Assembly: GCA_007050995.1 (NCBI GenBank)
Contig: VJOU01000007.1
Span: forward strand, 62,001-126,000
Length of the DNA stretch: 64,000 nt
Source of the DNA: Glycocaulis profundi
GTDB lineage: Bacteria; Pseudomonadota; Alphaproteobacteria; Caulobacterales; Maricaulaceae
Direction of reading: 5' to 3'
Shown: positions 1-64,000 of the stretch, one piece after another
How positions within the stretch are numbered: position 1 is the first letter of the stretch
Layout of the letters: the number at the start of each line of letters is the position of its first letter
Translations under genes and position numbers: made by a program
Notes under the pieces: model-generated
Seen by the model: the letters and a program-made list of their open reading frames with translations, nothing else
Databases searched by the model: none
What the model was told of the DNA's origin: nothing

Positions 1-2
1 AC

Positions 3-68
3 GACAACCCCTCCTCAGGGGACGACGAGGACGAGTTCGGCGACCTGCCCGACTTCGACACCCCCTGA
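3..68 (+). CDS. 3' end of an upstream gene (5' part outside window)
   Basis: An open frame runs from the window edge to a TGA at 66-68 and encodes a very acidic tail ending FGDLPDFDTP. It is followed 52 nt later by the DUF2155 gene on the same strand. In many alphaproteobacteria the gene just before DUF2155 is mlaD (outer-membrane lipid asymmetry), so mlaD is a candidate by synteny only. No domain is visible in the 21 codons present. Confidence 0.45.
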   Translation, partial: DNPSSGDDEDEFGDLPDFDTP

Positions 69-120
69 CCGGTCCCGTGGCGTCATCACTTCGCCGCAAA
101 CCTCCAGCACAGGTGCGCCC

Positions 121-933
121 ATGATCCGCTCCGCGCTCCTTCTCTCCGTCGCCGCCCTGATGGCCGTGCCCGCCTTCGCGCAGGAGACCCTGCAGCCGGT
201 CGCCCATCAGGCCCAGGACGAGCCGGAGGGCGAGGCGCGCGATCCGCTGGCTGATCTGCTGGACGATCTCGACCGCCGCCGCGAGCGCCCCGCGCCCGCG
301 CAGGACGTTGACGCCGATGCAGACGAGGACGATCCCTTCGGTCTGGAAGATGACGAGGACGCCTTCGAGGACGAGCCCGCCGATCAGCCCAACCCGTTCG
401 GCTTCGAACCTGAAGACGAAATCGACGCGGGCGAGGGCGACGCGCCCATCGAGACCGCGCCGCTCGACCCTGATCAGGATTTCGACCCGCTCAACGCGCC
501 TCTGATCGACGCTGACAGCCCCGAGGGCGCGGCCGCCGCGTTGGGCCGCCCTGTGGAGCTGTCGTCCGAACCGGGCTCTCTGGCCGTGCTGCGGGGGCTG
601 GACAAGGTCACCGCCCGCACCGCCGACTTCGAGGCGCCCATCGGCGAGACCGTGCAGTTCGGCGGTCTGGAAGTGACCGTGCAGTACTGCCGCCGCCGTC
701 CGCCCGAGGAGCCGCCGGAGATCTTCGCCTTCGTGCAGATCGACGATCCGCGCGCCCAGACCGTGGCGGCCTACCGTCAGATGGGCCTGACGCCGGACAG
801 CGCCGCCCCGGCCGAGGAGGAGGGCGAGCCCAGCCGCTGGCTGTTCTCAGGCTGGATGTTCGGCTCGAACCCGGCGCTGAACGCCCTCGAACACCCCGTC
901 TATGACGTCTGGGTGATCGACTGCAGGAGCTGA
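121..933 (+). CDS. Secreted DUF2155 domain protein with acidic linker
   Basis: 270 aa. Residues 1-20 form a Sec signal peptide with a likely cut after AFA, so the protein is probably periplasmic. Residues about 22-140 are low complexity and extremely rich in Asp, Glu and Pro. The C-terminal part (about 160-270) is a recognisable DUF2155 domain: a [13 protein letters not shown] segment, a conserved Cys followed by [10 protein letters not shown], and the hallmark [13 protein letters not shown] with [11 protein letters not shown] at the end. The family's function is unknown; it is common in alphaproteobacteria next to aat/acc genes, as here. The long acidic linker is much larger than the domain needs. 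The 3' end overlaps the convergent aat gene by 34 bp. Confidence 0.85.
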
Positions 934-1550
934 GCCCCGCTCAGACGCTCCGGCAGGGCGTGAAAATCGCCCTTCATCCCCAGAGCCAGCCGCAGCCGCG
1001 CGCGATAGGCGTCGCGCGGGATCGCCACCGCGCCGAAGCGCTCCAGATGGCCGGTGATGAACTGGGTGTCCAGCAGCGCGTAGCCGCCCGCCTTCAGCCG
1101 TGCGACCAGATGCACCAGCGCGACTTTCGACGCGTCCGTGGCATGGCTGAACATGCTCTCGCCGAAGAAGGCGGTCCCCAGGCTCACCCCGTACAGCCCG
1201 CCGACCAGATCGCCGTCGCGCCAGCACTCGACCGAGTGTGCGCGGCCCGTGGCGTGCAGGTCTTCATACAGCGACTGGATGGGCGGGTTGATCCAGGTGT
1301 CCTCCCGGCCCGGCGCGGGCGTGGCGCAGGCCTCCACCACCTCCGAGAAGCAGCGGTCGACGGTCACGTCGAACACGTCCCGCCGCACGGTCTTGGCGAG
1401 GCTCTTGGGGATGTGGAAGGCGTCGAGCGGGATCACGCCGCGCTCGTCAGGATCGATCAGGAAGATCGACGGATCGTCCCGCCCTTCGGACATCGGGAAC
1501 ACGCCGCGCTCATAACACGCGACGAGTTCCTCGGTGCCGAAACCGCGCAT
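900..1550 (-). CDS. aat: Leucyl/phenylalanyl-tRNA-protein transferase
   Basis: 216 aa, normal for the family. It transfers Leu or Phe from aminoacyl-tRNA to N-terminal Arg or Lys, marking proteins for ClpS/ClpAP (N-end rule). Recognised by GVFPMSE near the start, [32 protein letters not shown] and [16 protein letters not shown]. The start at 1550 gives the expected [17 protein letters not shown]-terminus; an in-frame extension to 1646 would run into accC and is not family-like. It begins 4 nt after the accC stop, so it is very probably the last gene of an aroQ-accB-accC-aat transcript. Its 3' end overlaps the DUF2155 gene tail-to-tail. Confidence 0.93.
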
Positions 1551-1554
1551 GGGG

Positions 1555-2907
1555 CTACTGCTCGGCGTTGCGCTCGGCCAGCCAGGTCTCCAGCCAGCGG
1601 ATGTGATAGTCGCCGCTGACGATCTCCGGCTGGTCCAGCAGGTCAAGGTGCAGCGGGATGGTGGTCTCGATGCCCGTCACCACCATCTCGCCCAGCGCCC
1701 GGCGCAGGCGCATGATCGCCTCGTTGCGGTCGCGGCCGTGCACGATCAGCTTGCCGATCAGGCTGTCGTAATAGGGCGGGATGGAATAGCCCGCATAGAG
1801 CCCTGAATCGAGGCGCACGCCGAGCCCGCCCGGCGCGTGGAACTCGGCCACCTTGCCCGGCGAGGGGGTGAAGGTGAACGGGTTCTCCGCGTTGATGCGG
1901 CACTCGATGGCCCAGCCGTTGATCTTGATGTCCTCCTGGGTGAAGGACAGCTTCTCGCCCGCGGCCACGCGGATCTGCTCGCGGACCAGATCGACGCCGG
2001 TGATCATCTCGGTCACCGGGTGCTCGACCTGCAGGCGGGTGTTCATCTCGATGAAGTAGAACTCCCCGTTCTCGTAGAGGAATTCCACCGTGCCCGCGCC
2101 GCGATAGCCGATGGCGGCGACTGCCTTGCGCACGGTCTCGCCGATTTTGGCGCGCGCCGCGTCGTCCAGCGCCACCGAGGGCGCCTCTTCGAGCACCTTC
2201 TGGTGACGGCGCTGGAGCGAACAGTCGCGCTCGCCCAGATGCACGACATTGCCGTGCTGGTCGGCCATGACCTGGATTTCGATGTGGCGGGGGCGCCCCA
2301 GATATTTCTCGATATAGACCGCGCCGTCGCCGAAGGCGGCCTTGGCCTCGGTGGAGGCGGTCTGCAGGGCGCTTTCCAGCTTGTCTTCGGTCTCGGCGAC
2401 CTTCATGCCGCGCCCGCCGCCGCCCGAGGCGGCCTTGATGAGCACGGGGAAACCGATCTCGCGGGCCACCTTGCGGGCCTCGTCCATGTCCGAGATGGCG
2501 CCGCCCGAACCGGGCACCACGGGGATGCCCGCGTCGCGCGCGGCCTGCTTGGCGGTGATCTTGTCGCCCATCAGCCGGATGGTCTCGGGCTTCGGCCCGA
2601 TGAAGGTCAGGTCGTGGGCCTCCACGATCTCGGCGAAGCGGGCGTTCTCGGACAGAAAGCCGTAGCCGGGATGGATGGCCTGCGCGCCGGTGATCTCGGC
2701 GGCGGCGATGATGGCGGGCACGTGCAGATAGCTGCGGCCGGCGGGGGGCGGGCCGATGCACACGCTTTCATCGGCGAGCTTGACGTGCATCGCCTCGGCG
2801 TCGGCCTCGGAATGGATCGCGACCGTGCGGATGCCCATTTCCTGGCAGGCGCGGTGGATGCGGAGGGCGATCTCGCCGCGATTGGCGATCAGGATCTTGT
2901 CGAACAT
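1555..2907 (-). CDS. accC: Acetyl-CoA carboxylase, biotin carboxylase subunit
   Basis: 450 aa, full length. It carboxylates the biotin on AccB using ATP and bicarbonate, the first half-reaction of acetyl-CoA carboxylase in fatty-acid synthesis. Features: N-terminal [20 protein letters not shown]-grasp glycine-rich loop [13 protein letters not shown] (about residues 159-171), the [14 protein letters not shown] substrate segment, and the C-terminal biotin-carboxylase domain. It lies 14 bp downstream of accB and 4 bp upstream of aat, all leftward, indicating co-transcription. Confidence 0.97.
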
Positions 2908-2921
2908 GAGCTTCCTCCGCC

Positions 2922-3422
2922 TCAGGCGATGACGAAGAGCGGCTCGCCGTACTCGACGGGCTGGCCGTCGCCCACCAGCACTTCCTGCAGGGTGCCCGAC
3001 TTGGGCGCGGTGATCGGATTGAAGGTCTTCATGGCCTCGACCAGCAGGATGGTGTCGCCTTCCTTCACGGCCTGGCCGGGCTTCACGAACACGTCCGATT
3101 CGGGGTTCGCGCGCAGATAGACCGTGCCGACCATGGGCGAGGTCACCGCGTCCTTGGCCGCCGCGCCGGTGGGCTGGGCGGGGGTCTCGGGCGCGGCGGC
3201 CGGAGCCGGAGCCGCCGCCGGAGCGGGCGCGTGGGCCATCGGCGCGGGGGCGTGGGCGTGGGCGTACACGGTCTGGGGCGCGGACGAGCCGCGCGCGACG
3301 CGGATCTTCAGATCGCCGCGCTCGACCTCGATCTCGGAGAGGTCGGTGTCCTTGAGGATGTCGGCCAGCTCGCGGACGAGCTTGGGGCTGATCTCGGCGG
3401 TGCGGCGAGGAGTGTTCGGCAT
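2922..3422 (-). CDS. accB: Acetyl-CoA carboxylase biotin carboxyl carrier protein
   Basis: 166 aa. N-terminal region (1-45) precedes an Ala/Pro-rich mobile linker (about 46-90) and the biotinyl domain (about 92-166). The biotin attachment motif EAMKT is present, with the lysine at about residue 132. The linker contains [14 protein letters not shown]-type repetition, as is usual for AccB. It carries the biotin between AccC and the carboxyltransferase AccAD, which are not in this window. Sits between aroQ and accC in a leftward operon. Confidence 0.97.
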
Positions 3423-3444
3423 GGGAGTCCCTTGTTCTTCGTCT

Positions 3445-3900
3445 TTACCGGCCCGCGCGACGCGACGCGATCAGGCGCGCGGCGGCTTCCAGGCCCAGAA
3501 TGTAGCTGTCGGCCCCGAACCCGCTGATCGTGCCCGATGCGGCCAGGGAGACATAGGAGTGCGCGCGGAAGGCTTCTCGCGCGGCCGGCTGGGAGAGATG
3601 AACCTCCACCACGGGAAGGTCTACCGCCTTGAGCGCGTCATGCAAGGCCACAGAGGTGTGCCCGTAGGCGGCGGGGTTGAACACCAGCGCGTCCGCCTCG
3701 CGGCCCGCCGCCTGTATCCAGTCGACAAGCTCGCCCTCGTGGTTGGACTGGCGGAACACGATTTCAAGACCCAGACCCTGCGCGTGCTCGCGGCAGGCGG
3801 ATTCGATGTCGGCCAGAGTCGCCGAGCCGTAGATCTCCGGCTCGCGCGTGCCCAGAAGGTTGAGATTCGGGCCGTTCAGGATGTGGACCGGCTTGGCCAT
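3445..3900 (-). CDS. aroQ: 3-dehydroquinate dehydratase, type II
   Basis: 151 aa, normal for the small dodecameric type II enzyme. It converts 3-dehydroquinate to 3-dehydroshikimate. Signature elements: N-terminal [20 protein letters not shown], which carries the catalytic loop Arg and Tyr; [26 protein letters not shown]; and [20 protein letters not shown]. The NPAAY segment replaces the commoner NPGAY. Lies 22 bp upstream of accB as the first gene of the leftward cluster and is divergent from thiS. Confidence 0.95.
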
Positions 3901-4010
3901 GACTGCTGACGCGCGCTCCCCTAAGCTGCGTGCGGCTTGACGCCCGCGTCAGCATTTACGACGTGAAGGGCTGCGGAAACAACAAAACTCGGCACACGGA
4001 GGCGATAAGC

Positions 4011-4220
4011 ATGGACATGATCACCGTCGCCGTGAACGGCGAAGACCGCAGCCTTCCTGCGGGCCTGACCCTGTCGGGCTTCCTTGAGGAGCTGGGTCTG
4101 GACCCCCGCAAGGTGGCCGTCGAACGCAATCTCGAGATCGCGCCGCGCTCGGCCTATGGCGAGATTTCCGTGGACGACGGCGACCGGCTGGAGATCGTTC
4201 AGTTCGTCGGCGGCGGCTGA
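4011..4220 (+). CDS. thiS: Sulfur carrier protein ThiS
   Basis: 69 aa, ubiquitin-like. It carries thiocarboxylate sulfur to ThiG for thiazole synthesis. The C-terminus ends FVGGG, giving the essential terminal Gly-Gly. The start at 4011 is chosen because a strong ribosome site GGAGG (3998-4002) lies 8 nt upstream; the frame stays open back to 3930 but that extension has no support. thiG follows after 51 nt. The activating enzyme ThiF is not in this window. No TPP riboswitch is recognisable in the 110-bp aroQ-thiS gap. Confidence 0.92.
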   Translation: MDMITVAVNGEDRSLPAGLTLSGFLEELGLDPRKVAVERNLEIAPRSAYGEISVDDGDRLEIVQFVGGG

Positions 4221-4271
4221 CCCGTCCCCCGCGCCGCTGGCGATTCCCCTCAAGCGTCCTATAAGGCTCCC

Positions 4272-5081
4272 ATGACCGATCAAGCTCCCGTCCACTCGCC
4301 CTCCGCCCTTGAAGACCGCCCCCTCGTCGTGGCGGGCCGGGAGTTCGCCTCGCGCCTGATCATCGGCACGGGCAAGTATGAGAGCTACGCCCAGAACGCC
4401 CGGGCGCTCGAAGCGTCGGGCGCGGAGATGATCACCGTCGCGGTGCGGCGCGTGAACCTGTCCGATCCGAGCCAGGAGCGGCTGGTCGATCACATCGATC
4501 CTGAGAAATACGTCTTCCTGCCCAACACGGCGGGCTGCTTCACCGGCGAGGACGCGGTGCGCACCCTGCGCCTGGCCCGCGAGGCGGGGGGCTGGAGCCT
4601 GGTCAAGCTGGAGGTCCTGTCAGACCCCAAGCACCTCTACCCGGACATGGAGGAGACCCTGCGCGCGGCGAAGATGCTGATCGCGGAGGGCTTCGACGTG
4701 ATGGTCTACTGCTCGGACGACCCGGTCTATGCGCGCAAGCTCGAAGACGCGGGCTGCTGCGCGATCATGCCGCTGGGCGCGCCCATCGGCTCGGGGCTGG
4801 GTATCCAGAACCCGGTGAACATCCGGCTGATCATCGAGCAGGCCGGCGTGCCCGTGATCGTGGACGCGGGCGTGGGCACGGCGTCTGACGCCACCGTGGC
4901 GATGGAGCTGGGCTGCGACGGGGTGCTGATGAACACCGCCATCGCCGAGGCGCGCGATCCGGTCCTGATGGCCGAGGCGATGAAGCACGCGGTCATCGCG
5001 GGCCGCAAATCCTATCTCGCCGGGCGCATGGCCAAGAAGCGCTATGCCGACCCCTCCAGCCCGCTGGCGGGTCTGATCTAG
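4272..5081 (+). CDS. thiG: Thiazole synthase ThiG
   Basis: 269 aa. Forms the thiamine thiazole ring from 1-deoxyxylulose phosphate, dehydroglycine and ThiS thiocarboxylate. It is a TIM barrel. Seen: [43 protein letters not shown], the Schiff-base lysine in [25 protein letters not shown] and [28 protein letters not shown]. It has about 15 extra N-terminal residues before PLVVAGREF. Pairs with thiS just upstream. Confidence 0.96.
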
Positions 5082-5417
5082 GGTTCTTTTTCGTCCTCCC
5101 GCGCTCCGCTTGGTCGGTATCCTCGCTTCGCTGCGAGCGGCCGGTCGGCCTTGCGGCGGCTTTGCCGCCGTTCATCCCGGGCCTTTGCCGGTGCGTCCGC
5201 CTAATCTACCCTGATCGCTGTCGGAAATGACGGGCCGGTATCGGTTAGTCCGGTCGTCCCCGCACGTGCGGGGGCTCAGACGAGGCGGGGACGCGTTCCG
5301 GCCTCAGTCCCGCGACCTTCGCGTCCGGCGCATGCGCGCCGGGCTGGTGAAGGCCGCGGCTCATCGCTCCCGTTCCAAGGCGCGGCGGCCTTCGTTCTGA
5401 ATGGAAGGAGTGCCGCC
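5082..5417. other. Intergenic stretch with repeat copy and palindrome
   Basis: 336 bp without a convincing gene. The first part (5086-5140) is a reverse-oriented copy of a dispersed repeat described separately. A perfect 16-bp palindrome, CCCCGCACGTGCGGGG, sits at 5258-5273 and could form a hairpin. The last 20 bp carry a GGAAGG ribosome site for the VOC gene. Nothing else is recognised. Confidence 0.6.
5086..5140 (-). repeat. Dispersed intergenic repeat, copy 1 (inverted)
   Basis: Positions 5093-5118 are the exact reverse complement of 26116-26141 (26 nt), and 5120-5135 is the exact reverse complement of 26025-26040 (16 nt). The element therefore has at least two modules, one containing CGCAGCGAAGCGAGGA and one containing CCAAGCGGAGCGCGGGAGG. 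It sits immediately after the thiG stop codon. A diverged copy overlaps the hisD 3' end. Confidence 0.8.
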
Positions 5418-5846
5418 ATGACGGCCAGAATGGAACCGAGACTGTCCCTGATCACGCTGGGCGTGGCCGATCCCGCGCGCTCGCGGGTCTTCTACGAGGC
5501 GTTGGGATTCTCCGCCGCGTTCGAGAACGCCGACGTCGTCTTCATCCCGCTGGGCGGGCTTGTGCTGTCGCTGTTCCGCTCCTCGGAGATGGATGCGGAC
5601 ATGAAGCGGCAGAACGCCGGTCCGGGCGCGGTGGCGCTGGCCTACAACACCCGCGCCGAGGACGAGGTCGATCCCATCCTCGCCGCGGCCGTCAAGGCGG
5701 GCGGAACCCTGCTCAAGCCCGGAAAGCGGGCGGAGTGGGGCGGCTATTCAGGCTATTTCGCCGACCCCGACGGTCATGCGTGGGAGATCGCGTTCAACCC
5801 GGCCTGGTCCATCGACGCGGAGGGCCGCGTCTCGATGAACGGGTGA
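5418..5846 (+). CDS. VOC (glyoxalase/bleomycin-resistance fold) protein
   Basis: 142 aa. A single-domain vicinal-oxygen-chelate protein: two beta-alpha-beta-beta-beta halves are suggested by LSLITLGVADPARSRVFYEALGF at the start and GGYSGYFADPDGHAWEIAFNP near the end. The C-terminal Glu of WEIAFNP is a usual metal ligand. Such proteins include dioxygenases, isomerases and drug-binding proteins; no specific substrate can be assigned. Start at 5418 follows a GGAAGG ribosome site. It stands alone between the repeat region and a convergent DsbA-like gene. Confidence 0.8.
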   Translation: MTARMEPRLSLITLGVADPARSRVFYEALGFSAAFENADVVFIPLGGLVLSLFRSSEMDADMKRQNAGPGAVALAYNTRAEDEVDPILAAAVKAGGTLLKPGKRAEWGGYSGYFADPDGHAWEIAFNPAWSIDAEGRVSMNG

Positions 5847-5867
5847 GCCCGCAGGGGGCGGAGGGCG

Positions 5868-6602
5868 TCAGCCCTCCAGCCCCGCCTGCAGCGCGGCTTC
5901 CAGCCGGGCCACGTCCGCGCCGGGGATGACCTGATCGCCGATCAGGAAGAAGGGCGTGCCCGAAATTCCGATCTCGCGGGCCAGGGCGCGGATGTCGTTC
6001 AGATGCTCGGAGATGTCCTCGCTCTCCATCGCCTCGCGCATGGCGGCCACGTCCGCTCCAGCCTCTTCCGCGATCTCCTCGATGCGCTCGATGGGGATGG
6101 GGCCTGACGCGCTCATCAGGGCGTCGTGGAAGGCGAGATAGACGTCCTCGCCCTGCTGGTGGACCGCCAGAGCGGCGCGGGAGCCGACCACCGACTGCTC
6201 GCCCAGCACGGGGAATTCCTTGAACACCACGCGGACCCGGTCGCCATGGGCCTCGATGGTCTGCATCACCCAGTCGTTCGTCATGTGGCAGTACGGGCAG
6301 CGATAGTCGAAGAACTCCACGATGGTCACCGCCGCCTCGTCCGGGCCGATGGACGGATCGCGGGCGTCGCTGGTCAGCGCGTCGATATTGGCCTGCACGC
6401 CGTCCGCCACGCCCTGACGCTCGCGCTGCTGGGCCCGGGCCTGAAGCTCGATCAGCGCCTCTTCGATGAGTTCTGGGTTCTCCAGGATGTAGGCGCGCAC
6501 GATGGCCTCGATTTCGGCGTCGGTGCGGTCCTGGGCGGGGGCGCTGTCAGGCGAGCAAGCCGCGGCGAGCAGCGCCGCGGCGGCGAGGGCGGGAAGTCTC
6601 AT
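5868..6602 (-). CDS. DsbA/ScsC-like thiol oxidoreductase lipoprotein
   Basis: 244 aa. The first 17 residues are a lipoprotein signal with lipobox LAAAC, so it is probably membrane-anchored in the periplasm. Residues about 28-65 (EIEAIVRAYILENPELIEEA) resemble the N-terminal oligomerisation helix of ScsC/Com1-type proteins. The thioredoxin-fold domain follows with active site CPYC in FFDYRCPYCHM and the cis-Pro loop SGTPFFLIG. It likely oxidises or isomerises disulfides in exported proteins; which one depends on oligomeric state. Lies 11 bp downstream of the M48 protease gene, so the two are probably co-transcribed. Confidence 0.88.
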   Translation of the reverse strand: MRLPALAAAALLAAACSPDSAPAQDRTDAEIEAIVRAYILENPELIEEALIELQARAQQRERQGVADGVQANIDALTSDARDPSIGPDEAAVTIVEFFDYRCPYCHMTNDWVMQTIEAHGDRVRVVFKEFPVLGEQSVVGSRAALAVHQQGEDVYLAFHDALMSASGPIPIERIEEIAEEAGADVAAMREAMESEDISEHLNDIRALAREIGISGTPFFLIGDQVIPGADVARLEAALQAGLEG

Positions 6603-6613
6603 GAAGTGCTCTC

Positions 6614-8041
6614 TCAGTGGAAGACGCGCCGTCGCGGCTCGTCCCGGAAATCGCGCGTCGCGGGGGCGAGATTGCCCATGCGCTCGCGCTGGCGGCGATT
6701 GTATTCGGATATCTCGCGCTGGCTGGGCTCGGCGACCGCGGCGATCTCGGTGGCGCGCACCCAGGCGGGCGTGCCCCGGTCGAGCTGGTCGCGGGCGCGG
6801 GCGGCGAAGCGGTAGGCGTCCACGTTGTTGCCCACCGCGAAGGAGCGTTCCGCCGTGGCCAGCTCGGCCAGCGCGATCTCCCCAAGCGCCTGATGGGCGA
6901 TGGACATCTGGTACCAGCCGAACGGGTTGTCGCGTTCCTCGGTGAGGGCGAAGCGCAGGTGCTGCTGGGCCTCGCGCACGTTCTCGTCGGAGCCCTCCGC
7001 GATCAGCGATCCGGCCAGCCCGATCCGCAGCAGCGGCGCCTCGGGCATCATCTCGGCCGCGCGGCGATAGGGCGCGATGGAGTCCGCGATGCGGCCGCTC
7101 TCAAACAGCATCTGGCCTTCCAGCTCGTGGAAGAAGGGATTGTCGGGCTCTTCCTCGATCAGGGTGGCGAGGATTTCCCGCGCGCGCTCCAGATTGCCCT
7201 GTTTGAAATAGGCGACCGAGCGGGCGTAGCGGGCGGGCAGGCTGGTGTCGCTTTCCGGATAGTGGTTCAGCACCTGGGCCGGCGGATGCATGAAGCCGAT
7301 GATCTTGGCCTGGATGCGCCTCAGCGTGGCGACCTCCTCCTCGGTGTCGGTCACGTCGCGATAGGGCGACTGCTCGACCCGGCGGCGCATGGCGTCGATG
7401 CGCTGGGAGGAGAGGGGGTGGGAGCGGAAATACTCCCAGCGGCGCTGGTCGCTCATCACCTCCTGATAGCGGAAGCGTTCGAAGGTGGAGACCAGACCGC
7501 TGCCCGACTGGCCGGTGCGCTCCAGGAAGGTCAGCGCGGCCTGATCGGCCTGGGCTTCCTGCCCGCGGGTGTAGCGCATCATGTCGAGCGTCGCGAACTG
7601 CGGGCCCGACGCCATGATGGCCGCGCCCGCGTCGCCCGCGCCCGCCAGCGCGGCGGCCAGGCCCAGACCGATGGAGGCGATCATGGTCGCCATCGCGCCC
7701 TGGGTGGCGGACTGGGAGCGCGCGATGTGCGCGCCCTCGATATGGCCCACCTCGTGGGCCATCACGCCTTTGATCTCCAGCGGCTTGTCCGCGATGGTGA
7801 TCGTTCCGGTGTGGAAGAAGATGTTCTGGCCCCGGGTGACGAAGGCGTTGAACTCCGCGTCCCCGATCAGGTGGATGCCGACCGAATCAGGGTTCAGCCC
7901 CGCCGCCTCGATCAGAGGGTCGCCGTAATCGCGCATCACCTGTTCGATCTCGGTGTCCCGGATCAGGCTCTGCGCAGACACGGGAGCGGCCATGGCCGCG
8001 GCCATGACACAGGCGCCGAGCGCCTTTGTAAAACGGATCAT
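6614..8041 (-). CDS. M48 family metalloprotease with TPR repeats (BepA-like)
   Basis: 475 aa from the start at 8041, chosen because it yields a clean signal peptide ending VSAQ and has GGAGG 10 nt upstream. The zinc site HEVGH is at about residues 96-100, followed by helical segments and a downstream Glu region (YTRGQEAQAD). Residues about 270-450 are TPR-like helices (PARYARSVAYFKQGNLERA, NPFGWYQMSIAHQALGEIA). This architecture matches periplasmic BepA/YfgC-type proteases that control outer-membrane protein and LPS-transport assembly. Upstream gene of the DsbA-like lipoprotein. Confidence 0.9.
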   Translation of the reverse strand: MIRFTKALGACVMAAAMAAPVSAQSLIRDTEIEQVMRDYGDPLIEAAGLNPDSVGIHLIGDAEFNAFVTRGQNIFFHTGTITIADKPLEIKGVMAHEVGHIEGAHIARSQSATQGAMATMIASIGLGLAAALAGAGDAGAAIMASGPQFATLDMMRYTRGQEAQADQAALTFLERTGQSGSGLVSTFERFRYQEVMSDQRRWEYFRSHPLSSQRIDAMRRRVEQSPYRDVTDTEEEVATLRRIQAKIIGFMHPPAQVLNHYPESDTSLPARYARSVAYFKQGNLERAREILATLIEEEPDNPFFHELEGQMLFESGRIADSIAPYRRAAEMMPEAPLLRIGLAGSLIAEGSDENVREAQQHLRFALTEERDNPFGWYQMSIAHQALGEIALAELATAERSFAVGNNVDAYRFAARARDQLDRGTPAWVRATEIAAVAEPSQREISEYNRRQRERMGNLAPATRDFRDEPRRRVFH

Positions 8042-8140
8042 GACTGAACGGCCTCCAGTCGGCTTCCTCCCTCGCCACATGAGCATAGCGATCTGGCGAG
8101 GGCTTGGCATCTTTCAAGGCTGCAATGGTCACGCGGCATG

Positions 8141-8170
8141 AAAAAGGCCGGGGATGCGTTCCCCGGCCTT
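8141..8170 (-). terminator. Rho-independent terminator of rne
   Basis: Stem AAGGCCGGGGA (8144-8154) pairs perfectly with TCCCCGGCCTT (8160-8170) around a 5-nt loop. Read leftward it ends in a T-tract (complement of 8141-8145), so it terminates the rne transcript 8 bp after its stop codon. Confidence 0.85.
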
Positions 8171-8177
8171 GATCAGA

Positions 8178-10925
8178 TCAGCCGCCCAGCAGCTTGGAGG
8201 AGCGCTGCCACCAGCCACGGCGCTTGGGCTTGCCATCCTCTTCGGCGGCCTCGGCCTGAGGCTCTGGAGCAGGCTCAGGCTCGGGCTCAGGCTCGGGCTC
8301 AGGGGCGGGCTCAGGCTCGGGAGCCGGAGCGGGCGTCTCCGCGGCAGGAGTCTCGGCCGGAGCCTCAGGCGCGGCCTTCGGCTTGGCGCGGGAGCGGGTC
8401 CGCTTCTTGGGCGCGTCTTCGGCAGCGGGTTCCTGCGCCGGTTCGGCGGCAGGGGCCTCGGCCGCGGCCTCGGGTTCGGCCTTCCTGCGGCGGCGCCGCT
8501 TGGGCTTCTCCTCGGACTCCGGCGCGGGCTCGGGCGCAGCGTCAGCCACGGCTTCAGCCACGGGGGCGTCGGCGGCGGCGTCAGGCTCGGCCTTTCTGCG
8601 GCGGCGGCGCTTGGGCTTCTCAGCCTCGGCGGGCGCCTCGTCCGCGACGATTCCGGCAGCCGTTTCGGAGGCTTCCTCCATCGCGGCGGGCTGGGTATCG
8701 GCGTCGTCGGCCTTGCGGCGGCGGGCCGGACGGGCGCGCTTGGGCGGGGCCTCTTTGGAGCCCAGGTCCTCGCCCTCGGCGAATTCGACCACCTTCAGCA
8801 CGTCGTCGTCCTGACCGGAACCCTGGCCGGAATCCTGCGCGGCGGCGTCTTCGCCGTCCTCGCCTCGACCTGCGCCCTCGGCCTCGTCGCCCCGGCGGCG
8901 GCGTCCGCGTCCGCCCCGGCGTCCGCGGCGGCGGCGCTTGCGGCCCCGGCCGTCATCATCATCCTCGCCGGACGCTTCAGGGCGTCCGGCATCCTGACGG
9001 TCCTCGCCGTCGTCGTCGCCGTCGGCGTCATCGCTGGACGCATCGCCCTCGGCCTCGTCGGAGCGGGCTTCAGGGCGGTCTCCGCCCCGTCCGCCGCGGC
9101 GGCGGCGCTTGCGGCGGCGCGAGCCGCCTTCGCGGCTCTCATCAGACTGAGCGCCGTCCGTGTCGTCGCCGTCCAGCTCCTCTTCGACCTCGGCGCGGCC
9201 GTCCGCTTCGGCGGCGGCCGCGGCGATGTCGGCCTCGTCCTCGGCGGTGATCGCCTCGGGCACGATGGGTTTGTCGCGGCTGGCCTCGATGGCGGCGCGC
9301 TCGGCCTCGGTGCGGGTTTCGAGCCGCTCGATCCGGCTGTCGCCGCGTTTGAGCTCGGCGTCGCCGGAGACGACGGCGCGCAGCGCGAAGCGCTCCTCGA
9401 CCATCTTCAGGTGCTCGCGCTTCTCATTGAGGATGTAGAGCGCGACCTCGGGCGGGGTGAACAGGATCACGCGCGCCGAGCGGCCTTTCAGGCCCTCTTC
9501 CTCCAGCGCGCGCAGGGCGGCCAGGGCGCTCGATTCCACCGAACGGACATAGCCCATCCCCTCGCAGTGCGGGCAGGGCTGGGTGGAGCCCTCCACCAGC
9601 GAGGTGCGGCGGCGCTGGCGGGAGATCTCCATCAGGCCGAACTGGGAGATCTTGGCCATCTGGATGCGGGCGCGGTCCTTGGACAGCGCGTCCTTCATCT
9701 TCTTCTCGACCGCGCGGACGTTTTTCGATTCGTCCATGTCGATGAAGTCGATGACCAGCAGGCCGGCCAGGTCGCGAAGGCGCATCTGGCGGGCGGCCTC
9801 CTCGGCGGCCTCCAGATTCGTCTTCAGCGCGGTCTGCTCGATGTTCCGCTCCTTGGTGGCGCGGCCCGAGTTCACGTCGACCGAGACCAGCGCCTCGGTC
9901 GGGTTGATGACCAGATAGCCGCCCGATTTGAGCTGGGAGACCGGCGAGTAGATCGCCTCGAGCTGGCTTTCGACCTGATGGCGCAGGAAGAGCGGGGTGT
10001 CGTCGCGGTAGTTCTGGACCTTGGTGGCATGGCTGGGCATCAGCATGCGCATGAAGGCCTTGGCCTCCTTGTAGGCGTCCTCGCCCTCGACATGGACCTG
10101 CTCGATGTCCTTGTCGTAGAGGTCGCGGATGGCCCGTTTGACCAGATTGCCCTCTTCATAGATCAGCGTGGGCGCGGTCGATTTCAGGGTCAGCTCGCGG
10201 ATCGTCTCCCACAGGCGGATCAGATAGTCGTAATCGCGCTTGATCTCGACCTTGGTGCGCGCCGCGCCCGCGGTGCGGATGATCAGGCCCATGCCCTTGG
10301 GCACGTCCAGCGACTGGACCGCGCTTTTCAGGCGCTTGCGGTCGGAGGCCTGGGTGATCTTGCGCGAGATGCCGCCGCCCCGGGCGGTGTTGGGCATCAG
10401 CACGCAGTAGCGGCCCGCCAGCGACAGATAGGTGGTCAGGGCCGCGCCCTTGTTGCCGCGCTCTTCCTTGGCGACCTGCACCAGCAGGACCTGACGGCGC
10501 TTGATGACCTCTTGAATCTTGTATTTGCGCAGCAGGTTGCGGCGCTTGCGCGCGGCCTCCTCGGCGAAATCGTCGTCATCGCCGCCGGCATCGCCCGCGT
10601 CGTCCTCGGCCTCGATCTCGGCTTCGGTCTCGCGCTCGATCTTCGCTTCCGCCTCGCGCAGCGCCTGACGGTCCTCGAAGGGGATCTGGTAGTAGTCGGG
10701 GTGGATCTCGTTGAAGGCGAGGAAGCCGTGCTTGTTCCCGCCATACTCGACGAAGGCGGCCTGGAGCGAGGGCTCCACGCGCGTCACCTTGGCCAGATAG
10801 ATGTTTCCCCGGATCTGCTTCTTGGTCGCGGATTCGAAATCGAAATCTTCAACCCTGTTGTTGTCGACGACCACGACCCGGGTTTCTTCCGGGTGGGAGG
10901 CGTCGATCAGCATTTTGCGTGACAT
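8178..10925 (-). CDS. rne: Ribonuclease E
   Basis: 915 aa. Endonuclease for mRNA decay and rRNA/tRNA maturation and scaffold of the degradosome. The N-terminal half is catalytic: MSRKMLIDASHPEETRVVV, an S1 RNA-binding domain (NIYLAKVTRVEPSLQAAFV) interrupted by an acidic insertion of about 60 residues typical of alphaproteobacteria, DNase I-like DVNSGRATKERN near residue 346, and the zinc-link CPHC (Cys451/Cys454). The C-terminal 350 residues are disordered: acidic and Arg-rich blocks (KRRRRRGRRGGRGRRRRGDE) and near-identical repeats of EEKPKRRRRRKAEP, then a PEP-rich tract. The start at 10925 has GGAG 10 nt upstream; an upstream ATG at 10940 is less family-like. Confidence 0.97.
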   Translation of the reverse strand: MSRKMLIDASHPEETRVVVVDNNRVEDFDFESATKKQIRGNIYLAKVTRVEPSLQAAFVEYGGNKHGFLAFNEIHPDYYQIPFEDRQALREAEAKIERETEAEIEAEDDAGDAGGDDDDFAEEAARKRRNLLRKYKIQEVIKRRQVLLVQVAKEERGNKGAALTTYLSLAGRYCVLMPNTARGGGISRKITQASDRKRLKSAVQSLDVPKGMGLIIRTAGAARTKVEIKRDYDYLIRLWETIRELTLKSTAPTLIYEEGNLVKRAIRDLYDKDIEQVHVEGEDAYKEAKAFMRMLMPSHATKVQNYRDDTPLFLRHQVESQLEAIYSPVSQLKSGGYLVINPTEALVSVDVNSGRATKERNIEQTALKTNLEAAEEAARQMRLRDLAGLLVIDFIDMDESKNVRAVEKKMKDALSKDRARIQMAKISQFGLMEISRQRRRTSLVEGSTQPCPHCEGMGYVRSVESSALAALRALEEEGLKGRSARVILFTPPEVALYILNEKREHLKMVEERFALRAVVSGDAELKRGDSRIERLETRTEAERAAIEASRDKPIVPEAITAEDEADIAAAAAEADGRAEVEEELDGDDTDGAQSDESREGGSRRRKRRRRGGRGGDRPEARSDEAEGDASSDDADGDDDGEDRQDAGRPEASGEDDDDGRGRKRRRRGRRGGRGRRRRGDEAEGAGRGEDGEDAAAQDSGQGSGQDDDVLKVVEFAEGEDLGSKEAPPKRARPARRRKADDADTQPAAMEEASETAAGIVADEAPAEAEKPKRRRRRKAEPDAAADAPVAEAVADAAPEPAPESEEKPKRRRRRKAEPEAAAEAPAAEPAQEPAAEDAPKKRTRSRAKPKAAPEAPAETPAAETPAPAPEPEPAPEPEPEPEPEPAPEPQAEAAEEDGKPKRRGWWQRSSKLLGG

Positions 10926-11470
10926 GAATGAAGGCTCCATGCCGCACGCGTCTCGGCCCGCGCTCCGAAGGAGGCGGGGGCGGAGTGGCGATGCGGCTCT
11001 TGATGGGGCGCTCGGGGCGGGCGTCTTCGGATATTCCGTAAGATGTCGCTCGCGCCTGGCGCATGGGTGTCGTTCCTTGGGCGCCGCCGCGCTTTTTTCA
11101 AATGGCGCGCGGACGCCGGTGAGTGTTCTGAGGAGGGCCGCGCCGGTCGCCCGGTTAAGGGGAGGGGCGGCCGCCCTTCGGAAAAATTCTGTCCTCGCCC
11201 CGCCGAGGGCGTCTGCCGGGCCGTGCGGCCATGGGGACGGACCCGATATGGGTCTGGCGGGGGCGCTGCGTAAGAGGGACGCGCCGCTCGGGCATGTAAG
11301 CCGTTGTGAGCGCGTGCAGCGTGGCCACCATGCACCATATCGGACGGGTTGGAAAGCTGGCGCCTGCGCGCGGGAATCGCTAACCGATTCTCAAGGAATT
11401 GGCCGGTATCCTTAAGCTTAAGAAACGGTAAACTCAGCGGAGCGCCACGCGCGCAGGGCAGGATGGCGTG
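10926..11470. other. Long rne/amiC intergenic region, probable rne leader
   Basis: About 545 bp separate the divergent rne and amiC starts, long for this compact genome. No convincing gene is found; a 71-codon leftward frame overlaps the rne start but has no recognisable protein character. Several small inverted repeats occur, for example GACCC/GGGTC at 11240-11254 and a distant pair CCGATATGG (11242-11250) / CCATATCGG (about 11335-11343). rne leaders are known to be long and to mediate autoregulation by RNase E in other proteobacteria; that role here is inference. Confidence 0.5.
11411..11432 (+). promoter_or_regulatory. Palindrome and CtrA-like motif upstream of amiC
   Basis: CTTAAGCTTAAG (11411-11422) is a perfect 12-bp palindrome. 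Overlapping it, TTAA (11418-11421), 7 nt, then TAAA (11429-11432) is a one-mismatch version of the CtrA box TTAA-N7-TTAA. It lies about 40-50 bp upstream of amiC, whose cell-division role would suit cell-cycle control. Candidate only. Confidence 0.35.
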
Positions 11471-12715
11471 ATGGATTTCCTTATTCGGGCGGGGGTGTGC
11501 GCGCTGGCGATGGTCGCCGCGCTGGTCTCGGGAGCGCCTGCGCTCGCCGACCAGATCACCGCTGTCCGGTTCGGCGTCCACGACGACTACACCCGCGTGG
11601 TGATCGAATCCGACCGCCCGATGGATTTCCGCGCCTTCACTCTGTCCGACCCCGCCGCGCGGGTCGTCATCGCGCTCCCCGGCGCGCGCTGGTCGGTGCC
11701 GGGGCTGGAGAACGGGCAGGGCCGGGGCCACGGCCTGGTCGGCGGCTTCCGCTTCGACCCCAGCGGCCAGACCCCGCGCCTGATTCTCGAGCTGAACGAG
11801 ACTGCGGTGGTGCGCGAGGAGTTCACCCTGGCGCCCGGAGAGGGCGGTCACCGCATGGTGATCGACCTGGCCGCCAGCGGCGAGGCGAGTTTCACCCAGG
11901 CCTCGGGCTTCCCCGAACAGCACCAGACCATGACCCAGCTGGTCCACCACGCCGCTCAGGTCAGCTACGTGCCGCCCTCGTGCGAGGCGATCCGGGTCGT
12001 CATCGACCCCGGCCATGGCGGCCGCGATCCGGGCGCGCCCGGACGGTTCGGCGGCGCGCCGGAGAAGACGGTGGCCCTGAACGCGGGCCTCGCCCTGCGC
12101 GACGCCCTGCTGGCCACGGGCCGCTATGAAGTCATCATGACCCGCGACACCGACGTATTCCTGGAGCTCAACGAGCGCATCCAGATCGCCCAGGGCGCGG
12201 AAGCGGACCTGTTCATCTCCCTGCACGCGGACGCTTCGCCTTCGGGCTCCTCGGCGCGCGGCGCGGCGGTCTACACCCTGTCCGATCACGGGCTGAGCCG
12301 GGCGCGCAGCCGCGCGATCACCGAGGGCGACTGGTTCCTGTCCAGCGACACCCGGCCCCAGGAGGTCAACAACCTGCTGCTGGACATGTCGCTTCAGGAA
12401 AAGCGCAACCAGTCGCTGATGTTCGCGGACATGCTGCTCAACAGCGCGTCGTCGGTCGGCCCGCTCTTCCGGTCCGCGCCTCTGGAGCGGGGCTTCTACG
12501 TCCTGCTCGACAGCCAGGTGCCCGCCATCCTGTTCGAGATGGGCTTCCTGACCAACGAGACCGATTCGCGGAACCTGAACGATCCGGCCTTCCTGCGCCG
12601 GCTGATGGGCGCGACCGCGGACTCCATCGACAGCTATTTCCAGCGCTGCGGGGGCGGGGAGCCGCGCCGCACCGTGGTCGCCAGCGGCGGCGTGGCCGAT
12701 CCGGCCAGCCGCTGA
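11471..12715 (+). CDS. amiC: N-acetylmuramoyl-L-alanine amidase (AmiC type)
   Basis: 414 aa. Signal peptide (1-25, ending ALA) directs it to the periplasm. An AMIN domain (about 26-120, DQITAVRFGVHDDYTRVVIE) targets the septum or peptidoglycan. The Amidase_3 domain (about 170-395) has the zinc ligands: His in VVIDPGHGGRDPG, Glu in GGAPEKTVALN, His in ISLHADA, and the catalytic Glu in ILFEMGFLTNE. It cleaves the stem peptide from MurNAc to split daughter cells. ATG at 11471 is preceded by an in-frame GTG at 11468. It lies 137 bp upstream of mrcA on the same strand. Confidence 0.94.
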   Translation: MDFLIRAGVCALAMVAALVSGAPALADQITAVRFGVHDDYTRVVIESDRPMDFRAFTLSDPAARVVIALPGARWSVPGLENGQGRGHGLVGGFRFDPSGQTPRLILELNETAVVREEFTLAPGEGGHRMVIDLAASGEASFTQASGFPEQHQTMTQLVHHAAQVSYVPPSCEAIRVVIDPGHGGRDPGAPGRFGGAPEKTVALNAGLALRDALLATGRYEVIMTRDTDVFLELNERIQIAQGAEADLFISLHADASPSGSSARGAAVYTLSDHGLSRARSRAITEGDWFLSSDTRPQEVNNLLLDMSLQEKRNQSLMFADMLLNSASSVGPLFRSAPLERGFYVLLDSQVPAILFEMGFLTNETDSRNLNDPAFLRRLMGATADSIDSYFQRCGGGEPRRTVVASGGVADPASR

Positions 12716-12748
12716 GGGGCGTGGCTCGCGGGCAAGCTGAGCGCCCGA

Positions 12749-12778
12749 TTGGAAGTTTCCTTGCTGAACGGCCATAAT
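12749..12778 (+). promoter_or_regulatory. Candidate sigma-70 promoter of mrcA
   Basis: TTGGAA (12749-12754) and CATAAT (12773-12778) are spaced by 18 bp in the 137-bp amiC-mrcA gap. The match to the vegetative consensus is good for such a GC-rich genome. It would give mrcA a start independent of amiC read-through. Confidence 0.4.
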
Positions 12779-12852
12779 GGCGCCAAACGAGGCGGGCATG
12801 CACCTTAGCGCCCGCTCGTCCAGCGGCGCGGCCGGGCTCGCGCGAGGATCAT

Positions 12853-15363
<2,511 letters not shown>

Positions 15364-15383
15364 CCCGTCCTGAGATCAGCCGG

Positions 15384-15410
15384 GCCGCCCGTCTTGCCAG
15401 CGCGGGCGGC
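15384..15410 (+). terminator. Terminator-like hairpin after mrcA
   Basis: GCCGCCCG (15384-15391) pairs with CGGGCGGC (15403-15410) across an 11-nt loop, 20 bp after the mrcA stop. There is no T-tract, so termination would be weak or Rho-assisted. Confidence 0.4.
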
Positions 15411-15465
15411 TGAGGCTATCCGGGCCGTCCACCCTTCGATTTTCCTGCCATGAGGACACACGCCC

Positions 15466-16585
15466 ATGCGCGCCGAGATCGCCGCCCTGAAAACCGCCAT
15501 CGAGCAGTCGTCGGAACTGCTGAGGAGGCGTCTTTGACTGGGATACGGCCCAGAAACGACTCGACGAACTGAACGCCCGCGCCGAAGACCCCACGCTGTG
15601 GGACAACCCGGCGAAGGCCCAGAGCCTGATGCGCGAGCGCAATCGGCTCGAAGCGGCGATGACCGAGGTGTCCGAGCTCGAATCCGAGCTCGCCGACAAT
15701 ATCGAGGTCGCCGAACTGGCCGACATGGAAAGCGACGAGGACCTCTATCAGGAGGCCCTGACGGCGTTGAAGGCCGTCCGCGCGCGCGCGGGCAAGGCCG
15801 AGATCCAGGCCCTGCTGTCGGGCGAGGCGGATTCCAACGACTCCTATCTGGAGATACACCCCGGCGCGGGCGGCACCGAGGCGCAGGACTGGGCGTCGAT
15901 GCTGGCGCGCATGTATTCGCGCTGGGCGCAGTCCTCGGGCTATTCGGTCGAGGTGATCGAGGAGCAGGCCGGCGAGGAGGCGGGCATCAAGTCCGTCACC
16001 CTGCTGATCAAGGGCGAGAACGCCTATGGCTGGCTGAAGACCGAGGCGGGGGTCCACCGTCTGGTCCGCATCTCGCCCTATGACAGCTCTGGCCGCCGCC
16101 ACACCAGCTTCGCCAGCGTCTGGGCCTACCCGCTGGTGGACGACACGATCAACATCGAAATTCTCGACAAGGACGTGCGCACCGACACTTTCCGCGCCTC
16201 GGGCGCGGGCGGCCAGCACGTCAACAAGACGGACTCCGCGGTCCGGCTGACCCACGAGCCCACGGGCATCGTGGTGGCCTGCCAGGCCGACCGCTCCCAG
16301 CACAAGAACCGTGATCGGGCGTGGGAGATGCTGCGGGCCCGGCTCTACGAGCTGGAGCTGCAGAAGCGCGAGGAGGCCGCTCAGGCGGAGGCTGATTCAA
16401 AGACCGACATCGGCTGGGGCCACCAGATCCGCTCCTACGTCCTGCAGCCCTATCAGATGGTCAAGGACCTCAGGACCAGCGTGGAGACGTCCGACACCCA
16501 GGGCGTGCTCGACGGGGACCTGGACGACTTCATGGCCGCCGCGCTCGCCGCGCGGGTCGGCACGGAGGCGCAGGAGGGGGCCTGA
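15466..16585 (+). CDS. prfB: Peptide chain release factor 2 (programmed +1 frameshift)
   Basis: Coding sequence is 15466-15534 joined to 15536-16585, giving 372 aa. The first 23 codons ([19 protein letters not shown]...) end in CTT followed by an in-frame TGA at 15535-15537; a +1 shift continues with Asp-Trp-Asp and the rest of RF2. RF2 releases peptides at UGA and UAA. The stop-codon recognition loop reads [13 protein letters not shown], with Tyr where E. coli has Phe. The catalytic GGQ is at about residues 248-250 (GAGGQHVNK). The frameshift lets RF2 regulate its own synthesis. A strong terminator follows at 16611. Confidence 0.96.
15523..15538 (+). promoter_or_regulatory. prfB programmed frameshift signal
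   Basis: The order AGGAGG (15523-15528), 3 nt, CTT TGA C (15532-15538) matches the known RF2 recoding site: an internal Shine-Dalgarno-like stimulator 3 nt before the slippery CUU and a UGA stop followed by C. When RF2 is scarce the ribosome pauses at UGA and slips +1. Confidence 0.95.
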
Positions 16586-16610
16586 GCCTCACACTGGACA
16601 GCCGGACATG

Positions 16611-16640
16611 AAAAAGGCGGACCGCAGGGTCCGCCTTTTT
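16611..16640. terminator. Bidirectional rho-independent terminator (prfB / bactofilin)
   Basis: AAAAAGGCGGACC (16611-16623) and GGTCCGCCTTTTT (16628-16640) form a perfect 13-bp stem with loop GCAG. The flanking A and T tracts allow it to work in both directions, between convergent prfB and the bactofilin gene. Confidence 0.93.
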
Positions 16641-16663
16641 GCCGTTCAGGTGAAAGTCCGGTG

Positions 16664-17182
16664 TCAGGACCTGGCCGCCGCGGTCTCGCCGCCCGAAGCC
16701 GCGACCGGCTTGGGCGAGGAAGCGCCGCCCGAGAAGGGCAGGGGCGCGCTGGCGGTCTTGGACTTGTCGTGGGATTTGCCGCCGGCCATCGGGTCGGAGG
16801 AACGCTTGCAGTGGCCGTCGAAATAGGCGCCGCTCTCGACCGCGAGGGTCGAGTGGATGATGTCGCCTTCCATGCGGGCGGTGGCGGTCAGCTGGACCTG
16901 GCGCGCGCGCACAGAGCCCTTCACCTTGCCGCGGATGGTCACGCTCTCGGCGACGACTTCGCCGACGACCGTGGCGTCTTCGCCGATGGTCAGGGCGGAG
17001 GCGCGCACATCGCCCTCCACATTGCCGTCGAGCTGCACTTCGCCGTCCGAAACCAGCGAACCGTGCACCGTCAGGTCGGCGCTCAGGATGGAGGGGGCTT
17101 TCGATTTCATGTCAGGCCTTTTGGCTGGGGGTTCGTTGGGACCGCTGTCGGGCGAGGAGGCCTCGTCTTTCTTATTGAACAT
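16664..17182 (-). CDS. bacA: Bactofilin
   Basis: 172 aa. The central region (about 30-130) is a bactofilin beta-helix: regular 18-19-residue turns rich in Gly/Val such as LTVHGSLVSDGEVQLDGNVE and LTIGEDATVVGEVVAES. Short charged N-terminal and disordered C-terminal tails flank it. Bactofilins polymerise without nucleotide on the membrane and scaffold cell-wall enzymes, for example at the stalk base in Caulobacter. The start overlaps the end of the M23 peptidase gene by 11 bp, so the two are translationally linked. This pairing matches the bactofilin-M23 partnership (BacA-LmdC) known in Hyphomonas neptunium. The bacA symbol is by analogy. Confidence 0.9.
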   Translation of the reverse strand: MFNKKDEASSPDSGPNEPPAKRPDMKSKAPSILSADLTVHGSLVSDGEVQLDGNVEGDVRASALTIGEDATVVGEVVAESVTIRGKVKGSVRARQVQLTATARMEGDIIHSTLAVESGAYFDGHCKRSSDPMAGGKSHDKSKTASAPLPFSGGASSPKPVAASGGETAAARS

Positions 17183-18413
17183 AATGTCCCGCTCTCAGGA
17201 ATCTCTCCGGGTTCAGGTGCTCGCCCTGAAACCAGACCTCGTAATGAAGATGGGTCGCCGTGGACCGGCCCGTGTTACCCATCCCCCCCAGCTTTTCCCC
17301 GGCTTCGACATCATCTCCGCGCCGGACGTCCAGCGTGTGAAGATGCGCGTAGCGCGTCTTGAAGCCGAACCCGTGGTCGATCTCCACGGTGCGGCCATAC
17401 CCGGCTCTCCAGCCAGCATACACCACCTGGCCCGGAGCCGCAGCCAGGATCGGCGCGCCGCGGTAGGCGGTGAAGTCCAGGCCCGTGTGCAGAGCGGGCT
17501 GGCGGGTGAACGGGTCGATCCGGCGGCCATAGCCGCTGGACTCGTTGAAATCGACGTCGAGCGGCATGCCCAGCGGCGCGGCGGTCAGGGCCGCTTCGAG
17601 CTCCTCCACCTGCAGCAGGCGCGAGGCGATGCGGGTCACGCGGGCGTTGAACGGATCGGATGGATCGAGGTCGGAGCCGAGAAAGGAAGCATCGCTGATC
17701 TCGATGAGGGGACCGCCGGTGCCGCCCGCGCCGGCCTGAGCGCCGCGGCCTTCTTCAAGAATGTCTTCCAGCCGCAGGCCGGTCAGGCGCAGCACGGCGC
17801 GCAGGTTCTCGAGACGCGCCTCGGCGGCGTTCTCGGCCTGGCTGAGGGCGTGGTTCTGCTGGGCGACCAGTCCGGCGACGCGCGCTTCGGCGATGCCCTG
17901 CGGGTCGCCGATGGAGCCGTCGTCGAGCAGGCCCGCGCGCGGGGTCACGTCCCCGGGGGCGGCGGCCATCATGATGCGCCCGCCTTCAAGGCTGGGGCTG
18001 GCGGCCCGCTCGCTGACCTGAAGGTCCTGGGCGAAGTCCATCAGACGGCGCAGGGTCTCGTGGCGGTTCTGGAATTCCCCGGCGGTGCGCGCGAAGGAGT
18101 CCGAACGTGTCTCGAGGAAGGCGATGGCGGCCGCTTCGGCGGACCGGGCCTCTTCGAGCTTGATCTGGTATTCCTGGATGGCGGCGGCGAAGCGCGCGTC
18201 CCGCGAACCGTTGTCGATGGCGTCGATGACGAGACCGGCGGTCGCGCCGGTGAGCCAGACGGCGATGGCCGCCGCCGCGCTGATCGCGCCCACCTGCATG
18301 GAGGTGGTCACCGCGAAATACTGCACATGGCCGTCGCTGCGGTGATAGATCTGCCGGTCAGGAAAGCGCTTTTTGAGAGCCTGCCATGAGCCGGCCAGAA
18401 TGCGTTTCACCAT
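17172..18413 (-). CDS. M23 family peptidoglycan endopeptidase (LmdC-like)
   Basis: 413 aa. A short basic cytoplasmic N-terminus precedes one transmembrane segment (about 38-65), then a long periplasmic helical/coiled-coil region (about 75-255) and a C-terminal M23/LytM domain (about 290-400). Zinc ligands are visible: His and Asp in HTGLDFTAYRG and the HxH of THLHYEVWF. Intact ligands imply an active D,D-endopeptidase. It directly precedes and overlaps the bactofilin gene. A bactofilin binding a bitopic M23 hydrolase through its cytoplasmic tail is the known arrangement in stalked budding bacteria, so a morphogenetic role is likely. Confidence 0.9.
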   Translation of the reverse strand: MVKRILAGSWQALKKRFPDRQIYHRSDGHVQYFAVTTSMQVGAISAAAAIAVWLTGATAGLVIDAIDNGSRDARFAAAIQEYQIKLEEARSAEAAAIAFLETRSDSFARTAGEFQNRHETLRRLMDFAQDLQVSERAASPSLEGGRIMMAAAPGDVTPRAGLLDDGSIGDPQGIAEARVAGLVAQQNHALSQAENAAEARLENLRAVLRLTGLRLEDILEEGRGAQAGAGGTGGPLIEISDASFLGSDLDPSDPFNARVTRIASRLLQVEELEAALTAAPLGMPLDVDFNESSGYGRRIDPFTRQPALHTGLDFTAYRGAPILAAAPGQVVYAGWRAGYGRTVEIDHGFGFKTRYAHLHTLDVRRGDDVEAGEKLGGMGNTGRSTATHLHYEVWFQGEHLNPERFLRAGHYVQ

Positions 18414-18569
18414 GTGAATCCGCCCGAATTTGTGAACGTTCCGCCCCGAACAGCGCCGGACTGTGCCACGACACGGTTAAGCGTTTCAACAACCCTGACG
18501 ATATCAGGGGTTTGAAAACTCCACCGCATTGCAGCACGAGGCGCCCAACCCGCTGCCCTGTATGGCATT

Positions 18570-19400
18570 TCAATTTTGCGGATTTGATGACAAAGGCTGA
18601 TAAAAGCTCTGCGGAAGGCCTGCCTTGCTGCGTCCGCGAATGTTGAAGGGCGGCTTCACGCCGCCTCTGAAGCGAGTCGAGACCAGAAAGTGGAACCGGT
18701 CGAGCGGCTCCACGCCGTCCGCGTCGCACACCACCTCGAACCAGCGCGCCCCCGCCGCCACGTGGCTGATCTCGTCATTGTAGATGACCGTCAGGATGTC
18801 CGCGCTGGCGTGGTCGTCCGCGCCGCGCAGGCGCTCAGCCATGCCCGGCGTGACGTCCAGTCCGCGCGCTTCGAGCACCATCGGCGCGATGGCTAGGCGC
18901 GCGGCCAGATCGTCCGCGGTCGCTTCGGCCGCCTGCCACAGCCCGCCATGGGCGGGCAGGGCGCCGTAATGGCTGTCCAGCTCGCGCAGTCTCGCGTCCA
19001 CCATCGCGAAATGGCGCGCCTCGTCCGCGCCCACGGTGATCCAGTCGCCGATGAAGTCCGTCCGGCGGTCGTCGGGGATGCGCGGATCGGCGGCGAAGCG
19101 CGCGACCAGATCGAAGGCCAGGTCGATGGCGTTGAACTCGATATGAGCGATGGCGTGCAGCAGGGCGGCGCGCCCGGCGGGGCTGTTCAGCCTGCGCCGC
19201 GGCACTTTGGCGGGCGGGACCAGCTCAGGCCGGTCGGGACGCCCCGGCGGCGGCACGGTGATATCCGCCGCGCCGGATGCGGGCATGGCGAGCCGCCCCG
19301 CGCGCCAGTCTTCGGCCACCTCGTGCGCGGCGGCGCATTTCGCCTCGGGCTCGGCGGCGGTCAGCGCGTCGAGCGCGGCGAGGCGGACGTCACGGGTCAT
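18570..19400 (-). CDS. DUF455 ferritin-like domain protein
   Basis: 276 aa from the start at 19400, which overlaps the bcp stop in a TCAT (ATGA) arrangement. Helical, with ferritin-like diiron candidates: HIEFNAIDLAFD (His-Ile-Glu), DWITVGADEARHF (Glu-x-x-His) and YNDEISHVAAG (Glu-x-x-His). The family (COG2833) is widespread in proteobacteria; members are annotated as rubrerythrin or MiaE-like, but no reaction is established. Co-transcription with the peroxiredoxin bcp hints at a role in peroxide or iron handling. Confidence 0.82.
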   Translation of the reverse strand: MTRDVRLAALDALTAAEPEAKCAAAHEVAEDWRAGRLAMPASGAADITVPPPGRPDRPELVPPAKVPRRRLNSPAGRAALLHAIAHIEFNAIDLAFDLVARFAADPRIPDDRRTDFIGDWITVGADEARHFAMVDARLRELDSHYGALPAHGGLWQAAEATADDLAARLAIAPMVLEARGLDVTPGMAERLRGADDHASADILTVIYNDEISHVAAGARWFEVVCDADGVEPLDRFHFLVSTRFRGGVKPPFNIRGRSKAGLPQSFYQPLSSNPQN

Positions 19401-19864
19401 GCGGCCTCCCTGACGGCGGCCAGCACCTCCTCGACATGGCCTGCGACCTTCACCTTTGGCCACACGCGCGCGATCTTTCCATCGGGATCGATCAGCACCG
19501 TGGTGCGTTCGATCCCCATGAATTCACGGCCATACATGCTCTTCTTCTTCCATACGCCATAGCGCTCGCAGACGTCGGATTCAGCGTCCGAGGCGAGGTG
19601 TACTTTCAGCCCGTGCTTGCCTCGGAACTTGCCATGCTTGGCCGCGGTGTCCTTGGATACGCCGATCACGGCGGCGCCAGCGGCCTCGAACTCGTCGATT
19701 TTTTCGCTAAAACCAATGGCCTGCTTCGTGCATCCCGGCGTGTCGTCCTTCGGATAGAAATAGAGCACCACCCATTTGCCCCTGAAACCGCTCAGAGACA
19801 CCTCGCCTTCATCGGCGGGAAGGGTGAAGTCGGGCGCGGCCGCGCCGGGTTCCAGCTCGCTCAT
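19397..19864 (-). CDS. bcp: Thioredoxin-dependent thiol peroxidase (Bcp/PrxQ)
   Basis: 155 aa, the family length. Reduces H2O2 and organic hydroperoxides. The peroxidatic Cys lies in FYPKDDTPGCTKQAIGF; the usual resolving Cys five residues later in PrxQ (CxxxxC) is replaced here (CTKQAI), so it would act as a 1-Cys enzyme or use another thiol. Start at 19864 has GGAG 6 nt upstream, better than the ATG at 19876. First gene of a two-gene unit with DUF455 and divergent from the AsmA-like gene. Confidence 0.93.
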   Translation of the reverse strand: MSELEPGAAAPDFTLPADEGEVSLSGFRGKWVVLYFYPKDDTPGCTKQAIGFSEKIDEFEAAGAAVIGVSKDTAAKHGKFRGKHGLKVHLASDAESDVCERYGVWKKKSMYGREFMGIERTTVLIDPDGKIARVWPKVKVAGHVEEVLAAVREAA

Positions 19865-19960
19865 CTGCGTCTCCATTCATCCCGCGCCCTGCGCGCGGTC
19901 CGGGGCGGAAAATCGTGCCCGCGGCCGTCCGCGTCCACCCTTCGCCCTGAATAAATCCGC

Positions 19961-22900
19961 ATGACCCGGCCCCGCCTCCGTCTGACGGGCCTGCTGGCGC
20001 TCGAAGCGCTGGCGGTGATCCTGGCGCTGGCGCTGTTCGTCGCGGGCGCGGCGATGTGGCGGCTGGCCAGCGGGCCGATCGAGGCGGGCTTCCTGCGCGA
20101 CACGGCCAAATCCGCGCTGGCCGAAGCCTTCGGCGGGGACTCCGCGGAGGTGGGCGAGCTGTCCCTGCGCTACTGGCCGCGCATGTCCGCGCTGGTGATC
20201 GAGGCCGAGGACGTGGTCATTCTCGACGCGCGCGGCGCGCCCATAACTGCGTCCGAGCGGATCGAGGCGGGGCTGGCGCTGGACCTGCTGCTGATCGGCC
20301 GGGCCCGCCCGGTGGCGGTGCGCGCCACGGGCGGCTCCTTCTCGGTGGTCCGGCGCGGGGACGGAAGCTGGGCGGCGGGCATCGGTTTTCCCGAAGCCGT
20401 CGCTGCGGGCGAGCCCGCCCCGCGCGGCGCGGCCTGGCCCGCGCTGGACGCCGATGGCGGGCTCTCGCGGCTGCGGCGGGTCGCTCTGTCGGGCGTGCGC
20501 CTGCGCTACAAGGACGAGCGCGACGGCCTGGACCTCATTCTGGACGGCGCGGAGGGGTCTGCGGACTTCGCGGACGGCGGCATCGCCGCGGAGATGAGCG
20601 CGCGCATCCTCACCCCCCGCGGCCCCGCGCCTCTCGCATTGAGCCTGCGAGCGGACGCCGATCTGGACGCGCTCTTCCTCGATCTGAGAGTGGAGGGCCT
20701 CTCCCCCGCCTCGGTCTCGCCCGCGCGCGGGCCATTGAGCCTGCTGTCGCGCATCGACGCGCCCGCAGGCGGCGCGCTGGTCATCGACGCCTCGCGCCAG
20801 TCGGGTCTGCGCTCCTTCCTCGCCGATCTGGAGCTGGGCGAGGGGCGGTATGGCCGCGGCGCGCAGGCCGTCGCGCTGGACGGCGGGCGGGCGAGCCTTA
20901 CCTACGACGCCTCTGAAGCCGAGATCGGCATCCACGAGCTGCGCCTGTCCGGCGAGCGGCTGTCGCTGGAGGCCGAGGGCCGGATTTTCGACATCGGCGA
21001 GTTTGAAAGCGCGCTGCCCGGCCGCGCCCGCTACGAGATCGAGGCCGGGGCGGGACGGCTCGACCTGCCCGGCGTCTTCTCCCGCCCGCTGGAATGGGAG
21101 CGCCTTCGCGCCGAGGGCGTGCTGTCGCCGCTCCACCGCCGCATCCGCTTCGACGCGCTGCAGGCGGACCTGCCTTTCGCCGCCGCCCGGCTGGAGGGCG
21201 TGATCGGGCTTGAGGACACCGAGGCGGGCCTGCGCCCCGCGCTCGCCCTGTCCGGTCCCATCGAGGGATCGGTGGGCAAGGACGACGTGCTCTCGCTCTG
21301 GCCGTCCGATTTCGCGCTCGGCGCGCGCGACTGGGTGGAGGAACGCATTCTGGCGGGCCGCGTGTTCAACACCCGGCTCGATCTCGACATTCCCGCGGAT
21401 GCCTTCGCGGCGGGCGGTCTGGAGGACGAGATGCTGTCGCTGGCCTTCGACTACGAGGGCGGCGCGGTGCGCTACGTGCTGACGATGGAGGTGCTGGAGG
21501 GGCTGTCGGGCTCGGCGGAGCTGCGGGGCAACTCGCTGTCGCTGACCGGCGGTGGCGGCCGGATCGGCGCGCTGGAGATGGGCGAGGTCTTCGTGGACAT
21601 CCCCCGCCTGAACCCGCGCGGCGCGATGGCGCGTTTCGGCGGTTCGGGGACCGGCCCGCTGCCCGCGCTGTTCGAGCTGGTCTCCGGACCGCCTCTGGAA
21701 GCCACCGAACAATACGGCCTCGACCCCGCGGACTGGGAGGGCCAGGGCGAGGTCAGCTTTGAAATCCGCCGCCCCATGCTCAGCGACGTGCCCTACGAGG
21801 ACATCGGCTATTCGGTCTCGGGCCGGTTCGCGGACGTGTCCGGCCCCGCAGGCCTGTCTGGCCTGCGCTTCGCCAATGGGGTGGCGCAGTTCGCCATCGA
21901 TCCAGAAGGCATGACCATCGACGGCCGGGTGGGCATCGGCGGCGGGGACGCGGACATCGCCTGGCGTCAGACCTTCGGCCTGCCCGAGGACGCGCCCGTG
22001 ACCACCACGCTCGCCATCGAGGGCCGCACCACCGCCCGCGATCTCGACCAGCTCGGACTGCCCCTGCGTCAGTTCATGGACGGCCGGGTCGGCGTGCGGG
22101 CGGAGCTGTCGGGCCGGGGCATGGATTTCGTCCGCTATGAAGCGGATCTGGACCTGACCGAAGCGGCGGTGGACCTGCCCGGCGGGCTGTGGACCAAGCG
22201 TCCGGGCCAGCCCGCCCGCGTCGCCTTCGAGGCCGCCGCTTCGGACGGCGCGGTCTCAATGCCGCGCTTCTCCGCCCAGGGCGAGGGCATGCGCATCGAG
22301 GCCGAAGCCGATCTGGCCTCCGACGGGCGCCTGCTGGAAGCCCGGCTCGAAAGCCTGTTCGTGGAGGGCGCGATGGACCTGCACGGCGCGGCGGACCGCC
22401 CCGAAGGCCCGGACGGGCCCCTGCGCGTGCGCCTGCGCGGGCCGTTCCTGGACGCCACGGGACTGATCGACCAGATGCTGTCGGGCGGGTTCGGCGGCGG
22501 CGATGACGGCGGCGCGATCAGCCTGGCCGTCTCGGTGAACGACGTGCGCATCCGCACCGTGCGCTATGACGACCTGTTCCTGAGCGCGCGCACCGGCGAG
22601 GACGGGCTCGAGGCCTTCCAGCTCTCCGGCTATGCGGGCGGCACGGCGACCGGCATCCGTCTGGCGGACGCCGAGGACGGCACGGGCCGCCGCGCCCTGT
22701 CGGTGGAGACCGGGGATGCGGGCCTGTTGCTGGAAGCCATGAGCGGCTTCTCCAACATCTCGGGCGGCGCGCTGAGCCTGACCGGCATCATGCCCGCGCC
22801 GGGCCATGACGGCCCGGTGGAGGGCCGGATCGAGACCACCGGCTTCCGGCTCGACCGCATGCCGCTGCTGGCGCGCGTGCTGGCGGCGGGGTCGCTGGAG

Positions 22901-23359
22901 GGGCTGGCCAGCCTTCTGGGCGGGCAGGGCATCGATTTCGACACCCTGCAGGCGGACTATGTCTGGACCGACGGTGTGCTGGAGATGCGCGAGGCGCGCG
23001 TGGCCGGCCCGGCGCTGGGCCTGACCTGGGCGGGCGTGGTCAACCTGCCCGGCGAGCGGCTGGCCGTGGACGGCACTCTGCTGCCGTCCTACGGCGCGAA
23101 CGCCTTCTTGGGCTACCTGCCCATCGTGGGCGAGCTGCTGGTCTCGCGCCGCGGGGAGGGCGTGATCGGCATCACCTATTCGGTCGAAGGCCCGTTCGAG
23201 GGCGCCCGCGTCATCACCAACCCGCTCTCCGCCCTCGCGCCGGGCGTCTTCCGCCGCATCTTCGAAGGCACCTCGGCCATGCGCGAACTGGATGCGCTGG
23301 AAGCCGAACGACAGGCGGAGGAGGCGGAAGAGGCCGAGCCGGGCGGGCAGGAGCCCTGA
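19961..23359 (+). CDS. AsmA-like/DUF3971 envelope protein (YhdP type)
   Basis: 1132 aa. One N-terminal membrane anchor (about 9-34), then a very long beta-rich periplasmic region. The DUF3971 part spans the first half; the C-terminal AsmA-like region (about 830-1105) is recognised by FRLDRMPLLARVLAAGSLEGL, GLTWAGVVNLPGERLAVDGT and GYLPIVGELLVSRRGEGVIG. Large AsmA-clan proteins such as YhdP, TamB and YdbH form beta-groove bridges that move phospholipids to the outer membrane; that role is inferred from family membership. Divergent from bcp, convergent with tyrS. Confidence 0.87.
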   Translation: MTRPRLRLTGLLALEALAVILALALFVAGAAMWRLASGPIEAGFLRDTAKSALAEAFGGDSAEVGELSLRYWPRMSALVIEAEDVVILDARGAPITASERIEAGLALDLLLIGRARPVAVRATGGSFSVVRRGDGSWAAGIGFPEAVAAGEPAPRGAAWPALDADGGLSRLRRVALSGVRLRYKDERDGLDLILDGAEGSADFADGGIAAEMSARILTPRGPAPLALSLRADADLDALFLDLRVEGLSPASVSPARGPLSLLSRIDAPAGGALVIDASRQSGLRSFLADLELGEGRYGRGAQAVALDGGRASLTYDASEAEIGIHELRLSGERLSLEAEGRIFDIGEFESALPGRARYEIEAGAGRLDLPGVFSRPLEWERLRAEGVLSPLHRRIRFDALQADLPFAAARLEGVIGLEDTEAGLRPALALSGPIEGSVGKDDVLSLWPSDFALGARDWVEERILAGRVFNTRLDLDIPADAFAAGGLEDEMLSLAFDYEGGAVRYVLTMEVLEGLSGSAELRGNSLSLTGGGGRIGALEMGEVFVDIPRLNPRGAMARFGGSGTGPLPALFELVSGPPLEATEQYGLDPADWEGQGEVSFEIRRPMLSDVPYEDIGYSVSGRFADVSGPAGLSGLRFANGVAQFAIDPEGMTIDGRVGIGGGDADIAWRQTFGLPEDAPVTTTLAIEGRTTARDLDQLGLPLRQFMDGRVGVRAELSGRGMDFVRYEADLDLTEAAVDLPGGLWTKRPGQPARVAFEAAASDGAVSMPRFSAQGEGMRIEAEADLASDGRLLEARLESLFVEGAMDLHGAADRPEGPDGPLRVRLRGPFLDATGLIDQMLSGGFGGGDDGGAISLAVSVNDVRIRTVRYDDLFLSARTGEDGLEAFQLSGYAGGTATGIRLADAEDGTGRRALSVETGDAGLLLEAMSGFSNISGGALSLTGIMPAPGHDGPVEGRIETTGFRLDRMPLLARVLAAGSLEGLASLLGGQGIDFDTLQADYVWTDGVLEMREARVAGPALGLTWAGVVNLPGERLAVDGTLLPSYGANAFLGYLPIVGELLVSRRGEGVIGITYSVEGPFEGARVITNPLSALAPGVFRRIFEGTSAMRELDALEAERQAEEAEEAEPGGQEP

Positions 23360-23390
23360 GGAATCCAAACGCCGGGGTTCCCGGCCTGAC

Positions 23391-23460
23391 CGTGAGCCCA
23401 GAGTCCCGCCCCGTGCCCGTCTTCTGGATCCCGGGTCGAGCCCGGGACCCTGGGCTCACG
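23391..23460. repeat. Long inverted repeat between AsmA-like gene and tyrS
   Basis: CGTGAGCCCAGAGTCCC (23391-23407) and GGGACCCTGGGCTCACG (23444-23460) are nearly perfect inverted arms. Nested inside is TCCCGGG-tcgag-CCCGGGA (23429-23447). The element lies between convergent genes and reaches into the tyrS stop codon (23456). It may act as a bidirectional terminator or be a REP-like sequence. Confidence 0.7.
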
Positions 23461-24715
23461 CGGGCCGCGCCAGCGCGTGTTTTTTCCGGCCCACCGACAG
23501 CTTGATGGCCCCGTCGCGAAGGTCCGCGGGGGTGAGGCGGGCCTGGGGGTCGGTGACCGCGTCGTCGTTCACCTTCACCGCGCCTTCGGCGATCTTGCGC
23601 TTGGCTTCGCCGCGGGAGGCGGCCAGTCCGGCGTCGGCCACCGCGGCGACCACCAGCACGCCGTCCGCTTCAAGCTCGGCTTTCGAAATCTCCACGCTGG
23701 GCAGGTCCGCGCCCGCGCCGCCCGCGAAGGTGGCCCTGGCGGTCGCTTCCGCGTCCCGCGCCGCGTCCGCGCCGTGCAGCATGGTCGTGGCCGCGTTCGC
23801 CAGCGCCGCCTTGGCGGTGTTGATCTCGGCGCCTTCCAGCGCTTCGATCCGGGCGATCTCGTCGAGCTCCATGTCGGTGAACAGGCGCAGGAAGCGGCCC
23901 ACGTCCGCGTCTTCGGTGTTGCGCCAGAACTGCCAGTATTCGTAAGGGCTCAGCAGGTCTTCGTTCAGCCACACCGCCCCGGCTTCGGTCTTGCCCATCT
24001 TGGCGCCCGACGCCGTGGTCAGCAGCGGCGCGGTGAAGCCGTAGACCTCTCTGCCGTCCACGCGGCGGCACAGCTCCACCCCGTTGATGATGTTGCCCCA
24101 CTGGTCCGCGCCGCCCAGCTGCAGCGTGCAGCCATAGCGCCGGTTCAGCTCCAGGAAATCGACCGCCTGGAGCAGCATGTAGTTGAACTCCAGGAAGGTC
24201 AGGGGCTGCTCGCGATCCAGCCGCAGCTTGACCGAATCGAAGGTCAGCATCCGGTTGATGGTGAAGTGGGTGCCGTAATCGCGCAGGAAATCGAGATAGC
24301 CGAATTTCGACAGCCACTCGTCATTGTCCAGCATGACCGCGTCGGTCGGCCCGTCGCCGATGGTCAGGAATTTCGAGAACGCCTTGGCGATCCCCGCCTT
24401 GTTCTGCTCGATGCGCTCAGGCGTCAGCATCGGGCGCGACTTGTCCTTGAAGGTGGGGTCGCCGACCTTGGTCGTGCCGCCGCCGATCAGGATGATCGGC
24501 TTGTGCCCGGCCTGCTGCATCCGGCGCAGCATCATGATCTGCATCAGATGGCCCACGTGCAGGCTCGTCGCCGTCGCGTCGAAGCCGATGTAACCGGTCA
24601 CGGAGCCGGACGCCGCCGCCGCGTCGAGCCCGTCCAGATCGGTCGCCTGATAGAGATAGCCGCGCTCGGTGAGCGTGCGGACGATCTCGGATTTCAGGTG
24701 CGCGGCGTCGGTCAT
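23456..24715 (-). CDS. tyrS: Tyrosyl-tRNA synthetase
   Basis: 419 aa. Class I synthetase charging tRNA-Tyr. HIGH-type motif HVGH in [17 protein letters not shown], Tyr-site residues in [25 protein letters not shown] variant KMGKT in [14 protein letters not shown], and a C-terminal S4 RNA-binding domain (about 350-419, [20 protein letters not shown]). The start at 24715 has AAGGAA 7 nt upstream; the frame extends further upstream without family support. Divergent from anmK, 71 bp apart. Confidence 0.97.
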
Positions 24716-24786
24716 CGTGTGTTTCCTTGCGGGGACGGATCGCGGTCTGATAGCAGCCAAACGAGCCGGACGGAAAGGGCGTGGTG

Positions 24787-25908
24787 ATGACAGGGGCGAT
24801 GACGGCCTGCGGGCTGATGAGCGGAACCTCGCTGGACGCGGTGGACGCGGCCATCCTGGTCACCGACGGCGCGCGCGTCATCCGCTTCGGGCCGGGCCTG
24901 GAACGCCCCTATTCGCCCGATGAGCGCGCGGTGCTTCGGGACGCGGTGGACGCGGCGCTGGACTGGCGCTGGCGCGGCCCCGAGCCGGAGATCTTCGCAG
25001 AGGCCGAAGCGGTGCTGACCCAGGCCCATGCCGAGGCGGTGCGGGCAGTGTGCGAAAAGGCGGGGCTCGCCCCGTCCGATCTCTATGTCATCGGTTTTCA
25101 CGGCCAGACGGTGGTCCACGAGGCGCCCGCGGGCGGGCGGGCAGGCCGCACCCGCCAGATCGGGAACGGGCAGGCGCTGGCCGATGCTCTGGGCTGCGCG
25201 GTGGCGTTCGATTTCCGCAGCGCGGACATGGCGGCTGGCGGGCAGGGCGCGCCGCTGGCGCCCGTCTATCACGCCGCGCTGGCCGAATGGTCGGGGCTGG
25301 AGCGGCCTCTGGGCGTGCTCAATCTGGGCGGGGTGGCGAACATCACCCTGATCGGCTCGGACGGGGAACTGACCGCCTTCGACACCGGCCCGGCCAACGG
25401 GCTTCTGGATGCCTTCATGCTGGCCCGCACGGGCAGTCCGATGGACGAGGGGGGCGCGCTGGCCGCGACGGGGCGGGTCCACGAGGCGGCCTTCGTCGAA
25501 CTGCTCGACCATCCCCATTTCACCCAGGACGGCCCCAAATCCCTCGACCGCTGGGACTTCTCCCTCGATCCGATGCGCAATCTGCCGGACGCGGACGGCG
25601 CGGCGACCCTGTCCGCCTTCACCGCGAAGACCGTCGCGCTGGGGGTGGAGCGTCTGCCCGAGCCCCCCGCCCGGCTGGTCCTGTGCGGCGGCGGCCGCCG
25701 CAACGCTACCCTTGCGAGCCTGATCGAGGCGGCGACGGGCCTGCCCGTGCTGAGCGCCGAGGCGCTGGGCTGGCGCGGCGATCTGGTCGAGGCGGAGACG
25801 TTTGCATATCTCGCCGCCCGCACGCTCAGGGGCCTGCCGATCAGCTTCCCCGGAACGACGGGCGTGGCGCAGGCGATGACCGGGGGCCGGGTGGTGAGGC
25901 CCGGATAA
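24787..25908 (+). CDS. anmK: Anhydro-N-acetylmuramic acid kinase
   Basis: 373 aa. Phosphorylates and opens 1,6-anhydroMurNAc during peptidoglycan recycling, giving MurNAc-6-phosphate. Family motifs: [16 protein letters not shown] (phosphate loop), [38 protein letters not shown] and [16 protein letters not shown] at 24787 has a GGAAAGG ribosome site; two in-frame GTGs lie just upstream. Its substrate comes from lytic transglycosylases like the one at 42758. Followed by a repeat-rich gap. Confidence 0.95.
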
Positions 25909-26024
25909 TCGCCCGCTCTCCCCCGTTCACGGAGGCGAGCCTGCCCCGGACATAGTCCGGGGCCTCAACGAAGCTGGCGGAGAAAACATCGACGGCGAAG
26001 CCGTCACCAGCGCGAACGCGCGCC

Positions 26025-26145
26025 CGCAGCGAAGCGAGGACCGACTGACCGGAGGGAAGGAGGACAAAGAAGATCGGGCCGCAGGCCCGCAAGGCCGCCC
26101 GCGCTCATGCGCGGAACCGACCAAGCGGAGCGCGGGAGGACAAAG
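26025..26145 (+). repeat. Dispersed intergenic repeat, copies 2a and 2b
   Basis: Two related units lie head-to-tail in the 244-bp anmK-hydrolase gap. 26025-26070 holds CGCAGCGAAGCGAGGA followed by a diverged GGAGGGAAGGAGGACAAAG. 26112-26145 holds the better-preserved module ending GCGGGAGGACAAAG. The 26-nt core 26116-26141 is identical to the reverse complement of 5093-5118. Between them GCCCGCAAGGCCGCCCGC resembles flanks of the 5.1-kb copy. Confidence 0.8.
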
Positions 26146-26152
26146 AGACTCC

Positions 26153-26851
26153 CTACCCCTCCGTCGCGCCCTTCTTCTCTTTCTTCACCGCGCTCATGGG
26201 CGGGCCGTCCAGGATGGCCAGGCGCTTGTCGAGATAGGTCGTGACCGTCTCTTCGAGAGGCTCGAGATGGTGGCTGAACAGGTGGCCCGCGCCCGGCATG
26301 ATGTGGCGGGTGATCTCGATGCCCTTCTGGCTGCGCACCTTGCTCATCACGCGCTCCATGTCGTCATGGGGCACGATGGCGTCGGCTTCGCCGTGCACGA
26401 TGATGCCCGAGGCCGGGCAGGGGGCCAGGAAGGTGAAATCGTACATGTTTGTCGGCGGGGCGACGGAGATGAAGCCCGCGATCTCGGGCCGCCGCATCAG
26501 AAGCTGCATGCCGATATAGGCGCCGAACGAATGGCCCGCGACCCAGCAATAGGGCGCGTGGGGATTGTGCGACTGGGCCCAGTCCAGCGCGGTGGCCGCA
26601 TCCGACAGCTCGCCGATTCCCTGCTCGTAGACGCCCTGGCTGCGCCCCACGCCGCGGAAATTGAACCGCAGCACGGAAAAGCCGCGCGCCTTGAACATGT
26701 CGTACATCATCAGGGTGAGGGGCGTTTCCATGTGCCCGCCCCCGCGCGGGTGGGCGTGCAGGATCAGCGCCACGGGGGCCTGCGCGCTCTTGCCGGGGGA
26801 ATATTTGCCTTCGATGCGTCCGGCGGGGCCGGGAATGATGACGTCGGGCAT
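26153..26851 (-). CDS. Alpha/beta hydrolase (COG2945 type)
   Basis: 232 aa. Nucleophile elbow GHSFG (VAGHSFGAYIGMQLL), oxyanion region LHAHPRGGGHMETP, catalytic Asp in HGEADAIVP and His in PGAGHLFSHH form a complete triad. The C-terminus is basic (VKKEKKGATEG). Related proteins are small serine hydrolases of unknown substrate. In many alphaproteobacteria this gene lies divergently next to iscR of the suf operon, as here, but a role in Fe-S assembly has not been shown. The intergenic gap contains a candidate IscR box that could control both directions. Confidence 0.85.
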   Translation of the reverse strand: MPDVIIPGPAGRIEGKYSPGKSAQAPVALILHAHPRGGGHMETPLTLMMYDMFKARGFSVLRFNFRGVGRSQGVYEQGIGELSDAATALDWAQSHNPHAPYCWVAGHSFGAYIGMQLLMRRPEIAGFISVAPPTNMYDFTFLAPCPASGIIVHGEADAIVPHDDMERVMSKVRSQKGIEITRHIMPGAGHLFSHHLEPLEETVTTYLDKRLAILDGPPMSAVKKEKKGATEG

Positions 26852-26943
26852 GGGCTTGAAACCGTCCTGTAAACGTATGGCCGAGTGCAGCGCTTTGGCT
26901 TTGCTCCGCGCGGGAATGGGGCTAGAACCCCCACTGCGCCGGA

Positions 26944-26972
26944 ATACTTGACCGTGCAGGTAGGATAACTAT
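26944..26972 (+). promoter_or_regulatory. Candidate IscR box / iscR promoter
   Basis: Arms ATACTTGACC (26944-26953) and GGATAACTAT (26963-26972) form an imperfect inverted repeat (7 of 10 pairs) around 9 nt. The outer ATA/TAT and the TTGAC element resemble proteobacterial type 1 IscR sites. It lies 115 bp upstream of iscR and 92 bp upstream of the divergent hydrolase, where autoregulation would be expected. Confidence 0.5.
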
Positions 26973-27087
26973 CTCCACGGGGCAAGGCCCGCCGCGCGGG
27001 AACGAGGCGGCTCAATAGCACACCCGCGCCCGCGATTGCGAGCGCAAGGCGCGGTTGGGCGGGCGAACGGGGCGGAAGGACCGCAGG

Positions 27088-27555
27088 ATGAAACTCAGCA
27101 CCAAGGGCCGCTATGCGGTCATGGCCATCGTCGATCTCGCCTCCGCCGACGCCGGACGCCCCGTGCCGCTGGCCGACATCGCCGGGCGGCAGGAAATCTC
27201 CCTGTCCTATCTCGAACAGCTCTTCGCCAAGCTGCGCCGGGCGGGACTGGTGAAATCCGTGCGCGGTCCGGGCGGCGGCTACCGTCTCGCCCGCGCCTCC
27301 GCCGAGACCCGCATCGCCGACATCATCCTGGCCGTAGACGAGCCGGTGGACGTCACCCGCTGCGGCGGCAAGGCCAAGGGCTGCATGACCGCGGGCGCGC
27401 GCTGCCTGACCCACGACCTGTGGGACGAGCTGGGCCGGCACATCCATCTCTACCTGTCCTCGGTCAGCGTCGAGGACGTGATCGCCCGCCGCGTGGCCGG
27501 TTCGGCCTGCGGCGCGAAGCGCGACGACGCGGTTCTGGAGGCCGCCGCCGAGTGA
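27088..27555 (+). CDS. iscR: Rrf2 family Fe-S cluster regulator IscR
   Basis: 155 aa. N-terminal winged helix (MKLSTKGRYAVMAIVDLA, then DIAGRQEISLSYLEQLFAKL and VRGPGGGYRLAR) is Rrf2-type. The cluster-binding segment is RCGGKAKGCMTAGARCLTHDLW: three Cys with CX6CX6C spacing and a following LTH His, against CX5CX5C in E. coli IscR. With a 2Fe-2S cluster it represses its operon; apo-protein usually activates suf genes. The start at 27088 follows GGAAGG. The stop overlaps the GTG start of the next gene, making it the lead gene of the suf operon. Confidence 0.95.
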   Translation: MKLSTKGRYAVMAIVDLASADAGRPVPLADIAGRQEISLSYLEQLFAKLRRAGLVKSVRGPGGGYRLARASAETRIADIILAVDEPVDVTRCGGKAKGCMTAGARCLTHDLWDELGRHIHLYLSSVSVEDVIARRVAGSACGAKRDDAVLEAAAE

Positions 27556-28706
27556 CCGTCTATCTCGACCATAACGCCACCTCGGCCATGAGGCCCGAGG
27601 CCGCCGGGGCGATGGCCGACGCGCTGAACGCGGGCGGCAATCCGTCCTCGGTCCACGCGCCGGGCCGCGCGGCGCGGGCGACGGTCGAACGCGCGCGCGA
27701 AACACTCGCGCGTCACATGAAAAAACGCGCTGAAGACATTGTTTTCACGTCAGGCGGCACCGAAGCGAACAATCTGGCCATCGCCTCGGCCAAGGCGAGC
27801 GGCGCGACCCGCCTGATCGTCTCGGCCATCGAACACGAGGCGGTCATCGAGACCGCGCAGAACTCCGGCCTGCCGGTCGAGATCTGGCCCGTGACCGGCG
27901 AGGGCGTGGTGGCGCTGAACTGGCTCGAGGACCGGCTGAAGGGCTGGGACCGGGATGCGGATGGCGTGCCCTTCGTCTGCCTGATGGCGGCGAACAACGA
28001 GACCGGCGCGATCCAGCCTGTCGAGCCTGCCGGGCTGATGGTCCGCGAGGCGGGCGGATTGCTGCATGTCGACGCGGTCCAGGCGCCGGGCAAGATGGAT
28101 CTGGCCGTCACGGGCCTGGCCCATTATGTCGCCGTCTCGGGCCACAAGGCGGGCGGGCCTCTGGGCGCTGGCGCGCTGGCGCTGGACTGCGACGCGCCTC
28201 TGACCCGCCAGATGCATGGCGGCGGGCAGGAGAAGGGCCGCCGCAGCGGCACCGAGAACGTGCCCGCCATCGCCGGCTTCGCCGCCGCCCTTGACGCGGC
28301 CGCCGCCGATGAAGACCTGTGGGAGCGGCTGGCCTTCCTGCGCGATCTGGCCGAGGCGAAGATCCGCAGCCAGGCCGGTGACGCCGTGACGGTGTGGGCG
28401 GCGGGCGCCGAGCGCCTGCCCAACACGCTGTGCCTGTCCGCGCCGGGCTGGCCCAGCGAGATACAGGTGATCGCGCTCGATCTGGCCGGTTTCGCGGTCA
28501 GCGCGGGCTCGGCCTGCTCCTCGGGCAAGGTGCGCCGGTCGCGCGTGCTCGAGGCGATGGGCGCGGGGTCGGACCATGCGGGCAGCGCCCTGAGGGTCAG
28601 CTTCGGCTGGAACAATACCGAGAAAGACGCCATCGCGTTCGCGGACGCCTGGCTGGACGAGTTCGACCGCGCGCGCCCGAAAGTCCGGGCCGCCGCCGCG
28701 ATCTGA
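27552..28706 (+). CDS. Cysteine desulfurase, group I (IscS/NifS-like)
   Basis: 384 aa with a GTG start overlapping the iscR stop (GTGA). A PLP enzyme releasing sulfur from cysteine. PLP lysine in HYVAVSGHKAGGPLG; catalytic Cys in VSAGSACSSGKV on the long mobile loop of group I enzymes. N-terminal YLDHNATSAMRPEA is typical. Its presence beside sufS means the operon encodes two desulfurases of different groups. It may serve SufBCD directly or supply sulfur for tRNA thiolation or other carriers. Confidence 0.92.
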   Translation: MTVYLDHNATSAMRPEAAGAMADALNAGGNPSSVHAPGRAARATVERARETLARHMKKRAEDIVFTSGGTEANNLAIASAKASGATRLIVSAIEHEAVIETAQNSGLPVEIWPVTGEGVVALNWLEDRLKGWDRDADGVPFVCLMAANNETGAIQPVEPAGLMVREAGGLLHVDAVQAPGKMDLAVTGLAHYVAVSGHKAGGPLGAGALALDCDAPLTRQMHGGGQEKGRRSGTENVPAIAGFAAALDAAAADEDLWERLAFLRDLAEAKIRSQAGDAVTVWAAGAERLPNTLCLSAPGWPSEIQVIALDLAGFAVSAGSACSSGKVRRSRVLEAMGAGSDHAGSALRVSFGWNNTEKDAIAFADAWLDEFDRARPKVRAAAAI

Positions 28707-28730
28707 AGAGTTTGAGGAAGGACGCCTGAC

Positions 28731-30233
<1,503 letters not shown>

Positions 30234-30300
30234 ACCCAGCGCCCCTCGCGTCTCACACCGGACACGCTCGACGAGCGACAGTATTCAGGAACGAACCGAC

Positions 30301-31065
<765 letters not shown>

Positions 31066-31068
31066 GCC

Positions 31069-32190
31069 ATGGCAGCGCCCGTCGCCCTGAACCCCTTCGA
31101 AGAGCGCCTGATCGCCGCCCTGCCCGATAGCGGGACGGACTGGCGCGCCCGTCTGGGCCGCCAGATCGGAACCCACGGCCTGCCCCACCGCCGGGTGGAG
31201 GAATGGAAGTGGACCGATCTGCGCGCCGCGCTGGCCAAGTCCGAGGCCGGAGCGGGCGAGCTTATCGTGAAAGGCTCGCGCGAGCCTGACGAGACCGCGC
31301 CCGTCTCCAGCGCGCCCTTCCTGCTGATGCCGCGCCTGGCCGCCGCGCTGGGCGGGGACGCCCGCGTGTTCCGCATCGGCAAGAAGCAGGACGGCCCGCT
31401 TGAGCTCGACCTGACGGTCGAGGCGGGCATGGGTCATGGCGTCGTGGTCGTGAACGTCGCCCGCGGCGTGAAGGCGGAACTGCGCGAGCGCTATCACGTC
31501 GCCCCCGGCGCGTTCGCCAACATCGCCGTCATCATCAATCTGGGCGAGGATACCGAGCTGGTCCGGCTGGTCGAGCAGGCCGACAGCGCCGAGGGTGTGC
31601 TGGTGGTCACCACCGGCGCCGAGCTGGGCGAGGGCGCCCGCTTCGATCAGACCACGCTGGGCTTCGGCGGCCGTCTGGCCCGGCTGGAGACCCATGTGGG
31701 CCATCCAGGCGAAGGCGCGGAGGTGATCCTGAACGGCGCCTACGTGCTGGGGCAGGGGCGCCATCTCGACCAGACCACCTACGTCACCCACAACGGCCCG
31801 AACGGCGTCACCCGCGAGCTGTTCAAGGGCGCGGCGCTGGCGGGCGGCAAGGGCGTGTTCCAGGGCAAGATTCATGTCGAGCGCGAGGCCCAGAAGACCG
31901 ACGCGCAGATGAACCATCGCGGCATGCTGCTCGACGAGCGCGCCGAGATCGACACCAAGCCCGAGCTGGAGATCTACGCCGACGACGTGGTCTGCGCCCA
32001 CGGCGCGGCGCTGGGCGCGGTGGACGCCGAGGCCCTGTTCTACATGCGCCAGCGCGGCATGACCGAGACCCAGGCCCGCGCGGTGCTGACCGAGAGCTTC
32101 CTCGCCGAGCCGCTGGACCGGCTCGCGGACGAGGATCTGAAGACCCGCTGGATGGACATGGTGCGCGGCGCGCTGAGGCCGGACGGATGA
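31069..32190 (+). CDS. sufD: Fe-S assembly protein SufD
   Basis: 373 aa SufB paralogue that pairs with it in the scaffold. Begins with PHRRVEEWKWTDLRAAL, a common SufD feature. The C-terminal beta-helix includes QTTYVTHNGPNGVTRELFKG, QKTDAQMNHRGMLLDERAEI and VVCAHGAALGAVDAEALFYM, with the His thought to bind iron. The stop overlaps the sufS start (ATGA). Confidence 0.95.
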   Translation: MAAPVALNPFEERLIAALPDSGTDWRARLGRQIGTHGLPHRRVEEWKWTDLRAALAKSEAGAGELIVKGSREPDETAPVSSAPFLLMPRLAAALGGDARVFRIGKKQDGPLELDLTVEAGMGHGVVVVNVARGVKAELRERYHVAPGAFANIAVIINLGEDTELVRLVEQADSAEGVLVVTTGAELGEGARFDQTTLGFGGRLARLETHVGHPGEGAEVILNGAYVLGQGRHLDQTTYVTHNGPNGVTRELFKGAALAGGKGVFQGKIHVEREAQKTDAQMNHRGMLLDERAEIDTKPELEIYADDVVCAHGAALGAVDAEALFYMRQRGMTETQARAVLTESFLAEPLDRLADEDLKTRWMDMVRGALRPDG

Positions 32191-33428
32191 ACGCGCCGGG
32201 CAGACCCGTGGCCGCGTTCGACGCCGACGCCATCCGGGCCCAGTTCCCGATCCTGTCACGGCAGGTGAACGGGCAACCTCTGGCCTATCTGGACAGCGCC
32301 GCCAGCGCCCAGAAGCCCGAGGCCGTGATCGAGGCGGTCGCCGATGTCTGGCGCTCGTCCTACGCCAACGTCCATCGGGGCCTGCACACCCTCGCCAACG
32401 AGGCCACCGAGGCTTTCGAGGGCGCGCGCGCGAAGACGGCCCGCTTCCTGGGCGCGGCCCGGCCTGAACAGATCGTGCTGACCCGCGGCGCGACCGAGGC
32501 GATCAATCTGGTCGCCAGCGCGCTGGGCCAGTCCATCAATGAGGGCGATGAAATCATCCTCTCCCAGATGGAGCATCACTCCAACATCGTGCCCTGGCAC
32601 TTCCTGCGCGAACGCAGGGGCGCGGTGATCCGCTGGGCGCCCGTCACCGACGATGGCTCTCTTGATATTGAGGCTTACGAGGCGCTGTTCACAGATCGCA
32701 CCAAGATCGTGGCCGTCACCCACATGTCCAACGTGCTGGGCACGGTCACGCCCGCGAAACGCCTGACCGAGATCGCCCATGCCCGCGGCGTGCCGATCCT
32801 GCTGGATGGCTCTCAGGCGGCGGTCCACGGGCACGTGAACGTCGATGAGATCGGCTGCGACTTCTATGTCTGCACCGGCCACAAGCTGTACGGCCCGAAC
32901 GCCTGCGGCGCGCTCTATGCCGCCGGGGACTGGCTCGACCGCCTGCCGCCCTTCATGGGCGGGGGCGAGATGATCGCCGAGGTCAGCGAAGACGGCGTGG
33001 TCTATGCCGACGCGCCCCACAAGTTCGAGGCCGGCACCCCCGCCATCGCGGACGTGATCGGCATGGGCGCGGCGCTCGACTGGCTGACCGCGCAGGACCG
33101 CGCGGTCATCGAGGCCCATGAAAAGGCGCTGCTGAACCGCGCCACCGCCGGGCTGATGGAGATCGAGGGCGCGCGCGTGATCGGCACGACGCAAGGCAAG
33201 GGCGCCATCCTGTCCTTCGTGATCGACGGCGCGCATCCCCACGATCTGGCCCAGATCATGGACAAGTACGGCGTGGCCGTGCGCGCGGGCCATCACTGCG
33301 CCCATCCGCTGATGAAGCGCTTCGGCGTGACCGCCACCGTGCGCGCCAGCTTCGCGGCCTATTCGAACGCGGCGGATGTGGACGCCTTCCTTTCCGCATT
33401 GCGCAAGGCGCGCGCGTTTCTCATCTAG
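32187..33428 (+). CDS. sufS: Cysteine desulfurase SufS (group II)
   Basis: 413 aa. Main sulfur source for SufBCD. LDSAASAQKPEAVIEAV near the N-terminus, MSNVLGTVTPAKRLTEIAHA, PLP lysine in VCTGHKLYGPNACG, and the short group II loop with catalytic Cys in RAGHHCAHPLMKRFG. Group II enzymes usually need a SufE or SufU partner; none is in this window. Confidence 0.96.
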   Translation: MNAPGRPVAAFDADAIRAQFPILSRQVNGQPLAYLDSAASAQKPEAVIEAVADVWRSSYANVHRGLHTLANEATEAFEGARAKTARFLGAARPEQIVLTRGATEAINLVASALGQSINEGDEIILSQMEHHSNIVPWHFLRERRGAVIRWAPVTDDGSLDIEAYEALFTDRTKIVAVTHMSNVLGTVTPAKRLTEIAHARGVPILLDGSQAAVHGHVNVDEIGCDFYVCTGHKLYGPNACGALYAAGDWLDRLPPFMGGGEMIAEVSEDGVVYADAPHKFEAGTPAIADVIGMGAALDWLTAQDRAVIEAHEKALLNRATAGLMEIEGARVIGTTQGKGAILSFVIDGAHPHDLAQIMDKYGVAVRAGHHCAHPLMKRFGVTATVRASFAAYSNAADVDAFLSALRKARAFLI

Positions 33429-33433
33429 GGGAC

Positions 33434-33865
33434 ATGGACCGTCAGATGACCGATACCACCCAGACCACAGCCGAGCCGGTCGCGCGCGACGTGATCGACC
33501 TGTCCCCGCCTGCGCCAGCAGCGCCGGAGACCGGGCTGACCGCGATCCCCGAAGCGGAGGTCGCGCGCATCACCGACGACGTGGTCGCCGCCCTCAAATC
33601 CGTCTACGACCCCGAGATCCCGGTGGACATCTACGAGCTGGGCCTGATCTATCAGGTCGATCTGGAGGACGACCGGACGCTGAAGGTCGAGATGACCCTG
33701 ACCGCGCCGGGCTGCCCGGTGGCCGGCGAGATGCCCGGCTGGATCCAGGAGGCCTGCGACAAGGTCGAGGGCGTGGAGCGCACCGAGGTGACGCTGACCT
33801 TCGATCCGCCCTGGACGCCCGACCGGATGACCGACGAGGCCCGGCTCCAGCTCAACATGCTCTGA
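33434..33865 (+). CDS. sufT: SufT/MIP18 (DUF59) Fe-S maturation factor
   Basis: 143 aa. After a variable N-terminal tail of about 45 residues the MIP18 domain reads ALKSVYDPEIPVDIYELGLI, LTAPGCPVAGEMPGW with its conserved Cys, and LTFDPPWTPDRMTDEARLQL. SufT is thought to help deliver or mature Fe-S clusters. An alternative start at 33446 exists. Lies between sufS and sufA. Confidence 0.92.
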   Translation: MDRQMTDTTQTTAEPVARDVIDLSPPAPAAPETGLTAIPEAEVARITDDVVAALKSVYDPEIPVDIYELGLIYQVDLEDDRTLKVEMTLTAPGCPVAGEMPGWIQEACDKVEGVERTEVTLTFDPPWTPDRMTDEARLQLNML

Positions 33866-33875
33866 AGGAGCGCCC

Positions 33876-34235
33876 ATGACCCGCGAACGTCCCAAGGCCG
33901 TGACCCTGACCGATGCCGCCGCCGAGCGCGTGAAGGCCCTGATGGCCCGCGGCGGGCAGGGCTTCTTGCGCGTGGGCGTGAAGAATGGCGGCTGCGCGGG
34001 CATGGAATACACCATGGACTACGTGGACGCGCCCGCCGCGCTGGACGAGCGGGTCGAGGACCGGGGCGTGGAGATCGTCATCGATTCCAAGGCTCTGCTG
34101 TTCCTGCTCGGCTCCCAGATCGATTACGAGGTCACGCCGCTGCACGCGAAATTCGTGTTCCGCAATCCCAACCAGACCGACGCCTGCGGCTGCGGGGAGA
34201 GCGTGACCCTGATTCCGGCCGAACTGCGTAACTGA
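33876..34235 (+). CDS. sufA: A-type Fe-S carrier SufA/IscA
   Basis: 119 aa. HesB/IscA fold. Three cluster-binding cysteines are present: one in KNGGCAGMEYTMDYV and two in QTDACGCGESVTL. The middle residues (VIDSKALLFLLGSQIDYE) are typical. It receives clusters from SufBCD and passes them to apo-proteins. Last gene of the suf operon, 10 nt after sufT. Confidence 0.95.
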   Translation: MTRERPKAVTLTDAAAERVKALMARGGQGFLRVGVKNGGCAGMEYTMDYVDAPAALDERVEDRGVEIVIDSKALLFLLGSQIDYEVTPLHAKFVFRNPNQTDACGCGESVTLIPAELRN

Positions 34236-34265
34236 CCCCCTTGCCCGGGGCGTCCCGCCGTCTTA

Positions 34266-34287
34266 GTTGATCCGTCCAGGGATCAAC
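34266..34287 (+). other. Leader hairpin or operator upstream of GST
   Basis: GTTGATCC (34266-34273) and GGATCAAC (34280-34287) are perfect inverted arms with a 6-nt spacer, ending 13 nt before the GST start and beside its GGGACG ribosome site. It may be an operator or an RNA hairpin limiting translation. Confidence 0.4.
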
Positions 34288-34300
34288 CAGGGACGATGTG

Positions 34301-34903
34301 ATGAAGCTGCTGGTCTCAGCGACCTCGCCTTACGCCCGCAAATGCCGGGCGCTGATCATCGAGAAGAGTCTGGAAAAGCGGATCGCGGTGGCCGAATGCC
34401 CGCCGATGGACGATCCGGCCGAGCTTCATGCGGTCAATCCGCTGGGCAAGGTGCCCGCTCTGATCCGGGACCGCGGCCCGGCCCTGTTCGACTCCCCCGT
34501 CATCTGCGAGTTCATCGACAGCCTGGACGACGAACGCTGGATTCCGTCCGGCGGCGAAAGCCGCCTCATGGTGCTCCGCCAGCAGGCCATGGCCGACGGC
34601 ATTCTCGATCTGGTCATGGGCCGCCGCATCGAGCTCAATCGCGACATCACCCTGCGCTGGCCGTTCTGGGCCGAGCGCTGGGAGGCGGCCATCGTGCGCG
34701 CGCTGGACGTGCTGGAAGCCGAGCGCAGCCATTTCGAGCGCTCCGCGGATCTGGGCGCGCTGTCGATCGGGATCGCGCTGGGCTATCTCGACCTGCGCTA
34801 TCATGAGCTCGACTGGCGGGCGAGCCATCCTGGCCTCGCCGCCTTCCACGGCCGCTGGGCCGAACGCGACAGCTTCCGCCTCACGGAACCGCCGAAGGGG
34901 TGA
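34301..34903 (+). CDS. Glutathione S-transferase-like protein
   Basis: 200 aa. Thioredoxin-fold N-domain (MKLLVSATSPYARKCRALII, NPLGKVPALIRDRGPALFDS with the SPVIC glutathione-binding Ser region) and helical C-domain (about 85-195). SPYARKC is a usual beta/zeta-like active-site start with Ser. Substrate unknown; roles range from detoxification to thiol repair. Start at the ATG rather than the in-frame GTG at 34298. Transcribed away from the suf operon end and convergent with the GGDEF gene. Confidence 0.85.
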   Translation: MKLLVSATSPYARKCRALIIEKSLEKRIAVAECPPMDDPAELHAVNPLGKVPALIRDRGPALFDSPVICEFIDSLDDERWIPSGGESRLMVLRQQAMADGILDLVMGRRIELNRDITLRWPFWAERWEAAIVRALDVLEAERSHFERSADLGALSIGIALGYLDLRYHELDWRASHPGLAAFHGRWAERDSFRLTEPPKG

Positions 34904-34930
34904 ACTGAGGCTAGGCTGAAATCAAACATG

Positions 34931-34955
34931 AAAAACCCCGCGGCGAAGCGCGGGG
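34931..34955 (-). terminator. Rho-independent terminator of the GGDEF gene
   Basis: CCCCGCG (34936-34942) and CGCGGGG (34949-34955) form a 7-bp stem with loop GCGAAG. On the minus strand the stem is followed by TTTTT (complement of 34931-34935), 25 bp after the GGDEF gene stop. Confidence 0.85.
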
Positions 34956-34979
34956 CGGGAGTTGGAAGGGCGAGGGCGG

Positions 34980-36026
34980 TCAGGCCGCCGCGGTCGCCTG
35001 CACGCCGTCGGTGGTCAGGCGGTTGCGGCCGGTCTGCTTGGATTTGTAGAGATTCACGTCCGCGCGCTCGATCAGCTCTTCGACCGATTCACCCAGACGG
35101 TGCTGGGACACGCCCATCGACACGGTGATGTGGCCCAGATCCTCGTTGGTGGATTTGCGCAGCAGGCGCTTGGATTCCACCGTGGCGCGGACCTTCTCCG
35201 CGATGGCCATGGCGTCGTCCAGCCGGGTCTTGGGCAGCACCACGGCGAACTCCTCGCCGCCATAGCGCGCGACCAGATGGTGGTCCTTGGAGAAGCGCGA
35301 CAGGCAGGCGGCCACGAAGCGGATGATCTGGTCGCCCGTCTGATGGCCCCAGGTGTCGTTGAAGCGCTTGAAATGGTCGATGTCGCACAGGATCAGCGAG
35401 AAGTCGTCGCCCTGCAGCTCGGCGGCCCGGCGCGACTTGCGCATGGCCTCGTCGAACCGCTTGCGGTTGGCCACGCCGGTCAGGGCGTCGGTCATCGCCT
35501 CTTCGCGGACCTTTTCGAGATTGTCACGCAGCTGGTCGACCTCGCTGGAGGTCTCCTGCAGGCGGCGCTCCAGCTCGCGCGAGCGGCGCTGCATGCGCGC
35601 GGTGGCTGAAACCAGTCCCTCGACCATGCGGCGCAGGGAGCTTTCGTCCGTGGAGGTTTCCAGCGCGCCGCTGGCGCCTGCCAGCGCCTCGCCATAAGCG
35701 GCGGTGTCGCGCTCGACGTCTTCGAGTGTCCTGACCACCACGCCCAGCTCCCGGCTCATCGCTCCGCCCGTTTCGATCACGGCGTCCTGAATCCGCTTGA
35801 AGGTGAAATGGCGCTCATAGAGATCTTCGCAGAAATCGTCCTCGATGGGGCCGCCGCGGGCGATGCGCTCCTGCAGGGCCTCGCACAGTTCGGGGATGGA
35901 ATCGGAGGCATAGCTCACCCAGACCGCGTAGTTCTGCGGGGTGGGCGCGACGCCGTGCTCGGCCATCAGCGCCAGCGCGGTCCGCGCCAGCTCGATGCCC
36001 TCGGGCGTGTGAAGACGACCATTCAC
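34980..36026 (-). CDS. Diguanylate cyclase (GGDEF domain)
   Basis: 348 aa, no signal peptide or membrane segment. The N-terminal half is helical with a coiled coil (about 130-175, RRSRELERRLQETSSEVDQL). The GGDEF domain (about 180-340) has DALTGVANRKRFDEAM, ILCDIDHFKRFNDTWGHQ and the active site RYGGEEF, so it should make c-di-GMP. The inhibitory I-site RxxD that normally precedes the active site reads KDHH, so ordinary product inhibition is probably lost. Cytosolic; its N-terminal input signal is unknown. Confidence 0.92.
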   Translation of the reverse strand: MNGRLHTPEGIELARTALALMAEHGVAPTPQNYAVWVSYASDSIPELCEALQERIARGGPIEDDFCEDLYERHFTFKRIQDAVIETGGAMSRELGVVVRTLEDVERDTAAYGEALAGASGALETSTDESSLRRMVEGLVSATARMQRRSRELERRLQETSSEVDQLRDNLEKVREEAMTDALTGVANRKRFDEAMRKSRRAAELQGDDFSLILCDIDHFKRFNDTWGHQTGDQIIRFVAACLSRFSKDHHLVARYGGEEFAVVLPKTRLDDAMAIAEKVRATVESKRLLRKSTNEDLGHITVSMGVSQHRLGESVEELIERADVNLYKSKQTGRNRLTTDGVQATAAA

Positions 36027-36156
36027 CGTTGTATCCCCGCCGATTCTGCCGCGTCCGCGTTTTGCGAATGCGGTGACTTCGTTTCACGGACTTTAGGGCC
36101 GCGAATGGAAACACCCGGTAAACGCGATCAGATTTTTCGGGGTTTCAGGGCGATTT

Positions 36157-37515
36157 TCAGGCCAGGGCGGAGCGCAGGAGAAAATCGGGAACATGGTCCC
36201 CGAAGCCCTCGGCGACGTCGGAATCATCCTTGTCCTGCCGGGGCTTGGGCGCGTCCTTGCGGCCCGCGCCGCCGCGGGAGCGGCGCCGGGGGGCGGACTT
36301 TTCCCTGGTGGGTTCCGCCTGTTCCGGTTTCGGCTCGGGCTTCGCCTCGGAAGAAGGCTCTTTCGCCTTCTGGTTGTCGGGCTTGGTCAGTCCGCCCAGA
36401 TCCAGCGTCTCGGGCTCGCTGCCGATATGCTTGATGACCGCAGCCAGGGACTTGGAGTCCTCGGGGCCCACTACGGAGACCGATTCCCCTTTCAGGCCCG
36501 CGCGGCCCGTCCGGCCGATGCGGTGGACGTAGTCGTCCGGCGAGCGGGGCAGGTCGTAGTTGAACACGTGGCTGACCGCGGGGATGTCCAGCCCGCGCGC
36601 GGCCACGTCGGACGCCACCAGGATGCGCACGGCGCCGGACTTGAACTCGTCCAGGGTCTGCGTGCGCAGCGACTGGGCCAGATCGCCATGGATCGGGGCG
36701 GCGGAGAAGCCGTGACGCTGCAGCGAGCGGGCGACCACGTCCACGTCGCGCTTGCGGTTGCAGAACACGATGCCGTTCTTCACGCCCTCGCGGTTGATCG
36801 CGGCGCGCAGGGCGGCCCGCTTGGATTTGGGCGAGCCGTCCGAGACCTTCACGAGGTACTGCGTGATCGTCTCGGCGGTCTGCGCGGGGCGGGAGACCTC
36901 GACCCGTTCGGGATCCTTGAGGAAGGTGTTGACCAGTCGCACGATCTCGTTGGGCATGGTCGCCGAGAAGAACAGGGTCTGGCGGCGCGGCGGCACCATC
37001 TTGAAGATGCGTTCGATGTCGGGGATGAAGCCCATGTCCAGCATGCGGTCGGCTTCGTCCACCACCATGATCTGGATGTCGGTGAGCAGGATCTTGCCCC
37101 GCTCGCAGTGGTCCAGGAAGCGACCGGGCGTGGCGACGAGCACGTCCGCGCCCGAGTTCAGGATCTTCTCCTGCGGGCCGTAGGACACGCCGCCGATCAG
37201 CAGCGCCATCGTCAGCTTGGTGTTCTTCGAATAGGTCGTGAAGTTCTCAGCGACCTGGGCGGCCAGTTCGCGCGTGGGGCACAGGATCAGAGAGCGCGGC
37301 ATGCGCGCCTTGGCCCGTCCGCGCGACAGCCGTTCGATCAGGGGCAGGGTGAACGACGCGGTCTTGCCCGTGCCGGTCTGCGCGATGCCCAGCACGTCGC
37401 GACCGGTCAGGGCGACCGGAATGGCGCCCTGCTGGATCGGCGTGGGGGTCTCGTAGCCCGCGTCCTTGACGGCGGAGAGCACCTTGGGGCTCAGGCCCAG
37501 ATCGTCGAAAGTCAT
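36157..37515 (-). CDS. DEAD-box RNA helicase (RhlE-like)
   Basis: 452 aa from MTFDDLGLSP. Motifs are complete: Q motif PTPIQQGAIP, I AQTGTGKT, Ia PTRELAAQ, II VVDEADRM, III SAT, IV VFCNRKR, V ARGLDIPAV and VI HRIGRTGR. Residues about 375-440 are a low-complexity basic/acidic tail (PRRRSRGGAGRKDAPKPR). Likely remodels structured RNA in ribosome assembly or in the RNase E degradosome. A consensus-like promoter lies about 90 bp upstream. The start at 37515 has GAGG close by; the frame extends to 37608 without family support. Confidence 0.92.
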   Translation of the reverse strand: MTFDDLGLSPKVLSAVKDAGYETPTPIQQGAIPVALTGRDVLGIAQTGTGKTASFTLPLIERLSRGRAKARMPRSLILCPTRELAAQVAENFTTYSKNTKLTMALLIGGVSYGPQEKILNSGADVLVATPGRFLDHCERGKILLTDIQIMVVDEADRMLDMGFIPDIERIFKMVPPRRQTLFFSATMPNEIVRLVNTFLKDPERVEVSRPAQTAETITQYLVKVSDGSPKSKRAALRAAINREGVKNGIVFCNRKRDVDVVARSLQRHGFSAAPIHGDLAQSLRTQTLDEFKSGAVRILVASDVAARGLDIPAVSHVFNYDLPRSPDDYVHRIGRTGRAGLKGESVSVVGPEDSKSLAAVIKHIGSEPETLDLGGLTKPDNQKAKEPSSEAKPEPKPEQAEPTREKSAPRRRSRGGAGRKDAPKPRQDKDDSDVAEGFGDHVPDFLLRSALA

Positions 37516-37603
37516 GCGCCTCGCTGACGCGCCGACCGCCTTCGGCCGGCGTCTTCTCATGGTTGAAGGCTGGGGCGGAGCTCCGCACCCGGCGATGGCG
37601 CGC

Positions 37604-37631
37604 AACATAGGCGCACGGCGCGGCCTGTCAA
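37604..37631 (-). promoter_or_regulatory. Sigma-70-like promoter of the DEAD-box gene
   Basis: Read leftward, TTGACA (complement of 37626-37631) and TATGTT (complement of 37604-37609) are separated by 16 bp: a perfect -35 and a good -10. Transcription would start about 80 nt before the helicase start codon. The -35 lies in the loop of the preceding gene's hairpin. Confidence 0.6.
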
Positions 37632-37648
37632 CGCAAGGCCGCGCCGTG
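37614..37648 (-). terminator. Hairpin after the amidohydrolase pair
   Basis: CACGGCGCGGCC (37614-37625) and GGCCGCGCCGTG (37637-37648) form a perfect 12-bp stem with an 11-nt loop, 27 bp downstream of the second amidohydrolase gene. No T-tract follows, so it may be a Rho-assisted or imperfect terminator. Confidence 0.55.
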
Positions 37649-37674
37649 CTGACGCTTACGTGTTCGCCTGTGGC

Positions 37675-38946
37675 TTAATGGCGATAGCCGTACTCGCCGT
37701 TGGCGATCTCCTCGGCATAGCGTTCGGCGAGCAGGGCCTGCCGGGAGGTGAGGTCCTGGACCTCGCCGCCGATGGCCACCGCGCGCACTCCGCTGAGCAC
37801 TTCCAGCGGATCGCCGTCCCACACCACCACGTCCCCGGCATAGCCTTCGGCCAGCGCGCCATAGGTCTCGCCCACGCCGTAGATTTCCGCCGGGGTCAGG
37901 CTGATCGCCCGGAAGGCGTCCTCCCATTCAGCCCCGTGAGCCACCGCGTTGCCCGCGTGCTGGCGCAGCAGGCGGACGTTGAAATAGAGGTCCGCGCTGA
38001 CCGTGGTGTAGGCGGTCTGCACGCCCGCCGCGTGCAGCCGGGCCGGGCCGTCAAGCCGGGCGGCCAGCACGTCGAACGAGGCAGGCAGATTGCGCAGCGG
38101 GTCGAGGATGACCGGGATGCCGGCTTCGGCCAGCTCGTCGGCCACCATCCAGGCTTCCCCGCCGCCCGAAACGATCAGGCGCAGGGCGTTGTTGGCGTCG
38201 GCGAAGGCGATGGCCCGTCGGATGTCGGCGGCGCGCTCGACCTGCATCACGATGGGGATTTCCCCGCGCGAGGCGTCGACCAGGGCCGCGGCGTCGAAAC
38301 GGTTGATGGCGTCGCCCTCGTGGTGGGACATGAAGCGCCCCGGATAGAAGCGGGCGTCCTCGAAGGCCGCGCGAAGGAAGGCCCAGGCCGCCGCCCGCGA
38401 GCCGCCCGCCGTGTTCGCGCCCGACTGGGACATGTCCACGAACAGGAATTCACGCGCCGCGAACAGGCTGTCCTCGGCCCCCGACGTGTCGGCCAGCGCG
38501 CCGCGCCCGCCGATGATGGCCGGGCCGGTGGACGGATAGACCGCGAAGCGGGTGATCCCGCCCTGCCGGGCTTCGGGGATGTGCGCCCCGTTGGGGTTGA
38601 AGGCGTCCGCCACGTCGATGGACGCGGTGAAGCTCGCCTCGTTCGCGGCGGTGTCGGACGTGTTCGCCTCCAGACCCACCTCGATCAGGCCCAGCTGGGT
38701 GTGGGGATGGAACAGGCCCGGCGTGATCCATCCGCCATCGGCGTCGATCACCTCGAACCCGGCGGGGGCTTCGAGATCAGCGCCGATCTCGGCGATCTCG
38801 CCGCCGCGGATGATCACCGTGCCGTTCTCGATGACGCCCGCCTCGGTGTTGGTCACGATGCGCCCGTTGGTGACCGCGAGGTCCTGGGCGAGGGCGGGAG
38901 CGGTCGCCGCGGCGGCCAGGGCGAAGGCTGAAATATAGGCTCGCAT
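37675..38946 (-). CDS. Amidohydrolase-like protein, probably degenerate partner
   Basis: 423 aa, signal peptide ending ALAQ. Amidohydrolase-superfamily layout: N-terminal small beta domain (LAVTNGRIVTNTEAGVIENG), ADGGWITPGLFHPHTQLG, and C-terminal LTPAEIYGVGETYGALAEGYAGDVVVWDGDPLEV. Compared with the gene before it, the mid-barrel His-containing segment is VMQVERAADIRRAI, the next ligand region is LIVSGGGEAW, and no HSDD-like Asp is seen. Most metal ligands beyond HPH therefore appear missing. Its ATG overlaps the stop of the upstream paralogue. Possibly a non-catalytic subunit; the substrate is unknown. Confidence 0.8.
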   Translation of the reverse strand: MRAYISAFALAAAATAPALAQDLAVTNGRIVTNTEAGVIENGTVIIRGGEIAEIGADLEAPAGFEVIDADGGWITPGLFHPHTQLGLIEVGLEANTSDTAANEASFTASIDVADAFNPNGAHIPEARQGGITRFAVYPSTGPAIIGGRGALADTSGAEDSLFAAREFLFVDMSQSGANTAGGSRAAAWAFLRAAFEDARFYPGRFMSHHEGDAINRFDAAALVDASRGEIPIVMQVERAADIRRAIAFADANNALRLIVSGGGEAWMVADELAEAGIPVILDPLRNLPASFDVLAARLDGPARLHAAGVQTAYTTVSADLYFNVRLLRQHAGNAVAHGAEWEDAFRAISLTPAEIYGVGETYGALAEGYAGDVVVWDGDPLEVLSGVRAVAIGGEVQDLTSRQALLAERYAEEIANGEYGYRH

Positions 38947-40439
38947 CACTGCACTCCCTGTCCGGGCTGGCCAAGTCTGAAGTCGCTGACGGGGCGGACA
39001 GCCGGGTCGGCGCGGTCGAACATCAGCGCGCCGTCGATATAGACCTGATCGGCCACCGCGTAGGTCGACAGCGGATGATCGGACCAGATCACCACGTCCG
39101 CCCGCCGGCCGGGTTCCAGAGAGCCGGTCTCGTCCTCGATGCCCAGCGCCCGGGCGGCGTTGCCGGTGAACCAGCTGACCGCCTCGCCGTCGGTGATCTC
39201 CAGACCCAGCCTGCGGCCCGCGCCCAGCGCCTTGGCGACTTCCTGGTTGAGCCGCTGGATGCCCAGCGCGTCGTCCGAGTGGATCAGCGCGCACGCGCCG
39301 TAGGAGTGCGTGATCGGCAGGTTTTCCTGAATGGAATCGTAAGCTTCCATCTTGAACCCGCCCCAGTCGGCCCACACCGCCGCGCAGGTGTCCGATTCCC
39401 GGAGCAGGTCGCCGATCTTGTAGGCCTCCACCGCGTGGTGGAAGGTGTGGACGTGGTATCCGAACTCCTCGGACATATCGAGGATCAGCGCCATTTCGTC
39501 CGCGCGGTAGCAGTGCATCTGGATCAGGATCTCCCCGTCCAGCACGCCCATCAGCGTGTCGAGCTCGAAATTGCGGGTCGGGGCGGTGGCGTCCGCGTCG
39601 CCCGCGTCCCAGTAGCGGTTCCACGAATTGCGGTACTCCACCGCGCGCTGCCACGCCTCGCGGTAACCGGCCATGTTGCCCATGCGGGTGGCGGGGCCCG
39701 AGCGTTGGCCGTAGACCCGCTTGGGATTCTCCCCGCAGGCCATTTTCAGGCCATAGGGCGCGTCGGGGAATTTCATCCCCTGCACCGTGCGCGAGGGCAC
39801 GTTGCGCAGGGTCACGCCGCGGCCGCCGAACAGATTGGCCGAGCCGGGCAGGATGTGCAGCGTGGTGATGCCGCCCGCCAGCGCATGGTCGAAGCCGGGA
39901 TCCTGCGGCCACACGCCATGCTCGGCCCAGACCTCGGCAGTCACCGGGGAGACCGCTTCGTTGACGTCGCTGTGCGCGCGGGTGCTGGGCGAGGCGCCCA
40001 CGCCCAGATGCGAGTGCACGTCGATCACGCCGGGGGTGACGTAACGGCCCGTGCCGTCGACCTCCGTCGCGCCCTCGGGCAGGGCCAGATCGGCGCCGAC
40101 CAGCGCGATCCGGCCGTCCTGCATCAGGACGTCCGCGTTCTCCATCTCGCCGCCGACGCCGTCGAACACGGTCGCGCCGCGGATCAGCACGGTGTCGGAG
40201 GGGAAGGGCGCGTAGGTGGAGGGGTAGGGGTCGGCGGCGTAGCGCACCAGCCCGTTCTCGTCCCGGTCGCGGGCATTGCCGTTGTCACGGGCCTCCGCCC
40301 GCCGCTCGGCGCGTTCCTGGGACGTCTCGCGCGCGGTGTCCTCCGCGGGCTCGGTGCTCGCGCCGTTCGTGCCGTCGCACGCGGCCAGAGCGAGCGCCGT
40401 CACGGCGGCGCCGGCCGCCATCAAGGCTTTCCTGGTCAA
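38946..40439 (-). CDS. Secreted amidohydrolase lipoprotein
   Basis: 497 aa. Lipobox LAAC near residue 21 predicts a lipoprotein. Residues 25-70 form a charged linker. The TIM-barrel hydrolase shows VTPGVIDVHSHLGVGAS (HxH metal site), a region GLKMACGENPKRVYG, IQMHCYRADEMALIL and HTFHHAVEAYKI (further ligands), and ALIHSDDALG (catalytic Asp). Imidazolonepropionase-like/peptidase-like amidohydrolases of this type are often periplasmic di- or oligopeptidases; the exact substrate is unknown. It overlaps the next gene, so both products are probably made in equal amounts. Confidence 0.85.
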   Translation of the reverse strand: MTRKALMAAGAAVTALALAACDGTNGASTEPAEDTARETSQERAERRAEARDNGNARDRDENGLVRYAADPYPSTYAPFPSDTVLIRGATVFDGVGGEMENADVLMQDGRIALVGADLALPEGATEVDGTGRYVTPGVIDVHSHLGVGASPSTRAHSDVNEAVSPVTAEVWAEHGVWPQDPGFDHALAGGITTLHILPGSANLFGGRGVTLRNVPSRTVQGMKFPDAPYGLKMACGENPKRVYGQRSGPATRMGNMAGYREAWQRAVEYRNSWNRYWDAGDADATAPTRNFELDTLMGVLDGEILIQMHCYRADEMALILDMSEEFGYHVHTFHHAVEAYKIGDLLRESDTCAAVWADWGGFKMEAYDSIQENLPITHSYGACALIHSDDALGIQRLNQEVAKALGAGRRLGLEITDGEAVSWFTGNAARALGIEDETGSLEPGRRADVVIWSDHPLSTYAVADQVYIDGALMFDRADPAVRPVSDFRLGQPGQGVQ

Positions 40440-40566
40440 AGTCCCTCTCCCCGATACTGCTCGATCCGCCTGTGCACGGATGAATCGCGGGCCAGCGTGG
40501 GAAAAATGCCGGGGCAGGGGAAGGCGTTATTGTGTAACGGGCGCGGCCCCATGCGGGCGCAGGCGG

Positions 40567-40584
40567 CCTCACGTTGCCGTGAGG
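40567..40584 (-). terminator. Hairpin after parE
   Basis: CCTCACG (40567-40573), loop TTGC, CGTGAGG (40578-40584): a 7-bp stem 7 bp downstream of the parE stop. No T-tract, so weak support as a terminator. Confidence 0.4.
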
Positions 40585-40591
40585 GGGCGAC

Positions 40592-42691
40592 TCACACGTC
40601 CAGCGCTTCCACGAAGGGCGCGTTCTCCTGGATGAACTGGTAGCGCAGCTCGGGCTTGCGGCCCATCAGGGTCTCGACCAGCCGGTCCGCGTCCTCGCCG
40701 AAATCCTCCACCGTCACGCGGGCCAGCGAGCGGGTCTCGTGGGCCATGGTGGTGGATTTGAGCTGGGTCGGGGTCATCTCGCCCAGACCCTTGAACCGGC
40801 CCACGTCCGCCTTCTTGCCCTTGAAATCGTCTTTGAGGATGCGGTCGAGCTCGGCGTCGTCCTTGGCGTAGAGCGTCTTGGCGCCCTGCGTGACGCGATA
40901 GAGCGGCGGCTGGGCCATGAACAGGCGGCCCGCCTTGATGAGCGCAGGCGTGAATTTGTAGAAGAAGGTCGCCAGCAGGGCGGCGATGTGCGCGCCGTCC
41001 ACGTCCGCGTCGCACATGATGATCACGCGCTCATAGCGCAGATCGTCCAGATCGAAGCGCGAGCCCGGCTGGGTGCCCAGCGCCAGCATCAGGTCGGAGA
41101 TCTCCTGGTTGGCGGCGATCTTGTCGGGCGTGGCGCTGGCCACGTTCAGGATCTTGCCGCGCAGGGGCAGGATGGCCTGGGTGCGCCGGTCGCGCGCCTG
41201 CTTGGCGGAGCCGCCCGCGGAATCCCCCTCCACCAGGAAGATTTCCGTGCCCTCCGCCTCGGTGCGCGAGCAGTCCGCCAGCTTGCCCGGCAGGCGCAGG
41301 CGGCGCGAGGCGGTCTGGCGCTTGACGTCCTTCTCCCGCTTGCGCTTCAGGCGCTCGTCGGCGCGCTCGATGGCCCATTCGATCAGGCGCGTGGCGTCTT
41401 TCGGGCGGCCCGCCAGCCAGTGATCGAACCGGTCGCGTATGGCCGCTTCGACCAGGCGCTGGGCCTCGGAGGTGGAGAGCCGGTCCTTGGTCTGGCCCTG
41501 GAATTCGGGGTCGCGCAGGAAGATCGACACGATCGCGCCCGCCCCGCCCATCACGTCGTCGGGCGTGATCTGACCGGCCTTCTTGATGTTCGACAGGTCC
41601 GCATAGGCCTTCAGGCCCTTGGAGATCGCCGCGCGCAGCCCCTGTTCGTGGGTGCCGCCCTGGGGGGTGGGCACGGTGTTGCAGTAGCTGTGCGAGAAGC
41701 CGTCATGCTCGCCGAACCCGTTCGCGGAGAAGGCAACCGCCCATTCCACCGCGCCCATGCGCCCGTCGCGCTCGACCCGGCCCGAGAACGCCTCGGCCAC
41801 CAGGTTCGCGCCCTCGGTCAGTTCCTTGAGCCGGTCGGCCAGACCGCCGGGGAAGGACAGCACCGCCTCGGCGGGCGTCTCGGTGCCCGCGACCATCGCC
41901 TCGGGGCAGCGCCAGCGGATCTCGATGCCGCGGCGCAGATAGGCTTTCGCCCGGGCCATGGCGAACAGGCGCGCGGGTTTGAAGTGCAGGCGCGGGCCGA
42001 AAATCTCCGCGTCCGGCTTGAAGCGGATCTTGGTGCCGCGGCGGTTGGGGACCGAGCCGATCTTTTCGACCGGCCCCTGCGGCACGCCGCGCTCATAGGC
42101 CTGGGCCCACAGCGTGCGCTCGCGCGCGACCTCGACCTCGACCCGTTCAGACAGCGCGGCGACCACCGAGATGCCCACCCCGTGCAGGCCGCCCGCGGTC
42201 TGATAGGCCTTGTCGGAGAACTTGCCGCCCGCGTGCAGGGTGGTCATCACCACCTCCAGCGCGGACTTGTCGGGGAATTTGGGGTGCGGGTCGACCGGGA
42301 TGCCGCGGCCGTTGTCGCCCACGGTGACGAAGCCGTCCTCGTCCAGCGTGACCTCGATCCGGTCCGCCCAGCCCGCGACCGCCTCGTCCATGGAGTTGTC
42401 CAGCACCTCGGCGAACAGGTGGTGCAGGGCGCGCTCGTCGGTGCCGCCGATATACATGCCCGGCCGCTTGCGCACCGGCTCGAGACCTTCCAGCACCTCG
42501 ATGGAGCTGGCGTCATAGCCGGTCTGCGAGGGCGCGGCGGGCGAGGGGGCCGGCGTCGTCGCCTGAGGCGCGGGCGTCGCCGCCTTGGGCGCTGGCGCGG
42601 GTTCAGGCGCCGCCGCGGGGGCGGGCTTCGGAGCGGGCTTGGGCGCGGGCGCGCCGCCGCCGAACAGGTCGTTTTGCGAATCGTCAGCCAT
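40592..42691 (-). CDS. parE: DNA topoisomerase IV subunit B
   Basis: 699 aa. ATPase subunit that decatenates chromosomes with ParC. GHKL ATPase: VLEGLEPVRKRPGMYIGG, EVLDNSMDEAVAG, DNGRGIPVD, TAGGLHGVGISVVAAL. Transducer: NTVPTPQGGTHEQGLRA. TOPRIM: EIFLVEGDSAGGSAKQARDR and MCDADVDGAHI. The NTVPTPQGG segment and size favour ParE over GyrB. Residues 1-58 are an added Ala/Pro/Lys linker (repeated PAPKPAP), unusual for ParE. ATG 42691 is preceded by an in-frame GTG. Confidence 0.94.
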   Translation of the reverse strand: MADDSQNDLFGGGAPAPKPAPKPAPAAAPEPAPAPKAATPAPQATTPAPSPAAPSQTGYDASSIEVLEGLEPVRKRPGMYIGGTDERALHHLFAEVLDNSMDEAVAGWADRIEVTLDEDGFVTVGDNGRGIPVDPHPKFPDKSALEVVMTTLHAGGKFSDKAYQTAGGLHGVGISVVAALSERVEVEVARERTLWAQAYERGVPQGPVEKIGSVPNRRGTKIRFKPDAEIFGPRLHFKPARLFAMARAKAYLRRGIEIRWRCPEAMVAGTETPAEAVLSFPGGLADRLKELTEGANLVAEAFSGRVERDGRMGAVEWAVAFSANGFGEHDGFSHSYCNTVPTPQGGTHEQGLRAAISKGLKAYADLSNIKKAGQITPDDVMGGAGAIVSIFLRDPEFQGQTKDRLSTSEAQRLVEAAIRDRFDHWLAGRPKDATRLIEWAIERADERLKRKREKDVKRQTASRRLRLPGKLADCSRTEAEGTEIFLVEGDSAGGSAKQARDRRTQAILPLRGKILNVASATPDKIAANQEISDLMLALGTQPGSRFDLDDLRYERVIIMCDADVDGAHIAALLATFFYKFTPALIKAGRLFMAQPPLYRVTQGAKTLYAKDDAELDRILKDDFKGKKADVGRFKGLGEMTPTQLKSTTMAHETRSLARVTVEDFGEDADRLVETLMGRKPELRYQFIQENAPFVEALDV

Positions 42692-42757
42692 CACCGCCCA
42701 ACTTGCCCCAGCCGAGCCCGCTTGGGGAGGGCGCAGGCGCAGGGGAAGCCGCGCCCG

Positions 42758-43354
42758 TCAGCCGCGCCAGCGGCGGCCCGTGCGGCACTGGGCGAGCTGG
42801 CCGTCATAGCGGCGGGCGTTGGCCTCGACCTGCGTGGCGACGTTCTGCAGCCAGCCCTTGGAGTGGTGGGTGCCGCGGTTATAGCCGCCATGGCCCTCGT
42901 GATAGGCGAAATACAGATTGCGCGGATCGTTCAGCCCGATGCCGGATATCTGGCGGCTCTTGGCGGCGTACCAGCCGATGAAGTCCACCGAGTCCGCGAA
43001 ATTGGTCCGGCTGGCGCCGCGCCGTCCGGTGTCGCGCTGATACCACGACCAGGTGGTGTCCAGCGCCTGGGAATAGCCCCGGGCGGTGGAGGGGCGTCCG
43101 CGCGGAATGAACCCGAGCATCTTGCGCCGCGGCGGCCGGGCGTTCCGCACGAAGCTGGATTCCTGGCGCACGAAGGCGAGCTGGGTGCCGGGGCTGATCC
43201 CCCAGCGGGATTCGGTGCGCTGGGTCGCCCGGTGCCAGGACCGGTTCTCCTGCATGATCATGCAGGCGTCGGCGGTCTGGCTGGGCGCGCGCGTGCCGCA
43301 CGCGGCGAGCGTCAGCGAGGCCAGGGCGAGACAGGCGAGCAGGACAGGGCGCAT
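42758..43354 (-). CDS. Lytic transglycosylase SLT-domain lipoprotein
   Basis: 198 aa. The lipoprotein signal has lipobox LAAC. The SLT-like domain has the catalytic Glu in AFVRQESSFVRNARPPRR, then ARGYSQALDTTWSWYQ and YFAYHEGHGGYNRGTH. It would cut glycan strands to 1,6-anhydroMurNAc products, which AnmK recycles. Start at 43354 chosen for the signal peptide; the frame extends further upstream. A TTAACCAT element lies about 22 bp upstream. It precedes parE with 66 bp between. Confidence 0.88.
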   Translation of the reverse strand: MRPVLLACLALASLTLAACGTRAPSQTADACMIMQENRSWHRATQRTESRWGISPGTQLAFVRQESSFVRNARPPRRKMLGFIPRGRPSTARGYSQALDTTWSWYQRDTGRRGASRTNFADSVDFIGWYAAKSRQISGIGLNDPRNLYFAYHEGHGGYNRGTHHSKGWLQNVATQVEANARRYDGQLAQCRTGRRWRG

Positions 43355-43421
43355 GGCCCTATCTGTCGCTCCGACATGGTTAAAGGCGGGTGAAAGCGCT
43401 GCCCTGATCGCAGACATGAAA

Positions 43422-43453
43422 GGGCCAGCGCCGGTGCGTCACGGCGCTGGCCC
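43422..43453 (-). terminator. Terminator of the autotransporter gene
   Basis: GGGCCAGCGCC (43422-43432) and GGCGCTGGCCC (43443-43453) form a perfect 11-bp stem with a 10-nt loop. Read leftward it is followed by TTTC, a weak T-tract, about 100 bp after the autotransporter stop. Confidence 0.6.
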
Positions 43454-43523
43454 ATGTGTCTTCGCCGTCGGTGCATGGGGTCAGGACAGGGAAGACGATC
43501 CCTGTATGCCATATGCAACCATC

Positions 43524-43547
43524 ACGTGCAACTAAAAATATGCACGT
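43524..43547. other. AT-rich inverted repeat after the autotransporter
   Basis: ACGTGCA (43524-43530) and TGCACGT (43541-43547) flank ACTAAAAATA, 8 bp beyond the autotransporter stop. The local sequence is much more AT-rich than its surroundings. It might be an mRNA end structure. Confidence 0.45.
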
Positions 43548-43554
43548 AAAAGTT

Positions 43555-46500
43555 TTAGAACGTCATCCTCAGCACGAGCCGCGCGACGTGGCGGATGAAT
43601 TCGTCCCGCACGTCGGCGTCGTAGGCGAAGGTGAAGGTGGTGTAGTCCGAGCCCGCCGTCAGGCCCAGGCCGAGCAGCGCGCCCGAGCCGGGCAGGGTGT
43701 TGGACCTGAGCGTGAACGGATTGCCGTCCTCGCCGAACCGGGCTGTGGTTTCGGTCCCCGTGCTGCCGAAGTCGGAGCGGTAGCCCACCCGCAGGCTGGG
43801 CGACCACCAGGAGCGGTCGCTGCCGAAGCGGCGGGCGATGGTGGTGGTCACGCCGCCGGTGAACGCGGTCGAGGTGCGCGAATCCACCCAAAGGGCGAGA
43901 TCGCCGTTGTCGGAATTGTCGGCGGTCTCGTTATAGGCGCCCTCGAACAGGGTCAGGTAGGTCAGCGACGCCTCGGGGCGGACGATCCACCGGCCGAAGC
44001 CGAAATCGCGCCCCACCTGCGCGGAGGCCGAGGCGTGCCAGCCGGTCCACTCGGCGGTGTTGACCGCGGCGAAGTCGCCGATGGCGATACGGCGTTCGCT
44101 TTCATAGCGGTCCACGCCCAGTCCCAGCGAGACCGAGGCGTCGAACCCGCCCACGTCCATCGCCGCATAGGTGCCCATCTGGCCCGACAGCGCGACCATG
44201 GGCTCGTGGTTCAGGCCAACCGTGTCCACTTCGCTGGCCGAGCCCACGAAGCTCACGCCCACCGCGTAGAGCGGACCCACCGGACGGTCGATGCCCACCG
44301 CCAGGCCGAAGCCCTGACCGCGATATCCCGGTCCGAAGGCGCCGCCCGAACGGTCCGCGTAATAGCCGAATTCCTGGATCCAGATGCCCGCAAGCTCGTC
44401 CGGCGCCATGCGCGCGTTGCGCAGGCGTTCGGACAGCGCGCCGGACGCGGCGTCATTGTTGGCCATGGCGAACTGGATCGCGCTCGCGGCGTATTCGGGC
44501 AGCAGCGAATCATAGGCGCGGAAGAAGTCTTCCTGCGTGCGGATCGCCGCGATGGCCGCGCCCAGGCTTTCGAGATTGTCGAAGGCGGCGAGCGTGGCCT
44601 CGTAGGCGGCCGACCGGCCTTCGCCCAGTCCCAGCTCGTCGGCGGTCTTGCGGTTCAGCGTCAGCACGAGCGCGTTCTCGTCGCTCTCGCTGCGGCTGAT
44701 CTCGGCATTGTACAGGAAGGGCGCGTCCGAAGCCGTCAGCACCGTCTCCTCGTTCTCGATGGTCAGCGTCCCGGCGGCCAGAATGTCGAATTCCCGGCCC
44801 GCGCCGACCAGTTCGGAAAGGGAGATGAACAGATCCGAACCCTCGGCGAAGCTGATCTCGTCAGAGGCGCGGATGATCGGCCCGTCATAGGCCTGATTGT
44901 TCAGCACCAGATCCAGGATCGCCCCATCGCCCAGATCCGCGCGGGTGATCTCGGTGGTCTGGTTGCCGCCGAGACGGAGCTGGGCGTCGTCCACGGTGAT
45001 CGAGAGGCGACCGTCGCCTGAATCGATCGCGCCGGTGAAGGTCGCGTCGCGCAGCACGAACACGTCCTCGCCATCGCCGAAATAGACGTCGCCGGCCATG
45101 ATGCCCGCCTCGATGCGGAGCTCGTCATCGCCCGAACCGAACAGGATGTCGCCGCGGATGACGGGCGTGGGGGCGGTCTCGTCCTCGTCCACCTCGGCGA
45201 GGCGCTGATGAATGGACAGGCCGGACGTCATCGCCCTCGCGTCGACGGCGATGGTTTCGACCTCGCCCTCGAAATCGCTGGAGAGGCTGACCAGCGTCGT
45301 CGTGATCGAGCCGGTGTTCAGCAGGCTTTCCACCGAATCCGATTCGATGAGGATCGCCGTGGCCGCGGTTCCGCCGCCTGCGATCTGGGCGTTTATCTGC
45401 CCGGAATTGTCGATCCGCCTGACGTCGGCGCCGGACTCCACGGCGAGCGCGGTCGCGGTCGCGGTCATGTGACGGTCGTCCGCGAAGCCGTCTTCCTCGA
45501 ACCCGGCGACGCCCTGCGCTTCGATGGTGCCGGTGTTGGTGATCGAATCCGCCTGCGCGCCCGCGCCGAAGCGGACCGCGGTGGAATCAGCGTCATAGGC
45601 GGCTGAGCGGATGGTGCCGGTGTTTTCGAACCCGTCGCCCTGCAGGATGACCGCGACGATGTCGCCGCTTGCGTCCCGTCCCGCGATGAGCACCGCGTTC
45701 GCGTCCACGCCGTCGAAGATGCCCGACGCGTTGATGGTGCCGTCATTGACGACCGCGTAGCCGCGTTCCACCAGAATGGGATCGGCGTCTTCGTCCACTT
45801 CGCCTTCTTCGTCGACGGGCTGGGTCTCGTAGCTGACTTCGCCCAGAACCACGTCCGAAGTCGCGTTCTCTCCGGGACGGATCTCGAGAGCCGCCGCCGA
45901 GCCGGCCTGGACGATCTGGCCCGCGCCCTGACTGTCTCTCTGACCGGCCACGAAGACGCCGTTCACGATCGAGCCGCGGATGGCGATGGTGGCGTCGGAC
46001 AGGCGGCCGTCCTCGGGGATGCCGTTGCCGTCTTCGCCGATCTCGTTTTCCTTGAGGATCTCGAACAGAGCCGCGCTGACGCGGTCGCTGATCCTGAAGC
46101 CCCGGGCCGTGACTCCGCCGGTGATCCGCAGGCCGCCGCCGATGTCGCCTTCGGTGACGATGGCGCTGCCGCCGGGGCTTACGACGGACACGGTCGCGAT
46201 GTTCACGTCTCCCGACACGTCGTCCTCGATGGACAGGCCGCGCGAGTTTTCACCCGTCACGGAGATGTTCCCGCCCACGGAGATGTCGCCGTCCACGGGC
46301 GCGGCGATCCGCATCCCGTAGGAATCCTGACCGGTCACGTTGATGGTGCCGTTGATGGTCACGTCGCCGGTGAACGCGGACTGGCCGGACTGGGGCGCGC
46401 CTGAGCCATCCACCTCGCCGACCAGCAGGCCGGTCTTGCCCGTCTCGTCGGTGTAGGAATCGATGGGCGAATCCAGTCCGGGCGCCGCGTCGTCCGTCTC

Positions 46501-46821
46501 TTCAGGGCCCAGGCGGATGGTGCCGCCATGCGCGATGGCGCTTTCCACGCCGCCCAGGGCCTGGACGCCGACCGCGCCATCCACGCCGTCAATGGCGATC
46601 AGGGCCCCGGTGTTGGTGGTCAGTTCATTGTCGGAGTCCACGACGACGGCAGGGCCAGGATTGTTCAGCGTGACGCGGCCTGACGAAGTGATGACCACGT
46701 CGTCGCCGATCTCCGATGTCCGGACCTGGGTGGAGCGCTCGTCGTCGATCTCCTCTTCGGCCCAGGCCGGAACAGAGATGAAGGCGGCGACAGAGGCTGC
46801 GGCGAGAAGGCGGCGGCGCAT
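43555..46821 (-). CDS. Type Va autotransporter (large passenger, beta-barrel)
   Basis: 1088 aa. Signal peptide 1-22 (ending AWA). The passenger (about 25-800) is acidic, repeat-like beta-helix: stretches such as GDVTINGTINVTGQDSYGMR and GNISVTGENSRGLSIEDDV recur with Asn/Thr/Gly-rich turns. The C-terminal beta-barrel (about 825-1088, from IWIQEFGYYADRSGG) ends RMTF with the obligatory terminal Phe. It is exported through its own barrel to the surface. No protease triad, lipase motif or adhesion motif is recognised. Start at 46821 chosen for the signal peptide. Confidence 0.9.
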   Translation of the reverse strand: MRRRLLAAASVAAFISVPAWAEEEIDDERSTQVRTSEIGDDVVITSSGRVTLNNPGPAVVVDSDNELTTNTGALIAIDGVDGAVGVQALGGVESAIAHGGTIRLGPEETDDAAPGLDSPIDSYTDETGKTGLLVGEVDGSGAPQSGQSAFTGDVTINGTINVTGQDSYGMRIAAPVDGDISVGGNISVTGENSRGLSIEDDVSGDVNIATVSVVSPGGSAIVTEGDIGGGLRITGGVTARGFRISDRVSAALFEILKENEIGEDGNGIPEDGRLSDATIAIRGSIVNGVFVAGQRDSQGAGQIVQAGSAAALEIRPGENATSDVVLGEVSYETQPVDEEGEVDEDADPILVERGYAVVNDGTINASGIFDGVDANAVLIAGRDASGDIVAVILQGDGFENTGTIRSAAYDADSTAVRFGAGAQADSITNTGTIEAQGVAGFEEDGFADDRHMTATATALAVESGADVRRIDNSGQINAQIAGGGTAATAILIESDSVESLLNTGSITTTLVSLSSDFEGEVETIAVDARAMTSGLSIHQRLAEVDEDETAPTPVIRGDILFGSGDDELRIEAGIMAGDVYFGDGEDVFVLRDATFTGAIDSGDGRLSITVDDAQLRLGGNQTTEITRADLGDGAILDLVLNNQAYDGPIIRASDEISFAEGSDLFISLSELVGAGREFDILAAGTLTIENEETVLTASDAPFLYNAEISRSESDENALVLTLNRKTADELGLGEGRSAAYEATLAAFDNLESLGAAIAAIRTQEDFFRAYDSLLPEYAASAIQFAMANNDAASGALSERLRNARMAPDELAGIWIQEFGYYADRSGGAFGPGYRGQGFGLAVGIDRPVGPLYAVGVSFVGSASEVDTVGLNHEPMVALSGQMGTYAAMDVGGFDASVSLGLGVDRYESERRIAIGDFAAVNTAEWTGWHASASAQVGRDFGFGRWIVRPEASLTYLTLFEGAYNETADNSDNGDLALWVDSRTSTAFTGGVTTTIARRFGSDRSWWSPSLRVGYRSDFGSTGTETTARFGEDGNPFTLRSNTLPGSGALLGLGLTAGSDYTTFTFAYDADVRDEFIRHVARLVLRMTF

Positions 46822-46957
46822 CAGATACCCTCCGGGGTGCGGTGGTCGTCCGGCGGGGGGCCGGTCGCAGGTCAAACGCTTCTAACCGATGGTTCGCCGG
46901 GCGTCGACCGGCTGGCAAGCCCCGCGCCGCTTTGTAATGCAGTGGGGCGCGGCATGA

Positions 46958-46988
46958 AAAAAAGGCCGGCCCCGGTGAGGGGCCGGCC
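46958..46988 (-). terminator. Rho-independent terminator of glnA
   Basis: GGCCGGCCCC (46964-46973), loop GGTGA, GGGGCCGGCC (46979-46988): a perfect 10-bp stem. Leftward it ends in seven T (complement of 46957-46963), so it terminates glnBA about 55 bp after glnA. Confidence 0.92.
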
Positions 46989-47041
46989 AGGATCGGAATT
47001 CGCCCGGGAGGAGTGGGCGCTCCGTATTCAGTCGGTTGGGG

Positions 47042-48445
47042 TCAGCACTTGTAGTAGAGGTCGAACTCCACCGGGTGGGGGTGGTGCTCGATCCGGCTGA
47101 CCTCTTCCATCTTCAGCTCGATGTAGGCGTCGATCTGGTCGTCATCCATCACGCCGCCCTTTTTCAGGAAGTCGCGGTCGGCATCGAGATTCTCGAGCGC
47201 CTCGCGCAGGTTGCGCGACACGGTGGGGATGTCTTTCAGCTCTTCAGGCGGCAGGTCGTACAGATCCTTGTCCATCGCGTCGCCGGGATGGATCTTGTTC
47301 TCGATGCCATCGAGGCCCGCCATCATCAGCGCGGCGAAGGTCAGGTAGGGATTGCCCGCGGCGTCCGGGAAGCGCACTTCCAGTCGCTTGGCCTTGGGCG
47401 AGCTGACGTGGGGGATGCGGATCGAGGCCGAGCGGTTGCGCGACGAATAGGCCAGCAGGACCGGCGCCTCGTAGCCGGGCACCAGACGCTTGTAGGAGTT
47501 GGTCGAGGCGTTGGCGAAGGCGTTGATCGCGCGGGCGTGCTTGATGATGCCGCCGATGTAATGCAGGCACATGTCCGACAGGTCGGCGTATTTGTCGCCC
47601 GCGAACAGCGGCTTGCCGTCCTTCCAGATCGACTGGTGCACGTGCATGCCCGAGCCGTTGTCGGCATAGACCGGCTTGGGCATGAAGGTGGCGGTCTTGC
47701 CGTAGGCGGCCGCGACCTGATGGACGATGTACTTATAAAGCTGCATCCGGTCGGCCATGGTGGTCAGCGTGGAGAACTTCATCCCCAGCTCGTGCTGGCT
47801 CGGCGCGACCTCGTGGTGGTGCTTTTCCGGCTCCAGGCCCAGCTCGCGCATCACCGCGAGCATTTCGGTGCGGTAGTCCTGGCCCGAATCGATGGGCGGG
47901 ACGGGGAAGTAGCCGCCCTTCGGCCCCGGACGGTGGCCCAGATTGCCGCCTTCGATGGCCTTCCCCGAATTATAGGGGCCTTCCTCGGAGTCCAGCATGT
48001 AGCCGGTGTTGTTCTGCTGGGTGGTCCAGCGCACGTCGTCGAACACGAAGAACTCGGCCTCGGGGCCGAAGAAGACCGTGTCGCCGATGCCCGAAGAGGC
48101 GAGATATTTCTCGGCCCTCTTGGCGGTGGTGCGCGGGTCGCGGTTGTAGGGCTCGCCGGTGGACGGCTCGAGCACGTCGCAGAACAGGACGAGCGTGTCT
48201 TCCTGGAAGAAGGGGTCGATGAAGGCGCTGGAGGTGTCGGGCATCAGCACCATGTCGGACTCGTTGATGGCCTTCCAGCCATTGATCGAGGAGCCGTCGA
48301 ACATCTGCCCGTCCTCGAAGAAGTCCTCGTCCACGAGCGATTTGTCGAAGGTCACGTGCTGGAGCTTGCCGCGCGTGTCGGTGAAGCGCAGATCGACGTA
48401 ATCGATCTCGTCGTCTTTGATTTTCTTCAGGATTTCGTCGGACAT
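47042..48445 (-). CDS. glnA: Glutamine synthetase, type I
   Basis: 467 aa. ATP-dependent synthesis of glutamine from glutamate and ammonia. Seen: [68 protein letters not shown]. The adenylylation site is Tyr396 in [10 protein letters not shown], so activity is probably controlled by GlnE, which in turn reads PII. Downstream of glnB by 42 bp in a glnBA operon with a strong terminator. Confidence 0.98.
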
Positions 48446-48487
48446 GGGATCCCTCGGGTTCTGCAGGCTAGGGTTATGGTTGTGGCT

Positions 48488-48862
<375 letters not shown>

Positions 48863-48942
48863 ACATTTTCCGCCTCAAGGCGAACACGAACCCGCCCGCT
48901 GCGTCCCGCGCCGGGCGCCCGTCAGAAAGGCACGTCTGCCCG

Positions 48943-50478
48943 ATGATGAAGCACCCCAGCGATCTCGCGGTCCTGACCACGGACGCCATGGCCCGCGCCG
49001 ACCGGTTCGCGGTGGAGCGCGGCGTCAGCGGCGAGACGCTGATGGAGGCTGCGGGCCGGGCCTGCGCCGAGGCGATCATGGACCGCTGGGCGCCGCGTCC
49101 CGCCGCCGTGCTGTGCGGGCCGGGGAACAATGGCGGGGACGGCTGGGTGATCGCGCGGCTGCTGAAGGCTGAGGGCTGGCCGGTGACGGTCTTCGCCATG
49201 ACGCAGCGCGACGCCCTGACAGGCGATGCCGCCGCGATGGCCGCGCGATGGACCGGCGAGGTCCGCGATCTCGCCGCCTTCGATCCGGCCCGCTTCGGCC
49301 TCGCCGTGGACGCCCTGTTCGGCGCGGGCCTGTCGAGACCGCTGGAGGGCGATGCCGCCCGCGCCGCGGCGCTGTGCGCGGACGCCGCGATTCCCCTCAT
49401 GGCCGTGGACGTGCCCAGCGGCCTCCACGGCGACCGGGCCCGAGCCGACGGCCCGGCGTTCTCGGCCGACCTCACCGTCACCTTCCACGCCCTCAAGCCC
49501 GCCCACCTGCTCTGGCCCGCGCGCGGCGCGTGCGGACGGATCGCGCTGGCCGATATCGGCATCCCCGAAGGCTGGCAGGCCGAGGCGCAGCCCTGCGCGG
49601 CGATCAACGATCCCGCCCTGTGGCCCGACCTGCCCCCGCCTGAGCCCGGCGACACCCACAAGCATCGCCGCGGGCGGCTGTGCGTGCTCGCGGGCGGGGC
49701 GGGGGCCACCGGCGCGGCCCGGCTCGCCGCGGCGGCGGGGCTGAAGGCGGGCGCGGGCTTCGTGACCCTGCTCTGCCCGCCATCCTCGCTGATGGAGGCC
49801 GCCATCGCTTCGCTCGCCGTGGTGACGAAGAAGATCGCCCGCGATCAGGACTTCGGCGAGACGCTGTCTGCCGCCCGGGCCCAGGCCGCCGTGCTCGGTC
49901 CGGGCGCAGGCACGGGGCAGGGGACGCGCGACCGGGTTCTGCAGGCCCTCGTGGCCGGCATCCCGCTGGTGCTCGACGCCGACGCCCTGACCGTGTTCGA
50001 AGACGATCCGGACACCCTGTTCGCCGCCCTGCATGGAACCTGCGTCCTGACCCCCCATGAGGGCGAGTTCGAGCGCCTCTTCCCCGGCCTTTTGAAAAGC
50101 TCCCTGAACCGCATCGAGGCCGTCCGCGCCGCCGCGGGCCGGGCCGGGGCGGTGGTGGTCCTGAAGGGCCCCGCCACCGTCATCGCCAGCCCCTCCGGCG
50201 AAGCGCGGATCAACGTCCACGCCTCGCCCCGGCTGGCGACCGCGGGCACGGGCGACGTGCTGGCGGGCCTGATCGGCGCGCTGCTGGCGCGCGGGGCGGA
50301 CGCGGTCGACGCGGCCTGCGCCGCGGTCTGGCTGCATAGCGATGCGGGCCGGGCGATGGGGGCGGGGGAGACGGCCGAGGACCTGCTCGCCCGTCTGCCC
50401 GGCGCGTTCCGGCGTCTGAGCGCCGCGCGCGGCCGCGCCGCTGCGCTTGAACGGCTCGCGGCGCCCCCGAGGCGGTAG
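48943..50478 (+). CDS. nnr: Bifunctional NAD(P)HX epimerase/dehydratase
   Basis: 511 aa. Repairs hydrated NAD(P)H. The N-terminal YjeF_N/NnrE epimerase domain (about 10-210) has FAVERGVSGETLMEAAGRA, LCGPGNNGGDGWVIA, VDALFGAGLSRPL and MAVDVPSGLHGDR. The C-terminal NnrD dehydratase, a ribokinase-like fold (about 230-490), has HKHRRGRLCVLAGGAGATGA, AAVLGPGAGTG, LVLDADALTVF, LTPHEGEFERLFPG and LATAGTGDVLAGLIGALLARG. Start at 48943 or 48946. Divergent from glnB. Confidence 0.94.
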   Translation: MMKHPSDLAVLTTDAMARADRFAVERGVSGETLMEAAGRACAEAIMDRWAPRPAAVLCGPGNNGGDGWVIARLLKAEGWPVTVFAMTQRDALTGDAAAMAARWTGEVRDLAAFDPARFGLAVDALFGAGLSRPLEGDAARAAALCADAAIPLMAVDVPSGLHGDRARADGPAFSADLTVTFHALKPAHLLWPARGACGRIALADIGIPEGWQAEAQPCAAINDPALWPDLPPPEPGDTHKHRRGRLCVLAGGAGATGAARLAAAAGLKAGAGFVTLLCPPSSLMEAAIASLAVVTKKIARDQDFGETLSAARAQAAVLGPGAGTGQGTRDRVLQALVAGIPLVLDADALTVFEDDPDTLFAALHGTCVLTPHEGEFERLFPGLLKSSLNRIEAVRAAAGRAGAVVVLKGPATVIASPSGEARINVHASPRLATAGTGDVLAGLIGALLARGADAVDAACAAVWLHSDAGRAMGAGETAEDLLARLPGAFRRLSAARGRAAALERLAAPPRR

Positions 50479-50554
50479 CCGAGCGGGGCGGGCGCGGCTA
50501 TACGCTGGTCCTCCCGCCATTTGACCGAACTTTTCCCAGAACCACGCGAGCGCC

Positions 50555-52852
50555 ATGTCCGACAAGCAAGAGCCCACGGAGTCCTCCGAGGACATCCTCT
50601 CGAACATGAGCCAGACCGACCGCGAAGCGCTGGATTTCCACAGCGCCTGGCCGGCGGGCAAGCTGGCGCTCCTGCCCACCAAGCCCATGTCCACCCAGCG
50701 CGATCTCGCGCTGGCCTATTCGCCCGGCGTCGCCGCGCCGGTGCGCGCGATCCATCAGAACCCCGACGCGGTGTATGACTACACCTCCAAGGCCAACATG
50801 GTCGGGGTCGTCTCCAACGGCACGGCCATTCTGGGGCTGGGCAATCTGGGGCCGCGCGCGTCCAAGCCGGTGATGGAAGGCAAGGCGGTGCTGTTCAAGC
50901 GCTTCGCCGACATCGATTCCTTCGACATCGAGGTGAACTACACCGATCCTGACCGCTTCATCGACTGCGTGGCCGGGTTCGGCGACACGTTCGGCGGCAT
51001 CAATCTCGAAGACATCAAAAGTCCCGAATGCTTCGAGATCGAAGCGCGGCTCCGCGAACAGCTCGACATCCCCGTCTTCCATGACGACCAGCACGGCACG
51101 GCGATCATCGCCGCGGCGGGCCTGATGAACGCCTGCCACCTGACCGACAGGAAGATGGAGGAGATCCGCGTCGTGCTGATCGGCGCAGGCGCGGCGGGCC
51201 TGTCGGTGCTCGAGCTGATCAAGTCGCTGGGCGTGCAGGACGAGAACGTCACCGTCATCGACGTGGAAGGCGTGGTCCACACCGATCGGAAGGATCTGCA
51301 TCCGCGCGTCGCGAAGCATGCGCGCAAGACCCGTCTGCGCACGCTTGAAGACGCGATGGCGGACGCCGACGTGATGCTGGGGCTCAGCGCGGGCGGCATC
51401 GTCACCCCCGCCATGGTCAAGTCCATGGCCCGCGACCCCATCATCTTCGCCATGGCCAACCCCACCCCCGAGATCATGCCCGATCTGGTCCGTGAGGTGC
51501 GTTCGGACGCGATCATGGCTACGGGCCGGTCTGATTTCCCCAATCAGGTCAACAACGTGCTGGGCTTTCCTTACATCTTCCGCGGGGCGCTCGACGTGCG
51601 CGCGACCACGATCAACGAGGAGATGAAGCTCGCCGCCGCCCACGCGCTGGCCGATCTGGCGCGCACCGACGTGCCCGACGAGGTCTCCACCGCCAACAAG
51701 ACCTCCCAGCTCAGATTCGGCCGGAACTACATCATTCCCTCGCCCTTCGATCCGCGCCTGATCTCCTGGGTGCCGCCCTATGTGGCGAAAGCCGCCGTGG
51801 ACACCGGCGTGGCGCGCATCGCGATGGAGGACGAGCACACCTATCGCCGCGCGCTCGCCCGGCGCCTCGACCCCACCGCGGCGCTCCAGCAGCGCATCAC
51901 CGACGCCATCAAGGCCGAGCCGAAACGCATCGTGTTCGCCGAGGGCGAGGAGCCCAGCGTCATCCGCGCCGCCCACGCATTCCAGTCCCAGGGGCTGGGC
52001 CATGCGGTTCTGGTCGCGCGCGAGAACGTGGCGAAAGCCAACATGCGCGAGCTGGGCCTGCCCGAGGACGGGCTGGAGATCTGGAACGCGCGCCTGTCCG
52101 ACCGCAATCCCGAATATGTCGACTTCCTGTACGAGCGCATGCAGCGCAAGGGCTATCTGCGCCGGGACGTCCAGCGTCTGGTCAACAACGACCGCAACGT
52201 CTTCTCCGCCTGCATGCTGCGCTTCGGCGACGCGGACGGGATGGTCACGGGCGTGACGCGCCACTTCACCAACACGCTGGCCGACGTGCGGCTGGTGCTC
52301 GACGAGGCGCCCGGCGGGCGGCTGATCGGGCTGTCCATCGCGCTGGCGCGGGGGCGGACCATCGTGGTCGCCGACACCAACGTCACCGAGTTCCCCGACG
52401 CCTCCCAGCTCGCCGACATCGCCGAGGGCGCGGCCAACGCCGCGCGCAAGCTGGGCCTGAACCCGCGCGTGGCTTTCCTGTCCTATTCCTCCTTCGGCAA
52501 TCCGCCGGGCGAGCGCACCGAGAAGGTCCAGACCGCGGTGCGCCTGCTCGAAGCGCGGGGCGTGGACTTCGAGTTCGAAGGCGAGATGGCCGCCGACGTG
52601 GCCCTCGACCCCCAGCACAGCGAGCTCTACCCGTTCTCGCGCCTGTCGGACGCGGCGAACGTGCTGGTCATGCCCGCCGTCCACTCCGCCTCCATCGCCA
52701 CCCGCATGCTCAAGTCGGCGGGCGGCGCGACGGTGATCGAGGGGCTCTTGGTGGGGCTGGACAAGTCGGTCCAGATCGCCCGCCTGGGCGCCAGCGTCTC
52801 CGACATCGTCAACCTCGCCGGTCTCGCCTCCTTCGATCTCACCCGGCGGTGA
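50555..52852 (+). CDS. maeB: NADP-dependent malic enzyme MaeB (with PTA-like domain)
   Basis: 765 aa. Decarboxylates malate to pyruvate. The N-terminal malic-enzyme half (about 20-440) has [51 protein letters not shown] and the nucleotide fold [17 protein letters not shown]. The C-terminal half (about 450-765) resembles phosphotransacetylase ([53 protein letters not shown]) and is regulatory, binding acetyl-CoA in this family. Alone, between nnr and the his region. Confidence 0.96.
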
Positions 52853-52884
52853 CCTGACCGGGCTCGCGTCTCGCCTGTCCGTCA

Positions 52885-52914
52885 TCCCGGAAGCGCGGAA
52901 GGCGCTGTCCGGGA
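52885..52914 (+). terminator. Hairpin after maeB
   Basis: TCCCGGAAGCGC (52885-52896) and GCGCTGTCCGGGA (52902-52914) pair with a one-base bulge, about 35 bp after the maeB stop. No T-tract; it resembles REP-like hairpins and may protect the 3' end or terminate weakly. Confidence 0.5.
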
Positions 52915-53243
52915 CCGCGCCTGTCCTCCGCGCGGGCGAGGGAGCCGGGCCACCCATCGGTCAGCCTCTCCGCCCCGGCGGACCGCGCAGGGGAGGGGCA
53001 GGAGCCTCATGTCCCGTGATCCCGACCAGAACCCGGACAGGTTCAAGGCCGCTCCATGCCGCTTTCAAGCCGCGAGCAGGGCGAAGTCGCGGGGTGAGGA
53101 TCAAGACGCCGCCGTCGATTTCCTCAGCAGCGGAAGCGGCTGAACGCCTCCGGGCGACGCCCGGCGCATGACCCCGTCCCAAGCCGCGCGCCGCCCTCCT
53201 GACAAGGCGTCCAGTCATGTGCGACCCCAACGGCAGATGCCCG

Positions 53244-53259
53244 GAGTGAACGTTCACTC
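53244..53259. promoter_or_regulatory. TetR-type operator, site 1
   Basis: GAGTGAACGTTCACTC is a perfect 16-bp palindrome of the kind bound by TetR/AcrR repressors. It matches the core of site 2 (53357-53376); the shared consensus would be GTGAGTGAACGTTCACTCAC. No TetR gene is in the window. Confidence 0.65.
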
Positions 53260-53356
53260 ACATATTGGATGCCGAGTTGTGCGGACAAGGGCGGCTCCGA
53301 ACCTGTTGATCTAATTCGATAAACGCATTCAGATAAACTGACCCCTGGTTTTGCTG

Positions 53357-53376
53357 GTGAGCGAACGTTCACTCAC
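53357..53376. promoter_or_regulatory. TetR-type operator, site 2
   Basis: GTGAGCGAACGTTCACTCAC is a 20-bp palindrome with one mismatched pair. Its centre is 115 bp from that of site 1, close to eleven helical turns, which would place two bound dimers on the same DNA face. Confidence 0.65.
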
Positions 53377-53527
53377 GGCGGTGTTTTTTCCCTCGTGATG
53401 CCACCGTCGGGCGGCGTCGGCAGATCACGGCTGGCCATGTCTGCATCAATGGCTCCCGGCAGGGAATTTGACCGGGCGGGTCGCTTCCGAGCCGTGCCGT
53501 CCGCCATTGGCCTGCATCCGCCCTATT

Positions 53528-53545
53528 GTGTTAGCGCGCTAATAC
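53528..53545 (+). promoter_or_regulatory. TrpR-family operator in the his promoter
   Basis: GTGTTAGCGCGCTAATAC is an 18-bp palindrome (8 of 9 pairs), with a perfect 12-bp core TTAGCGCGCTAA at 53531-53542. Size and symmetry recall the E. coli trp operator. It sits between a possible -35 (TTGTGT, 53526) and -10 (TATATC, 53548), 34 bp upstream of the YerC-like gene, so repression by that protein is likely. Confidence 0.6.
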
Positions 53546-53578
53546 GCTATATCGCTTCGACCGGAACGGAGCGAGCTC

Positions 53579-53890
53579 ATGACGGACGGACCCAGCCCCG
53601 CCTCCCGCCAGCGCGATGTCGACGCGCTGTGCGAGGCCCTGCAGACCCTGAAGACGCCCGCCGAGACGCGGCGCTTCCTGCTCGACCTGACCACGCCGGG
53701 CGAACTGAACGCCATCGCCGAGCGCTGGCGCGTCGCCTGTCTGCTCAATGACGGCGGCAAGTCCTATCGCGAGATCAGCGCCGAGACGGGGGTGAGCACC
53801 ACCACCGTCACCCGCGTCGCCCGCTTCCTCGCCCAGGAGCCTCATCAGGGCTACCGCCTCGTCCTCGACCGCCTCAAGGAGCGCTCATGA
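53579..53890 (+). CDS. YerC/YecD TrpR-related regulator
   Basis: 103 aa. All-helical TrpR-like fold with LDLTTPGELNAIAERWRVAC and a helix-turn-helix SYREISAETGVSTTTVTRVA. It lacks other domains. YerC-like proteins of Firmicutes regulate histidine genes (HisR), so this gene probably senses histidine and represses the operon it heads. ACGGAG 7 nt upstream; its stop overlaps the hisG start (ATGA). Confidence 0.88.
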   Translation: MTDGPSPASRQRDVDALCEALQTLKTPAETRRFLLDLTTPGELNAIAERWRVACLLNDGGKSYREISAETGVSTTTVTRVARFLAQEPHQGYRLVLDRLKERS

Positions 53891-54771
53891 CCGCCCGCCT
53901 GAAACTGGCCGTGCAGAAGAAGGGCCGCCTCGCCGAGGGCGGGTTCGACCTGCTCAGGCGCGCGGGCGTCAAGCTCGCCTACGCCCGCGACGAGCTGACC
54001 CGCCGGGCGGAGAACCTCCCGCTGGACCTGATGCTGATCCGCGATGACGACATCCCCAATTTCGTCGCCTCCGGCGCGTGCGAGTTCGGCATCGTCGGCG
54101 AGAACGTGCTCAAGGAGGCCGCCGCGCGCAGCCCCCGCATCGCCGGGCTCGAGACCGTGATGGCGCTGGGCTTCGCCAAATGCGCGCTCAAGCTCGCCGC
54201 CCCCAAGGATGGTCCGGTGCGCGCGCTGGCCGATCTTCAGGGCCGGGCGGTGGCGACCACCTATCCGGGCCTGACCGAGGCCTTCCTGTCCGCACGCGGG
54301 ATCACCGCGGAGATCGTGGAGATGGGCGGCTCGGTGGAGGTCGCTCCGCGCATGAACATCGCCGACGCGATCTGCGATCTGGTCTCCACCGGCGCCACGC
54401 TGGAGGCCAACGGCCTGACCGCCTTCGAGACCGTGCTGGAGAGCGAGGCGGTGCTGGTGCGCGCGCCCGGCGCCCGCGCGCCCGAGATCGAGGAGACGGC
54501 GGCCCTACTGTCCGAGCGCTTCACCGGCGTCATCGCCTCGCGCCAGACCAAATACATCATGCTCAACGCCCCGACCGCCCGGCTGGACGAGATCCGCGCC
54601 GCGCTGCCCGGCGCGGACGCGCCCACCGTGGCGCCCGTGGTGGGCCGCGACGACGTGGTGGCCGTGCACGCGGTCTGCACCGAGGAGGTGTTCTGGCACA
54701 CGCTCGAAGCGCTCAAGGCCGCGGGCGCGCGCTCCATCCTCGTCCTGCCGATCGAGAAGATGATGCCATGA
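53887..54771 (+). CDS. hisG: ATP phosphoribosyltransferase, long form
   Basis: 294 aa. First step of histidine synthesis. Long-form HisG with C-terminal ACT-like regulatory domain (about 225-290), so no HisZ is needed and feedback by histidine is expected. Seen: KLAVQKKGRLAEGGFDLLRR, LIRDDDIPNF, GIVGENVLKE, DAICDLVSTGATLEANGL, ASRQTKYIMLNAPTARLDEI and ILVLPIEKMMP, all close to E. coli HisG by eye. Overlaps hisD (ATGA). Confidence 0.97.
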   Translation: MTARLKLAVQKKGRLAEGGFDLLRRAGVKLAYARDELTRRAENLPLDLMLIRDDDIPNFVASGACEFGIVGENVLKEAAARSPRIAGLETVMALGFAKCALKLAAPKDGPVRALADLQGRAVATTYPGLTEAFLSARGITAEIVEMGGSVEVAPRMNIADAICDLVSTGATLEANGLTAFETVLESEAVLVRAPGARAPEIEETAALLSERFTGVIASRQTKYIMLNAPTARLDEIRAALPGADAPTVAPVVGRDDVVAVHAVCTEEVFWHTLEALKAAGARSILVLPIEKMMP

Positions 54772-56108
54772 AGCTCCAGCGCATCATCTGGTCGCAAGCT
54801 GCTGAAATCGAACGCGAAGCCGCGCTGGCCCGTCCCGCGGCGTCCTCGGACGCGATGGCCGTGGCCGCCGCCATCCTCGCCGACGTCCGCGAGCGGGGCG
54901 AGGCCGCCGTGCGCGATCATGCCGAGCGGCTGGACGGCTGGGCGCCGGACGATTTCCGCGTGCCCGCCGCCGAGCTGGAGGCCGCCGAGGCCGAGCTCGC
55001 CCCCGAAGACCGCGACGCGATCCTCGCCGCCGCGGACGCGGTGCGCGGCTTCCACGCCGAACAGGGCTATCGCGCCTATGAGACTCAGACCTGGCCCGGA
55101 GCCCGCGCCGAACGGCGGGTCAAGCCTCTGTCGGTCGCCGGGCTCTACGTGCCTGCGGGCACCGCGCCGCTGGTCTCCACCCTGATCATGCTGGCCGTGC
55201 CCGCCCGGATCGCGGGCGTGGGCCGCATTGCCGTGCTCACCCCGCCCGTCACTGGCGAAGGCCCCGACCGCGCCATCCTCGGCGCGGCCTCGCTGCTGGG
55301 GCTGGACGAGGCCTACGCGCTGGGCGGCGCCCACGGCATCGCCGCGCTGGGGCTGGGCGTGGCCGGGCTGCCCCGCGCGGACCGCATCTTCGGGCCGGGC
55401 AACGCCTATGTCGCCGCCGCCAAGGCCCTGTTGGCCCAGACCCCCGGCGGCGCGGCCACCGATCTGCCCGCCGGGCCCAGCGAGGTCATGGTGGTCGCCT
55501 CTGACGACGCCGATCCCGATTTCGTCGCCCTCGACCTGCTCGCCCAGGCCGAGCACGACACGCTGGCCCAGGTCATCTTCGTGGCCTTTTCCGAAGGCTT
55601 CGCGGACCGGGTGGAGGCCGCTCTGGCCGACCGCCTCGCCACGCTCCCCCGCGCGGAGATCGCCCGCGCCTCGCTCGCCTCGGCGCGCGCGGTGATCGCG
55701 GATGACGAGACGATGGCGCGCGAGATCGCGGACGCCTACGCCCCCGAACACCTCATCGTGCAGACCGCCGATCCCCGCGCGTGGGCCTCCGGCGTCACCA
55801 ATGCAGGCTCGATCTTCCTCGGTCCCTGGACGCCCGAAGCGGCGGGCGACTACGCCGCCGGCCCCAATCACGCCCTGCCCACCGGCGGTGCGGCGCGGGC
55901 CTGTGGCGGGGTCACGGTGGAGATGTTCCAGAAGACCATGACGGTGCTGGAGCTCTCCCGCGACGGTGCGGCCGCCATCGCCCCCACGGTCGAGCGCCTG
56001 GCCGCCCTCGAACGCCTCGACGCCCACCGCCTGTCAATGGCGGCGCGGCGGGAGAAGGCGGGCGCGGAGCGGCCCAGCGGAGCGAGAGAGGACAGGACAA
56101 ACCCATGA
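54768..56108 (+). CDS. hisD: Histidinol dehydrogenase
   Basis: 446 aa. NAD- and zinc-dependent oxidation of histidinol to histidine. Family stretches: RRVKPLSVAGLYVPAGTAPL, YALGGAHGIAALGLG, DRIFGPGNAYVAAAK, DLPAGPSEVMVVAS, LLAQAEHDTLAQ, YAPEHLIVQT, GNxx-type GSIFLGPWTPEAAGDYAAGP and NHALPTGGAAR. The normal end is near SMAARR; the last 18 residues (EKAGAERPSGAREDRTNP) are extra and correspond to a dispersed repeat copy. The stop overlaps the next start (ATGA). Confidence 0.95.
   Translation: MKLQRIIWSQAAEIEREAALARPAASSDAMAVAAAILADVRERGEAAVRDHAERLDGWAPDDFRVPAAELEAAEAELAPEDRDAILAAADAVRGFHAEQGYRAYETQTWPGARAERRVKPLSVAGLYVPAGTAPLVSTLIMLAVPARIAGVGRIAVLTPPVTGEGPDRAILGAASLLGLDEAYALGGAHGIAALGLGVAGLPRADRIFGPGNAYVAAAKALLAQTPGGAATDLPAGPSEVMVVASDDADPDFVALDLLAQAEHDTLAQVIFVAFSEGFADRVEAALADRLATLPRAEIARASLASARAVIADDETMAREIADAYAPEHLIVQTADPRAWASGVTNAGSIFLGPWTPEAAGDYAAGPNHALPTGGAARACGGVTVEMFQKTMTVLELSRDGAAAIAPTVERLAALERLDAHRLSMAARREKAGAERPSGAREDRTNP
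56063..56100 (+). repeat. Dispersed repeat, diverged copy 3 (within hisD 3' end)
   Basis: AGCGGAGCGAGAGAGGAC (56076-56093) matches 26124-26141 at 16 of 18 positions and is followed, after a short duplication, by GGACAAA as in the other copies. The preceding GCGCGGAGCGGCCC parallels GCGCGGAACCGACC. It is read as the C-terminal tail of HisD. Confidence 0.65.
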
Positions 56109-57301
56109 CCCCGATCATAGACCTCTCCACCCCGCCGGGGATTGAGACGGGCGAAATCCTCGCCTCCCTGCGCGCCCGCTGCGCGGCTTTCCTCAACGCC
56201 GATGCGGACACGCTCGCGCTGGTTTCCACCGTGGCCGAAGCGCGTATCCTCGCCGCGAGGCTGGACATCGCTGCCGCCGACCGGACCGGGGAGGGCGCGA
56301 CCGCGCTCGAAACCCCTTCGCCCGCCCCGGCGCTGTACCGTCTCGGCCCGCCCGACGCCCCGCTCGCCCTGTTCGCGCTGGACGCGCCCGAACGCGCGGA
56401 AGCAGTCCGCGCCGCGTCGGCTCCGGTCGCGCCGATCCTGATCGAAAAAGCCGTGGCCGCCCTGGCTCCGGCGGCCCTCGCATCGGCCCGTCAGGCCCGC
56501 GACCATGCCGACCATGTCCGAGGGGCGGGGATAGCGGCCCTGAACGAGGCACTCGGCCTCGTGGGGGAGAGCGAGGGGGACGGCGTGGTCTTCTCTCCCG
56601 CCGATCCCGACGCCTTCTCCCGCAGGCTCGACGCCCTCGGCCTGAAGCTCGACCGCGCCGGAGACCGCTTCATCGCCCGCCTCGACGCGGCCCGCCTCGG
56701 CGCGCTCGCCGCCCATCTGGGCGCGGCCCGGCCCCGCGCCGCTCGCATCCGCCGCTCGACCAAGGAAACCGACATCGCCCTTCTGGTCGATCTGGACGGG
56801 CAGGGGGCGGCGGTCTCCACCGGGGTCCACTTCTTCGACCACATGCTTGACCAGATCGCCCGTCACGCGGGCATCCGGCTCGAGGTCGAGTGCGAGGGCG
56901 ATGTGGAGGTGGACGCCCACCACACCATCGAGGACGTGTGCCTGGCTCTGGGCGAGGCCCTGCGCGAGGCGCTGGGCGACAAGCGCGGCATCGGCCGCTA
57001 CGGCTTCGCCCTGCCCATGGACGAGACCCGCGCCAGCGTGTGGATCGACCTGTCCGGCCGCCCCTATTTCCGCTTTGACGGCGAGATCCCCGGCGAGCGG
57101 GTGGGCGACTATCCCGTGGAGATGTGCGCCCACGCCTTCCGCTCGATTTCCGAGACCCTGAAGGCCTCCATCCATGTCGAGGTCGACGGCGACAACGCCC
57201 ACCACATGATCGAGGCCTGCTACAAGGCCTTCGCCCGCGCCCTGCGCCAGGCCGTCCGCGTCGAAGGCGCGGACCTGCCCTCCACAAAGGGGGTGCTGTG
57301 A
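56105..57301 (+). CDS. hisB: HisB fused to a truncated HisC-like domain
   Basis: 398 aa. Residues about 213-398 are a complete imidazoleglycerol-phosphate dehydratase: RSTKETDIALLVDLDGQG, TGVHFFDHMLDQIARHAG, DAHHTIEDVCLALGEAL, GDKRGIGRYGFALPMDE and a C-terminal [14 protein letters not shown], very like E. coli HisB. Residues 1-205 are not the HAD phosphatase of E. coli HisB. They align by eye with the two ends of HisC: FLNADADTLALVSTVAEARI with an early HisC segment, and PILIEKAVAALAPAALASAR...DRFIARLDAARLGALAAHLG with its C-terminal domain. The middle is missing, including the PLP lysine and NPNNPTG regions. Occupies the hisC-hisB position; overlaps hisD and hisH. Confidence 0.9.
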   Translation: MTPIIDLSTPPGIETGEILASLRARCAAFLNADADTLALVSTVAEARILAARLDIAAADRTGEGATALETPSPAPALYRLGPPDAPLALFALDAPERAEAVRAASAPVAPILIEKAVAALAPAALASARQARDHADHVRGAGIAALNEALGLVGESEGDGVVFSPADPDAFSRRLDALGLKLDRAGDRFIARLDAARLGALAAHLGAARPRAARIRRSTKETDIALLVDLDGQGAAVSTGVHFFDHMLDQIARHAGIRLEVECEGDVEVDAHHTIEDVCLALGEALREALGDKRGIGRYGFALPMDETRASVWIDLSGRPYFRFDGEIPGERVGDYPVEMCAHAFRSISETLKASIHVEVDGDNAHHMIEACYKAFARALRQAVRVEGADLPSTKGVL

Positions 57302-57903
57302 CCACCGCGATCATCGACACCTCCACGGCCAACATCGCCTCGGTCCGCTTCGCGCTGGAACGGCTGGACGCGCCTTACGTCCTCGCCCGCGAGCCCGATG
57401 ACGCGCGGGGCGCGGACCGGCTCATCCTGCCCGGCGTGGGCGCGGCGGGACCGGCCATGGCCCGGCTTCGCGCCACCGGCTGGGCGGACGCGCTGCGCAC
57501 GGAGAACCGCCCCGTGCTGGGCCTGTGCCTGGGGATGCAGCTCCTGTTCGAGGTCAGCGAGGAGGGCGGAGCCCCGATCCCGCTTCTCACCCTCATCCCC
57601 GGACGGGTCGAGCGCCTGAATCCCGGCGGCGCGGGGCCGTGGCCGCACATGGGCTGGAACGCGCTCGACGATCTGGCCCCGGACGAGCCTCTGCTGGAGG
57701 GCATCAGCCCCGGCGAGCGGGTCTATTTCGTCCACGGCTACCGCGTCGCCCCCGGTCCGTTCACCCGCGCCACCGCCCTTTACGGCGAGCCGGTCACGGC
57801 CATCGCGCGCAAGGGTAACGTCGCCGGATGCCAGTTCCACCCGGAGCGATCGGCCAAGGTCGGCGCGCGGATTCTGTCAAACTTCATCAGGGCTTCGTCA
57901 TGA
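57298..57903 (+). CDS. hisH: Imidazole glycerol phosphate synthase, glutaminase subunit
   Basis: 201 aa with GTG start overlapping the hisB stop (GTGA). Class I glutamine amidotransferase supplying ammonia to HisF. Nucleophile Cys in [12 protein letters not shown], His-Glu in [13 protein letters not shown], and [11 protein letters not shown] and [10 protein letters not shown] are typical. N-terminal [20 protein letters not shown]. Overlaps hisA (ATGA). Confidence 0.96.
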
Positions 57904-58622
57904 TTCTTTATCCGGCCATCGATGTTCTGGACGGTCGCGTGGTGCGGCTGGCGAAGGGCGATTTCAACGCCGTCACCGACTATGGCGGCGATCCGGCGGC
58001 CATCGCGCGCAGCTACGCCAAGGCGGGCGCGACATGGCTGCATCTGGTCGATCTGTCGGGCGCGCGGGACGGGCGCAGACGGCAGACCGATCTGGTCCAG
58101 ACGCTGTCCGACACCGGTCTGAAAATCCAGACCGGCGGCGGGGTGCGGACCTCCGACGACGTGGAGGCGCTGCTGGACGCGGGCGCGGACCGGGTCGTGG
58201 TCGGCAGCCTGGCCGTGACCCGGCCCGAGACCGTGCAGGACTGGCTGCGCCGCTACGGCGCCGAGGCCATCGCCGCGGCGTTCGACGTGCGCATCGAGAA
58301 CGGCGCGCCCTGGCCGGTGGTCAAGGGCTGGACCGAACGGGCGGAATTCACGCTGGGCGAGCTGCTGGCCGGTTACGGGCGTTCGGGGCTGCGCCATGCG
58401 CTGGCGACCGATGTGGGCCGCGACGGCATGCTGGGCGGGCCGAACACCGATCTCTACCGCGATCTGGCCCGATCCCGCCCCGACATCGCCTGGCAGGCCT
58501 CCGGCGGGGTGTCCTCGCTCGAGGACCTCACGGCGCTCAAGGCCGCGGGCGCGTCCGGCGCGATCATCGGGCGGGCCCTGTTCGAGAAGCGCTTCACGCT
58601 GGACGCGGCGCTGGCATGCTAG
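57900..58622 (+). CDS. hisA: ProFAR isomerase
   Basis: 240 aa TIM barrel; isomerises the aminoaldose to the aminoketose. Catalytic Asp in [14 protein letters not shown] and [52 protein letters not shown] and the [13 protein letters not shown] end resemble E. coli-type HisA (VDLTGAKD.., ending EAIQC) more than usual alphaproteobacterial forms. Overlaps hisH and hisF. Confidence 0.95.
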
Positions 58623-59383
58623 CGAAACGCATCATCCCCTGCCTGGACGTCAAGGACGGGCGCGTGGTCAAGGGCGTGCGCTTCGCCGACCATGTGGACG
58701 TGGGCGGCATCGAAGACCTCGCCCGCCGCTATGCCGAAGAGGGCGCGGACGAGCTGGTCTTCTACGACATCGCCGCCAGCCCCGAGGGCCGCGAGGTGGA
58801 GCCTGAGTGGGTGGGCCGGGTCGCGCGGGCCATCGATATTCCGTTCTGCGTGGCGGGCGGAATCCGCTCGGTGGACGCGGCCCGCGCGCGCCTGTTCGCG
58901 GGCGCGGACAAGATTTCAGTCAACACCCCCGCGCTGAAAAACCCTGATCTCATAGACGCTTTGGCGAAGGAGTTCGGGTCCCAGTGCGTGGTCGTGGGCG
59001 TGGATTCCCGCGTCATCGAGGGCGAGTGGCGCACCCACCAGAACACCGGCGATCCCGGCAGGACCGAGATCGGCCACCGCCGCACCCTCGACTGGATCGC
59101 CGAAGCGACCGGCCGCGGCGCGGGCGAGATCGTGCTCAACTGCATGGATCAGGACGGGGTGCGCGAGGGCTATGACATCGACCAGCTCGCCGCCGCCCGC
59201 GCGGTCTGCCCCGTGCCCCTGATCGCGTCGGGCGGGGCGGGCGCGATGGAGCATTTCGCAGACGTGTTCGGCCGGGCGGAGGTGGACGGCGCGCTGGCGG
59301 CCAGCGTCTTCCACAGGGCGGTGATCGCCATCCCCGATCTCAAACGCTGGCTCGCCGATCAAGGCGTGGAGGTGCGGCTGTGA
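58616..59383 (+). CDS. hisF: Imidazole glycerol phosphate synthase, cyclase subunit
   Basis: 255 aa TIM barrel; builds imidazole glycerol phosphate and AICAR with His[21 protein letters not shown] (catalytic Asp), [57 protein letters not shown] (second Asp) and [13 protein letters not shown]. The sequence is visibly of the E. coli type. It starts 7 nt inside hisA and overlaps hisI (GTGA). Confidence 0.97.
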
Positions 59384-59991
59384 CCCTCGATCCGAACACC
59401 ATCGACTTTGAAAAATCCGGCGGCCTCGTGCCCGCCATCGTCCAGCATGACGCCACCGGCGAGGTGCTGATGCTGGGCTATATGAACGCCGAGGCGCTGA
59501 GCGCGACGCAGGAAAAAGGTCTCGTAACCTTCTGGTCGCGTTCAAAGAACCGGCTGTGGACCAAGGGCGAGACCTCCGGTGACACCCTCGCGCTGGTCTC
59601 CATCGCCCCCGACTGCGACCGCGACGCGCTGCTGGTCCGCGCCCGTCCCGCCGGGCCGACCTGCCATCTGGGAACCCGGTCCTGCTTCGGCGACGCGCCC
59701 GGCCCCGGGCTCGCCTTCCTGGGCCGCCTGTCCGCCATCATCGAGGACCGGTCCCGGGCCGATGGCGATGAGGACAGCTACACCGCGCGGCTTTTGAGCG
59801 CCGGTGTGGTGAAAATCGCCCAGAAGGTCGGCGAGGAGGGGGTCGAGACCGCGCTGGCCGGCGCGGTGCAGTCCGACGGCGAGCTGACCGGCGAGGCCGC
59901 CGATCTTCTCTACCACCTCATGGTCCTGCTCAGGGCCCGCGGCCTGTCGCTGGACGCGGTGGCGGCGGAGCTCGCCCGCCGCCACCGCTGA
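59380..59991 (+). CDS. hisI: Bifunctional PR-AMP cyclohydrolase / PR-ATP pyrophosphatase
   Basis: 203 aa, the length of E. coli HisI. Residues 1-110 are the cyclohydrolase ([39 protein letters not shown], zinc Cys in [10 protein letters not shown] and [12 protein letters not shown]); 115-203 the pyrophosphatase ([59 protein letters not shown]). Alphaproteobacteria usually carry separate hisI and hisE, so the fusion is another foreign-looking feature. Last gene of the operon; ends 5 bp from the convergent peptidase gene. Confidence 0.96.
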
Positions 59992-59996
59992 GGCGT

Positions 59997-62615
59997 CTAG
60001 TCGCCGGTCCTCGACGCGTTCCTGAACGCGTTGGAGAAGAAGATCGCGTTCATGAAGGTCCGGGTCGGCCCGCGGAAATAGGCCCGGAAATACGGGTTGT
60101 CGGCGAACAGGATCACCGATCCCCGGCCCGAGCGCTCCGCGAAGATCACCCCGTGCCCGCGCAGCTCCTCCTGCGCCCGGTCGGACGCGTAGCCCGACAG
60201 CAGCGGCCCGGAGTTCGAATAGCGCAGCGGCATGGAGACCGGGCTCGGCCCCGGCACGAAGGCGTCCTCGCCGATCCGGTGCAGGGGCAGGCGCGAGGTG
60301 CGGTAGCCGAAGCCCAGCGGGTGGGTCACGTCCAGGCTGCCCGCGAAGATCGCCCCGGCCACCGAATGCTCGCTGTCCCAGGTGCTCAGATCCTCATAGG
60401 CCAGCGGCTCGGCCGTGCCCGGCTCGTCGGCTTCCTCGCCCTCGCGGCGCGTGCGGGTCATGGACGCCGAGGCGATGCCCTGTTCGACCGCCCAGCTCGC
60501 CCCGCCGCGCACCCCGATCAGGGTTCCGCCCTGGCGGGTCCAGGCCGTCAGCCGGTCCGCCGCGCCATCCCCCAGACCGGAATAGTTCCCGCTGGCCAGT
60601 ATGATGTGCGTATACCCTGAGATGTCGGCTGAAGAGAAGCTGTTCACGTCGATCAGCGTGACCGGCATCCGCATTTCGTGGTCGAGCAGATGCCACAGCT
60701 CGCCCACCTCGTTCTGCGCGGTGCCCGGCCCGGAGACCAGCAGCAGGCGGGGCTGGCGCACCGGGGTCAGGGAGAACCCGCCCAGATCCGACCCCGACAG
60801 GGTCGCGGCGCTGGACACCGGATGGACGGTCACCCCGTCCTCCTCGGCGGCCCGGACCATCAGGGCGTGGATGGCGTCCGCGTCGATGGACTGGTTGCGC
60901 ACGGTCGCGACGATCCCGCCATGGGTGACGGTGACCTCCTCGCCGTCCTGGGTGCGCAGTTCGACCTGGTCGGGGATGACCTGCATGCGCATTCCGGCAT
61001 GGCTCAGGCGATAGACCGCCCGCGGCGCGTAGAAGGACGAGGACCAGTCGATGACATAGCCGTATTCGGAACGTTCCGGCGCGGGCGCGGCGATGTCGAA
61101 GCTGTCGATCACGTCGCCCGCCAGATTGGGGCTGAACAGCCCCGAGCGCACCTCCGACCAGTCCAGCCCGAAGGCCAGCGGCAGGGTCCAGCCCGAGACA
61201 TCGTAGAACTCGGTCATCTCCCCGGTGTCCTGGCGCTCGAACATCGCCTCGATCACCCGGTACTGGCGCTGATTGGCGGTCACGACATAGCTTTCGCCGG
61301 GCCGGTATTCATTCCCGTCCAGCCGGGTGGCCTGGCGCAGTTCGCGCACCTCGATGCGGTGGGCCTGCAGGATGTCGATGAAGTCGGCCAGCCGCCCCCG
61401 GTCGTGGGAGGTGAAGACATAGGCCCGCGCCGGGCCGCCCGCGGCCAGCCGCCCGGCCTCGGCGTAGAAATCGCGCTGATGGGCGTGCAGGCGGTCGGCG
61501 TTCGCCAGCGCGGCGCGGATCAGCGCCAGGCCCACGCGGGCCTGCTGGCCGGTCTTGTCGTCATGCCACAGCGTGCCGTGATCGGTCTCCTGCACGATGC
61601 CGCGCACCGAGCTCTGCTCGAACAGGTAGGGCACCGCGCCCAGCAGGCCCGGATAGCTGGAGCCATAGCCCAGATAATAGTCGTCGAAGAGCTCCCCGGA
61701 CACGTGCAGCGCGCCTTCTGAATCGAGCTGCTCGATCAGGAATTCGTTCATCCGCAGGGTCAGGTCCAGCCCGCCCGTGCCGAGCAGCGGGTGGAGCTGA
61801 TCGTGGGGGCCGGGGGAGAAGAAGTAGGTCGTGTTCTCGCCCATCTCGTGGAAGTCGGCGACCACGTTGGGCATCCAGTCCAGCGTCGCCTCGACCAGCG
61901 AGCGGATCTCCGGCTGGGTCAGGGCGAGCCACTGGCGGTTCAGGTCGAAGAAATACTTGTTCACCCGACCGCTGGGCCAGTCGGCCACGTGCTCGCGGTG
62001 CTGGGGGTCGGCCACCGGCACGGCGCCCCGGTAGGAGCCCGTCCATTCGGCGAAGCGGGCCACCCCGTCGGGATTGAGCGGGGCGATGATGTTGATCACC
62101 GCCCGGTCGAGCATGTCCTCGACCTCCGCGCCCTGTCCGGCGGCGAGGAAATACAGCAGCAGCGGCACCGAATCGTAGCCCGAAGGCTCGGTGCCGTGGA
62201 CGCCGTGGGTGAACTGGACGACCACCGGCTGGCCGTCGGGCGCGGCCTCGCCTTCGGACATCGCGGTCTGGGCGGCGCGGATGTCGTCCAGCCGCTCATG
62301 GTTCTCCGGCGAGGTGACCGTGGCGCGCAGGATGGGGCGGCCCGAATGGGCCCGGCCGATCTCGTCGACGGTCACCCGGTCGGAGGCGGCGGCCACCGCA
62401 CGCATGTAGGCGTAGAGCATGTCGGGGCTGTAGATGCGCTCCCCGACCCGGAATCCCGTGACGTCCTCGGGCAGGGGGATGTCGTCCGAATAGCTGACGT
62501 CCTGATCGATCAGCTCGGCGGCGGGCTTGGCCTCGTATTCGAGGTCGTAGGCCGCCGCTCCCGGCAGGAGGCAGGCGGAAAGGGCGAGACCGGCTATCGC
62601 CGCGCGCAGTGTCAT
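59997..62615 (-). CDS. M14-type zinc carboxypeptidase-like exported protein
   Basis: 872 aa from the ATG at 62615 (an in-frame ATG at 62621 is possible). Signal peptide ending GAAA. The M14 domain (about 55-330) has the zinc HxxE in FTHGVHGTEPSGYD and a later ligand region NVVADFHEMGENTTYFF with the substrate-site FFDLNRQW. The C-terminal part (about 640-870) looks like a glutamine-amidotransferase/ThuA-like fold (THIILASGNYSGLGDGAADR, GGTLIGVRGGASWAVEQG) without a recognised nucleophile Cys. Probably periplasmic peptide breakdown; it lies divergently from a TonB receptor gene. Confidence 0.85.
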   Translation of the reverse strand: MTLRAAIAGLALSACLLPGAAAYDLEYEAKPAAELIDQDVSYSDDIPLPEDVTGFRVGERIYSPDMLYAYMRAVAAASDRVTVDEIGRAHSGRPILRATVTSPENHERLDDIRAAQTAMSEGEAAPDGQPVVVQFTHGVHGTEPSGYDSVPLLLYFLAAGQGAEVEDMLDRAVINIIAPLNPDGVARFAEWTGSYRGAVPVADPQHREHVADWPSGRVNKYFFDLNRQWLALTQPEIRSLVEATLDWMPNVVADFHEMGENTTYFFSPGPHDQLHPLLGTGGLDLTLRMNEFLIEQLDSEGALHVSGELFDDYYLGYGSSYPGLLGAVPYLFEQSSVRGIVQETDHGTLWHDDKTGQQARVGLALIRAALANADRLHAHQRDFYAEAGRLAAGGPARAYVFTSHDRGRLADFIDILQAHRIEVRELRQATRLDGNEYRPGESYVVTANQRQYRVIEAMFERQDTGEMTEFYDVSGWTLPLAFGLDWSEVRSGLFSPNLAGDVIDSFDIAAPAPERSEYGYVIDWSSSFYAPRAVYRLSHAGMRMQVIPDQVELRTQDGEEVTVTHGGIVATVRNQSIDADAIHALMVRAAEEDGVTVHPVSSAATLSGSDLGGFSLTPVRQPRLLLVSGPGTAQNEVGELWHLLDHEMRMPVTLIDVNSFSSADISGYTHIILASGNYSGLGDGAADRLTAWTRQGGTLIGVRGGASWAVEQGIASASMTRTRREGEEADEPGTAEPLAYEDLSTWDSEHSVAGAIFAGSLDVTHPLGFGYRTSRLPLHRIGEDAFVPGPSPVSMPLRYSNSGPLLSGYASDRAQEELRGHGVIFAERSGRGSVILFADNPYFRAYFRGPTRTFMNAIFFSNAFRNASRTGD

Positions 62616-62793
62616 GAGCATCCCCCGATGACGGTGTTGTCCTGTGTCGGACGCATCGTGCAGGCGGGGCGGGGGCGGTCAAGCCGCGCGCGGCGCCCCC
62701 GCATCACGATCCGGTGCGTTCACATCAAAGGGTGGCCCGTTCACGACGCGACCCTACATTGCCCCGAACGCCGCCTTGGAAAGACTGCCCCCC

Positions 62794-64000
62794 ATGACAC
62801 GGACCTTCGCGCCCGCGCTCGCCGCGCTCGCCTGCCTCGCCGCGCCCTCGCAGGGACAGGAGGAGGTCATCACGGTGACCGGCTCGCGCAGCCCCGAGGC
62901 GCTGGGCGCGTCCGCCGCCCCCGTGGCGGTGATCGGCGAGGCGGAGCTGACCCTGATCTCCGCCCAGCAGATGTCGGAAATCCTCAACCGCGCGCCGGGG
63001 GTCCACATCCATCGTGGCAACGGGGCCGAGCACCTGACCTCGATACGCTCGCCGGTTCTGGCGGGCGGGGCGGGGGCGGGCAGCTTCCTCTATCTCGAAG
63101 ACGGCATACCGCTGCGCTCGGCGGGCTTCGCGAACATCAACGGCCTGTTCGAGGCCGCCGACGAGCTGGCGGGGCGCGTGGAGGTGATCCGCGGGCCGGG
63201 CGCGGCGGTGTACGGCTCGAACGCCCTGCACGGTCTGGTCAACGTCATCTCGCCCGATCCCGCGACGGCGGGGCGGCTGGCCGAGATCGAGGCGGGCTCC
63301 TACGGCCGTCTCGCAGGCCGGGCCTATGCGGGCGGCACGACCGATCACGGCGCGGGCTTCGCCGGCATCGCCTTCCGCTCCGAGGACGGCTGGCGCGACG
63401 ACGCCTCCCTCCGCCGTTTCGCCGCTCAGGGCCGGTATGACTGGACCACCGGCGCGACCGAATGGAGCGCGCGGGCGGCCCTGATCAATCTCGAACAGGA
63501 GACGGCGACCTTCGTGCAGGGCTTCGAGAGCTATCGCGACACCGAGCTGTCGCGGCCCAACGCCAACCCCGAGGCCTTCCGCGACGCCCGCGCCCTGCGC
63601 GCCGCCATCCACGCCGACCACCGCATCTCCGACACGCTGAGCGCTCAGGGCGCGGTCTACGGGCGGACCAACACGATGGACTTCCGCCTGCACTTCCTGC
63701 CCTCCCGCGCGCTGGAATTCACGGGCCATGACAGCGTGGGCTTCCAGTCCGCGCTGGTCTGGGAGACCGATCGCACCCGGCTGATGGCCGGCGCGGACGG
63801 CGAGGCGACGCGGGGCTGGCTGGTCGAGGATCAGACGCTGGAGAGCTTTGGCGAGTTCCCTCAAGGCATCCACTACGACTACGCGGTCGAGGCCCTGACC
63901 GGGGCGGTGTTCGTCCAGGGCCGTCACGCCCTGACGGATCGGGTTTCGGTCGAAGGCGGGGTCCGCGCCGAGACGGTCCGCTATGACTATGAGAACCGCA
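62794..64000 (+). CDS. TonB-dependent outer-membrane receptor (5' part)
   Basis: 402 codons before the window ends; the gene continues beyond. Signal peptide ending PSQGQ, then TonB-box-like EEVITVTGSR and a plug domain (about 30-150: SAQQMSEILNRAPGVHIHRG, FLYLEDGIPLRSAGF, RVEVIRGPGAAVYGSNALHG, LVNVISPDP). Barrel strands follow (EIEAGSYGRLAGRAYAGGTT). Substrate cannot be told from the sequence. Divergent from the M14 peptidase gene with 178 bp between, which suggests joint import and digestion of peptides or a siderophore, by inference. Confidence 0.92.
   Translation, partial: MTRTFAPALAALACLAAPSQGQEEVITVTGSRSPEALGASAAPVAVIGEAELTLISAQQMSEILNRAPGVHIHRGNGAEHLTSIRSPVLAGGAGAGSFLYLEDGIPLRSAGFANINGLFEAADELAGRVEVIRGPGAAVYGSNALHGLVNVISPDPATAGRLAEIEAGSYGRLAGRAYAGGTTDHGAGFAGIAFRSEDGWRDDASLRRFAAQGRYDWTTGATEWSARAALINLEQETATFVQGFESYRDTELSRPNANPEAFRDARALRAAIHADHRISDTLSAQGAVYGRTNTMDFRLHFLPSRALEFTGHDSVGFQSALVWETDRTRLMAGADGEATRGWLVEDQTLESFGEFPQGIHYDYAVEALTGAVFVQGRHALTDRVSVEGGVRAETVRYDYENR

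Follow-up and report, generated by a model that had tools for sequence, protein, structure and literature searches.

An exported amidohydrolase gene of Glycocaulis profundi adjoins a metal-less paralogue, its probable partner subunit

Within the window analyzed here, a stretch of 64,000 nucleotides from Glycocaulis profundi, two overlapping genes (gene 1 and gene 2) appear to encode an exported amidohydrolase of two subunits, a live chain from gene 1 and a metal-less chain from gene 2 that serves as its obligate partner; we favor this reading with reasonable, though far from full, confidence. Because a live and a metal-less gene stand side by side in many bacteria, gene 2 is probably a partner subunit of the live enzyme. 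The first-pass annotation had placed two overlapping genes for exported proteins at this site, and both points hold: the coordinates, the minus strand and the one-base TGA/ATG overlap are right, and by sequence gene 1 carries a LAAC lipobox and gene 2 a signal peptide ending in ALA before Q.

38946..40439, minus strand: gene 1 (P0001), predicted exported lipoprotein amidohydrolase with intact metal ligands; 497 aa, TTG start
40377..40439, minus strand: gene 1 lipoprotein signal peptide predicted from the sequence, lipobox LAAC, Cys21
38944..38948, minus strand: gene 1 stop and gene 2 start, TGATG, with one base in common, read from the sequence
37675..38946, minus strand: gene 2 (P0002), predicted exported metal-less amidohydrolase-fold protein; 423 aa, ATG start
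38887..38946, minus strand: gene 2 signal peptide predicted from the sequence, likely cut between ALA and Q; A20-Q21 invariant in 22 aligned rows

Gene 1 matches PF01979 (44.7 bits) and PF07969 (51.7 bits) over their Pfam cut-offs, and its best solved relative is Thermotoga maritima 3ooq (E 3e-61), matches that make it a 3ooq-like member of the amidohydrolase superfamily. Gene 2 likewise exceeds the cut-off for PF01979 (36.5 bits) and has the same best solved relative (E 3e-30). Its AlphaFold model, built on an 80-row alignment, has a mean pLDDT of 92.6 and a pTM of 0.90 and superposes on 3ooq with a Z of 47.5 over 368 residues at 2.5 A (VIA-align), the next folds being prolidases and carboxypeptidases at Z 25-26. 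Together, the matches and the model point to common descent and a shared barrel fold with 3ooq-like amidohydrolases. Two narrower assignments were rejected on NCBIfam equivalog scores: HutI (imidazolonepropionase; cut-off 298), for which the two proteins score 52.7 and 42.0 bits, and Xaa-Pro dipeptidase NF051886 (cut-off 500), for which they score 46.9 and 44.8 bits.

Conservation was read from a sample of 139 loci, some of them fetched twice, which after removal of copies gave 127 gene-1 and 129 gene-2 sequences. Aligned to 3ooq, gene 1 has the full metal set of HxH, K, H, H and D, bearing out the earlier statement that it keeps HSH, a downstream His and the Asp of HSDD (H142, H144, H309, H335 and D389).

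40008..40016, minus strand: gene 1 HSH with predicted ligands H142 and H144 (alignment to 3ooq)
39744..39746, minus strand: gene 1 K232, the beta-4 lysine; K wherever a row has a residue (124 of 124), gaps in the other 3
39513..39515, minus strand: gene 1 H309, predicted ligand on beta-5; H in 127 of 127
39435..39437, minus strand: gene 1 H335, predicted ligand on beta-6; H in 127 of 127
39273..39275, minus strand: gene 1 D389, predicted ligand on beta-8, within HSDD; D in 127 of 127

The HxH motif reads H/H in every one of the 120 uncut relatives, all of which show the complete ligand pattern HHHHD (120/120), and the remaining 7 of the 127 rows, cut before HxH, read HHD. K232 occupies the place of the bridging lysine of binuclear members. 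A lipobox-like motif occurs in 76 of 92 uncut gene-1 relatives, most of which thus look like lipoproteins, so that a complex would be membrane-anchored via gene 1.

At the matching positions gene 2 lacks these ligands, and by alignment it does not qualify as a metalloenzyme. QVE and SGGG had been proposed to replace ligands, and Q235 and G261 do align to lost His residues. The proposed equivalence of HPH (residues 80-82) to HSH, by contrast, is a coincidence lying two residues off register, alignment to 3ooq giving H82-T83-Q84 as the true HxH position.

38695..38703, minus strand: gene 2 H82-T83-Q84, the true HxH position (alignment to 3ooq)
38440..38442, minus strand: gene 2 F169, replacing the beta-4 lysine (alignment)
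38242..38244, minus strand: gene 2 Q235 of QVE, replacing the beta-5 His (alignment to 3ooq)
38164..38166, minus strand: gene 2 G261 of SGGG, replacing the beta-6 His; G in 125 of 129 relatives
37990..38001, minus strand: gene 2 V316-D319, region of the missing beta-8 Asp, where the alignment is ambiguous

The residue aligned to D389 of gene 1 is V316, or D319 if a gap is placed; D occupies position 319 in 57 of the 116 rows with a residue there and some D or E falls between positions 313 and 322 in 113 of 129, which leaves the old Asp position uncertain. The four His are far more clearly gone: none is kept in 91 of the 129 gene-2 relatives, one in 37 and two in 1. Since loss of the metal site is common to all 129, it is not a matter of chance. 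Positions 82 and 235 are hypervariable, with at least 12 residue types each, position 82 holding F, Y, M, I, H, L, V, A and others, with H in only 10 of the 128 relatives with a residue there. A single relative, from Oligoflexia (L145, 4974-6266), has both His of HxH, its other His ligands being gone; it may possibly be an evolutionary intermediate or a reversal.

The first-pass annotation held that its reading would fall if the second protein proved to have another metal site, still intact. We looked for a conserved His or Cys column across the 129 gene-2 rows, and none exceeded 73, so there is no alternative His-based site. Gene 2 might even so still be an enzyme, working by another mechanism or another metal site, and E89, D98, D218, D241, E264 and D379, each conserved in 120 to 128 of the 129 relatives, could be cited in its favor. 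However, D stands at the D98 position in 20 of 21 gene-1 rows, and an acidic residue at position 241 likewise in 20 of 21, so these two are likely structural; with no His or Cys column to set beside them, we give the idea of a still-active gene 2 little credence.

Evidence for partnership comes from the distribution of the two genes. Gene 1 lies directly upstream of gene 2 in 137 of 139 loci, the two exceptions (L101 and L117) being places where the contig ends, and the spacing ranged from -4 to +13 bases in all of the first 30 loci. Among 61 genomes, G. profundi and its relatives, gene 2 was found at E 1e-44 or better in 58; two others (G025 and G043) gave weak gene-2 matches and one (G060) none. 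In a survey of 299 Pseudomonadota genomes, with limits of E 1e-20 for gene-2-like and E 1e-60 for gene-1-like matches, the identical 36 genomes held both, at distinct adjacent places, and in none did either gene occur by itself. At these limits, then, co-occurrence is obligate. The named loci belong to Alpha- and Gammaproteobacteria, with one in Oligoflexia, and the pair was present in 1 of 5 Bdellovibrionota genomes. Long open frames running across both genes in three loci (L058, L065, L119) are frames of G+C-rich DNA and were rejected as fusions.

Adjacency and co-transcription would also be expected of proteins that serve a common pathway and never meet. The two products could each have a substrate of its own and be linked by nothing more than their operon, as unrelated steps often are, and a short overlap by itself is no proof of contact. 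Yet gene 2, having no metal site, has no evident reaction of its own to contribute to such a pathway, and the 0/299 count of solitary genes at the limits used is hard to square with so loose a tie; on these grounds a merely shared operon strikes us as quite improbable.

Contact between a metal-less and an intact chain is suggested by natural fusions. Gene 1 makes up the C-terminal portion of a chain some 1000 residues long in 5 of the 36 genomes (G183, G210, G266, G295, G342), and a wider search brought this fused type to 60 rows at 59 distinct loci. In all 60 rows, the N domain has the same fold without the ligands, the C domain reads HHHHD, and the fused chain is followed by a further metal-less protein, separate and some 430 residues long. 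The model of one fused chain (L160) has a pLDDT of 85.0 and a pTM of 0.82 over 1034 residues, which indirectly suggests that its domains are firmly placed relative to each other. These fusions bear on another alternative, in which gene 2 is a periplasmic, non-catalytic binding protein that captures the same ligand and hands it over without forming a stable complex. A kept fold, export, a common operon and the lost metal site would all suit such a protein; nevertheless, its old active-site positions 82 and 235 vary far more than a conserved ligand pocket should, and the fused metal-less and intact domains point to contact, leaving a binding protein unlikely in our judgment.

In the third proteins of the fused type (e.g. 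L160, 4544-5839) the beta-5 His is retained throughout (60 of 60 rows), an observation that could be cited for a gene 2 that is still an enzyme. A His also stands at the beta-4 lysine position in all 12 rows placed in the tree. Because of these two His residues, the third protein may be able to bind a ligand that gene 2 cannot. Another type of live/metal-less pair occurs in two alphaproteobacteria (G188 and G048; L165, 1584-4201, and L167, 1394-3957), the second protein of which is also without ligands. Matches were found in 20 plasmid records, of which 5 were read; one plasmid, from Hymenobacter (Bacteroidota; L235, 2290-6490), apparently has the fused-type layout in broken frames, annotated as hypothetical proteins and amidohydrolases. 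Nonomuraea, Acetoanaerobium and Cytobacillus have single intact genes with no evident signal peptide and no second amidohydrolase beside them in the stretches read, and the existence of such partnerless relatives means that the fold in itself can do without a partner, a point against the two-subunit reading.

An outgroup-free tree of 83 rows has one branch, with support 100/97, that separates all 36 intact rows from all 47 metal-less ones (those of gene 2, of the third proteins and of the fused N domains, and those labeled pB). With three remote outgroup rows added, support for the intact clade is lower (90/91), and long branches meet. A clade uniting gene 1 and gene 2 is rejected (p-AU 0.00075), and on that ground we rejected the idea that gene 2 is a recent copy of gene 1. 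The nearest relative of gene 2 is the separate third protein and not the fused N domain, with weak support (84/47), which weighs against the two-subunit reading. One ancient loss of the metal site is the simplest reading of this tree, to be held with caution because the fast-evolving metal-less rows may attract each other.

Gene 2 is under purifying selection: across 8 pairs, its dN/dS was 0.04-0.19, against 0.017-0.149 for gene 1. Gene 2 does evolve faster, with a mean column identity of 58% against 63% for gene 1, as a decaying duplicate might. Decay is nonetheless contradicted by these dN/dS values, on which we rejected it, by the presence of gene 2 in nearly all of the 61 genomes, by the ancient loss of the metal site and by the rejected clade of gene 1 with gene 2; that gene 2 is simply decaying is therefore very improbable indeed. 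With catalytic residues lost, fold apparently kept and purifying selection in force, gene 2 would fit the definition of a pseudoenzyme, and the first-pass view of it as a pseudo-enzyme on a retained fold is strongly supported by ligand loss throughout its relatives, the lack of a conserved alternative His or Cys, the fold model and dN/dS.

To return to the two-subunit enzyme, the heteromer proposed in the first-pass annotation has good indirect support from the invariant adjacency, the identical sets of genomes and the natural fusions. We infer that the two chains form a complex, that activity depends on gene 2, that the substrate is a peptide and that the ancestor was homomeric. Gene 1 would provide catalysis and the membrane anchor, as a (beta/alpha)8 barrel that has a metal site of the binuclear type and hydrolyzes an amide, a peptide being the likeliest. 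Its partner from gene 2 would be a soluble paralogue that lost its metal site long ago and survives as the obligate partner, packing on the catalytic subunit in place of the second copy in an ancestrally homomeric assembly, and either stabilizing the gene-1 subunit or shaping its substrate site, with the gene overlap holding the dose near one to one. A candidate for the partner interface is a conserved C-terminal helix, RQxxLxxRY, modeled by AlphaFold as helix 402-411.

37717..37743, minus strand: gene 2 R402-Y410, conserved C-terminal RQxxLxxRY helix (alignment); R402, L406, R409 and Y410 in 21 of 21

Neighboring genes offer some guidance on the substrate. In 5 of 80 loci (grouped by BLAST, one checked with Pfam) the pair is preceded on the same strand by a peptide transporter of the POT family, which adjoins gene 1 in four (L105, L112, L122, L129) and is separated from the pair by another amidohydrolase gene in the fifth (L143); in Qipengyuania citrea, too, such a transporter stands next to the pair. 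Another upstream neighbor, in 6 of 80 loci, is an M14 carboxypeptidase, on the same strand in 5 of them (one checked with Pfam). These neighbors occur in a minority of loci; given them and the prolidase-like next folds, a peptide is our best guess at the substrate. No constant third gene emerged: parE (21/80) and a DEAD-box helicase (28/80), both named from their sequences by eye, recur and look like local synteny, as do most neighbors of the pair. Elsewhere in the window, also on the minus strand and named by eye, are a 1106-aa frame with a signal peptide and an autotransporter-barrel-like C-terminal end (43555-46875) and a small lytic-transglycosylase-like lipoprotein near the parE-like gene (42758-43417).

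More broadly, and as an evenly balanced call, the pair may belong to an ancient group of Gram-negative exported hydrolases in which an intact chain is accompanied by one or two metal-less sister chains in at least three architectures (the separate pair, the fused pair with a third chain, and the second pair type of L165 and L167). The chains would have been inherited together since a single early loss of the metal site, the live chain relying on its dead sister for folding, anchoring or substrate choice and the Gram-positive singles being homomeric. Genomes that each keep a live and a metal-less paralogue, together with natural fusions and partnerless relatives, make a good test bed for the origin of an obligate live/dead heteromer. 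Were the substrate a peptide, the enzyme could be a scavenging peptidase. Annotation calls both proteins amidohydrolases, so databases count the metal-less proteins as enzymes, and the catalytic subunit might seem inactive if produced without its partner.

Among known systems, the closest solved relative of both genes, 3ooq, shares the fold and has the ligands of gene 1, which gene 2 lacks; its entry comprises 10 chains of one sequence, a single kind of chain, under a title that assigns no function. The next folds, cog1228 prolidases and carboxypeptidases (3n2c, 3feq, 3mtw Cc2672) and the ochratoxin amidase ADH3 (8ihq), hydrolyze amides or peptides according to their entry titles; their similarity, at Z 23-26, is far below that of 3ooq, and their listings show no inactive partner. 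Like gene 1, the metalloBSH of Bilophila is a secreted metal-dependent amidohydrolase; it differs in being of the Amidohydro_3 type with an extra C-terminal domain, and the sections of the source consulted mention no inactive partner (PMC13081902). There is precedent for an inactive amidohydrolase chain that supports another enzyme, and what is apparently new is the live/metal-less paralogue pair: no description of a live amidohydrolase with its own metal-less paralogue across lineages was found in the open-access papers searched. In the ATCase of Pseudomonas aeruginosa, the active partner of a pseudo-dihydroorotase is reportedly an unrelated transcarbamoylase. The pseudo-dihydroorotase, an inactive member of the amidohydrolase superfamily, is needed for its partner's activity, as described in the sections of that source consulted (PMC7053772). 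Compared with that system, the partner here is a live paralogue, and both proteins are exported.

Follow-up and report, generated by a model that had tools for sequence, protein, structure and literature searches.

Histidine synthesis is usually controlled by attenuation in gammaproteobacteria. A second mode of control, by the repressor HisR, was described by Ashniev et al. (2022; PMC9413887), who found that hisR stands first in the his operons of most Proteobacteria that possess it, with a binding site immediately upstream. In that study, which covered 11 Rhodobacterales and Caulobacterales genomes, the proteobacterial HisR motif was TrpR-like, with the consensus TGTAnTArnnnnyTnTTACA, and stimulation of DNA binding by histidine was reported for the protein of Ruminococcus gnavus only. 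As HisR sites upstream of alphaproteobacterial hisR-his operons are already contained in that work, the idea itself is not new; here we compare one such locus, found in a 64 000 nt stretch of Glycocaulis profundi DNA (the window), with the described systems. The palindrome GTGTTAGCGCGCTAATAC lies 33 bp from the ATG of hisR, and we consider it very probable that it is the operator of HisR and that hisR-hisGDBHAF-IE is subject to histidine-dependent autorepression. All features are listed in Table 1.

Table 1. Features of the hisR-his region, in coordinates of the window
Feature	Position	Strand	Basis
Weaker alternative -35, TTGGCC	53507–53512	+	Position only
Possible -35, TTGTGT; overlaps left operator arm, 16 bp spacer	53526–53531	+	Position only
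HisR operator, extended to 20 bp with flanking T and G	53527–53546		
HisR operator, 18 bp core palindrome	53528–53545	.	8/9 pairs, conservation, information profile, single genomic copy
Putative -10-like element, TATATC; TATA(A/T)C consensus in relatives	53548–53553	+	Conserved block 20–25 bases past operator start
Ribosome-binding site, GGAG	53568–53571	+	Read from sequence
hisR, YerC/YecD-type TrpR-superfamily repressor, 103 aa	53579–53890	+	TIGR02531, PF01371, predicted fold
hisG, long form with C-terminal regulatory domain	53887–54771	+	TIGR00070, TIGR03455; 4 bp ATGA overlap with hisR
hisD	54768–56108	+	TIGR00069
hisB with extra N-terminal aminotransferase-like domain, ~200 aa	56105–57301	+	PF00475 at residues 239–380
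hisH, start approximate	57298–57903	+	TIGR01855
hisA, start approximate	57900–58622	+	TIGR00007
hisF, start approximate	58616–59383	+	TIGR00735
hisIE, final gene of the operon	59380–59991	+	PRK02759 model NF002747, 260 bits

As described for the proteobacterial HisR regulon (PMC9413887), hisR stands first in the operon, hisR-hisG-D-B-H-A-F-IE, with ATGA overlaps at the junctions where these could be read. It departs from that description in its operator, for which the window's lineage has the consensus GTRTTAGCRYGCTAAYAC rather than the pooled one (the window operator agrees with the latter at 11 of 14 specified positions), and in its hisB, which carries an extra domain. This domain (56105–56704) has no Pfam match and is shared at 27–40 % identity by Glycocaulis-type, Marinicauda, Woodsholea and Oceanicaulis relatives. 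The AlphaFold model of the domain (pLDDT 83) resembles fold-type I aminotransferases, with BioA as the best match and a TM of 0.46 to HisC (1FG3). The domain may be what is left of a decayed HisC fused to HisB; an intact HisC is encoded elsewhere (contig C45).

The first gene had been assigned to the TrpR family in the first-pass annotation, and profile scores agree: the protein reaches 76 bits against PF01371 (Trp_repressor; cut-off 27) and 66.6 bits against TIGR02531 (YerC/YecD; cut-off 42.2), whilst its 29.9 bits against the TrpR equivalog TIGR01321 fall below the cut-off of 67.25. The predicted structure (pLDDT 94) has its best Foldseek matches in the solved YerC/HisR proteins 3FRW, 3KOR and 3G1C (TM 0.77–0.81), followed by TrpR structures including 1TRR, 1ZT9 and 2OZ9. 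With Firmicutes HisR (Bacillus subtilis YerC, R. gnavus HisR) it shares family, fold and a role in his control, the structures (3FRW, 3G1C and the best 3KOR chains) superposing at an rmsd of 1.3–1.5 Å with 34–40 % identity; the Firmicutes operator, however, is cacTTTAnnnnnnTAAAgtg, and hisR there usually lies outside the his operon (PMC9413887). What it has in common with Escherichia coli TrpR is the fold, the helix-turn-helix, an 18–20 bp palindrome in the promoter, GT...A half-sites and, as predicted here, autoregulation. Nevertheless, identity to TrpR is only 23 %, residue 79 is Thr in HisR and Ile in TrpR, and the half-site is GTRTTA in the window and GTACTA in E. coli.

The palindrome had been described as near-perfect and of the size of the trp operator. 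Both descriptions were borne out: eight of its nine pairs are complementary, the sole mismatch being the third (G/T), and the TrpR system likewise has an 18–20 bp promoter palindrome. Symmetry by itself is no proof of function, as 18-mers of this quality (≥ 8/9 pairs) are frequent in the GC-rich window, which has 29 of them (mononucleotide shuffles, 18), and we therefore rejected any claim of significance based on composition. By sequence comparison, what does exceed chance, unlike the symmetry, is that relatives keep the operator at the corresponding position. Of 61 genomes, namely that of the window and those of 60 relatives, 40 carry hisR, and 37 of these have a window-type site 5′ of it; thus, the failure of conservation with the same gene order that the first-pass annotation had named as refutation did not occur. 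The distance to hisR was < 130 bp in most of the 37 and larger in a few (∼350 bp in one), and a single locus had diverged to GCTTTAGCGTGCTAAAAC. The operator also precedes hisR in most of the named loci from Alkalicaulis, Marinicauda, Woodsholea, Oceanicaulis, Glycocaulis, Maricaulis, Hellea, Robiginitomaculum and Asticcacaulis. The remaining three genomes are of a Brevundimonas type (Caulobacteraceae) and carry another palindrome at this position. Conversely, none of the 15 hisR-less relatives with a placeable hisG had such a site in the 720 bp upstream of hisG. With a ∼20 bp palindrome directly upstream that is conserved with hisR and absent without it, the locus matches the proteobacterial HisR regulon.

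Over 80 non-redundant loci, information was confined to TGTATTAGCRYGCTAACACR (the ∼20 bp operator) and the -10-like TATA(A/T)C block, and flanks more than ∼25 bp from the operator held none except weak -35-like signals. Because the pattern used for anchoring fixes six positions and restricts others, the evidence lies in the unforced positions, of which the T before the core (90 %), C at position 7 (88 %), G at position 10 (89 %), R at position 18 (98 %) and the TATAAC block were conserved. Several loci had further arrangements of their own. Two HisR operators precede hisR in Glycocaulis albus (L007/L078, ∼225 bp apart) and at L134, L158 and L114 (closely spaced). At two loci of a single lineage of alphaproteobacteria, the gene after hisR encodes a HisN-like phosphatase, and hisG lies upstream of hisR, across the site. 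In 15 of 18 hisR-less Caulobacterales genomes we found only distant HisG relatives (∼27–38 % identity), perhaps short-form HisG acting with HisZ; hisR-bearing genomes have the long form, and one genus of Parvularculaceae has a close HisG (48–49 %) without hisR.

The placement of the operator within a promoter, proposed in the first-pass annotation, holds, with the -10-like TATATC immediately 3′ of it. As a scan with a strict sigma-70 consensus returned no promoter, this call rests on comparative conservation. Loci of the Maricaulaceae proper have a -10-like box after the operator (GCTATATC or GCTATAAC), whilst many Robiginitomaculum/Hellea-type loci are without that box and have a TTGACA-like hexamer ∼21 bp upstream of the operator, for which the left operator arm, TATTAG, would serve as -10. 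With thresholds that we set ourselves, both features occurred together in 4 cases, one only in 18 and 35, and neither in 23; they thus tend toward mutual exclusion (Fisher p ∼0.001, uncorrected for kinship). Our initial reading of the conserved GCTATA(A/T)C 3′ of the operator was that of a third half-site, as for tandem dimers. This was dropped, as loci with the TTGACA-like hexamer 21 bp upstream tend to lack the element, and a -10 box accounts for that better; tandem dimers may still be considered, above all in Brevundimonas. In either layout the operator overlaps or abuts the promoter, so that repression by occlusion is predicted.

These observations are best explained by autorepression that depends on histidine, and not by attenuation. 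When histidine is plentiful, it would act as co-repressor of HisR, and holo-HisR dimers would bind the palindrome overlapping the core promoter, between the -35-like TTGTGT and the -10-like TATATC. Bound HisR would block RNA polymerase and turn off hisR-hisGDBHAF-IE together; a drop in histidine would lead to its release and to expression of the operon. We infer the position of the promoter, and predict binding, repression and histidine as the ligand following the HisR literature (PMC9413887), the ligand by analogy with R. gnavus HisR, a distant Firmicutes protein with a different operator.

Among other readings, the one that survives best, although we regard it as unlikely, is that HisR binds the operator with a co-repressor other than histidine, such as tryptophan or an intermediate of the pathway (AICAR or PRPP, for instance). 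In an alignment to what we take to be the E. coli TrpR sequence, the tryptophan-site residues T44, R54, T81 and R84 are kept as T39, R49, T76 and R79. The pocket as a whole, however, is not that of TrpR, as Gly85 and Ser88 are replaced by Val80 and Phe83, so that indole binding should be obstructed. Furthermore, the his operon is the only target found: its own 3.6 Mb genome contains a single operator copy, and no further HisR target, at ≤ 2 mismatches, and a 3-mismatch match on contig C2 was rejected as it is not palindromic. The response of R. gnavus HisR to histidine (PMC9413887) likewise speaks against a different ligand.

It is considerably less probable that the palindrome belongs to another regulator and lies near hisR incidentally. 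The intergenic region between the malic enzyme gene and hisR does hold two further, near-identical palindromes of TetR type, GAGYGAACGTTCACTCAC, at 53244–53261 and 53359–53376, but the site under study co-occurs with hisR and is missing from hisR-less relatives, matches HisR/TrpR in length and half-site form, and changes in Brevundimonas along with the HisR recognition helix. The only other genomic copy of GAGYGAACGTTCACTCAC, on contig C2, is ∼30 bp upstream of a gene of the TetR family that has two acyltransferase-like genes as its neighbours; a TetR regulator related to lipids may therefore act upstream of hisR, and these palindromes could add another input to the operon.

We give slightly less credence still to transcription attenuation or another leader RNA, in which the palindrome would be an RNA stem. 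Although gammaproteobacterial his genes are usually controlled in this way, by attenuation, the 33 nt between operator and ATG leave no room for a leader peptide, an Rfam search found neither a his leader nor a T-box, a terminator scan found no terminator-like site, and the substitutions seen in relatives keep to a half-site consensus of DNA type. The preference for a repressor over attenuation in the first-pass annotation was therefore sound as regards attenuation, which the short distance and the lack of an Rfam leader element make unlikely. A functionless chance palindrome, for which the abundance of such 18-mers in the window might speak, is refuted by conservation over dozens of genera and can be given virtually no weight.

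Under the preferred reading, HisR acting at its own operator, the protein and the site can also be followed together. At the residue aligned to the DNA-contacting Ile79 of TrpR, 96 of 125 distinct HisR proteins have Thr, 13 have Pro and 11 have Leu. The Thr class, which includes the window and most relatives, has TTA half-sites (GTRTTA) in 87 of 91 sites; the Leu class, found in small-genome alphaproteobacteria and there mostly upstream of an ABC transporter, has CTA in at least one arm in 9 of 11 (trp-like GTACTA), and the Pro class has GTTCCA/GTTACA in all 13. For distant alphaproteobacteria a looser operator pattern was used, with an estimated ∼0.1 chance matches per locus. The Thr-to-Pro change was accompanied by a 26 bp operator-like palindrome, GTTCCACTGTTACAGCATAGTGGAAC, at 13 loci, its half-sites repeating at 8 bp. 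Tandem TrpR dimers have this spacing, and tandem binding is named in the title of structure 1TRR. All Pro proteins belong to one clade, made up of Brevundimonas and close Caulobacteraceae, whilst the sister Asticcacaulis keeps Thr and the usual operator; the correlation with operator type could thus reflect shared descent, and as every residue class comes largely from one lineage, we regard the link as suggestive only. We therefore propose tentatively, at slightly less than even confidence, that alphaproteobacterial HisR proteins and operators have co-diverged, that residue 79 sets the half-site, and that the Brevundimonas site is built as for two tandem dimers. A literature search, with subscription journals mostly outside its reach, did not find the link between residue 79 and operator, and the Brevundimonas operator with its Thr-to-Pro change has apparently not been described before. 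In small-genome alphaproteobacteria (∼0.9–2 Mb; ten loci), a HisR-like gene is followed by that of an ABC transporter substrate-binding protein instead of hisG, in one case with a permease as well. Most of these loci have a trp-operator-like site of the GTACTAn6TAGTAC type, and the ligand of their HisR-like proteins could be histidine or tryptophan.

These findings add a further lineage whose histidine synthesis would be under a DNA-binding repressor rather than RNA attenuation, with an operator and promoter layout defined well enough for direct testing. The Caulobacterales operator sets, with a Brevundimonas switch that goes together with the replacement of a base-contacting residue, also provide material on how the TrpR fold chooses its DNA; if true, the co-divergence would represent a natural, readable specificity switch in this fold.
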